Source of the DNA: a virus
Length of the DNA stretch: 31,618 bases
Virus record (IMG/VR): IMGVR_UViG_3300030202_002409
Coordinates: 1 to 31,618 of that record
Direction: 5' to 3' (one strand)
Shown piece after piece: positions 1 to 31,618 of the stretch. Positions within the stretch are counted from its first letter, which is position 1. Every line of letters starts with the position of its first letter. The notes beneath the pieces are model-generated. The model saw only the letters and a program-made list of their open reading frames with translations. It had not been told where the DNA came from and ran no database searches. Made by a program: the position numbers and the translations under genes.

Positions 1-331
1 TCTTATCGGCCTCGAGGCGTTCGATGTATTTCTCCACGCTGGATTGGGCAGCGTAGCCGATTAGCCCCTGCATCACCTGCTTGCATTGAGCGATGATCTC
101 CTTCTCCCGGCTTCGGACTACTGCGATGGTATGCGCTCCGACTTTATACCTTTTCTGGATTCGAGTGAGTGGAGTGCCTTCGACCAGTCCTTGAACTACG
201 CCGGCGTAGGCGTCAGGGCGTTTCTGCTTGAGAGCTGCGGCAGTGTAGACTGACGGGCAAGTCTCCTCGACTGTCGTCTGGGCAGGCAGGTTGTCAGGTT
301 CGACAACGACTCTTCGTTTCTTGGTAGGCAT
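1..331 (-). CDS. Helix-turn-helix DNA-binding protein, partial (C-terminus beyond window)
   Basis: Leftward open frame from the ATG at 331-329 that runs off the left edge, giving at least 110 residues. The N-terminus is basic (MPTKKRR). Residues about 45-80 read as a homeodomain-like HTH (VEGTPLTRIQKRYKVGAHT), a pattern found in phage regulators and small terminase subunits. A helical, charged segment follows (SSVEKYIERLEADK). No clear Shine-Dalgarno sequence precedes the ATG. Paired TTTATAAA boxes lie 24-42 bases upstream. It could be a repressor or activator, or the small terminase subunit that is otherwise missing next to the large subunit. The HTH reading is fairly sure; the role is unknown. 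Confidence 0.75.
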   Translation of the reverse strand, partial: MPTKKRRVVVEPDNLPAQTTVEETCPSVYTAAALKQKRPDAYAGVVQGLVEGTPLTRIQKRYKVGAHTIAVVRSREKEIIAQCKQVMQGLIGYAAQSSVEKYIERLEADK

Positions 332-354
332 GGCGTTTCTAATCGGTGTAAGGC

Positions 355-373
355 TTTATAAAGAGTTTATAAA
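355..373 (-). promoter_or_regulatory. Paired TTTATAAA boxes, possible promoter/operator of the HTH gene
   Basis: Two identical 8-base palindromes, TTTATAAA, are spaced 11 bases apart (about one helical turn) upstream of the leftward HTH gene. Read on the minus strand, the upstream box holds TATAAA, a fair -10 element, preceded by AATTGTCCC with about 17 bases between. The twin palindromes could also be an autoregulatory operator for the HTH protein. Inference from position and symmetry only. Confidence 0.35.
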
Positions 374-494
374 TAGATACACTAACAAGGGACAATTAGA
401 CATAATCACTCTTGTGCGTAGTTGGTTTATTTGAACTAACACTTTGCTTCGTCATGACTGGTAATGACTTACGCAAGCCGAGGGAATTTCCCAC

Positions 495-508
495 GCAGTC
501 ATGACTGC
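495..508. repeat. 14-base perfect palindrome, second copy of a GTCATGACTG repeat
   Basis: GCAGTCATGACTGC is its own reverse complement. Ten bases of it (GTCATGACTG) recur exactly at 451-460, and GTAATGACT lies at 461-469. Repeated dyads in a non-coding region suggest a protein-binding array, such as an operator or replication or packaging site. No function can be assigned from sequence alone. Confidence 0.45.
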
Positions 509-634
509 ACAACGGGTTAAAAATTGCACGGTTTAAAAGGCTCAGGCAGGGGGGGAGGGGGGTCCGGATCGCCGGGCCGCCGGCCAGCCGACCGATTAGC
601 TTCCTCGAAAAAATTTGGGCAATTGGCCATCGGG

Positions 635-1159
635 TCAGCGAGTGTCGCGTGTCGGCGCTAGATAGTCCAAGTCGAGCAACTCGTTCTGATTTAGAAAGTG
701 GCAGCCTTCCTGAACCTCGCCAACCGGCGTAGACTTAACATGCTCTCTGCTTGCCCAGCCGTGAATTTTGTATTCGCCGTCTTTGATCCTTTTCAACTGC
801 TCGACCAGCACATAGGCATCACAATAGACGGCTGATTCATTTACCAGCAGATTTTTCCCTTTCGACTCGGCCGCAACGGTTTTTACGTCTAAAGTGTTAT
901 AACTCAAAATTCGGTTAAACTTAAAGAAGGGAAGTGTGAAATCGGCCAGCCCGGACTGCTCGCCAAAATCCGGGCAGATGTTAAGGGCTTTAGCCACGGC
1001 TAGCTCGCCGGCGGCCCCGATAATTTCGTAATTCATTTTCCGTTCATCGTCTTCCCCGGAAGACTGATCCACTCGGCCGAGTTCTCTACATCGCTCCCGC
1101 CTTTCGTTGGCCATAAACCAAGCCATTCGCCTTTCGCCTCTATCGAGCATTACCAGCAT
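635..1159 (-). CDS. Putative PD-(D/E)XK-like endonuclease / conserved phage protein
   Basis: 174 residues from the ATG at 1159-1157. The frame is open to a TTG at 1186, and an ATG at 1150 is also possible. I chose 1159 because it lies exactly six bases after a perfect minus-strand TATAAT, mirroring the divergent terminase start. The core shows IIGAAGELAVAKAL (a helix with a conserved Glu), then a strand ending in LDVKTVAAES, with D-x-K as expected for motif III, and a C-terminal strand with a GW (KIHGWASREH). This matches small phage proteins of the GA.GE.AVAK type with a restriction-endonuclease-like fold. Substrate unknown: nicking, recombination or host DNA degradation are all possible. 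Transcribed away from the structural operon. Confidence 0.7.
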   Translation of the reverse strand: MLVMLDRGERRMAWFMANERRERCRELGRVDQSSGEDDERKMNYEIIGAAGELAVAKALNICPDFGEQSGLADFTLPFFKFNRILSYNTLDVKTVAAESKGKNLLVNESAVYCDAYVLVEQLKRIKDGEYKIHGWASREHVKSTPVGEVQEGCHFLNQNELLDLDYLAPTRDTR

Positions 1160-1165
1160 CCCACC

Positions 1166-1171
1166 ATTATA
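1166..1171 (-). promoter_or_regulatory. -10 box (TATAAT) of the leftward promoter
   Basis: Read on the minus strand this is a perfect TATAAT. It is followed after six bases by the ATG at 1159, so the transcript would begin at or next to the start codon. Seventeen bases upstream is GTCGCG, one arm of the dyad at 1190-1206, standing where a -35 element would be. Confidence 0.55.
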
Positions 1172-1189
1172 ACGCACCCTCGCCAAACC

Positions 1190-1206
1190 GCGACATTCAA
1201 TGTCGC
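1190..1206. promoter_or_regulatory. 17-base dyad whose arms form the -35 regions of two divergent promoters
   Basis: GCGACATT-C-AATGTCGC is a perfect 8-base inverted repeat around one central base. GTCGC(A/G) in each arm is 17 bases from a perfect TATAAT, leftward at 1166-1171 and rightward at 1225-1230. The arms do not resemble the TTGACA consensus, so the dyad may bind an activator, a repressor or an alternative sigma factor. It sits between the nuclease gene and the terminase gene and is well placed to control both. Confidence 0.55.
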
Positions 1207-1224
1207 AAAAAAGAGTTTACATAA

Positions 1225-1230
1225 TATAAT
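1225..1230 (+). promoter_or_regulatory. -10 box (TATAAT) of the rightward structural operon
   Basis: A perfect TATAAT, 17 bases after GTCGCA of the dyad and six bases before the GTG at 1237. Initiation about seven bases downstream would put the transcript start on the terminase start codon, implying leaderless translation. No Shine-Dalgarno sequence precedes the GTG, which fits this reading. Confidence 0.55.
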
Positions 1231-1236
1231 GTAAGC

Positions 1237-2877
1237 GTGGCCCTGAACTGGACATCTCACCCGGCTCTCCCGATTCTTTCTCCGAAAGAAATGAAGGCCA
1301 TGTCGGCGGAAAAAATCTTGGCCTATTACAATAGACGCGAGGCGGCCATAGCAGCGGAGCGTGAAAGCCCTTACGACTTCGGGTTTGAGCTTGGGCCGTG
1401 GAAGATGGCGGACGAGCAGCTTGCAAGTCATTCGGAACTCTTGCTTATGGGCGGCAATCGTGCGGGCAAATCGGAGCTATGCGCGAAGAGGGTAGTCCAA
1501 TGCCTTACTGAAAACCCCGGCACGGTCATCTGGTGCTTGACCGAGACTTCGGCCAACTCCATCCAGTTTCAGCAAGCCCTCGTTTTCAAATACTTGAAGC
1601 CGGAGCATAAGAGGCTGGGTCGAACTCCGACCGGATACTTGACTTACTCGATCAAGAACGGCTTTACTGCGGCCAAGTTCGTACTGCCTAACAAGAGCGT
1701 CTGCATTTTCCGGAACTGGAGTCAGGACATCAGCACCATCGAGGGCGGGGAGATCGGCTGCCCGGAGCCTCCGGTCAAAGGCACTCACAACATCGGATTT
1801 TGGGCGGACGAGCTTGTACCGCTCCCTTGGGTCGAAACGCTTCGCTATCGTTGCGTCACACGTTCGCATAGGGAGGCTGACGGCGTAGTTCGCTCGGCCA
1901 AGGGGCTGATCAGCTTCACGGCGGTGGACGGCTGGAATCCAACCGTGAAGAGCCTGCTTACCGGGGCGAGGACGGTCAAGTCCACCGAGGCCGACCTTTT
2001 GCCGGGCGAGACAGTCCCGCTGGTCCAGCAGCCACTTCGCAAGGCATCCTCCATTGTCTACTTTCATACGGCTGAAAATCCCTTCGGGGGCTGGGAGGCG
2101 ATGAAGGCTACTCTGGACGGGGAGAAGCGGGAGGTAATCTTGTGCCGGGCCTACGGAGTGCCGGTCAAAGCCTCGAGGGCCATTTTCCCGCTACTCTCGG
2201 ACAAGAACTACCGCGAGCCGGAAAAGATTCCCATCTTAGCGGACCCGGAGAGCAATCCTGCGACATGGGTCTTGAGCATCGATCCTGCGGGGGCGAAGCC
2301 GTGGAGCATGATTTTAATCGGCATCGACGCCCACGGAGTTGCATGGGTAGTGAAGGAGTTTCCGGACTTCGGCAACTTCGGGGCATGGATCGACATGACC
2401 GGCGGGGACAAGCTTCGGGGGGGCGAGGCGAGCAAGCCGAACGGCTACGGTATTCTGGACTACTGCGAAATCATTCGGGAGATGGAGGGCGACAGGAAAT
2501 GCCATCGAATCATCGACCCTCGGCTCGGGGCGGCCAGCTATCAGAAGGCCGAGGGCAGCTCGAACATCATCGACGATCTGCTGGACGAGAATTTGACGGC
2601 CTACCCGGCGGAGGCTTTGGACATCGAGACGGGTTTGCAGGCGATCAACAACCTGCTGGCATGGAAGCCGGAGGAGCCAATGAGCCTCGAGAACAAGCCC
2701 CGGCTAATGATTTCCGAGGAATGCCAGAACACGATTTCCTGTATGCAGGAATATCAGGTCGGGGACTTGAAGCATCCGGCCAAGGATTTCGTGGACTGCA
2801 TTCGGATGTTCGCGGTCGGAGCGTTCGAGCATTTCGAGGATGAGGACATGGCGATCAGCAAACCGAGAGGATATTGA
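1237..2877 (+). CDS. terL: Terminase large subunit (packaging ATPase-nuclease)
   Basis: 546 residues, the usual size for a large terminase. The N-terminal ATPase has Walker A GGNRAGKS (about residues 72-79) and a Walker B-like IGFWADE (about 187-193). The C-terminal RNase H-like nuclease begins near WVLSIDPAGAKPWSM (first catalytic Asp), with further acidic positions in RIIDPRLG and KDFVDCIRMF. It docks on the portal, cuts concatemers and pumps DNA into the prohead. The GTG start is chosen for its spacing from the promoter; ATGs at 1291 and 1303 are alternatives but would trim an aligned-looking N-terminus. It heads the structural operon. No recognisable small subunit lies directly upstream. 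Confidence 0.95.
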   Translation: MALNWTSHPALPILSPKEMKAMSAEKILAYYNRREAAIAAERESPYDFGFELGPWKMADEQLASHSELLLMGGNRAGKSELCAKRVVQCLTENPGTVIWCLTETSANSIQFQQALVFKYLKPEHKRLGRTPTGYLTYSIKNGFTAAKFVLPNKSVCIFRNWSQDISTIEGGEIGCPEPPVKGTHNIGFWADELVPLPWVETLRYRCVTRSHREADGVVRSAKGLISFTAVDGWNPTVKSLLTGARTVKSTEADLLPGETVPLVQQPLRKASSIVYFHTAENPFGGWEAMKATLDGEKREVILCRAYGVPVKASRAIFPLLSDKNYREPEKIPILADPESNPATWVLSIDPAGAKPWSMILIGIDAHGVAWVVKEFPDFGNFGAWIDMTGGDKLRGGEASKPNGYGILDYCEIIREMEGDRKCHRIIDPRLGAASYQKAEGSSNIIDDLLDENLTAYPAEALDIETGLQAINNLLAWKPEEPMSLENKPRLMISEECQNTISCMQEYQVGDLKHPAKDFVDCIRMFAVGAFEHFEDEDMAISKPRGY

Positions 2878-2878
2878 T

Positions 2879-3235
2879 ATGGGAAAGATAACCGAAGAGG
2901 AGGAATTGAAAATCGTGGCTTTGCGGGAAGCCGGCATGAGCTGGGCCAAGCTGGCCGCCGAGAGCGGCTATGCTCGCTCGACCTGTCAGGCGGTCGTCAA
3001 ACGGATGTCCGGCAAGCCGCCTCCGCCGCCTCCGCCCGACCTAACGCCCAAGCCGGTCGAGGCCAGAGTGCTGAAGGCATATCCGAATCCTCGTTTGATC
3101 GGTATTTACTTCGGCGAGCGTAGCGATCCGGAGATGGCCAAGTGCGTAGTCCGGCCTAATTTCAACTATCGTCCCAATTCGATAATACGGGTAATCGAGT
3201 GCGAATATGAGCCGGGACTCTACCGAATTGCTTGA
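2879..3235 (+). CDS. Small HTH protein downstream of terminase
   Basis: 118 residues, starting one base after the terminase stop, with AGAGG about nine bases before the ATG. Residues about 7-41 form an HTH (LKIVALREAGMSWAKLAAES, then GYARSTCQAVVKRM), followed by a poly-proline linker (KPPPPPPP) and a C-terminal domain of about 60 residues I do not recognise. The layout suggests DNA recognition plus a protein-contact domain: a late regulator, or a displaced terminase small subunit. The role is inference; the HTH is clear. Confidence 0.8.
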   Translation: MGKITEEEELKIVALREAGMSWAKLAAESGYARSTCQAVVKRMSGKPPPPPPPDLTPKPVEARVLKAYPNPRLIGIYFGERSDPEMAKCVVRPNFNYRPNSIIRVIECEYEPGLYRIA

Positions 3236-3437
3236 AACACTCGACGAACGGAATCGCAGGCTGGACGCCCTGCTCGCTTCGATGGCCGTCGAGGAGGGCT
3301 TGGCCGTCTTGCAGGGCCGCGAGCCTCGCCAGTATTCGTTGGAGCAGATTGCGGATTTTTGTGGAGTCGGCCCGGCGACTGTCATGCGGATCGAGGAGCG
3401 GGCCTTGAAAAAATTAAGTAAAAAAGTGGTAAGGTAA
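3207..3437 (+). CDS. Sigma-70 region 4-like small HTH protein
   Basis: 76 residues. The C-terminal half (about residues 42-73: YSLEQIADFCGVGPATVMRI then EERALKKLSKKV) closely follows the region 4 pattern of sigma-70 factors, in which an HTH ends in IEERALKKLR and binds the -35 element. Residues 1-40 are a charged helix with no region 2, so it is not a complete sigma factor. It could act as an anti-sigma, co-activator or DNA-binding appropriator of host polymerase. It overlaps the preceding gene by 29 bases, which implies coupled translation, and lies directly upstream of the portal gene. Confidence 0.8.
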   Translation: MSRDSTELLETLDERNRRLDALLASMAVEEGLAVLQGREPRQYSLEQIADFCGVGPATVMRIEERALKKLSKKVVR

Positions 3438-3440
3438 AAT

Positions 3441-5513
3441 ATGGAAACTAGCGAAAAGGACTTGCAGGAATTTGATCGGGATAGCCCCGACGTAGACTTT
3501 TTAAAATCCGATCTGGAGCGATGCCGGAACAATCTCAGCTATTGGCAGAGCAAGGCCGAGGAGGCTCGCGAGAGTCGTCGGAACGAATGGCCGGGCAAGG
3601 GGAGGAACGGCCAGAAGGAAGGTCAGGGGGCATTCCCTTGGCCGGGAGCCTCGGACCTAGAGCCGAATCTAATCAATCCTTTGATCGACGGGGACGTTGC
3701 CCTGCTTACGAGCAGTTTGAACAAGGGAAATCTTTTGGCCTCGCCGGTCGAGTCAGGCGACATCCCGACCGCCAAGACCGTTACGGACTTCATGCGATGG
3801 AGGCTCGACTCGATGTCGGAGCTTCCACGGGAGGCGGGAGTCGCGGCGAATCTTCTGCTGGAACAGGGGATTGCTTTCTTGGGCATCTACTGGAAGCGGG
3901 AAGTGAAACGGATTTATCAGCCGATCACAATGGGCGAGATCGAGCAGCAGGCTCCGGAAGTGGCGGCGGCCATACTCGATCCCGACATGAAGGAAACAGT
4001 TTCGGAAATGTTGCAGGGCGTTTTTCCAAAGCTTCGCAAAAAGCGGATTACCCGAATGGTCAACGAGCTTCGCAAGGACGGCGTTACTGAAATTCCTTCG
4101 GAGAAAGTCACGGCAAACCGCCCCTCGGTCAAGGCTTACGAGCTGGGCAGGGATTTGATTGTGGACTCAAACGTGCTGGATTTGCAGGCGGCCAGAGCGG
4201 TGTACTGCGTCCATTACCTAACGCCCGAGCAGGCCAAGGAAATGGTAATTACCGGAAACTGGGACTCCGAGTTCGTCGAAGATTGCATCGAGAACAGCCA
4301 AGGCGATTTCCCGGCTCAAACCCCGGAAGTGTTTAATACCTACGTCACCGGCGGCTACGGCTCGTTCGACCAGTACGAAGGCTTGATTCGTCTCATTACC
4401 TGCTATCGGAAAGAGATCGACGAGGACGGCGTCCCGATTTGTACCACTACCATTTTCAGCGAGACGGTCGAGGGCTTCGCCAAATATTCTACGGAGATGT
4501 ACGGCGATGGCTATCCCTTCGTCGCGATCACTCGAGAACATTTGAGCCGGCGTCTGTTCGATAGCCGAGGCTATCCGGAATTGCTTCGCTCCTATCAGTT
4601 GGCCGTAAAGACCGAGATGGATGCTCGAAGAGATCGCGCCTCCATGTCCACGTTGCCGCCTATGGAAGTGCTTGCCGGCAGAAAGCCCGAGCAGGTCGGA
4701 CCCGGTTCAGTTATACCTGTCCGCCGGCGAGGAGAATTTGGGTTTGCTGAAATCCCTCGCTACTCTCCTGCATCCACCGAGGTGGAAATGCAGCTTCGCC
4801 AGTTAGCCGACAAAGTGACTGGGCGGGCAACTAGCGAGGCGGATGCCGTCGAGGCGAACGTCATGCGTCAATCCTTAGTCAACAACTGGCTGCACGGCTG
4901 GACGCAGGTACTTCGGCAGTTCTGGGCAATGGAACGCCAGTATGGAAATCCTGAACAGTGGTTTAGAGTTACGGGATCGGAGCAGGGCGTTCAGCTCCTC
5001 ATGGACCAGACCGCCGACGAGTATGATTTTCAGATTTCATGGAATGCGAATAATGCGGACGAGGCTGCGGTAGTGAAAAAGCTGGAGACTGTCGGGCAAG
5101 TGCTTTCGCAGTACGACCGGCAGGGCCAAGCTCGCTACGATGCGTTCCTTCAAACTTTCCTAGAGGCCATCGATCCGGGGCTTGCCTCGAAGCTTATAGC
5201 TCCTGCGGAAGAGGCGACGAATAAAGAGGTCATGGAGACGAGCGAGGACATCGCAAAAATCTTCAGCGGTCAGGTCGTCAACGCTCCCGAAAGCGCCAAC
5301 GTTCAGCTCCGCCTCCAAATGCTCCAGCAGTACCTCCAAGGAACGGAAGAAATACCGGCTTCGGACATTCAGGAGCGTATGCAGACCGACGAGCAGTTTG
5401 CGGCCAGACTACAGAACTATGCTTCTCAGCTCGAATTTCAGCAAACACAACAGAGGAACGCGCTCACGGGCCAGCTAGGAGCGCCGCCGGGTAACGTTCC
5501 GGCCACAGGCTAA
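3441..5513 (+). CDS. Portal protein (podovirus-type)
   Basis: 690 residues, the size of podovirus portals. It follows terminase as expected. The N-terminus has a charged helical stretch and then a WPGK/FPWPGASD segment (about residues 50-73) typical of this portal family. The middle has YQLAVKTEMDARRDRASMST and a GSVIPV strand, typical of the stem and crown region, and the C-terminus is a long Gln-rich helix (about 600-680) resembling a portal barrel. Twelve copies would form the vertex for DNA entry and tail attachment. ATG at 3441, three bases after the previous stop. Assigned by overall pattern and position. Confidence 0.88.
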   Translation: METSEKDLQEFDRDSPDVDFLKSDLERCRNNLSYWQSKAEEARESRRNEWPGKGRNGQKEGQGAFPWPGASDLEPNLINPLIDGDVALLTSSLNKGNLLASPVESGDIPTAKTVTDFMRWRLDSMSELPREAGVAANLLLEQGIAFLGIYWKREVKRIYQPITMGEIEQQAPEVAAAILDPDMKETVSEMLQGVFPKLRKKRITRMVNELRKDGVTEIPSEKVTANRPSVKAYELGRDLIVDSNVLDLQAARAVYCVHYLTPEQAKEMVITGNWDSEFVEDCIENSQGDFPAQTPEVFNTYVTGGYGSFDQYEGLIRLITCYRKEIDEDGVPICTTTIFSETVEGFAKYSTEMYGDGYPFVAITREHLSRRLFDSRGYPELLRSYQLAVKTEMDARRDRASMSTLPPMEVLAGRKPEQVGPGSVIPVRRRGEFGFAEIPRYSPASTEVEMQLRQLADKVTGRATSEADAVEANVMRQSLVNNWLHGWTQVLRQFWAMERQYGNPEQWFRVTGSEQGVQLLMDQTADEYDFQISWNANNADEAAVVKKLETVGQVLSQYDRQGQARYDAFLQTFLEAIDPGLASKLIAPAEEATNKEVMETSEDIAKIFSGQVVNAPESANVQLRLQMLQQYLQGTEEIPASDIQERMQTDEQFAARLQNYASQLEFQQTQQRNALTGQLGAPPGNVPATG

Positions 5514-5519
5514 AATAAT

Positions 5520-5729
5520 ATGACTCTTCAAGAATCTTTAAACAGTTTACATACCCGCGAGGACTGGGACTGTATCCTCGACCACATAAAGGTCGAACTG
5601 GAGACGGCCATGCTGGACTTCCAGACGCCCGAACTCCTCGACAATCCGCAGAAGTTGGCTCGTCTGGCCGGAGAGATTTCGGCTTTTGACCGCCTGCTTC
5701 GAGTTTTCAGTCATGCCGAAGAAGAATAG
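5520..5729 (+). CDS. Small conserved-type hypothetical protein after portal
   Basis: 69 residues, predicted mostly helical (MTLQESLNSLHTREDWDCIL...). Acidic, no membrane segment or cysteine motif. Starts six bases after the portal stop and overlaps the next small gene by 17 bases. A short helical protein in this slot is common in podovirus head clusters, but I cannot name a function. Confidence 0.7.
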   Translation: MTLQESLNSLHTREDWDCILDHIKVELETAMLDFQTPELLDNPQKLARLAGEISAFDRLLRVFSHAEEE

Positions 5730-5907
5730 GCTAACGCCTCACGAACAATTCGGTAATGAGGTTCGGGCATTGCTGAATCGATATGTTGAAGAATCCGACC
5801 TTGAGGAGTGTACCCTTGCGGAAATAATGCATCACATTTTAAGCCAATGGCTGGATGAAGACGTGTTGGATTTTTCGAGCGACATCGATCTAGAGGATGA
5901 CGACTGA
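5713..5907 (+). CDS. Small acidic hypothetical protein
   Basis: 64 residues from the ATG at 5713 (MPKKNRLTPHEQFGNEVRAL). A TTG 27 bases upstream would extend it but adds unlikely residues inside the previous gene. The C-terminus is strongly acidic (DIDLEDDD). It overlaps its neighbours by 17 and 11 bases. The fold looks helical, and the function is unknown. The acidic tail might contact a basic partner or mimic DNA, which is speculation. Confidence 0.65.
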   Translation: MPKKNRLTPHEQFGNEVRALLNRYVEESDLEECTLAEIMHHILSQWLDEDVLDFSSDIDLEDDD

Positions 5908-6292
5908 CTACCGGGACTCGGCGAAGAGTCAGGGCAGTTATTACGAAAGCCTATTTACTACCGAATGCCTAAAGCGAGGCATTGCGGTCAGCCAGCCAGA
6001 AGGGGATTATTTGCCCTACGACGTTATTACCGACACTCGGCTTGGCCTGAAGCGAGTTCAGGTCAAGGGAACTTCTTACCGAGCCGGGTCGGGCTATAAA
6101 GTGGTCATCGCCCGCTATGCCCCGGACGCCTTCGATTTCATGGCTCTCTACGTTGATGTTCCGGATTTCCGGACATGGTACGTTTTTCCAAAAAAAATTT
6201 CAAGTTCGGCTACGACTATAAAACTGTTCCCGCATAACCCGATAAGCAAAGGAAAGTACGAGCCTTACAAGGCCGCCTTCCACCTGCTTTAA
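5897..6292 (+). CDS. PD-(D/E)XK family endonuclease-like protein
   Basis: 131 residues. The N-terminal helix SQGSYYESLFTTECLKRG carries the conserved Glu, followed by a strand with a motif II Asp (LPYDVITDTR) and the core KRVQVKGTS, the (E/Q)xK form of motif III. GYKVVIARY and FDFMALYVDV are the following core strands. This is the small resolvase-like PD-(D/E)XK nuclease pattern seen in archaeal Holliday resolvases and phage endonucleases. Its place among head genes suggests a role in packaging, branch removal or homing; a free-standing homing nuclease is the main alternative. Fold assignment likely, substrate unknown. Confidence 0.75.
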   Translation: MTTDYRDSAKSQGSYYESLFTTECLKRGIAVSQPEGDYLPYDVITDTRLGLKRVQVKGTSYRAGSGYKVVIARYAPDAFDFMALYVDVPDFRTWYVFPKKISSSATTIKLFPHNPISKGKYEPYKAAFHLL

Positions 6293-6304
6293 GTTTCCTG
6301 AAAA

Positions 6305-6326
6305 ATTAGCCGGCCAAGGTGCTAAT
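6305..6326 (+). promoter_or_regulatory. Short hairpin upstream of scaffold gene
   Basis: ATTAGC (6305-6310) and GCTAAT (6321-6326) form a six-base inverted repeat around a 10-base loop. It lies in the only sizeable gap between the portal and capsid genes and directly precedes a second, more stable hairpin. There is no T-tract, so it is not a typical terminator. Confidence 0.35.
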
Positions 6327-6336
6327 ATAGGAGTCG

Positions 6337-6352
6337 GCGGACTTCGGTCCGC
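6337..6352 (+). promoter_or_regulatory. Stable C(UUCG)G tetraloop hairpin in the scaffold leader
   Basis: GCGGAC-TTCG-GTCCGC is a perfect six-pair stem capped by the exceptionally stable cUUCGg loop, 33 bases before the scaffold ATG. No run of T follows, so transcription should read through. It may protect the 5' end of a processed capsid mRNA, mark a cleavage site, or tune translation of scaffold and capsid. Confidence 0.5.
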
Positions 6353-6385
6353 AGGTAAGACGGCGAACTTCTTAAAACGCAGAAA

Positions 6386-7390
6386 ATGGATACGGAAACA
6401 ATTACCGAGGCTCCGGGTAACGATTCGGGAGCAGAAGACAATAGCGCAGGCAATCCGACCACGGTCGAGGAATTGGCAAACTCATTTATTGAGCGAGTCG
6501 AAGAATCGCCCGAACCGGAGACGACCGATTCCGAGGCCGGTGAAACGGCAGAAGCGGAAGAGGGAGACGCCGAAGCAGAAGACGTTCTTTTACAGTCTAG
6601 TCAGTCCGAGGAAGCAGAGGAGGAGGAAACGGAAGCTGAAGAAGAGGCCGAAGAAGAATCCGCCGAAGGACCGCCCAAAGGGGTAGGGAAACTTTTAAAG
6701 CAGGTCGGTAAACTTACCGCCCGAGCCAAGAGCGCCGAGGAAAGGGTCGAGGCCATGCAGGCCAAGATCGCAGCACTCGAATCCCAACCGCAAAAGGCCG
6801 AACCTCAAGGTTCGCCGGTTTTGGAGGAAGTCGCAAACTTTGACGATCTGGAAAAGGTCCGACAAGAGGCGATAGCCGCCAAGAAATGGGCAGTTCAGCA
6901 TCTGGGAAAGGACTATGTCGAAGACGGGGAAAAGGAATATAGCGGGGACGAGGTTCGCGAGATATTCGCCGCCGCCGACGAGTACCTGACCGAGAAGATT
7001 CCGCAGAGGGCAGGATTTCTCAAGGCCAAGGCCGAGAGCGATGCAAGATCGAGAGAGGTATTCGATTTCTGGGACAACCCGGAGGACGAAGCGAACCAGC
7101 TTTACCAGCAGGTTCTAGCCGACCCGAGATACGCAGCTCTAAACGCTTTGCCGAACAGAGATTTCGTCATGGGTTTAATCGTCGAGGGATTCCGATCCGT
7201 TAACGCGAAAGCCGAGTCGAAGGGAAAAAAGCCGGCCAAAAAGAAGCCGGCAAAAACTCCTCCGGCAACGCTTGAAGAATCAGTGGCTCCGCCGCCAACG
7301 CCGAAGACTGACAGGCAAGAAAAGAAAATCAAAGCCGCTATCGCACAGGGGAATATCAGCCCCGAAAAGTTCGCCGAATTAATAACTTAA
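6386..7390 (+). CDS. Scaffolding protein
   Basis: 334 residues directly before the capsid gene. The N-terminal third is extremely acidic (about residues 38-95 are mostly Glu, Asp and Ala), followed by a coiled coil (GKLLKQVGKLTARAKSAEER, continuing to about residue 135), a helical middle, a Lys/Pro/Ala-rich linker (KKPAKKKPAKTPPA) and a basic helical tail (about 310-334). An acidic N-terminus, a coiled coil and a basic C-terminal capsid-binding tail are the layout of podovirus internal scaffolds, which guide prohead assembly and then leave. Sequence identity between scaffolds is usually low, so the call rests on position and composition. Confidence 0.85.
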   Translation: MDTETITEAPGNDSGAEDNSAGNPTTVEELANSFIERVEESPEPETTDSEAGETAEAEEGDAEAEDVLLQSSQSEEAEEEETEAEEEAEEESAEGPPKGVGKLLKQVGKLTARAKSAEERVEAMQAKIAALESQPQKAEPQGSPVLEEVANFDDLEKVRQEAIAAKKWAVQHLGKDYVEDGEKEYSGDEVREIFAAADEYLTEKIPQRAGFLKAKAESDARSREVFDFWDNPEDEANQLYQQVLADPRYAALNALPNRDFVMGLIVEGFRSVNAKAESKGKKPAKKKPAKTPPATLEESVAPPPTPKTDRQEKKIKAAIAQGNISPEKFAELIT

Positions 7391-7408
7391 TATCTTTTAA
7401 AAAATTCT

Positions 7409-7414
7409 AGGAGG
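7409..7414 (+). promoter_or_regulatory. Strong Shine-Dalgarno site of the capsid gene
   Basis: A perfect AGGAGG ten bases before the capsid ATG at 7425, with an A-rich, unstructured spacer. It is the best ribosome-binding site in the window and fits the need for hundreds of capsid copies per virion. Confidence 0.8.
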
Positions 7415-7424
7415 AAAATAAAAA

Positions 7425-8645
7425 ATGGCAGTAGCAACTTCGTATAATGTAACAAGCACACAAGGCGCGAGACAGGATTTAGCTAATATCTTGCGCTTTG
7501 TCTCGCCTTCCACAACTCCAATGTACTCTACATTGAAGCAATCCGCAGCTCCCAAGGCCGTCCTTACGGAATGGCTTGGTGATGTCCTCGCCAGCCCTGA
7601 CGCAAATGGCGTCATCGACGGCGTAGACATGGCTTTTAACGCTGACTTCACGGACCAGATCAATTCCCGAGTTCGCCTCGGCAATCGAGTCCAGACAGTC
7701 CGCCGAGCATACGCAGTTTCGCGTCAGGCTCAGATGATAGACGTAGCCCCCGGAGAGAGCCTCATGGCCGCCTCCAAGGCAAAATCGCTCACCGAGCTGA
7801 AAACTGATATAGAAACGATTATCGGTTCTGGTGCATCTCAAGTAGCCGGGTCCGGTTCAGTAGCCGCTAAGTCGCAAGGCTTGGGCATCTGGTCCGATCC
7901 TTCTGCAGCAGTTGCCGACGTTCCGGCAAGCGTTAGGTCCGTTTCCGGTTCACGCTTTAACTACAGTACACCGGGAGCAATGACCGAAGCGAATTTCCGC
8001 TCGGTTCTTCAGGCCGTTTACGAAGCCTCCGGATCGAAGACCGACTATCGTTTGTTCGCCGGCCCGGCTATCGTGAACGCGATCTCGGACATGTCTAGAG
8101 CCAACGCTAACTCTGCAGCTTTCAATCAAGAAGTAGGCGGAGGTCGTTTGACTCTCAGCATTACCGAATACCAGTCGGACTACGGAACGGTAAAGGTAAT
8201 ACCTGACCTCTTCTTAGGACGTGAGGTAGGTTCTGCCATTACTTCGTCTTCGACCGCGAACCCTGCCGTCATTACGACTGCTGCGGCTCACGGGCTTACG
8301 ACCGGGGACACTGTTACTATCAGCGGAGTTACTGGGAATGATGCGATCAACGGGACGTTTGCCATAACAGTAACGGCTCCGACGACATTTACCATAACTG
8401 GCCAAACCGGGGCTGCCGGAGCTGGAACAGGCGGACTCTGGACCAGAGGCTTCAACACTGATGACGGCGTCCTCAACTCGAATCGAGCCTACTTGATTCC
8501 GGGCGACGACACGGTCAGCTTGAAGTTCCTCGAAGGCATCACCACTCAAGATTTGCCAGACTTGGCAGCAGGTCCGAGAGCATTCGTAGAAGCCATGATT
8601 TCGCTATGCGTCACGAATCCACGTGCGCTTGGCTCAATTATCTAG
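7425..8645 (+). CDS. Major capsid protein, SU10-like HK97 fold, with inserted beta domain
   Basis: 406 residues. The N-terminal arm and E-loop region (YNVTSTQGARQDLANILRFV, then TTPMYSTLKQSA and EWLGDVLASPDANGVIDG) match the SU10-type (DUF5309) capsid family. The A-domain continues through residues about 190-260. Residues about 270-339 are a Thr/Gly/Ala-rich beta module (ITTAAAHGLTTGDTVTISGV) of the kind annotated as an E1 FCCH-like domain in phage virion proteins. It appears to be inserted near the end of the fold, so it probably projects from the shell. A strong ribosome site precedes the gene and a strong terminator follows it. Confidence 0.93.
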   Translation: MAVATSYNVTSTQGARQDLANILRFVSPSTTPMYSTLKQSAAPKAVLTEWLGDVLASPDANGVIDGVDMAFNADFTDQINSRVRLGNRVQTVRRAYAVSRQAQMIDVAPGESLMAASKAKSLTELKTDIETIIGSGASQVAGSGSVAAKSQGLGIWSDPSAAVADVPASVRSVSGSRFNYSTPGAMTEANFRSVLQAVYEASGSKTDYRLFAGPAIVNAISDMSRANANSAAFNQEVGGGRLTLSITEYQSDYGTVKVIPDLFLGREVGSAITSSSTANPAVITTAAAHGLTTGDTVTISGVTGNDAINGTFAITVTAPTTFTITGQTGAAGAGTGGLWTRGFNTDDGVLNSNRAYLIPGDDTVSLKFLEGITTQDLPDLAAGPRAFVEAMISLCVTNPRALGSII

Positions 8646-8673
8646 TTCATCATAGTTTAGGGATGGGGTTTAC

Positions 8674-8710
8674 GGGGGCCGGCTTTGGGGAAGGCCGGCC
8701 CCCTTTCTTT
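8674..8710 (+). terminator. Rho-independent terminator after the capsid gene
   Basis: GGGGGCCGGC (8674-8683) pairs perfectly with GCCGGCCCCC (8694-8703). Two U-A pairs and one U-G pair extend the stem to a GGGG loop, and TTTCTTT follows. The 13-pair, very GC-rich stem with a T-tract makes a strong intrinsic terminator 28 bases after the capsid stop. It should separate head mRNA from the tail genes or set their ratio by partial read-through. Confidence 0.9.
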
Positions 8711-8736
8711 CAACAAATAAACAAAGGGAAAATAAA

Positions 8737-8847
8737 ATGCCGCACGGAAAAGGAACTTACGGATCAAAGAGGGGCCGTCCGCCCGCGAAAAAAACACCTC
8801 TAAGAAAAGCTCCGGTGAGAGTGAGGAAAAAATCGAAGTCTAAATGA
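8737..8847 (+). CDS. 36-residue basic protein with an RGRPP AT-hook-like motif
   Basis: ATG at 8737 preceded by AAAGGGAAA; stop overlaps the next start (ATGA). The product begins MPHGKGTYGSKRGRPPAKK and contains 14 Lys/Arg out of 36, no acidic residues, and an RGRPP core like an AT-hook. Tiny proteins starting M-P-x-G-K-G-T-Y-G-x-K-x-G-R-P-P are recurrent just after the capsid gene in marine podoviruses, which I recall as a family pattern. It may coat packaged DNA or be a minor virion protein; no function is established here. Confidence 0.75.
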   Translation: MPHGKGTYGSKRGRPPAKKTPLRKAPVRVRKKSKSK

Positions 8848-9149
8848 CCGTTAATATCATAGTTAAAAAAGGTTCTAGCGGAAGGGTCAGCGATGCGGAA
8901 GTTTCCGAGTCATTGGCCAAGCGAGTTGATCGGGAGCAGGCTGCCGAAAAGGCGGGCTACAAAAACCGCATGAGACGTATTCGAGCCAACGCCGACAAGA
9001 ACCTAAAAGCAAGCGGAGGGCTACGGCCAACTGCCGTCTACGACATGGCAACTTTGATTCGCCATGAGCAGCAGAATCCGGGTTGTACTTCGGACCCAAC
9101 ATACATGAAAGAATTTCGCCGGGACAATCCGGAATGTAATCTTAGATGA
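8844..9149 (+). CDS. Hypothetical basic helical protein
   Basis: 101 residues, rich in Arg, Lys and Ala, mostly helical (SESLAKRVDREQAAEKAGY). Linked to the previous and next genes by ATGA overlaps, so probably co-translated with them. The position between the capsid and connector genes suggests a head component. I do not recognise the family. Confidence 0.7.
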   Translation: MTVNIIVKKGSSGRVSDAEVSESLAKRVDREQAAEKAGYKNRMRRIRANADKNLKASGGLRPTAVYDMATLIRHEQQNPGCTSDPTYMKEFRRDNPECNLR

Positions 9150-9781
9150 GGACAGTCGGCTACAATGCTTTTAGGGACAGGTTCACTTCGGCCATTGGAG
9201 TTGACACGCTTCTGACTGCCGAGGAGACGGCTTTAAAGCGTAGCCTGACCGATAGAGTTCGCGGAGCGTGGATACGCTCCAAATGGCCCGAGCTTCTAAA
9301 CGTCGTAACTAAAACAGTTGCGGCAGTATCCTCTGGAACTTTAAAGGCCGACCGAGCGGTCCAGATCGACAACGCCGCCGACCTGTTCGACGTGTACGCA
9401 GTCTGGGACAAAGTCCCTTGGGAGGACGACACGGCTCGCCAAATTAGTTATAGTCTGATCGGGGGCTACTTGGTCCTTCCGGCAGACACTTCGGAAACGA
9501 CCGTTTACGTGGTAGGCTCCAAAGTACCAAGCGACGACTATGGAGGGTCGGAAACGAACATCCCACAATTTCTCGAAAGGCATCTACTCGCCGCCTGCAT
9601 CGCTGACTATTACGTGGCGGACGGGCAGAACGACAAGGCCCAGCTCGAGAACGCAACTGCGGAAGAATATTTGATGCAGGAGATCGACCGAGTCGAACGC
9701 CTCCAGCAACAAAATCGCATCGTCATCAATTCCTATCCGGCCCTCTGGCCTACACCTTTAATCACACAAACCACGGTTTAA
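9146..9781 (+). CDS. Head-tail connector / adaptor protein
   Basis: 211 residues. The N-terminus is helical, the middle contains beta strands (ISYSLIGGYLVLPADT), and the end carries FLERHLLAACIADYYVADGQ followed by a long helix (TAEEYLMQEIDRVERLQQQN). The pattern of a helix pair, a beta insert and a C-terminal helix, and the place three genes after the capsid, fit podovirus adaptor proteins that form a ring under the portal. Assignment is by architecture and order. Confidence 0.7.
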   Translation: MRTVGYNAFRDRFTSAIGVDTLLTAEETALKRSLTDRVRGAWIRSKWPELLNVVTKTVAAVSSGTLKADRAVQIDNAADLFDVYAVWDKVPWEDDTARQISYSLIGGYLVLPADTSETTVYVVGSKVPSDDYGGSETNIPQFLERHLLAACIADYYVADGQNDKAQLENATAEEYLMQEIDRVERLQQQNRIVINSYPALWPTPLITQTTV

Positions 9782-9783
9782 CA

Positions 9784-10041
9784 ATGGGACAAGTAAACGT
9801 AGTAAATTTAAGCGGGGCCGGAGGCTCCAAATATATCACGGCGGCAGGTCCGCACACTGGCGACTTTTATGCCATTCAGTTCGTAGCGGATAGCGTAATA
9901 ACTGCAATGACCGGCAACATGGAAGGGTCCGCCGATCTTGTTACGGACGCCGTTACCTTCACGAAAGGCGATGTAATTTATGGCTCGTTTTCCAGTCTGA
10001 CTTTCTCGGCGGCTTCGCAAGCAATTCTATACAAACGGTAA
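9784..10041 (+). CDS. Small all-beta phage virion protein
   Basis: 85 residues, nearly all beta: HTGDFYAIQFVADSVITAM, then TFTKGDVIYGSFSSLTFSAA, ending in QAILYKR. Small sandwich proteins of this type (an AIQ strand, then GDVIYG-F--L) are frequent in phages as head decoration or tail-associated subunits. The stop and next start share bases (TAATG). Decoration is the likely role, but a tail-tip domain is possible. Confidence 0.7.
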   Translation: MGQVNVVNLSGAGGSKYITAAGPHTGDFYAIQFVADSVITAMTGNMEGSADLVTDAVTFTKGDVIYGSFSSLTFSAASQAILYKR

Positions 10042-10880
10042 TGCCAATCGCAGGCATAGCTCAAGGTCTTGGCATCGGCGGGGGATCAGCGGCCACGATT
10101 AGCGGTTCGCCGGGAGGTAACGTTCCGTTTCTCAACACTTTTTCAGTTTTATTGGATGGTACGGACGACGGTCTTACGATGAGTTCCACACCGGTCTACG
10201 CAACTCAAAGTGCAGCCTTTTCGGTATCGTGGTGGATGCGTCCGGTAAGTTATGGTAGTAATGGTACGTACGCCAACGTCTTTGCTTTAAAGTCAGATTT
10301 TGGCACTCATGCGAATTTTGCCGTACATCTGAACAACAATACAAGTGGCTACGCTGGTATAAGTTTTGGACTTACGGATTTCTCCACTAACACCGCATAT
10401 TGGCATACGACCGGAGTGACGGGCAACACGCTTTTGAACACTTGGAGTCACGTCGTAATAACGTACAACGGCGATGCTCTTGGCACAATTGGAAACTGGA
10501 AAATTTATATTAACGGAGCTTCAAAAACAATTGGAGTTGGAGGAGGTTGGGGTACAAGTGGAGCAGATGAGAATGTAATAGGAAGGTATCGCACTTACTA
10601 CTACGATGGAGCCATAGACGAACTTGCTGTTTTCGCTTCGGAACTTTCCGCCTCAAATGTCAGCACTTTTTACAACGGCGGAAATGGAGCAACGGATTTA
10701 ACCGATTTTAATCCTTCAGCGTGGTGGCGTATGGGGGATGGCACAGGCGACACAGACAACTCAGGAGGCGCGCCGGAAAACGGAGACGCGACAGGAACGG
10801 TAGTGGATCAACGACCTTTGGGAGACAAAAACAACGCAACAGGAACAGGCGGTACGCTGTACTCAACTTCAACACCTTAG
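10041..10880 (+). CDS. LamG / concanavalin A-like lectin-fold virion protein
   Basis: 279 residues. After a Gly-rich N-terminus of about 35 residues, residues about 37-205 form a LamG-type jelly roll: FSVLLDGTDDGLTMSS, AFSVSWWMRPV, NTWSHVVITYNG, GNWKIYINGA and AIDELAVFASELSA are the signature strands of this fold, which binds carbohydrates or proteins. The tail (about 230-279) has a Trp motif (AWWRMGDG) and is Gly/Thr-rich. Probably displayed on the head or tail for glycan contact, either as a decoration or a short fibre. Codons are more AT-rich than in neighbouring genes, which may mark a recently acquired module. Confidence 0.82.
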   Translation: MPIAGIAQGLGIGGGSAATISGSPGGNVPFLNTFSVLLDGTDDGLTMSSTPVYATQSAAFSVSWWMRPVSYGSNGTYANVFALKSDFGTHANFAVHLNNNTSGYAGISFGLTDFSTNTAYWHTTGVTGNTLLNTWSHVVITYNGDALGTIGNWKIYINGASKTIGVGGGWGTSGADENVIGRYRTYYYDGAIDELAVFASELSASNVSTFYNGGNGATDLTDFNPSAWWRMGDGTGDTDNSGGAPENGDATGTVVDQRPLGDKNNATGTGGTLYSTSTP

Positions 10881-10881
10881 T

Positions 10882-11109
10882 ATGAGCAGAAAGTATGTAA
10901 TTATCAACGCAGACGAAGTGTCAGACGTCGTGTTTTCGGAGGTATTTGAAATGTCGCAGTCACTTCGCTATAACCTCGCGGGTACTCAAACTTTCGTGAA
11001 GTACGAAGGCGCTAAACCGCGATTTCTTCACGGGAAGACGACCTACACTCATTCCGAAATCCTAGCGATTCTCGCTACTAGTGCATGGACCTCTCCTCCA
11101 ACCGAATGA
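10882..11109 (+). CDS. Small hypothetical protein
   Basis: 75 residues (MSRKYVIINADEVSDVVFSE). Looks like a small alpha/beta protein; FVKYEGAKPRFLHGKTTYTH would be a strand-loop-strand and ILAILATSAW a helix. Short proteins of this form often sit next to LamG or fibre genes in phages. No function recognised. Its TGA overlaps the ATG of the lipoprotein gene (ATGA). Confidence 0.65.
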   Translation: MSRKYVIINADEVSDVVFSEVFEMSQSLRYNLAGTQTFVKYEGAKPRFLHGKTTYTHSEILAILATSAWTSPPTE

Positions 11110-11546
11110 GGCTTCTCGCGATAGCTATGCTCATTATACTTAACGGATGCTCCATGCAGCAGTGGTATCCCACGGGCGGAGCTATTGCGGCAGGGGCAAC
11201 AGGAGCCGCCTTGGGAGGCGGTCCTTTGATCGTCGGATTAGCGGCCGGAGGGGGAGCGATGGCAGGGGAAGTTGCTCGAGGAAATGCCGAATTCAAAGAG
11301 GCTCAGGATACACTTCGCGCAATCACTGAAGGGGACGTCTCGGCTATAGTCCAAAAAGGCTTAAAATCCCAGCAATCGGGATTTGAGGAGTTTACTTCGA
11401 CCATCAAGAAAATCCTTATGGTAGCGGCTTGTTTTCTCGGACTGTACCTACTCGTTCCAATCTTCGTAGCTCGCCAATGCTCCAAAACAGAAGCCGAAAA
11501 GCTCACGCGAGTCCCATTTCCAACAAAGACCCGGAAAGAAATATGA
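11106..11546 (+). CDS. Lipoprotein with glycine-rich hydrophobic segment and C-terminal membrane helix
   Basis: 146 residues from the ATG at 11106; an in-frame ATG at 11085 would add seven residues but lose the ATGA coupling. MRLLAIAMLIILNGC is a signal II sequence with lipobox LNGC, giving a lipidated Cys at residue 15. A Gly/Ala-rich hydrophobic stretch follows (about 24-58, GGAIAAGATGAALGGG), then a charged helical region (about 62-95) and a membrane helix (about 101-121, KILMVAACFLGLYLLVPIF). Likely an envelope lysis factor (spanin-like) or part of the DNA-injection apparatus. Two mini membrane proteins follow at once. Confidence 0.75.
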   Translation: MRLLAIAMLIILNGCSMQQWYPTGGAIAAGATGAALGGGPLIVGLAAGGGAMAGEVARGNAEFKEAQDTLRAITEGDVSAIVQKGLKSQQSGFEEFTSTIKKILMVAACFLGLYLLVPIFVARQCSKTEAEKLTRVPFPTKTRKEI

Positions 11547-11659
11547 AGAATTTGAAGCTGATTAAAAAATACTACCTTGGCCTATCCCATCGGGGAAAGG
11601 CGTTATGCATATTCGCCAGCATAATCGTCGTAATCGGAATCCTTGAGTTACTGAAATGA
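11543..11659 (+). CDS. 38-residue single-span membrane protein
   Basis: ATG at 11543 overlaps the previous stop (ATGA), and its own TGA overlaps the next ATG. The basic N-terminus (MKNLKLIKKYYLGLSHRGK) is followed by one hydrophobic helix (ALCIFASIIVVIGILELL) and a terminal Lys, giving an N-in topology by the positive-inside rule. It sits between a lipoprotein and a holin-like gene, so a lysis accessory or antiholin role is plausible. Inference from layout. Confidence 0.65.
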   Translation: MKNLKLIKKYYLGLSHRGKALCIFASIIVVIGILELLK

Positions 11660-11805
11660 TTGACCGAGTTTCATTAACGGGAGCCGGCGGCACGTTGGCC
11701 ACTATAGGCTTAGGCCAATGGAACTCCATAGTCGGAATCATTGCCGGCGTTTTTACGATAGTTTATCTTGGCATCAAGATTGCGGAACTCCTTAAAAAAA
11801 AGTGA
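11656..11805 (+). CDS. Putative holin (49-residue membrane protein)
   Basis: MIDRVSLTGAGGTLATIGLG leads into a second hydrophobic segment (NSIVGIIAGVFTIVYLGIKI) and a KKK tail. One or two membrane spans, a short polar N-terminus and a positive C-terminus are typical of small phage holins that time host lysis by making lesions in the inner membrane. Start and stop both overlap neighbours (ATGA upstream, GTGA downstream). No endolysin is seen next to it. Confidence 0.65.
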   Translation: MIDRVSLTGAGGTLATIGLGQWNSIVGIIAGVFTIVYLGIKIAELLKKK

Positions 11806-13424
11806 GCCGCTACCGGTCATATGGAAAACTGGACGACCAGCCTGTCCTCGACGGGGATCGGGCCTTCTTGGGCTTCGGTTCGTTCCGAGATGCCGGCAGT
11901 ATTCCGGAAAACTATTTGGCCGAGTCTCAAAACCTTCGACTGGAAACAAATTCAGCCGTAGTTCGCAAAGGGCTTAAAAGGCTGACAGGAGACGCCACGG
12001 TCCTCGCCGCGACAGTCCTCGCATCGACATTCTACCGCGATCCCGCGAGTAGTACGGAGTACGTGGTTCTGGCCTGCTCCGACCGAGCCTATTTCGTTAA
12101 CCCGGCAGACGGCTCGAAGAAAACCATTTTATATGCAGGCGGCGAAACAGCGGCGGCGGGCTGCTCGATAATGCAGGCATTCCACTATTTATTTCTCTGG
12201 CGAACCGACTCGCCGAGCCTGCCGTTTACTTTGGCGGTCAATCTCGGCAAATACCCTTTAATTTTCGACGGTTCTAATTTAGCCGCCGAGACGGGAACTT
12301 TCGTAAAGCCTGCCGAAACTTCGACTATCCCGCCGAGCAGCTATGCAGTCTATGCCTCGAACCGGCTTTGCGTCCCAACCGGGCGGGATACGATTCGCTT
12401 TAGTGTTTTGGGCGATCCAAATTTATTCCGCTATCAAGATCAAGACTCGGTAAAGCCCGGAGATTCCGACCAGATTACCAGTTTATCCTCAATCGAAGGC
12501 GATGCTTTGATGGTAGGAAAAAGGCGAAGCCTGCACGTCATTACCAGCGTGTCGGACCTGTTCGCCTCGGACTACCTCCAGTCGGAAGTATCAAACCAAT
12601 TCGGCATCGTCGCCCGCGAGACTGTTCGGCAGGTTGGCGGCCTTATCTTTTTTCTCAACGACTCGGGAGTTTACTCGGTAAACGCCGCCGTCCGAGGCTC
12701 CAGCCGGGTAGGCACTCCAGTCGCCTATTTGCAGATAACGGACGACCCGATTTCGGCGGACATCGAGGACGAGATCGAGGCAATCGACTTTACTACGGCC
12801 CGGACTACGGCCTGCGCGGTAGTGGCCTCAAATCGTTACTTTTTGGCCATCCCTAGCTCCGCTTCGGGCAACGATAAAATACTGATCTACAATATCGTTT
12901 TAAACAGTTGGGAGAGCGTCGACACGCTTCCGACCGGCGTCTACGTCGACAACCTAATCCGCATTATTTATAATAATCAGCTCCGAGTCGCGGCAATCTG
13001 TTCGTCGGGCAAAATCCTTCTGCTGGAGGAAAATGCCAACGGAAACGACGAGTATGGGAATGGAGGCTCGGCAACTACTGTTGCGGTGGACGCAAAAGCC
13101 GTTACTAGGCTTTACCGGGGAGGGGACGTATCGAGCGTTAAGCGCTGGAAAATCGCCACAATCGGGAGTACGACCAAGACCGCAAGCAGTACGAAATTTC
13201 GGATATTAGCAAATACTCGCGAACCGGATTCCGCCTCGACCGAGCTGGGAGAGTTTACGACTACGGCAATCGAAGAAGACTTTCGCCGATTGGGCATCCG
13301 CCAGCGGGGCAATGGCATTCAGCTAACTATCGATAACGGAGCAAGCGCCGCCGGTCGATGGGAATTAAGGGACATTTCAATAGAGGGCCATACCGGCTCC
13401 AGACAAAGAAGGAGCTACGCATAA
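11802..13424 (+). CDS. Tail nozzle / tail tubular protein B-like virion protein
   Basis: 540 residues, GTG start overlapping the holin stop (GTGA). The opening (LDGDRAFLGFGSFRDAGSIP, then ENYLAESQNLRLE and VRKGLKRL) matches a common phage structural family in which the first residues describe visited parameters before a beta-propeller-like body. Repeated strands (TEYVVLACSDRAYFVNPA, GLIFFLNDSGVYSVNA, KILIYNIVLNSWESVD) fit blades of such a propeller. T7 gp12-like nozzles have this fold and seal the tail tip. Its order after the connector and before the fibre supports the call, but exact equivalence is not proven. Confidence 0.7.
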   Translation: MSRYRSYGKLDDQPVLDGDRAFLGFGSFRDAGSIPENYLAESQNLRLETNSAVVRKGLKRLTGDATVLAATVLASTFYRDPASSTEYVVLACSDRAYFVNPADGSKKTILYAGGETAAAGCSIMQAFHYLFLWRTDSPSLPFTLAVNLGKYPLIFDGSNLAAETGTFVKPAETSTIPPSSYAVYASNRLCVPTGRDTIRFSVLGDPNLFRYQDQDSVKPGDSDQITSLSSIEGDALMVGKRRSLHVITSVSDLFASDYLQSEVSNQFGIVARETVRQVGGLIFFLNDSGVYSVNAAVRGSSRVGTPVAYLQITDDPISADIEDEIEAIDFTTARTTACAVVASNRYFLAIPSSASGNDKILIYNIVLNSWESVDTLPTGVYVDNLIRIIYNNQLRVAAICSSGKILLLEENANGNDEYGNGGSATTVAVDAKAVTRLYRGGDVSSVKRWKIATIGSTTKTASSTKFRILANTREPDSASTELGEFTTTAIEEDFRRLGIRQRGNGIQLTIDNGASAAGRWELRDISIEGHTGSRQRRSYA

Positions 13425-13425
13425 C

Positions 13426-14982
13426 ATGGCAGTTTTATTAAAGGGAACAACTTTTTCAAGCGGGCAGTCGGTTGACCATACCGACATGAACAACATAATC
13501 GACACGGCGACTTTGAACCCAGACGAGTCCAGCGGATTCATTGGAAGCCAAACCGCTGAAACTTCGATAGCTTCGGACGACTTAGTCCTCGTTCAAGACG
13601 TATCCGGAACTAATTTACTTCGGAAAGCCACAGTCGCGAATTTGATTGGTGGAGCTGGGTTAACCCAGACATCCGCCGCTACGGGCGTGGGCCAATCGGC
13701 CTTGGCCGCCCTCACCTCTGGAACGGACAACGTTGCAGTTGGATATCAAGCTTTGTACACAGTGGCGTCCGGCAATAGTAATACCGCAGTCGGATCGAAT
13801 GCTTTAAAAGTGGCAACTGGGTCTACAAACACGGCGGTCGGCTGGGATTCTATGAAGGCGACGACGAGCGGAGTTTCAAACTCGGCGCTCGGGAGCGAAG
13901 CGCTTTCTACTAATATAAGCGGAGATGGAAATGCCGCAGTCGGCTATAGGGCATTAAAAAACAACACGGCTAGTCACAACACTGCCCTCGGCTTTTCCGC
14001 TGGACAGACCAACTCGTCCGGAACTGAAAACACGGCGGTCGGTTCGATGGCCCTTCAAAGTAATTCGACCGGGGCGAAAAACACGGCAGTCGGAGCTGAC
14101 GCGCTGACGGTTAACACTGCTTCAAACAATACCGCAGTTGGAACGGATGCCGCGAAAGCCAACACCTCTGGGGCGTATAATACGGCAGTCGGGTCCGGGG
14201 CGTTAGAGACGAACATAACGACCGAAGGCTCTACTGCCATTGGCTATAATGCCTTAAAACTAGCAACTGCCTCTGGGAATACGGCAGTCGGGGCATATGC
14301 TCTGGACGCTTCGACCACTGGCACTAGAAACACGGCGGTCGGAAAGAGTGCGGGCGGGGCATTGCAGGACGGGACTGATAATACGTTACTCGGCTCTGAT
14401 TGTGCGACGAATTTAAGTTCCGGGCATAGTAATGTTTGCGTCGGGAATACGGCGAACGCCTTGACGACCGGCAACAACATTATTTGCATCGGACACGGTG
14501 CGAACGTTTCAGCCGGCGGAGCGATGAACCAGATCGTCATCGGGGACGGCATCGCGGCCACCGCCAACGATCAGTTTTCACTTGGCAGGACGTCTAACGT
14601 CGTCAGCAACGACTTCGGAACGGATGCCGCATGGTCCAGAGCATCGGACGAGCGGAAAAAGCAGGACATCCGGCCTGACCCGCTCGGCTTGGACTTCGTC
14701 AACGAACTTCGCCCCGTCATTTATCGCTGGCGGCCAATTGCTCAATGGCCATCCGAATGGAATGAATCAAAAGGCGACGAAGTGGATACTGAAACGGTAA
14801 TGCATGGCATGATTGCTCAAGAGGTCAAGTCCGCCCTCGACAATGCTGGCGTAGATACTTTCTCCGGCTGGAAGGAAAGGCCGGACGGCCAGCAGGCGCT
14901 CGCCATTGAATCCTTTATCATGCCTCTTATAAAAGCGGTCCAAGAACTCTCCGCCAAAGTCGAAAAACTGGAAGCCAAGTAG
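13426..14982 (+). CDS. Tail fibre/spike with NTAVG repeats and S74 self-cleaving chaperone
   Basis: 518 residues. Residues 1-70 are a probable virion anchor. Residues about 95-385 hold some 20 imperfect repeats of 12-16 residues built on (N)TAVGxxAL, typical of trimeric YadA-head-like beta rolls. The C-terminus is an intramolecular chaperone (Peptidase_S74): SDERKKQDIRPDPLGLDFV, then LRPVIYRWRP and HGMIAQEV, ending in a coiled coil (LIKAVQELSAKVEKLEA). The catalytic pair would be Ser407 and Lys412. Cleavage before Ser407 would leave a mature 406-residue trimer and release the chaperone. It should carry host-receptor binding. Confidence 0.9.
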   Translation: MAVLLKGTTFSSGQSVDHTDMNNIIDTATLNPDESSGFIGSQTAETSIASDDLVLVQDVSGTNLLRKATVANLIGGAGLTQTSAATGVGQSALAALTSGTDNVAVGYQALYTVASGNSNTAVGSNALKVATGSTNTAVGWDSMKATTSGVSNSALGSEALSTNISGDGNAAVGYRALKNNTASHNTALGFSAGQTNSSGTENTAVGSMALQSNSTGAKNTAVGADALTVNTASNNTAVGTDAAKANTSGAYNTAVGSGALETNITTEGSTAIGYNALKLATASGNTAVGAYALDASTTGTRNTAVGKSAGGALQDGTDNTLLGSDCATNLSSGHSNVCVGNTANALTTGNNIICIGHGANVSAGGAMNQIVIGDGIAATANDQFSLGRTSNVVSNDFGTDAAWSRASDERKKQDIRPDPLGLDFVNELRPVIYRWRPIAQWPSEWNESKGDEVDTETVMHGMIAQEVKSALDNAGVDTFSGWKERPDGQQALAIESFIMPLIKAVQELSAKVEKLEAK

Positions 14983-16584
14983 ATGTCAACCGCCCAAGAT
15001 CATAAAGCATTAGCGAGCCTTCAGGACGTATTCGGTTCGGGGGCGGGAAGCTCTGGCTATAATTTCAATTCCGGAGTAGCCACGTTTTCTTCCACCGGGG
15101 CCGCTGGGGCTGCTGGACCGCAAGGCTCAAGAGGTTCGCAGGGCAGGACCGGCAATATCCTCGGAGATGTAAACGCTATCGCGCAGCCTGCTATGGGTAT
15201 GGCCATACAGAAAAGCATAAAAGATATGGCGCACACAGTGGCAAATGCGGAAACGCTTGAAGAATTTGATTCAGCAATCAAAAGCGCTAAAAGAGTCAGC
15301 AACGCCGCCGCTACGGCGGAAAAGGTCGGTAACGTGGCCTCTGTTTCGCAGGGGCTGACGGCTCTGGGGGAGGTAACTTCTGGCCAAGTGCCGCCAATAG
15401 AAAGAATTGCCACTGGTGTTGTAAAAGGAATGACTCCTTTAGGTCCGATTTCAGCCGTGACGGGGGCGGTCCTAAAGGGATATGACCCTATTGCCCCTAT
15501 AGTTCAGGCCGCAGAAAAAGGTATGAGGTATGTGCCGGGCGTGGGATGGGTAAACGACAAAATCGGAAAGGTCGGTCAAAAAATAAAAGAGGTCGTACCC
15601 TCGGAAGTTTCGGCGGCTCTAACGAATGCGGGCAATTTTGCGAATGAAATCCTTGATATTGGCGGTAAAACCTATCGAAGTTTTCGAGACGCCGACGAGA
15701 TTGAAGCTTCGGATCGAGACAAAGCCCTAACTCAACTTTTCACGCAGGAAGGCTCGGACGGCAAGCTTTACATCTCCCCTCCAAAGTCCAACGAGGAAGT
15801 CGTAGGCGTGGACCTTCCGGGGAACGTAAACACAGTCGGAGTCGGCAGTTATCCCAGCCGATACAATTTCCCTGCGGACGAAGGGAAAACCCGGCAACAA
15901 CTTTACGAGGAATTTCAAAATAGCGACACATACAAAGGGCTAATCCGCGAGAACCGGGGACTCCATAGCCTTGCTACGCAGGCCAAAGAGGACGCCGCCG
16001 AGGCCAAAGAAAGGGAAGTGGCAATCAGCGAGCTGGCCGACCCGGTCCAAAACATAGTACCAGTGTCTGCTCACGCCGAGTTCGGTATGGGAACGCACTA
16101 CGCAGATGAGTATGGGACTTGGGACGTGGATACCGGCGAAAAGCTAGACGTTCCCGATTTTTACGAACCTGCCCTCCCGGTTTTAGAGCCAATTCCGTTC
16201 GAGGCTCCCGCCGCAGACCCGTACCAAGCCCCGAAAGCCCCTACGCCAGTCGAAATGGCTCCGACCGTAAGGTCCGACGAGCTTGACCCCATGAAACGGG
16301 TACGACCCGAAGACTTTATCGGCCCTAGAATAATGACTCCTCGTCGAATCCGACCTCAGAGAGACATGACGAAATACGAGCCTTTTGCCAGCCCGGCATG
16401 GCAAGCGCTCGACGGGACTGCCTCGAGGCCCGGCTATTCCAAAGCCCAAGCCGCCGACCTTCTCGGCTTCAAAGCCCCGCTCCGAACGGCTTCGCAGTAC
16501 ATGGACCTAGACGCTCGGACGAAGCCGAAACACAATTTACGGGAACTTACCACGGGCAGAAATGCCGCAAGCTACAGAGGATAA
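14983..16584 (+). CDS. Putative internal virion (ejection) protein 1
   Basis: 533 residues, ATG directly after the fibre stop. The N-terminal region has a short collagen-like stretch (GPQGSRGSQGRTG, about residues 46-58), then Ala-rich helices and weakly hydrophobic segments (about 150-200). The C-terminal third is Pro-rich (EPALPVLEPIPFEAPAADPY) and basic. Low complexity, helices and position after the tail genes and before the giant protein fit podovirus ejection proteins, which leave the capsid with the DNA. No enzyme motif is seen. Function inferred from context only. Confidence 0.6.
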   Translation: MSTAQDHKALASLQDVFGSGAGSSGYNFNSGVATFSSTGAAGAAGPQGSRGSQGRTGNILGDVNAIAQPAMGMAIQKSIKDMAHTVANAETLEEFDSAIKSAKRVSNAAATAEKVGNVASVSQGLTALGEVTSGQVPPIERIATGVVKGMTPLGPISAVTGAVLKGYDPIAPIVQAAEKGMRYVPGVGWVNDKIGKVGQKIKEVVPSEVSAALTNAGNFANEILDIGGKTYRSFRDADEIEASDRDKALTQLFTQEGSDGKLYISPPKSNEEVVGVDLPGNVNTVGVGSYPSRYNFPADEGKTRQQLYEEFQNSDTYKGLIRENRGLHSLATQAKEDAAEAKEREVAISELADPVQNIVPVSAHAEFGMGTHYADEYGTWDVDTGEKLDVPDFYEPALPVLEPIPFEAPAADPYQAPKAPTPVEMAPTVRSDELDPMKRVRPEDFIGPRIMTPRRIRPQRDMTKYEPFASPAWQALDGTASRPGYSKAQAADLLGFKAPLRTASQYMDLDARTKPKHNLRELTTGRNAASYRG

Positions 16585-16588
16585 AATT

Positions 16589-17992
16589 ATGTCGTCACAA
16601 CCAGCACCAAACACCGGCCTTCCCGGTACTGACCCGAACGCAGAGTCTTCGGCGAAACATAACGCTGGATTTGACGCACTTTTGCGGAAAAGGCAGCAAC
16701 TCATAGCCGACACAACGGCTCGGGCAAAGGCGAACTTGACCATGCTAGACGCAAAGGAGGCGGAGGAAGCAGCAGCGGCTAGCCGTGCAGAAAGCGCCGC
16801 AACTGTAGATGCAGCAGCCAGCGAAATCAGCACTAATAACACGACTGTTGAGGGGTATAATACTGAAATTTCTACTTTAAAAGCATCCCAATTTAAAACG
16901 GATGCTACTGGGGATTACGTAAAGACTCCGGAGCAAAGAAAAGTTATTGGCGAACATATCAAAAGTTTGCAGGAAGACCGGGACGCGCTTGACGCGAAAA
17001 ACATAAAAATAGCGGAAGATTTAAAAGCTAAAGCTGCCGCAGATAATTCTGGCTTCGATTGGGACAACGCTTTAGACAAAACTGGAAAAATAGGAAATTT
17101 GGCAATCGGCGGTGCTTTACTTTACGAGTGGTGGAATAAGGAAGACCCTCCAACCCCGCCATCCGCCGGCGAGACGGCCCGAGAGCTTTCCAGCGTTACC
17201 GCCGACCGAGAGTTCGGAATAAACCAGCAACTCGCCAATTACGGCCCCGGCCTAGCGACTGACGCTCTACAGGACGCCGACCTAGCCGCCGAATGGAATG
17301 CCGCAGGCAGTCCGGATTTCAACACATGGGTACAGTCCGTAATGGCGGACCCTACCAGCCCGACCGCCCGAAAGCTCGCCGACATGCTCGACCCTCTGAA
17401 CGTGGAGTCGAAGGAGCGAGGCAGGCGAATCGACGAGGCCGCAAACTTTTATAATGAATACGATGCATCGCAGTTCCAATCGCCCGAGATGCAGGCGGCT
17501 CAGAGCTATGCATCGGGCCTTACCTCCGATCCTCTTTCGATGCAAAACCGCCAGTACATGGAGCAGGAGCTGGCTGGAGATTACTCGCAGGGGTTTTATG
17601 ACGATCTGCGAGCCGACCTGTTCTCGAGTATGCATCCGAATGCCGTAGGAACTTCGCTGGGAATGACCAAGGCGGCTCTCGGAGCGGAATCTGCCATTCG
17701 AGGCCGGCGGGACGCCGCCTCCGACCGCATCGCCCGAGACGATGCCCTGCGGATGTCCTACGCTCCCAGCTACGCCAGCATCGCGGCATCTGGAAGCGCC
17801 GACCCACTAAGCCTCTCGAACGTCGGCAAGATGGGCATAGGCAACATCGAGCCAATGGACCCGACCGGAGCCTTCTTCGGCAGTTTCCCGGCAATGGAGT
17901 ACGATACTAATCTGGCGGCTTACCAACGACAACCGACTACGATTCAAACTTTAACTGCACTCGGTCAAGCCGCCCAACAATTTAAGAAATAA
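16589..17992 (+). CDS. Putative internal virion (ejection) protein 2
   Basis: 467 residues from the ATG at 16589, seven bases after AGAGGA; an ATG at 16562 would overlap the previous gene and lacks a ribosome site. Residues about 35-150 are coiled-coil-like (AKANLTMLDAKEAEEAAAAS). The C-terminal half holds FYNEYDASQFQSPEMQAAQS, a DFNTW segment and a GTSLGMTKAALGAESAIRGR helix, a layout common in podovirus internal core proteins. Its TAA overlaps the next ATG (TAATG). Probably assembles with its neighbours inside the head. Confidence 0.62.
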   Translation: MSSQPAPNTGLPGTDPNAESSAKHNAGFDALLRKRQQLIADTTARAKANLTMLDAKEAEEAAAASRAESAATVDAAASEISTNNTTVEGYNTEISTLKASQFKTDATGDYVKTPEQRKVIGEHIKSLQEDRDALDAKNIKIAEDLKAKAAADNSGFDWDNALDKTGKIGNLAIGGALLYEWWNKEDPPTPPSAGETARELSSVTADREFGINQQLANYGPGLATDALQDADLAAEWNAAGSPDFNTWVQSVMADPTSPTARKLADMLDPLNVESKERGRRIDEAANFYNEYDASQFQSPEMQAAQSYASGLTSDPLSMQNRQYMEQELAGDYSQGFYDDLRADLFSSMHPNAVGTSLGMTKAALGAESAIRGRRDAASDRIARDDALRMSYAPSYASIAASGSADPLSLSNVGKMGIGNIEPMDPTGAFFGSFPAMEYDTNLAAYQRQPTTIQTLTALGQAAQQFKK

Positions 17993-19236
17993 TGCAAGCG
18001 CCAATCAGATTCACGTCCGCAGTACCCGGAGCCATCGCCCAGCGACAGGGCGATCAGCAGGCTCTGCAACAGTTCTTCGACCGCAACAAGGTCGAGAAGG
18101 CAAGAATGGAGCAGATCAAAAGCCTGAAGCAACTGGCCAAGGGCTACGGAGCCTCCGCCGCGCAGGTAGAGAGCAGTAGCTACGGCGAGCTTCAGGGCTT
18201 CGTTCAGCGAATGGAGCTGGAGCGGGCGGACAAGACGCGAGAGGAGCAGGCAAAACTTCGCAAGCTTCAGATGCAGCAGTCGAGGCAGGCTATGGAGCTT
18301 GCTGGTGAGAGAGCGGGCTTTGCCCGCGAGCAGGCGGGATTCGCTCGCGAGGACAGGGAAAGGGAGAAGAAAAAAAGGCAGCGGGCAGACATTCTCGCCC
18401 GCTTTATGACTTCGAGGCCCGACCCAATCGTTCAGCCTCCGATTGACGCTGAAAAGAATATCCTTCCGCAATATCGCATCAACGTCGAGACGCCTCAACC
18501 CGCCCCAATGGAGTTAGGTCCATCCGAAAGATTCCGGCGAATTGCCAGCGATCCGAACCTCGATCCGAGAAGCAAAATGGAAGCGATGAATCAGGCTAAG
18601 ACCGAGGAGTTAATGCTCGCGAAACTCGCGGCAGAACAAGGAAATGCCGCTTTGGCTAATCAGATAAAAGTAAATGCAGAGGGTCGGGAGCAAACTGGAT
18701 TCACGCAAGAGCAAAGTATTATGTCTTTCGACGGCCTTACGATAGGAACGGGGGAGAACGCTTCAATTTTACAAGGAAAAATCGGCGACAAAGCAGAAGC
18801 GATAAAGGCGAAAGAGGGGTTGAACAACCTAAACTCAATTCTACGCGATCTGGATCAATTAATTGCACTCGGGTACAAAAGAGAAAACTCGCGAGTGCTT
18901 TCGGATGACGACAAAGAAAAGGCGGCCCAGTTGGCAAATCGCGTTCGAGGGCTGATTCGCGAAGAGATTCTCGGCCCCGGCACTGTAACAGGGCCGGAGT
19001 TTGACAGATTGGCCGCTCAAGTGCCAGACCCGACCGCTGGATTTGACTTATTTTCCGCTCAGTTCGGCGAAGAAGGGTCAAAACTATTAGAGCAGGTAAA
19101 GGCTGATTTGATTAAAAAAGTAAAAGGAAAATATGCGGCCTACGGCGTGACTGCGGGAGGTACGGCCAACCCCGCCAACACAAGGCAGCTTTCGACCGGC
19201 AAAGAGGTGGAAATAATATTCGACCCGGCGGAGTAA
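17992..19236 (+). CDS. Putative internal virion (ejection) protein 3, coiled-coil
   Basis: 414 residues. Residues about 15-145 form a long Gln/Arg/Glu-rich coiled coil, with an internal GERAGFAREQAGFAREDRER repeat (a FARE(Q/D) motif twice, eight residues apart). Later segments include NLNSILRDLDQLIALGYKRE and GPGTVTGPEFDRLAAQVPDP, a helical domain also seen in other large phage internal proteins. Ends with a short beta tail (GKEVEIIFDPAE). A role as core or ejection protein is inferred from order and composition. Confidence 0.62.
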   Translation: MQAPIRFTSAVPGAIAQRQGDQQALQQFFDRNKVEKARMEQIKSLKQLAKGYGASAAQVESSSYGELQGFVQRMELERADKTREEQAKLRKLQMQQSRQAMELAGERAGFAREQAGFAREDREREKKKRQRADILARFMTSRPDPIVQPPIDAEKNILPQYRINVETPQPAPMELGPSERFRRIASDPNLDPRSKMEAMNQAKTEELMLAKLAAEQGNAALANQIKVNAEGREQTGFTQEQSIMSFDGLTIGTGENASILQGKIGDKAEAIKAKEGLNNLNSILRDLDQLIALGYKRENSRVLSDDDKEKAAQLANRVRGLIREEILGPGTVTGPEFDRLAAQVPDPTAGFDLFSAQFGEEGSKLLEQVKADLIKKVKGKYAAYGVTAGGTANPANTRQLSTGKEVEIIFDPAE

Positions 19237-19239
19237 GTC

Positions 19240-22200
19240 ATGCCGGTAACTCGAATAAAATCCGACCTCCTCGGAGTGGATTTCAAAGTTCGGTCTGATG
19301 GCGAACTAAATTCCCGAGACTACTTCGACATCCTGAAGGAAGTCGGCCCGGACGGCCAGCAAATCGTAAGCCCGCAGGACTTGCTCCACGTCTACAAGTC
19401 GGCTCCATACGACGAACGCCGGCAGAAGCTGGCCATCAACGCGCTGGACAACGGCTTCTTCGAGTCCGAGGGGAGCTTTACCGAGGCCATGACCCACATG
19501 GGAGCATCGGTAGGGCGGGGATTGGGAAAAATCCCGGTGGGGAACGTCCTGTCGAAAAGTCTAGAGAAAGTTCGGTCGGAGTACGATTCCGCCGACCCTA
19601 CCCAATACGGCGCAAAATGGGACGAGCCGGTTCAGAAAGCCGCCCTCCAATTCTCCGGCTACGCTCAAACAGTGCCGGGGCAAGTATTCGAGCCGCACAA
19701 ATTCTGGACCGACATGTTCGGGGAGACTGATACCGGGGCCGGCATGAAGAAGGAGCTTGGGCGGGCTTTGAAGTTCGCCGGGCTTCCGGATGACGCGAAC
19801 ATGCGGAGACGGGTCATGGACAGAGTCCTCGACCTCGACGAGTATACGACAGAGGCCACGCTGGCCCAAGCCGGAGTCGAGGCGACTGGCATGGCGGCAA
19901 TGATAGGCGCTAAGGGTAAAGAAGTTTTTAAGAAGTCGGAAATCGGATACCGGCATTCCGACTCGAAAGAGTTCAAGCTGGCGGAAATCGAACACTTGGC
20001 CGAGCAGTTCGACATTGCCGACAAGATCGAGAGAGGGGCGGAACTGGGCCTCGCTCAAGGCGGGGCGCTGGCCACGCTGGTCAAAGTGTATACGGGCCTC
20101 GACCCGAATTTCAATGTCAATGAAAAGGCTTTGGCCGACGTGCAGGCGGGAGTGGTCCAGCCGGACCGCGACGTAGCTATGGCTGCATCTTTCGCGATGA
20201 TGCCCGACATGTGGGCGTCTATGGGAGCGGCGGCAGGAGTCAATTTAGGACTACGATCAATCTCCCGAGGGGCTATCTTAAAAGCGGCTCAAGCGGCTTC
20301 GGAAGAGTCGGCCTTCAAGGCGACTATAGCTCAATTGAAATCCGCCGGGGAAGTAAGCGTGGCAGGCACTAGGGCAGACGTGGCCTTGTCCGAACTAAAT
20401 GCTAAACTACTAGCATCCGCCGAACAAAAACTAGCCAAAGTAGCCGGCTCGCAGGAGCATCTCAACAAGCTCGTAGCGAAGTCCGAGGGGATAGCTCAGA
20501 GTTTGTCGGCGAAATTAGCCTCGGCAGGCCAAGGCGAATCTTCCCAAGCCGCTCGACTGCTTCAAGCAATTGAAAAAGCCCCGGACCCGAAAGCCCCGCT
20601 GATCAACCGGGCGGTAGGGAAAGCCTTGCAGGGTACTGGCTACACAGTCGAACAAGTCGGCAGGGCAGGGGAACTTATTAGGCGTTTGCCGGAGGAAACT
20701 TTGACGACTCTCTTCATGCGTTCGGGAGGCATGGACGAAGCGTCTGCCCGAGCCATCGCTCGGACTGTCCAAGTCGCGGTAGCGGCAGGAACGTTGACCG
20801 GAGGATTTCAAGACTTGGACCCGAATCTCTTGGAACTGGCGACTGCCCTTCTACTTACGCCCGGCGGGCCGGCCATGATAACGCGACTCGGGCATGACGT
20901 GGGCATTCTCGGAAAGCAGTTGCAGTTTGCCCAAGCCTCCAGCCCGCTCTTTCAGCGGATAGCCCAATTGGAGCCTCCGGAAGCGTCCTTCGTCGAGGCT
21001 TCTCTCGACCGCACGGCGGCCATGACTTTGCAGGAAACGGTCGGCGGATTAGCCCAGAAAATCTTTTCGCCCACTCGGCAGTTCGGGCCGTCAGTCGCAT
21101 TAAAAGCCCCGTCCACTTTTCTATCTCGAACCGGCCTCGGCAACACTCTTACCGGGGCCGTCAATACCGCCAAGACCGCCGCTGGGGCGGCAGCTATCCC
21201 CGGAGCTTTCGGATACGCTCTAGGCGGCGAAGAGGGGGCTGGCGGGGCAATAGGAGCGAGCTGGCCTTTCATCGCCGCAGGGATGACGGCAGGCACTTTA
21301 ATGCGTTTCGGATCGATGGCCGACGTCCATGCAAAGATGCTCGGCGACAGGGCCGTCTACAAAGAAACGCTCTCGCCGGTAGATTTAGTGGAATTTCAAA
21401 GCTACACGAAGCCGGTTCAGCAGGCTCTGGCGACAACCGCCGTGCAAAATCCCGACGTCATCGTAAATTTCAAGAAAGGGAAAAAGAGCAGTTACTACGC
21501 CCAAGAGAACGGCGAATCGGTCATAACGCTCTATGACGGCTCGACCGCCGCCGAACAACTTTCCGCCGTGCTGGGCCATGAGATAGCCCACCATATAGAT
21601 ACTTTCGGATTCATGCCCTACGTCATCGAGGAATTGCTCGGGTCGGTGGAAAAGAAAAAGCCGGGAGTATATACGGAATATGGAAAAGACGGGAAGCCCA
21701 TTGTCATAAAGGACGAAGCCGGGAACAACGTCTACGCCACGAACGACGAGTTCGCCATTCGCCGTAAACAATATCTGGACAGGCTCGAACCCGGCACAGA
21801 GGCTTATAATCGCTACGCCAACAATGACGCCCTAATAGCTCGCGAGGTTTTCGCATCGCACGGGGCGGCATGGTACTTCGGCGGGGAGTTCGTCAAGAAA
21901 AACTGGCAGGGAGCGGGAAGCAAAATGATGGGAGCTATTCTCGACCCGATATTCGGCTCGAACGGGATGCGGAAATTTCTCCATCGCATAGGCATTCCGA
22001 CCAACGAAGGAACGAAGCTAGTAGCCGATCCGACTTACGGCGGAAAGGGACTCATGCCGGGGCTGAAGGAAGTTCCGGCCTTGGTCCGCATGATAGAGAA
22101 ATACAACGCCGACGTCCGGGGCTACGGCGCGGAAGCCCGGAGACAGGGTAGAGGTCGAGGCAATCTAGTGGACCCGGCCTTCAAGGACGAAGTCGCCAGC

Positions 22201-25200
22201 GTATCGCTTACGGCGAAGGATTTGGAAAACCCCGCAATCGTCGAACGCCTGAAAGCCGGCGGACACGTCAAAATCGCGGATGACGGCAGCATCGAGGTGG
22301 ATGCTTCCGGCAGACCGGTTTTTCTCCCGACTCGCGAGGTAAACAAAAACAACAAGCAACTGTCCAACGACATTCTGGACATCATCCAGAAGAAGGAAGA
22401 CGCCGGCGAGACTTTCGGCGAGGGACACGTCGCAATGGTGGAAACGGCAGACGGCAAGCCCAGAGCCACGGGCAGATTCTTAGACCCTTCCATAATCGCC
22501 GAACTGCGAAAGCAAAATCGGTACAACCAGCACCAGCTCGACGCATTGGCTAGAATCAACGCCACTCTGCGAAACGATACGGGCGACGTTTGGAATTTAT
22601 TTTATTACTCGGCCCTAAAGTACAACAAGGCGGGCCGCAAGGTTTACGGCCAGATCAAAGGCGGGGATAGGCCATCCTTGCCGTTCGGCATAGAAATTAC
22701 CAAGGACGGCAACGTCATTATTTCGACTATCTCGCTGGACGCCATCCAGAAGAATCTCGAATGGTTCGCCAAGAGCAAGGGCTATCGCCAGAAAATGTTC
22801 GATGAGTTCGGCGGCAATAACGCCAATGAGATCGTCCGCAATGCCTTGAGCCGACTCCCGCAGTATTTAGAAAACCATCGAAAGGGCAAGACCGACCCGG
22901 CGTTTGAAAATGGCAAGCCGGCCAGCGGAATAAGCGAAGGTCAGCGCGACCTGCTTAACGCCGCCATCGGGAAAATAAATGCCGAACAGGTAAAAAGGAA
23001 TCCGATTCTGGAGGGGCTAGGGGATCGAAGGAGCAATCGCCAGCAAAGCTATCGCTCCCGCAGGTTGGACAGGATCGGCAACGCCGTTCGAGGCGAGGAC
23101 GGCTATTATGCGTCTGCGAGCCGCATCGAGCGAAACTTGCAGCCCATGCGGATGCCCCGCCGAAAACCCAACCAACCCGACGACACAATTCCGCTGCCAT
23201 TCGACGAACTGCCGGGCGACAAACCCGGCGAAGGCTTCGGGCGAATGGTCAACGTGGACAAGACCAAGGCGGAGATGGCCGAGGCCAAGAGGCTGGCGGA
23301 CGAAGCTCAGAGCGGCTTTTCCAGCTCGGGCAACGTTCGCTCGAAGGATGCGTATGGGCGGGACAAGCTGTTTATGCCGGCCTCCGAGGCAGGCGCACCG
23401 AAGGGTAAAGAAAAATGGTCCGCCGAACTCTGGCGGGAGAAAGGAACGGACTCGCCGTTCTTTCGGCGATGGTTCGGCAGGTCGAAAACGCTGGAATATC
23501 AACGCACGGGCAAAACCCCGCTCCCTTGGATTCATCATGGATCGCTTGGGCAGGGCGGCCCGGAGAGCATGACCCCGACAGGATCGATATGGCTATCCCG
23601 GCCAGACCCTCCGGGGCTTGTCGGGAGAGTGCCGACTGGCCATGCAGACCGTGGACCTATGACCCAGCTTTACGCTAGGGCCAATAAAATCTGGGATTGG
23701 CGCGATAATGCTCACTTGAACGACCTCGCCAAACGCATTTCGGCAGAGGCCGAAAAAAACAATTTCAAGTGGGACGCCGAAAATTGGAAAGAAATAGTCC
23801 GCGATGAGCGTGGAAGCGCCGCCCATCTAAACGATTTTGTTTCGGACATAAAAGCTCTCGGATTCGACGCCGCTCAAATCGGACATAATGGCGAACTAGT
23901 GATTTTTGACGCTGCTAAAAACGTCAAGTCCGCCGACAACCGAGGGACGTTCTCTCCGGCAGAAGGAAACATTCTTTTCATGCCCGCCGAAAGCAAAGGC
24001 CAGCAAAAGAAAATCCTATTGCGGACGAAGCAAGAAATAAGCGATGCAGTCGATAGTCTCGCCGCCGAGCGTGGAATTAGCCGAAACGATGCCCTAAACG
24101 AACTCTTGAACTCGGCCCTGCTCGACCCAAAGAGGCCAGAGGGCAAGCGGTCTGAAGGTGATATCACCTTGGCTTTGACGCCGGAGGAAATTGCATTGCT
24201 CGAAAAAACTGAAATCGGGCCTAATGAAAGTGCCAAATATAAGGCAGCGATTGCCAAGAAACGAGAAATTTCCGAGCGAGAAATAGGCGTTAAAAACAAA
24301 CTCTTTATGCCTGCGAATTCGCCCGAACAAAGACGGGCCTCGAAGTTTGGAAAAGACTTCTCGAAGTCAGTCGGTTCGGATAAGGAATTTCTGAAAAAAG
24401 CCCGAGCCGACTGGATGGACAAGGGCTTCGCATCGCCGCTTTTTCAGCAGTGGATGGCGGAGTCCGGCGAGCCGGCTTTCGCCCGAGTCCGAGAGGATGG
24501 AATCGTCGAGCCGATTAAACTCTTTTATGCCGGCAAGCTGGGCGTTGGGAAGGCCGAAAGAAACGTCGCGAAAATCGGGCAACGGGGGAAAGTGACGAGG
24601 CGGGGGGAGTACGTTCCGGAAATACCCGTGAAGCTACTAGAGAATCGGGACGCCGCGAAGGCGGCCCAAGGCGAAAAAAAGCCTCTCGAAGTCGCCACGA
24701 ACGCCGCCCATGTTTTCGACCCTGACAACCCCGGCCACGTCTCAGCCTACCGGGATGGAATTTCCAACTACCTCGACTCGTTGGCCATGTGGATGGAAGG
24801 GCAGGTCGGCTTTGAGGCCGACCTCGCCGCAGCCCGACGATTGCGGGCGGAGCTTTCCTCGTTCGCCGACCCCGTGGCGATGCACGAAGCCCTAGAGACT
24901 GTACTCGGCGACATGATTGCCGAGCGGCCCGAGGCAGTCTCGGCGGAATTGCCTGCCGACGTCCGGGCCGTGGAAGCCGGGGCAAGGGCGGACATGGAGA
25001 ACTTTCGACTCCAACTCATGGACGAAGTCCCGACGTTTGCCGGGCGGCTCGAAGCCCTCGGCTGGCAGGGGCTGAAAACCGGGAAGGGCGAAATCACGAT
25101 ATTCGACCCGAGGAGAGTAAAGCTAATCGTAGATCAAGCCGGCGAGTACGCATTCTTTACGAAAAACCGACCTTTCGGAACAGTCGCCGGCACTTTCGGA

Positions 25201-26010
25201 GCGGACATGCCGAGCAAACGTTTTTCCGGGTATGGCGACACGGGCGATTTGCGGTTTATGCCGGCCGCCAAACTTTACGGCCCGGTGGAAAACATCGGAG
25301 GCATTCGACTGAAAAAAGACAGTAGGTACGGTCCTACCAATACTGCTGTTGTAGGCAGGGGAAAGGCAGCTGAAGAGCATTACATGCATGGCTATTCCTT
25401 GCCGGATGAAGTAGCCGCCGAGGCTATCAAGAAGCATAATGATTACGGGGCGGGGCGACTTCTCCATTACGTCGCGGATGGAGACTTTGAGACGAAAGCG
25501 CCGAAATCCTTAAAGGCTTGGACCGACATCCAAAAAAGATTGACGGCAGAAATTCAGCGAGAAAGAAACGTCGCAAAAAACGCGGCCCAAGAAAGTAAGG
25601 AATTTCTAGCAAAGTACGGGAAGTCAGCCGACAATTTACTTTCATGGAGGTCAGACGCAACTCGGCAATATGGGACTGATTATGACGGCTTAGTATACCG
25701 AGGGGAAAAATCGGACAAGGCCGCCAATATCAAAAAAGACGGCATTAAGACGAAATGGGAAGAGCCTTCCAACATCAGTAAATCCATTTATCCTCTTTTA
25801 AAAATTGAACTGGAAAACGGCACGTCGTTTTACGAGCAAGTAAGAATATCCGATCACGATCAAGTTTCCGCGAACGCCCCGAGATACTATGAGTATGACT
25901 ACAGGGCAAAAGACTTTATGGAAGCCTTCCCGAAAATAGAGGAAGACATGCAGGGGCTGGCTTGGGATATGTGGGCGGAGCAAAAAGAGTATTTAGAGGG
26001 ACTTAAATAG
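19240..26010 (+). CDS. Giant polyvalent protein: zinc-protease and ADP-ribosyltransferase-like modules
   Basis: 2256 residues. Residues 1-690: helical and Ala-rich, with hydrophobic stretches (about 310-340, 515-545, 650-690) suited to membrane passage. About 700-930: a zinc metalloprotease-like domain with H780-E-I-A-H784-H and a candidate third ligand Glu869. About 935-1370: a large module resembling polyvalent-protein-associated domains. Then four (L/R)FMPA motifs at 1377-1381, 1579-1583, 1688-1692 and 2005-2009 delimit modules: an ART-PolyVal-like domain (IHHGS at about 1431-1435, ending NVKSADNRGTFSPAEGN), a segment with a ribbon-helix-helix look (about 1590-1625), a second, more degenerate ART-like domain, and an unassigned C-terminal 245 residues. 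Such proteins are injected with phage DNA to modify host targets. Domain calls are from memory of family patterns. Confidence 0.85.
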   Translation: MPVTRIKSDLLGVDFKVRSDGELNSRDYFDILKEVGPDGQQIVSPQDLLHVYKSAPYDERRQKLAINALDNGFFESEGSFTEAMTHMGASVGRGLGKIPVGNVLSKSLEKVRSEYDSADPTQYGAKWDEPVQKAALQFSGYAQTVPGQVFEPHKFWTDMFGETDTGAGMKKELGRALKFAGLPDDANMRRRVMDRVLDLDEYTTEATLAQAGVEATGMAAMIGAKGKEVFKKSEIGYRHSDSKEFKLAEIEHLAEQFDIADKIERGAELGLAQGGALATLVKVYTGLDPNFNVNEKALADVQAGVVQPDRDVAMAASFAMMPDMWASMGAAAGVNLGLRSISRGAILKAAQAASEESAFKATIAQLKSAGEVSVAGTRADVALSELNAKLLASAEQKLAKVAGSQEHLNKLVAKSEGIAQSLSAKLASAGQGESSQAARLLQAIEKAPDPKAPLINRAVGKALQGTGYTVEQVGRAGELIRRLPEETLTTLFMRSGGMDEASARAIARTVQVAVAAGTLTGGFQDLDPNLLELATALLLTPGGPAMITRLGHDVGILGKQLQFAQASSPLFQRIAQLEPPEASFVEASLDRTAAMTLQETVGGLAQKIFSPTRQFGPSVALKAPSTFLSRTGLGNTLTGAVNTAKTAAGAAAIPGAFGYALGGEEGAGGAIGASWPFIAAGMTAGTLMRFGSMADVHAKMLGDRAVYKETLSPVDLVEFQSYTKPVQQALATTAVQNPDVIVNFKKGKKSSYYAQENGESVITLYDGSTAAEQLSAVLGHEIAHHIDTFGFMPYVIEELLGSVEKKKPGVYTEYGKDGKPIVIKDEAGNNVYATNDEFAIRRKQYLDRLEPGTEAYNRYANNDALIAREVFASHGAAWYFGGEFVKKNWQGAGSKMMGAILDPIFGSNGMRKFLHRIGIPTNEGTKLVADPTYGGKGLMPGLKEVPALVRMIEKYNADVRGYGAEARRQGRGRGNLVDPAFKDEVASVSLTAKDLENPAIVERLKAGGHVKIADDGSIEVDASGRPVFLPTREVNKNNKQLSNDILDIIQKKEDAGETFGEGHVAMVETADGKPRATGRFLDPSIIAELRKQNRYNQHQLDALARINATLRNDTGDVWNLFYYSALKYNKAGRKVYGQIKGGDRPSLPFGIEITKDGNVIISTISLDAIQKNLEWFAKSKGYRQKMFDEFGGNNANEIVRNALSRLPQYLENHRKGKTDPAFENGKPASGISEGQRDLLNAAIGKINAEQVKRNPILEGLGDRRSNRQQSYRSRRLDRIGNAVRGEDGYYASASRIERNLQPMRMPRRKPNQPDDTIPLPFDELPGDKPGEGFGRMVNVDKTKAEMAEAKRLADEAQSGFSSSGNVRSKDAYGRDKLFMPASEAGAPKGKEKWSAELWREKGTDSPFFRRWFGRSKTLEYQRTGKTPLPWIHHGSLGQGGPESMTPTGSIWLSRPDPPGLVGRVPTGHADRGPMTQLYARANKIWDWRDNAHLNDLAKRISAEAEKNNFKWDAENWKEIVRDERGSAAHLNDFVSDIKALGFDAAQIGHNGELVIFDAAKNVKSADNRGTFSPAEGNILFMPAESKGQQKKILLRTKQEISDAVDSLAAERGISRNDALNELLNSALLDPKRPEGKRSEGDITLALTPEEIALLEKTEIGPNESAKYKAAIAKKREISEREIGVKNKLFMPANSPEQRRASKFGKDFSKSVGSDKEFLKKARADWMDKGFASPLFQQWMAESGEPAFARVREDGIVEPIKLFYAGKLGVGKAERNVAKIGQRGKVTRRGEYVPEIPVKLLENRDAAKAAQGEKKPLEVATNAAHVFDPDNPGHVSAYRDGISNYLDSLAMWMEGQVGFEADLAAARRLRAELSSFADPVAMHEALETVLGDMIAERPEAVSAELPADVRAVEAGARADMENFRLQLMDEVPTFAGRLEALGWQGLKTGKGEITIFDPRRVKLIVDQAGEYAFFTKNRPFGTVAGTFGADMPSKRFSGYGDTGDLRFMPAAKLYGPVENIGGIRLKKDSRYGPTNTAVVGRGKAAEEHYMHGYSLPDEVAAEAIKKHNDYGAGRLLHYVADGDFETKAPKSLKAWTDIQKRLTAEIQRERNVAKNAAQESKEFLAKYGKSADNLLSWRSDATRQYGTDYDGLVYRGEKSDKAANIKKDGIKTKWEEPSNISKSIYPLLKIELENGTSFYEQVRISDHDQVSANAPRYYEYDYRAKDFMEAFPKIEEDMQGLAWDMWAEQKEYLEGLK

Positions 26011-26266
26011 AATCCGGCTCCCGCTCAATCTCTTCTATATAGAAGTCGCCCGCCTCACGCATTAGTGCGGCCAGCTTAACGGCATCGACGGGGGGCTGGT
26101 CCAGCCATTTAGGCTCTATACTCTCGCCATCCCATTCCTCGAATACCTCGGCCACGAAGCGAGGGCGATGCAGGTGGACTACGAAAGTCCTGCCGGGAGA
26201 ATCCCCGATAAGAAACTTCGGGAAGTTCGATTCCCAGCTCTCAGGATCAAAAACCATCCTCGGCAT
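26003..26266 (-). CDS. Small leftward hypothetical protein
   Basis: 87 residues, acidic, with alternating strands and helices (FLIGDSPGRTFVVHLHRPRF, then a VDAVKLAALMREAGDFYIEE helix). Convergent with the giant gene and overlapping its last eight bases. The only leftward gene right of 1160. A plausible sequence with normal residue usage, but no family recognised. A regulator or inhibitor expressed early from the intergenic region at 26267-26480 is possible. Confidence 0.62.
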   Translation of the reverse strand: MPRMVFDPESWESNFPKFLIGDSPGRTFVVHLHRPRFVAEVFEEWDGESIEPKWLDQPPVDAVKLAALMREAGDFYIEEIEREPDSI

Positions 26267-26480
26267 TATTCAGATAATGTTTGCAGGGTAAAGCCAATTG
26301 CCCAATTCCGCCGAGCGAATTACCTCGGCCAATAATTAAGCTCTAAATTCGGCGCGGAGTTATGCCCGGAAAGCTATTTCGCTTGCGTCGGTTTTGTCCT
26401 GTAATGGCAAATAACGGCATTTTAGGCTTGTTTAGTGGCATTTTTTGGCTAAGTTCTGACGCAAGCGATAAACGATATAT
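26267..26480. promoter_or_regulatory. Divergent intergenic region with an 11-base dyad and phased GGCA sites
   Basis: TCGCTTGCGTC (26379-26389) and GACGCAAGCGA (26458-26468) form a perfect 11-base inverted repeat, 68 bases apart. Between them GGCA occurs at 26406, 26416 and 26437 (steps of 10 and 21 bases, about whole helical turns), with GGCATTTT twice. TTGGCT (26445-26450) is 18 bases from TAAACG (26469-26474), which lies six bases before the ATG at 26481, a possible weak and leaderless promoter. The region separates late genes from the replication block, so a control hub or replication origin is plausible. No ORF is present. Confidence 0.5.
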
Positions 26481-26873
26481 ATGACTACTAAAAAAAGAGA
26501 AAACGCCAATGCTTGGAAAGTGATCATTTCATTCAACGGAGAAATGAGGACAGCTTTTGCGAAGCATGAGTTACTTCTCAGAGTGAAATTTTCGGAGGCG
26601 GTAAAGCGTCACTGGAAGGAATCGGCTCTGATGCGATTCGATGAGGCCGAGCGACTCGACTCTAGCACGTGGTACGGGAAAACCTATACCGCCAGCGGCA
26701 AGTTACTCGAATATAAAGTCATCTGGAAGGTCGATCTAATTAAGCAGGCAGCCTCTCGGCTAGGGGCTTTGGGCGGGGCGGCTGGGCGAGGAAAGGCGAA
26801 AAGGCGCGGAAACTCGATTTATTACAAAAAGTTAAGGGCGATGCAAAAAAAGAAAAAAAAGAAAAAAAAATAA
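26481..26873 (+). CDS. Basic protein with poly-lysine tail
   Basis: 130 residues. The N-terminal 90 residues look alpha/beta (KVIISFNGEMRTAFAKHELL, then KTYTASGKLLEYKVIWKVDL). The C-terminal 40 are strongly basic (GRGKAKRRGNSIYYKKLRAM) and end in QKKKKKKKK. The coding end is an almost pure A-tract (26845-26870), prone to slippage. No Shine-Dalgarno site precedes the ATG. Nucleic acid binding is likely from charge; the family is unknown. First gene of the rightward replication block. Confidence 0.7.
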   Translation: MTTKKRENANAWKVIISFNGEMRTAFAKHELLLRVKFSEAVKRHWKESALMRFDEAERLDSSTWYGKTYTASGKLLEYKVIWKVDLIKQAASRLGALGGAAGRGKAKRRGNSIYYKKLRAMQKKKKKKKK

Positions 26874-27126
26874 ACAAAATAAACAAAATAATTTTGAGCG
26901 ATTAGTTCAAATAAAAAACACAAATAAGTTCATCTTCTAGATTAAGAGTAAAGTGCAAAAAAGTTTGAACATAAACAAATTTAGTCCAGTCTCAGAAATC
27001 GTAAGCCAAATCAACCTATATGGAGACAGGCTGGACATATGATTCGCACAATATGCATTATTTGCAGAAATCGCGCAAAATGTGTGAATAACTTTTATCC
27101 GGTCTGTCTTCGGAAAAACCATCCGA
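26874..27126 (+). promoter_or_regulatory. 253-base AT-rich non-coding stretch
   Basis: Markedly more AT-rich than the rest. Opens with tandem AAATAAACA units (about 26869-26890), then irregular A/T sequence to about 26990. No strong hairpin terminator or consensus promoter is visible. A reading frame from 27039 with four cysteines crosses the next gene and is judged doubtful. The stretch could supply a leader or an easily melted site. Confidence 0.4.
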
Positions 27127-27318
27127 ATGACAGAGACAACCCAGACCCAGCAGAAGCCCCTACTAATAACCAGAGCCGAGACAATGGCTCTCCTCCAATG
27201 CGGACCCAGAACGTTATCACGTTGGGCCGCCAGATTCAAGTTCGCAAAGCTCGGGCGAAATTACGTCCGGGCTGACGTCGAGAAAAAGATTGCCGCCCTC
27301 GTCGAGGAGGCGGCGTGA
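27127..27318 (+). CDS. Excisionase/MerR-like winged HTH protein
   Basis: 63 residues. LLITRAETMALLQCGPRTLS then RWAARFKFAKLGRNYVRADV is the HTH_17 (AlpA/Xis/MerR-like) pattern: a helix, the turn, a recognition helix with RTLSRWA, and a wing ending in R--YVR--V. Such proteins act as excisionases, transcription factors or terminase-like binders. No integrase is seen in the window, so a regulatory role is as likely as excision. Its TGA overlaps the GTG of the resolvase gene (GTGA). Confidence 0.82.
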   Translation: MTETTQTQQKPLLITRAETMALLQCGPRTLSRWAARFKFAKLGRNYVRADVEKKIAALVEEAA

Positions 27319-27770
27319 GGATAACGCTCGCATCCGATCCCGGCAAGTACGGCGGATACGCCGTGGCATTCGGCTCGCTCGACAAGGTAGAGCTTTACCC
27401 TTGGTCTGAAGAAGACGAGTGGCTCGCTTACCTCGACGAACTGGTAAACTACGAGGACTCGAAAGGGATTGAGGCTGCCGTCGAGCTAGTACCCTCGTAT
27501 GCCGGCAAGGCCGTTCCCAGCAGCACAAGCTTTGTGCTGGGCTACAACTACGGCTTCATATGCGGGAGTATTCGGGCAATGCGAATCCCGCTTCACCTTT
27601 ACCGTCCGCAGGAGTGGCAGAAAGGATTGCCGGGCTTGCAGGGGCTTTCCGGCAATCCTCGCAAAAAGAAACTTCGCGATCATGCGGTCAGGCTCTTTCC
27701 GAAGCTCAAAGGCATCACGCTGAAGACCTGCGATGCTCTGCTCATCCTGAACCATCATCTTTCTCATTAA
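27315..27770 (+). CDS. RuvC-like Holliday junction resolvase (RNase H fold)
   Basis: 151 residues, GTG start preceded by GAGGAGG. The first strand holds SDPGKYGGYAV with Asp8. The second motif is AAVELVPSYAGKA with Glu57, followed by FVLGYNYGFICG and RPQEWQKGLPG, and the last helix has KTCDALLILNHH with Asp140. These are the acidic positions of the RuvC family. The enzyme would cut Holliday junctions or branched replication intermediates before packaging. The length fits RuvC-type phage resolvases. Confidence 0.85.
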   Translation: MRITLASDPGKYGGYAVAFGSLDKVELYPWSEEDEWLAYLDELVNYEDSKGIEAAVELVPSYAGKAVPSSTSFVLGYNYGFICGSIRAMRIPLHLYRPQEWQKGLPGLQGLSGNPRKKKLRDHAVRLFPKLKGITLKTCDALLILNHHLSH

Positions 27771-27801
27771 CTAATACTAAAACTAAACTGAATAAATAAA
27801 T

Positions 27802-28434
27802 ATGGCTATATTATCACCAGTATCCTCTTCAGCGGAAGGCCCGATCACGGGCTGGCCGGTTGAAGGACTCGCCCCGCAGGGGCAACATGTTGTGCTTTGC
27901 CTCGATGTCAAGGACACGCTAAACCATCAGCGTCCGACCTACGAAAACCCGGAGGTCATCGAAACGGTTGACCTCACTCGCTTCCTGTTCGGTCTGCCGG
28001 ACGGGACAATGATCCAGAGCGGCGAGATGAAAATAACTGCTCACGAAAAAGGTAGGCTAATGGCTTTCCTGACGGGTTGGCTTGCCGGACCTCCAGTAAT
28101 GGATGGAACATGGGACTATTGTTCCTTAAAAGGCAGTGGAGCGATGATCACCATCGTCCATAAGGTTAGTCAGAAGGGTAGAACCTATGCCGACATCGCG
28201 AGCGTCTCTCCCGTCATGGACCAGCTTGCCGGGCAAGTCCCGCAGTTAGCGAGCTTCCAGATTCCGGCATCGTCGGCGGAAGTCCCTGCCGCCCAGCCTG
28301 CCCCTGTTCAGCAGGTTCAGCAGGTTCAACCACAGGTTCAGCAGGTTCAGCCGCAAGTTCAGCAGGTTCAGCCGCAAGTTCAGACCCAGCAAACGGCTCC
28401 GGGCTTCACTCAAGTCCAGCAGCCTCCGTTCTGA
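27802..28434 (+). CDS. Phage single-stranded DNA-binding-like protein with Q-rich tail
   Basis: 210 residues. Residues about 25-140 (VVLCLDVKDTLNHQRPTYEN, FLFGLPDG, EMKITAHEKGRLMAFLTGWL, GSGAMITIVHKVSQKGRTYA) match a phage protein family found beside resolvase and exonuclease genes and taken to be an ssDNA-binding or recombination accessory. Residues about 165-200 repeat QQVQPQV, encoded by 21-base tandem repeats, and the chain ends in QQPPF. A folded domain, disordered linker and P-P-F tip resembles bacterial SSB layout, but the acidic residues usual before the tip are missing. Confidence 0.72.
   Translation: MAILSPVSSSAEGPITGWPVEGLAPQGQHVVLCLDVKDTLNHQRPTYENPEVIETVDLTRFLFGLPDGTMIQSGEMKITAHEKGRLMAFLTGWLAGPPVMDGTWDYCSLKGSGAMITIVHKVSQKGRTYADIASVSPVMDQLAGQVPQLASFQIPASSAEVPAAQPAPVQQVQQVQPQVQQVQPQVQQVQPQVQTQQTAPGFTQVQQPPF
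28318..28380 (+). repeat. Three tandem 21-base repeats in the SSB-like gene
   Basis: Units at 28318-28338, 28339-28359 and 28360-28380. The last two are identical and the first differs at three bases; a partial unit precedes them. Each encodes QQVQPQV, so copy-number changes would lengthen or shorten the linker without a frameshift. Confidence 0.9.
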
Positions 28435-28604
28435 TGCCTAGAAAGAATCCTAGACCTAAACCCACGCGAGGCGCGTTCGGCTCGAAAAGCCGGGAGAAGC
28501 GCAAGGCGGACGCCAAGGCCGAGGAGGAGGAGTTTCTTGCGGATCGCGAGAAAGCCCTCACCCGGCTGAACGTCGCGAACCTGAAAGGCAAAACTCATGC
28601 GTAG
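28434..28604 (+). CDS. 56-residue basic/acidic helical protein
   Basis: ATG overlaps the SSB-like stop (TGATG). The product starts MPRKNPRPKPTRGAFGSKSR, then continues with a charged helix (REKRKADAKAEEEEFLADRE). A basic disordered N-terminus and a helical C-terminus suggest a small nucleic acid or protein adaptor. No family recognised. Normal codon use for the region and clean coupling support a real gene. Confidence 0.6.
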   Translation: MPRKNPRPKPTRGAFGSKSREKRKADAKAEEEEFLADREKALTRLNVANLKGKTHA

Positions 28605-28627
28605 ATTCATCCGAACAACCATTCATC

Positions 28628-28653
28628 GACTGCTCGTCGTAAGGCGAGCAGTC
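28628..28653 (+). promoter_or_regulatory. Hairpin with GUAA tetraloop just before the exonuclease ribosome site
   Basis: GACTGCTCG (28628-28636) pairs perfectly with CGAGCAGTC (28645-28653). A U-G and a C-G pair extend the stem to 11 pairs around a GUAA (GNRA) loop. AGGGAGG (28654-28660), the Shine-Dalgarno site for the ATG at 28671, begins at the very next base. No T-tract follows, so termination is unlikely; translational control or RNA processing is more likely. Confidence 0.6.
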
Positions 28654-28670
28654 AGGGAGGCACTCCGACC

Positions 28671-29480
28671 ATGGCGGTATTAAAGGAAAAGCCGAAAGTC
28701 GGCGGGAGTCATTTCTACGACCTCGCCGGCAAAGCCTGCCATTCGCAGGTCGGTAAGAACGGACTGGAGCGTAATACTACTTTGCGCGATGCCAGAAAGC
28801 TAAATCTGTTTCCAAGCGTTACCGGAATAACCGGCATCTTCGCAAAGCCGGGGCTGGACCGCTGGAAGCAGAACGAGCTTTGCCGCATAGCCTTCGAGCT
28901 TGAGCCGATTGACGGCGAGAGTCTTGAAGACTTTACGGATCGATGCCTCGTAGCGCACCAGAAGCCGAGAGATACGGCGGCAGACTTTGGGAGCGAGGTA
29001 CATGATGCGATAGAGCATTATTTCGATGGCAAGCCTATCCCCGATCACCTGCTGGAGTACGTTCAGCCGGCATTCGATTGGAAGCAGAAAAACCAGTTGG
29101 AGTTCATCGAGCGGGAGAAGATTCTCGTAAATCCTCTACACGGGTTCGCCGGAATGTGCGACATCGTTGGTAAAGGCCCGGATGGTCAGCAGTTCATAAT
29201 CGACTGGAAAACCCGCAAGACCAAGCCGAAGGTCAAAGTAACTTCGTATGACTTTCAGGTCCACCAGATAGCGGCCTACGGCGGGACTTACTTCGGCGAG
29301 AAGGAAATTCTTGAGGGTAGGGTATATGGAGCTAACTGCTACATCAGCTCGACCGAGCCGGGACGCTTTGAGGTAATTAGCTATTCGCCGGAAGAGCTGG
29401 CCGAGGCGTGGAAAGCCTTTGTGGCCGCCTGCGAAATCTGGCGGAGCTTGAAGAAGTACGATCCGAGGCCGGGACAGTGA
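28671..29480 (+). CDS. RecB/Cas4-like PD-(D/E)XK exonuclease
   Basis: 269 residues. Motif residues in order: FGSEVHDAIEHYF with His111; HGFAGMCDIVG with Asp164; FIIDWKTRK with Asp178 and Lys180 (D-x-K); and HQIAAY with Gln199 and Tyr203 (QxxxY). This is the full RecB/Cas4/lambda-exonuclease signature. It lacks the four-cysteine iron-sulfur cluster of true Cas4. It would resect DNA ends for phage recombination together with the SSB-like protein and resolvase, or degrade host DNA. Ribosome site AGGGAGG; stop overlaps the next GTG. Confidence 0.88.
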   Translation: MAVLKEKPKVGGSHFYDLAGKACHSQVGKNGLERNTTLRDARKLNLFPSVTGITGIFAKPGLDRWKQNELCRIAFELEPIDGESLEDFTDRCLVAHQKPRDTAADFGSEVHDAIEHYFDGKPIPDHLLEYVQPAFDWKQKNQLEFIEREKILVNPLHGFAGMCDIVGKGPDGQQFIIDWKTRKTKPKVKVTSYDFQVHQIAAYGGTYFGEKEILEGRVYGANCYISSTEPGRFEVISYSPEELAEAWKAFVAACEIWRSLKKYDPRPGQ

Positions 29481-29683
29481 AGCGAATCCGATCAAAGAAC
29501 TTCGAGGCCATTGGCTTCGACGGGGAGAAGGTGGACTCCAAGGCTACGATCACGCTCTGGGTAACGCCGGAGTTCAAGCGGAAGCTCCGCATTCTGGCGG
29601 CGAACTCCGGGGATGGCTATTCGGTCAGCCAGTACTTGCGTCTGCTTTGCAAGGAGAAGTTCGAGGAGTTGGATGAAGTTTAA
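29477..29683 (+). CDS. Small ribbon-helix-helix DNA-binding protein
   Basis: 68 residues from the GTG at 29477 (GTGA overlap with the exonuclease stop). Residues about 23-64 follow the RHH (Arc/CopG) form: a strand ATITLWVTPEF, helix KRKLRILAANSG, then SVSQYLRLLCKEKF as the second helix. RHH proteins bind DNA as dimers and often repress their own operon. A role controlling the methyltransferase, whose start lies inside its last codons, is plausible. Confidence 0.72.
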   Translation: MKRIRSKNFEAIGFDGEKVDSKATITLWVTPEFKRKLRILAANSGDGYSVSQYLRLLCKEKFEELDEV

Positions 29684-31208
29684 CGTAATAGAAATTTGCG
29701 CCGGAGTAGGCGGCTTTGGACTGGGCTTCGAGCAGTACGGGCAGGTACTGGCCGCAGTCGAATGGGACAAGGCCGCCGCCGGCGTTTACAAATACAATAA
29801 TCCGGAAGTCGAAATGTTCTGCGATCTGACCGAGGTACGGGCTACGGACCTGCCTTGGGATGCGGACGATCTAGTCATATGTGGCGGAACTCCCTGCCAA
29901 GCCTTCTCAGTTGCCGGCCTGCGCGGCTCTCTTTCGGACGACCGGGGCAATCTCGCCTTAACCTTTAATAACTTATGTAATGCAATCGACGATCTTCGAC
30001 TTAATGCTGGAAAAGAACCGGCTATCATCATCTGGGAAAACGTCTGCGGAGCAATCAACACCGACGACAACGCATTTGGATGTATCTTGGCAGGAATGGC
30101 TGGAAGTGATGCCCCCCTCGTTCCAGTCGGAGAGCAGCGCTGGACAAACGCAGGTGTGGTTGTTGGCCCGAGACGAGCCGTCTCTTTCCGGGTACTCGAC
30201 TCCCAATACTTCGGAGTGGCCCAACGCAGGCGAAGAGTCTTTGCCGTTGCTATCGGAGGTGCTAGAAAGTGGGCCGCACCTGAAGCGCTTGTTCCTCAGC
30301 AAAAAAGCCTGCCTCGGAATCCTAAGAAGAGCGAAGGCTCGGTCGAAGGTTCTCCCGGAAATGCTGGATCGAGCGCTACGGGAGCAGGCTTCGGAAAGTA
30401 CGAGGAAGGAGTCGGAACGCTCCGAAGCCAAGAAGGAGACTTAGGCGGCGGAAGCGAGACGCTGGCGGTAGACGTCTACAACGGAGAAATTACCGGCGAG
30501 ACAACTGTAACTGTTACGACGAAAACGGGAGGAGCAGACCAGAGCGGGCCGAAGTTGTTAGTCCCTAAGCAACAAGGAATAGCTTTTGAGCCTCGCAGTG
30601 CCGACGGTGAACCACGCATCGCTGGCGACATCCATAAAGTGGTTTGCCCGACTCTGAACTGCATGTCTGGCGGTCAACGTGAGCCTGCCGTAGTCTCATG
30701 GAACGGCGACGTAACGCCCAAAGCCTCCGAGGACGTGAGCGTTACGCTTCGTAGCCAGCAGGGCGGCGAGGGCGTTGGCGTAGCGACTTATGAGTGGCAT
30801 AATCAAGATAGCCGAATACGTGAACAGCAACAGGCGTCTACTTTATCTTGTAACGCAGGAGGAAAGGAAGGGAATCTGGTACATCATGTGGCCCCTGCGT
30901 TAAGCGCGTCGAACAACCCATCCCGATCCCCACAGTCGAGTGAAGTGACTCAACAAATCAAAGCAGTATATGACGCGACTCTAACGGTTCGCCGGCTCTC
31001 CAGCGTAGAATGCATGAGGCTTCAGGGCTGGCCGGATACTCATTGCGACTTCAAGATGGAGCTGGAGCCGGACGGCAATCGCTGGAAGGCCGCGGGCAAG
31101 GTGGTAAAGCAGGCCGAAGGGCCGAAGTACAAGCAGGCGGGCAACGGCGTGACGGCCAACGTGGCGGCCTACATAGCAGGGAAACTGATGGATGCTCTGT
31201 CGAAGTGA
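29673..31208 (+). CDS. dcm: DNA cytosine-C5 methyltransferase, phage type
   Basis: 511 residues from the ATG at 29673; a frame open to 29613 overlaps the RHH gene. Motif I EICAGVGGFGLGFE (about 6-19), motif IV GGTPCQAFSVAG with catalytic Cys75, motif VI IIWENVCG with Glu122, motif VIII GVAQRRRRVF (about 181-190), motif IX SVECMRLQGWP (about 444-454), motif X QAGNGVTANVAAYIAG (about 488-503). A long target-recognition region (about 195-435) has four loose repeats starting TL(R/N/S)(S/C), at T249, T327, T358 and T390. It would methylate cytosine to shield phage DNA from host restriction; no partner restriction gene is visible. A second gene is embedded in its +1 frame. Confidence 0.95.
   Translation: MKFNVIEICAGVGGFGLGFEQYGQVLAAVEWDKAAAGVYKYNNPEVEMFCDLTEVRATDLPWDADDLVICGGTPCQAFSVAGLRGSLSDDRGNLALTFNNLCNAIDDLRLNAGKEPAIIIWENVCGAINTDDNAFGCILAGMAGSDAPLVPVGEQRWTNAGVVVGPRRAVSFRVLDSQYFGVAQRRRRVFAVAIGGARKWAAPEALVPQQKSLPRNPKKSEGSVEGSPGNAGSSATGAGFGKYEEGVGTLRSQEGDLGGGSETLAVDVYNGEITGETTVTVTTKTGGADQSGPKLLVPKQQGIAFEPRSADGEPRIAGDIHKVVCPTLNCMSGGQREPAVVSWNGDVTPKASEDVSVTLRSQQGGEGVGVATYEWHNQDSRIREQQQASTLSCNAGGKEGNLVHHVAPALSASNNPSRSPQSSEVTQQIKAVYDATLTVRRLSSVECMRLQGWPDTHCDFKMELEPDGNRWKAAGKVVKQAEGPKYKQAGNGVTANVAAYIAGKLMDALSK
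29980..30444 (+). CDS. Overlapping phage protein encoded in the +1 frame of dcm (ILRR family)
   Basis: 154 residues, wholly inside dcm. The order of elements, KNRLSSSGKTSAEQS, THLDVSWQEWLEVMPPSF, GQTQVWLLARDEPS, YSTPNTSEWPNAGEE, SLPLLSEVLESG, RLFLSKKACLGILRRAKARS and KVLPEMLDRAL, matches a phage protein family I recognise (typical core: NTSEW, SLSxxLE, YLSxxACxGILRRAxxRGKxLPxxL). Its dcm-frame counterparts (NAFGCILAGMAG, QRRRRVF) are also conserved, so one DNA stretch appears to code twice. The C-terminal Cys-Arg-Arg helix and Leu-rich segment suggest a small helical protein; the function is unknown. Start codon is uncertain. Confidence 0.72.
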   Translation: MQSTIFDLMLEKNRLSSSGKTSAEQSTPTTTHLDVSWQEWLEVMPPSFQSESSAGQTQVWLLARDEPSLSGYSTPNTSEWPNAGEESLPLLSEVLESGPHLKRLFLSKKACLGILRRAKARSKVLPEMLDRALREQASESTRKESERSEAKKET

Positions 31209-31417
31209 AGAAGAAAGTATTCAGCCTGAAAACCGAGGCCAAGGGAGCCATCGCCTCGCACAAGCCGGGCCATCCTTCCAGCATCGAATGGACTCCCGGC
31301 CCGCGAATGTCGGCCTCGGACAAGATAAAATTTAACTGGTGCGCCGAGCAGTTCTTTGTCCGGCGAGGACTTCAGCCCCCTTGGGCGAGAAAGGAATTAA
31401 AAATAAATGCAAAATGA
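31205..31417 (+). CDS. Small basic hypothetical protein
   Basis: 70 residues from a GTG that overlaps the dcm stop (GTGA). KKKVFSLKTEAKGAIASHKP is basic; WTPGPRMSASDKIKFNWCAE then FFVRRGLQPPWARKEL follow. The N-terminus carries a KxxF motif and the end is Lys/Trp-rich. No family recognised. Coupled translation with dcm suggests a linked role, perhaps in DNA binding. Confidence 0.6.
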   Translation: MKKKVFSLKTEAKGAIASHKPGHPSSIEWTPGPRMSASDKIKFNWCAEQFFVRRGLQPPWARKELKINAK

Positions 31418-31595
31418 AACTATATACAAATGCCACAGGGAAACTGTCATTCTTGAAAAGGATGGCCGTGAGGCTACGCTTACTTTCGATCTGGAAGCGG
31501 ATGCTTGGAGGCTGGAGGCGGAAACGTTCCCGACACTCGAAGAGGGCATTCGATCCGCCGAAAGCCTCTTGGCCCCCCCAGAGTTAGAGGAATGA
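31407..31595 (+). CDS. Small hypothetical protein before DNA polymerase
   Basis: 62 residues (MQNETIYKCHRETVILEKDG). Predicted as a beta-rich N-terminus and an acidic helix (TFPTLEEGIRSAESLL) like other small phage proteins with a beta-beta-beta-alpha layout. Overlaps the previous gene by 11 bases and shares ATGA with the next start. Function unknown. Confidence 0.65.
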   Translation: MQNETIYKCHRETVILEKDGREATLTFDLEADAWRLEAETFPTLEEGIRSAESLLAPPELEE

Positions 31596-31618
31596 TAGCC
31601 CTCGATACGGAAACTTTC
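31592..31618 (+). CDS. Probable DNA polymerase / 3'-5' exonuclease, start only
   Basis: Nine codons remain before the right edge: MIALDTETF. The D-T-E triad directly after a short hydrophobic strand is the Exo I motif of DnaQ-like proofreading exonucleases, with which many phage family A polymerases begin. The ATGA overlap with the previous gene and its place after the recombination block support a polymerase. The rest lies outside the window. Confidence 0.55.

Follow-up and report, generated by a model that had tools for sequence, protein, structure and literature searches.

Divergent phage switches and leaderless genes

In phage lambda, the operators of OR are 17 bp long, have an 8+1+8 form and lie between divergent promoters, and a bound dimer activates PRM from a position near -42. 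The best-known leaderless transcripts of phages are those of repressor genes, like cI of lambda and of PY54. In the telomere phage PY54, cI and cro are divergent and are controlled by one palindromic operator of 16-18 bp, OR3, and both transcripts were mapped as leaderless at the AUG (PMC4488713). Leaderless initiation has also been noted in lambda (PMC3160421). A TAnnnT box whose first T precedes the start by about 10-12 nt, combined with the lack of a Shine-Dalgarno sequence, is the signature of leaderless (TA-led) genes (PMC3160421).

Here, we analyzed an IMG/VR virus record over its whole stretch of 31,618 nt (the window), in which the large terminase subunit gene terL and a nuclease-like gene diverge from a 17-bp dyad. 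PY54 cI/cro is the nearest precedent. In both phages, divergent genes have one palindromic operator, presumed in the present case, between their promoters, and leaderless transcripts, mapped in PY54, are predicted here. In contrast to PY54, the flanks of the dyad are terL and the PD-(D/E)XK-like nuclease gene instead of cI and cro, and no regulator or repressor gene adjoins it. The presumed operator is equidistant from both promoters, whereas that of PY54 is next to cI, some 40 bp away from the cro promoter. The locus may work like a PY54-type switch but is not classed as one, since the flanking genes code for no regulator. With lambda OR/PRM, where cI is leaderless, it has in common a 17-bp operator of 8+1+8 form between divergent promoters, the operator being presumed and the leaderless starts predicted here; lambda differs by three operators and a leadered rightward gene. 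The TA-led genes of Zheng et al. (2011) likewise have TAnnnT about 12 bp upstream and no Shine-Dalgarno sequence, but they are cellular genes, whereas here a phage packaging gene is concerned and the associated bacterial bin has no excess of such genes (PMC3160421). The arrangement is conserved and, in all probability, real, but it resembles switches known in other phages.

Structure of the locus

The following features make up the locus:

635-1159, minus strand: leftward gene, 174 aa, ATG at 1159, presumed leaderless (leader of 0-2 nt), PD-(D/E)XK nuclease-like
1160-1165, minus strand: 6-nt gap between left -10 box and ATG, 6, 7 or 8 nt in relatives
1166-1171, minus strand: left -10 box, exact TATAAT, TATAAT or TATACT in relatives
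1190-1206, no strand: perfect 17-bp dyad, GCGACATT-C-AATGTCGC, exact match, presumed operator for one dimeric regulator
1225-1230, plus strand: right -10 box (terL promoter), exact TATAAT, TATAAT or TACAAT in relatives
1231-1236, plus strand: 6-nt gap between right -10 box and GTG, invariant in the clade, 5-8 nt in the wider family
1237-2877, plus strand: terL (Pfam, phrog_2), large terminase subunit of 546 aa with a GTG start and no Shine-Dalgarno sequence, presumed leaderless

An earlier sequence-only reading had described a 17-base dyad between two perfect TATAAT boxes. These coordinates are right to the base, with 18 bp from dyad to box on each side, and the motif GTCGC(A/G), which does lie 17 nt from TATAAT, is GTCGCG on the left and GTCGCA on the right. 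In the window, a start codon exactly six bases past TATAAT was found on both sides of the dyad (ATG at 1159-1157, minus strand; GTG at 1237-1239, plus strand). On the right this distance is invariant in the clade, but on the left it is 6, 7 or 8 nt among the relatives, including L135. The window has exactly two copies of the pattern TATAAT-N6-RTG, which both belong to this locus; shuffled sequences contained it 0.17 times on average and reached two copies in 2 of 100 cases. Perfect 8-bp inverted repeats with a short loop are not rare window-wide (6 in 31.6 kb), the chance of one inside the 77-nt intergenic stretch being about 0.008 and that of TATAAT at exactly N6 on one side about 0.001. The geometry had been judged too regular to look accidental; it is conservation that raises the locus above chance.

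A second dyad over the right -10 box (GTTTACAT-N6-ATGTAAGC, 1215-1236) is broken in the relatives L003 and L006 and was therefore dismissed as chance. The main dyad was also rejected as a terminator: no T-run follows it on either strand and no terminator is listed there. Known structured RNAs gave no Rfam match in positions 1-3000.

Conservation and distribution of the dyad

Loss of the dyad or of its spacing in close relatives had been named as the finding that would speak against the promoter pair. Both are kept. The 71-bp core, with left -10 box, dyad, right -10 box and terL start, shows no indel in 13 distinct relatives with core identities down to 68%, and the distances of 18 bp on either side of the dyad are invariant in the clade. 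Among these 13 sequences, 11 of 12 positions in the arms and 10 of 12 in the -10 boxes are invariant, versus 13 of 36 in the spacers (Fisher p = 0.0009 for the arms and p = 0.005 for the -10 boxes, as descriptive values only, because the sequences share ancestry). The conserved dyad core is GCGACA-N5-TGTCGC, and in several clade members the symmetry extends beyond 6 bp (8 bp in the window).

Each phage genome contains one copy of the dyad. It was found at each of the 15 nuclease-gene loci whose sequence extends upstream, the sixteenth locus being cut inside the gene. In dereplicated terL relatives outside the clade no dyad was detected, and terL relatives outside the clade also lack the nuclease gene at this position. 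A search for one dyad half, N18 and a -10 box, as the earlier reading had suggested, returned TGTCGC-N18-TAnnnT only at this promoter pair in the window and two full-length relatives. Nine viral contigs contain the exact dyad, seven of them at this locus and two in other phages without the -10 geometry. When the dyad was combined with one -10 box, 13 of 16 matches were this locus; the other three lack a second promoter and are near chance expectation. Use of the same operator at other phage genes was therefore rejected, as the off-locus matches lack either the -10 geometry or the second promoter. The simplest history suggested by these comparisons is that the nuclease gene was inserted with its own promoter and the dyad beside an old terL promoter.

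The divergent genes and their predicted leaderless starts

In the leftward protein, E52, D73 and D91-V-K93 are invariant in nine sequences, which corresponds to the catalytic pattern E ... D ... (D/E)xK. In a second look with VIA-align, its predicted fold matched mostly PD-(D/E)XK nucleases, including Hjc, NhoI, Eco15I, DpnI, HincII and EcoRV; the Z score of up to 8.3 is modest, so the product is called only nuclease-like. Foldseek alone gave no match at E ≤ 0.001, and a sequence search of the PDB returned nothing usable. Several putative nucleases of this type are encoded by the same phage (635-1159, 5897-6292 and 28671-29480), together with a C-5 cytosine DNA methylase gene at 29613-31208.

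Protein conservation begins at the ATG of the leftward gene while the distance to the -10 box varies (6-8 nt), so that no start 5' of this ATG comes into question. GGTGGG abuts this ATG directly and is too close for a Shine-Dalgarno sequence, and neither this start nor that of terL has one at a suitable distance. The terL product was assigned by phrog_2 and by Pfam Terminase_6N, the latter just below the cut-off. Its N-terminal segment WTxHPALP is conserved, and GTG 1237 is the only start 5' of this segment because of an in-frame TAA at 1222-1224. On both sides of the window, the first T of TAnnnT lies exactly 12 nt upstream of the start.

The upstream regions of 72 terL loci were reduced to 27 by removal of near-duplicates. 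In 25 of these (the exceptions are L017 and L057), a -10-like box with A2 and T6 has its end 5-8 nt upstream of the terL start codon, and a Shine-Dalgarno sequence was found in none of the 27. The terL family thus has the TA-led signature, with a spacing peak of the -10 box at 5-8 nt and no Shine-Dalgarno sequence. These comparisons support leaderless terL expression as a putative trait of the wider phage family. No comparable upstream region was found at distant prophage-like terL genes from the order of the bin that holds the phage contig. The idea that both transcripts begin on their start codons is supported by the comparison, in that protein conservation fixes the starts, Shine-Dalgarno sequences are lacking and the -10 boxes are at leaderless distance. 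In seven long phage contigs, further candidates for leaderless genes were not consistently kept.

Leaderless starts as a general habit of the host were rejected, since -10 boxes at leaderless distance are not in excess in the bin holding the phage; this also counts against our preferred explanation, two divergent leaderless transcripts around one operator. In E. coli, leaderless mRNAs are started poorly from GTG, which again counts against it, but GTG is an efficient leaderless start in some other bacteria (PMC9031893). Transcript-start data for Verrucomicrobiota did not come up in our searches of the literature. The 37,938-bp viral contig that the window matches in circularly permuted form is also present in a marine Opitutaceae bin, and a second terL relative occurs in another Verrucomicrobiota bin. 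Because bins can be wrong, a Verrucomicrobiota host is only suggested. With terL predicted to be leaderless across this family of marine phages, relatives of which occur in Verrucomicrobiota bins, leaderless initiation would become testable in that phylum. About 685 bases of the window (27729-28413) are absent from the otherwise near-identical contig, at the point where the contig ends join.

The dyad as a putative promoter element

Relative to both predicted transcription starts, the centre of the palindrome lies at -39. The best -35 matches in the clade reach 3/6 on the right and 2/6, twice 3/6, on the left. An extended -10 (TGn) was found in 20 of 22 dyad-less relatives and in all 20 of those with a recognisable -10 box, versus 2 of 12 on the right and 0 of 12 on the left in the dyad clade. 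Dyad and TGn are combined in L011 and L013. As its promoters mostly lack TGn and have a poor -35, the dyad seems to have taken over the role of a promoter element. Replacement of the -35 elements by the dyad arms, as proposed before, fits their position, their poor match to TTGACA, their conservation and their correlation with the loss of the extended -10. The exchange may have been a single event, since the relatives form one clade. A perfect TATAAT could also work unaided.

In the reading that we prefer, the 71-bp core would consist of two divergent promoters of the sigma-70 type with a single operator between them. The near-consensus -10 boxes would place each transcription start at, or at most 2 nt from, the start codon and yield two leaderless mRNAs, terL to the right and the PD-(D/E)XK-like nuclease gene to the left. 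Each promoter would use one half of the common palindrome instead of a good -35 or an extended -10, and a dimer at -39 could touch RNA polymerase on both sides. We give one operator at -39, a dimeric regulator and two divergent leaderless transcripts a probability of roughly 0.68. The sequences themselves show the elements with their spacing and conservation, the missing Shine-Dalgarno sequences and the lack of a good -35 and, mostly, of TGn; we infer that the starts are leaderless, that a dimeric regulator binds and which sign it has. An activator, to which we give about an even chance, is favoured over a less likely repressor because dyad-less relatives have TGn at terL while dyad-bearing ones mostly do not. 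It is a more speculative and rather doubtful scenario that the packaging motor gene is leaderless throughout the family, that one clade swapped the extended -10 for an operator in common with the new nuclease gene, and that one activator turns on both transcripts together. If an extended -10 was exchanged for an operator, as it appears, the locus is a concise example of how a promoter evolves once a gene has been inserted beside it.

A repressor is the strongest competitor, and we consider it possible without expecting it. A phage or host dimer would cover both -35 regions and silence terL and the nuclease gene until late infection or in dormancy. A single palindrome over both -35 regions is typical of operators, the -10 boxes are near consensus, and Cro of PY54 uses a lone palindrome next to the leaderless cI and cro genes (PMC4488713). 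However, the dyad replaces promoter elements (mostly no TGn, never a good -35) and is not added to them, which suits an activator better.

Distinctly improbable is a promoter pair without any regulator, in which TGTCGC is the -35 of a host sigma factor or of one aided by the phage and the palindrome is a by-product of overlapping back-to-back -35 elements. The 6-bp arms do lie at the normal -35 spacing of 17-18, and the phage family encodes small sigma-70 region-4-like proteins. One of these, a 76-aa protein at 3207-3437, scores above the Pfam cut-off for sigma-70 region 4 and is present in all long relatives examined; the full-length relative L093 has a similar protein at another position (about 5817-6044). 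But relatives with such a gene have different -35 sequences at their terL promoters, and the symmetry is longer than 6 bp in several members. A plain -35 common by chance is less likely given that these genomes have no other TGTCGC-N18-TAnnnT in common.

It is barely credible that the dyad serves as a site of packaging (cos/pac) or of replication, with secondary promoter geometry: such sites, the cos/pac type among them, are often found beside terminase genes, but terL relatives outside the clade lack the dyad, the exact 18/18 spacing to two -10 boxes would be left unexplained, and an element at about 545-620 that is kept with and without the dyad is a better candidate. This strongly conserved single element (G-run, ACCGATTG, AAAAAATTT, CAATTG) is present family-wide between the leftward HTH gene and terL, and it is likely a packaging site. 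Outside the clade, terL is close to a conserved G-rich/A-rich element.

Candidate regulators and further possible promoter elements

Relatives without the dyad likewise have the three HTH genes named in the earlier reading (1-331, 2879-3235 and 3207-3437), so that none of these genes is dyad-specific by co-occurrence. A 63-aa excisionase-like HTH protein (27127-27318) was rejected as the regulator, since its position is taken by a diverged counterpart in dyad-less relatives. Across 177 genomes of the order to which the bin belongs, GCGACAWTNAATGTCGC was found only in the phage contig itself, which disfavours a common host regulator.

Just upstream of the leftward HTH gene (2-331), the inverted repeat TTTATAAA-GAG-TTTATAAA at 355-373 represents a possible operator. 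In several dyad-less relatives, the extended -10 TGTCATAAT lies just 5' of the scaffold/capsid genes (L097 2813, G009 28184, G011 33218), where it is probably the promoter of the capsid operon.

Follow-up and report, generated by a model that had tools for sequence, protein, structure and literature searches.

In phage lambda, a double-stranded DNA phage, Rz1 is nested in the +1 frame of Rz and is served by an internal ribosome-binding site, and the two products act together in lysis. In Escherichia coli, the repair endonuclease gene vsr overlaps the 3' end of dcm by a few codons in the +1 register. Overlapping regulator and endonuclease genes with separate starts have been described in a restriction-modification system, namely pvuIIC and pvuIIR (PMC2997769). 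In addition, an out-of-frame HNH endonuclease lies within phage methylase genes in the case of ShiLan, where it is an inserted homing element that is absent from many methylases (PMC11855218). In the genomes of cells and double-stranded DNA phages, it is rare for a long gene to be fully nested in another on the same strand and deeply conserved, and standard annotation removes such genes because only one gene is kept per stretch. Here, we describe a small gene nested within a phage cytosine methyltransferase gene. We consider it very probable that this gene is real, that its translation begins at an internal start and that it is subject to selection; no expression data are available.

The window, that is, the whole stretch of DNA that was analyzed, comprises a complete virus record (31,618 bases), which contains genes for phage head and tail proteins, an exonuclease and a Holliday resolvase. 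The methyltransferase gene (29673-31208) is located near its right end, and the following features were recognized:

29663..29668, plus strand: GAGGAG, Shine-Dalgarno sequence of the methyltransferase gene, 4 bases 5' of ATG 29673
29673..31208, plus strand: cytosine-5 DNA methyltransferase of the dcm type, 511 aa, main frame (ATG 29673, stop 31206-31208), with motifs I (EICAGVGGFGLG), IV (GGTPCQAFS), VI (ENV), VIII (QRRRRVF), IX (RRLSSVECMRLQGWPD) and X (GNGVTANV)
29980..30444, plus strand: nested gene, 154 aa, +1 frame, wholly within the methyltransferase gene, supported by family conservation

The methyltransferase matches PF00145 (E=2.8e-39) and phrog_116 (E=8.5e-64), and it meets the criteria for a C5 cytosine methyltransferase, having the catalytic PCQ, ENV and QRRRR as well as the C-terminal motifs IX and X. 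A preliminary description of this DNA had claimed a 154-residue +1 open reading frame spanning motifs VI (ENV) and VIII (QRRRR), and we recovered it at exactly the same coordinates (ATG 29980, final codon ending at 30441, TAG 30442-30444, 154 codons, plus strand). When the methyltransferase protein and its codon usage were kept fixed, positions 29980-30441 were stop-free in the +1 frame in only 4 of 20,000 synonymous shuffles. The length of the frame by itself is modest evidence, as the longest +1 run in the shuffles was up to 199 codons. What we regard as decisive is family conservation, as inferred from sequence comparison.

Several other open reading frames were noticed around this locus. 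An antisense frame of 152 aa with a TTG start is open over 29973-30431 (minus strand) and probably owes its existence to the doubly constrained composition. Upstream, a 68-aa frame with a GTG start (29477-29683; TITLWVTPEFKRKLRILAANSGDGYSVSQYLRLLCKEKF) overlaps the exonuclease stop (GTGA) and ends just within the dcm start; judging from its residues it looks like a regulator of the ribbon-helix-helix type, and a PHROG search with the longer frame of this region gave no match. Downstream, a 70-aa frame with a GTG start (31205-31417) has a four-base overlap with the dcm stop (GTGA), and the 135-aa frame listed at 31010-31417 is probably its over-extended form.

Using tblastn, we identified relatives of the 154-aa nested product in 110 phage records, and 156 records were found with a more typical member of the family. 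The corresponding phages infect Vibrio, Escherichia (P1 and P7), Salmonella, Pseudomonas, Caulobacter, Sinorhizobium, Streptococcus, Ruminococcus, Mycobacterium and Akkermansia, and bacterial contigs extend the family to Acidobacteria, Planctomycetes and Verrucomicrobia. The ILRR(A)xxRxKxLP motif named in the preliminary description proved to be real and is part of the C-terminal family consensus, (Y/F)(F/Y)LSxKACxGILRRAxxRGKxLPxxLxxAL. The nested frame lay in the +1 frame of a dcm ORF in all 341 family loci retrieved by profile search, as it did in the first eight loci opened and in 16/16 matches of the whole-genome search. Standalone copies of the family, which had been expected to exist, were not found: none occurred among the 341 loci, the 16 further genome matches and the phage records opened, and every relative found sits inside a dcm ORF.

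The reverse selection gave the same picture. When loci were picked for their similarity to three different dcm anchors, the nested frame was kept in 237 of 237, and the random +1 stops in homologous dcm genes that would have refuted the proposal were not seen. It should be noted that these dcm queries carried the nested frame themselves, so this result shows only that the frame has not been lost in the clade or in its neighbourhood; moreover, the contigs partly overlap the earlier sets and locus counts are not phylogenetically independent. Four candidates for loss of the nested frame were rejected, since profile search detected it in phiCbK (E=3.8e-14), CcrColossus (3.6e-21), Rctr41k (1.1e-33) and Javan584 (1.4e-11, shortened). 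In Vibrio phage 1.270.B, dcm and the nested gene are truncated together. On the other hand, 30 high-scoring canonical PF00145 controls included no gene with the family and none with a stop-free +1 frame at this place, and in 249 genomes of one phylum PF00145 was present in 137 and the nested family in only 5. Therefore, the nested gene marks a phage-type branch of dcm.

In certain giant phages of Caulobacter and Brevundimonas (loci L628, L633, L093 and L100), we observed a hairpin of retained length that lacks the KACxGILRRA signature. These sequences have kept a (Y/F)xLxxxxxxxLLxNAxxAGRxLS-like pattern and represent a diverged branch of the family.

The dmt gene of the model phage P1 also carries the nested frame; its +1 frame is predicted to give a peptide such as YFLSSKACAGILR (translation not shown). 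This frame was found in 493 of 5,426 complete E. coli genomes (with P1-like plasmids), and in the E. coli entries shown the annotation names only the enclosing methyltransferase.

To what extent the +1 reading is determined by the methyltransferase itself was addressed by synonymous shuffling (50 shuffles per locus). The real family score was reached in 0 of 336 loci, with a median of 110.5 bits for the real sequences vs 20.7 bits for the shuffled ones; nine profile seeds are contained in this set and do not drive the outcome. The median score of the shuffles, together with the fact that certain recurrent +1 residues are dictated by motif VIII alone, would be compatible with the +1 ORF being a mere side effect of codon bias and of the conservation of the dcm protein. 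Such an origin is refuted by the shuffle test, and it is also opposed by the canonical dcm genes without a stop-free +1 frame and by the stronger conservation of the nested frame past motif VIII; we see practically no chance that it is correct.

Divergence at fourfold sites, counted only at codons with an identical residue and identical first two bases, was 0.165 in the overlap vs 0.366 upstream and 0.481 downstream, and in 125 of 127 disjoint pairs the overlap had the lower value. Synonymous change in dcm is thus roughly halved or lower over the overlap, as the preliminary description had predicted. This reduction was found despite a higher divergence of dcm residues in the overlap (0.194) than upstream (0.131). 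We further counted substitutions in four classes, each being synonymous or nonsynonymous in each of both frames. For the +1 frame, dSN/dSS in the overlap was 0.27 (0.17-0.46) and 0.20 (0.16-0.25), with intervals excluding 1, vs 0.98 and 0.95 downstream of the overlap. The dcm-frame dNS/dSS in the overlap was close to these values (0.25 and 0.20), which implies similar purifying selection on both frames. Synonymous constraint by itself would also fit conservation at the DNA or RNA level, i.e. a structured or regulatory element without any protein. In this case, however, the constraint tracks the +1 codons (dSN/dSS 0.2-0.3 and dNN/dNS 0.24-0.30 in the overlap), the +1 translation aligns across phyla and insertions preserve its frame, so that we consider an element of this kind very improbable.

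The better conserved frame changes along the overlap, which corresponds to two parts of the nested product:

29980..30243, plus strand: nested N-terminal part, residues 1-88, acidic, 35% Ser+Thr+Pro, predicted to be disordered
30244..30402, plus strand: nested C-terminal domain, residues about 89-141, LSEVLE...FLSKKACLGILRRAKARSKVLPEMLDRAL, predicted basic helical hairpin

Over the first part, which includes motifs VI and VIII, the methyltransferase frame is the better conserved one (0.70-0.76 around these motifs vs 0.39-0.44 for the nested frame). Over the second part, where the methyltransferase has the spacer after motif VIII, it is the nested frame that is better conserved, with values over the last 45 columns of 0.83 for ACxGILRRA vs 0.40 for dcm, and of 0.61 for KRGKELPxxL of the nested frame vs 0.25 for the dcm frame. 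In the window, the dcm residues of these 45 columns are no longer consensus-like, whereas the nested residues still are. Judging from these alignments, the spacer after motif VIII is probably conserved for the nested protein and not for the enzyme. Taken together, conservation beyond what the first frame forces, reduced synonymous change and purifying selection on the second frame satisfy those criteria for a functional overlapping gene pair that rest on sequence conservation; a further criterion, start signals of the second frame, is fulfilled across relatives and only weakly at ATG 29980 of the window. Frame retention and reduced synonymous change strongly support the initial proposal of an old, conserved dual-coding arrangement, and sequence comparison shows that, in phages from at least six bacterial phyla, the +1 frame codes for protein and is subject to purifying selection.

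In the preliminary description, it had been unclear how ribosomes get to the inner start. The features of the window that bear on this question are the following:

29979..29984, plus strand: Asn-Ala codons AAT GCA of the methyltransferase, which supply the nested ATG 29980-29982
30109..30111, plus strand: second ATG in the nested frame, with a better-placed Shine-Dalgarno sequence (GGAAGTG) in front of it

The relatives use an internal ATG as their start, which is made up of the end of an Asn or Asp codon and the G that follows it. This codon (AAT or GAT) ended in T in all 36 relatives with a matching peptide pattern, and elsewhere Asn and Asp codons end in T about half the time. Methyltransferase codons also provide the Shine-Dalgarno sequence, which is GAAATGAGG in the 'EMR' type (Arg AGG in 59 of 66 vs 14% background) and AAGGAG in the 'FKEW' type (Lys AAG in 40 of 40 vs 48% background). 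The best Shine-Dalgarno energy was -5.9 in the real sequences vs -4.2 in shuffled ones, and it was stronger than in the shuffles in 277 of 333 loci. Although these counts are not independent events because the sets are related by descent, the presence of a Shine-Dalgarno sequence and an ATG within the methyltransferase codons of relatives makes internal initiation likely. The question is thus largely answered for the relatives. In the window, ATG 29980 has the conserved position and only an A/T-rich leader without a clear Shine-Dalgarno sequence. ATG 30109 is a possible alternative start there, and the predicted 111-aa product would retain the whole conserved domain.

A different route to the +1 frame would be programmed ribosomal frameshifting, by which the N-terminal half of the methyltransferase would be fused to the nested domain. 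The +1 ORF is often open for some codons upstream of the start, the dcm N-terminal half runs into or adjoins the nested frame in contig L085 and in Curvibacter phage PCA1, and the BFVD entry A0A8S5LZA8, which is named methyltransferase, matches the nested model weakly. Nevertheless, these two odd records resemble single indels, in many families a +1 stop lies 1-8 codons upstream of the start and they have no visible slippery site in common, and the choice of start codon and Shine-Dalgarno sequence within dcm codons is not in line with frameshifting. We consider this route less likely, indeed quite unlikely, but it is not excluded.

Disrupted forms of the locus were also observed. In the Omega-type mycobacteriophages Thibault and Schatzie (L089, 2372-2614; L090, 2369-2614), an HNH element splits both dcm and the nested gene, and the C-terminal domain of the latter is preserved as a short ORF (gp104 in Thibault) that starts within the final stretch of the HNH gene. 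In Curvibacter phage PCA1 (L632, about 1500-2818), dcm is broken between motifs VI and VIII and the nested C-terminal domain is open; this may reflect an indel in the record or a decaying dcm.

With regard to the product, helices of the predicted hairpin comprise residues 108-120 and 127-152. Residues 89-154 of the window protein are basic (pI 10.0), and the C-terminal hairpin of the family has a median pI of 9.4 and a net charge of +3. AlphaFold2 models of two distant members, the window protein and a Ruminococcus-type member, show a helical hairpin with pLDDT 93-97 that follows a disordered N-terminal part (whole-protein pTM is low, 0.36 and 0.35). PDB searches by sequence and by fold detected no convincing relative, and assignment of a function from structure was dropped for lack of a usable PDB match. 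The best viral structural match is Thibault gp104 (UniProt G1FGG9). Nested proteins match phrog_16143 ('DNA methyltransferase', 139 aa) with E down to 2.5e-10; the match is clear for members L094, L098, L261 and L092, and the window protein is directly below reach and is linked to phrog_16143 only via the family alignment.

Based on these data, positions 29980-30444 very probably encode two proteins, the cytosine-5 methyltransferase in the main frame and a separate small +1 protein made from the same mRNA by ribosomes starting at the internal ATG. The small protein would combine a flexible N-terminal part rich in Ser, Thr and Pro with a basic helical hairpin at the C terminus. It might work with its methyltransferase during infection, binding either the enzyme or its DNA, and such binding would set the activity, target choice or expression of the methyltransferase. 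That the product acts with the enzyme, which had been suggested at the outset, is the most likely way of working if one considers that this methyltransferase type always keeps the nested frame and that relatives are never found elsewhere; losing the nested frame would cost the dcm protein nothing because silent changes can stop it. However, part of this association is forced by the overlap itself. A role as partner or regulator of the methyltransferase via the basic hairpin is therefore inferred from association only, and it remains a possibility that we do not hold with confidence.

An independent role is about as likely, in which the nested gene is equally real and its product, for instance a small DNA-binding regulator or a protein acting against host restriction or other defences, merely shares its DNA with the methyltransferase. 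The basic C-terminal hairpin is what would be expected of a nucleic-acid-binding module, and in Thibault the C-terminal domain persists with a start as gp104 even though the HNH insertion splits the nested frame. On the other hand, duplication outside dcm or loss from dcm would be expected for an independent gene, and neither was seen in the 341 and 237 loci; nor did Pfam, NCBIfam, PADLOC and PDB provide a convincing match of the nested protein to a regulator, anti-restriction or defence protein. The broadest form of the partner reading, that a large clade of phage dcm is obligately a two-protein system whose +1 frame encodes a dedicated enzyme-controlling partner, fixed in phages from six or more bacterial phyla (P1 among these phages) and overlooked until now, is put forward as a tentative hypothesis that we would not yet favor.

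So far, the family is known only as PHROG 16143, which is named DNA methyltransferase, and from scattered uncharacterized entries. Among the features listed under the tblastn matches, nearly all are methyltransferases or unnamed hypothetical proteins. We also observed that PHROG 16143 bears its methyltransferase name in spite of being the nested-frame family, and that the dcm genes of gut Firmicutes phages (L098, L099 and L095) are left as 'hypothetical protein'; the overlap, together with the long variable region, is the probable reason for these annotation errors. No description of the nested gene was found in the open PubMed Central literature searched, although one could exist outside it, and there is no mention of it in the available portions of a frame-transition survey (PMC3711429) and a survey of virus overlaps (PMC8903798). 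The gene is annotated almost nowhere, yet the enzyme with which it is associated is very common in phages, and the gene itself is present in the model phage P1 and in roughly one of every eleven complete E. coli genomes. Mutants in such methyltransferase genes may hit two proteins at once, and P1 permits direct testing by silent mutations.

Compared with what has been described, phrog_16143 (judging from the clear matches of several members) and G1FGG9 belong to the same family as the nested proteins; they are unrecognized fragments or members that were named for the enclosing gene or as 'uncharacterized', and the overlap was not noted. The pvuIIC-pvuIIR pair resembles this locus in having overlapping genes of a methylation system with separate translation starts, but it includes no gene nested in a methyltransferase and shares no family with the nested protein. 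Like Rz/Rz1, the locus has a complete small gene inside another in the +1 frame with an internal ribosome-binding site; Rz and Rz1 are lysis proteins, whereas here the host gene encodes a DNA methyltransferase, the product is unrelated and no partner activity has been shown. The dcm-vsr pair likewise combines a cytosine methyltransferase gene with a functionally linked gene that overlaps it in the +1 register, but vsr overlaps just a few codons at the 3' end, and here a different protein is encoded by a gene fully nested in the middle of the methyltransferase gene. Finally, ShiLan is a further case of a second frame inside phage methylase genes that codes for a protein. A homing insertion of this type was rejected as the origin of the nested gene: a Pfam search found no HNH or any other Pfam domain in the nested proteins, the criteria of an HNH motif and of an insertion relative to uninvaded methylases were not fulfilled, and the overlap covers methyltransferase motifs VI and VIII. 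While the ShiLan gene is an inserted element, the gene described here uses native motifs of the methyltransferase.
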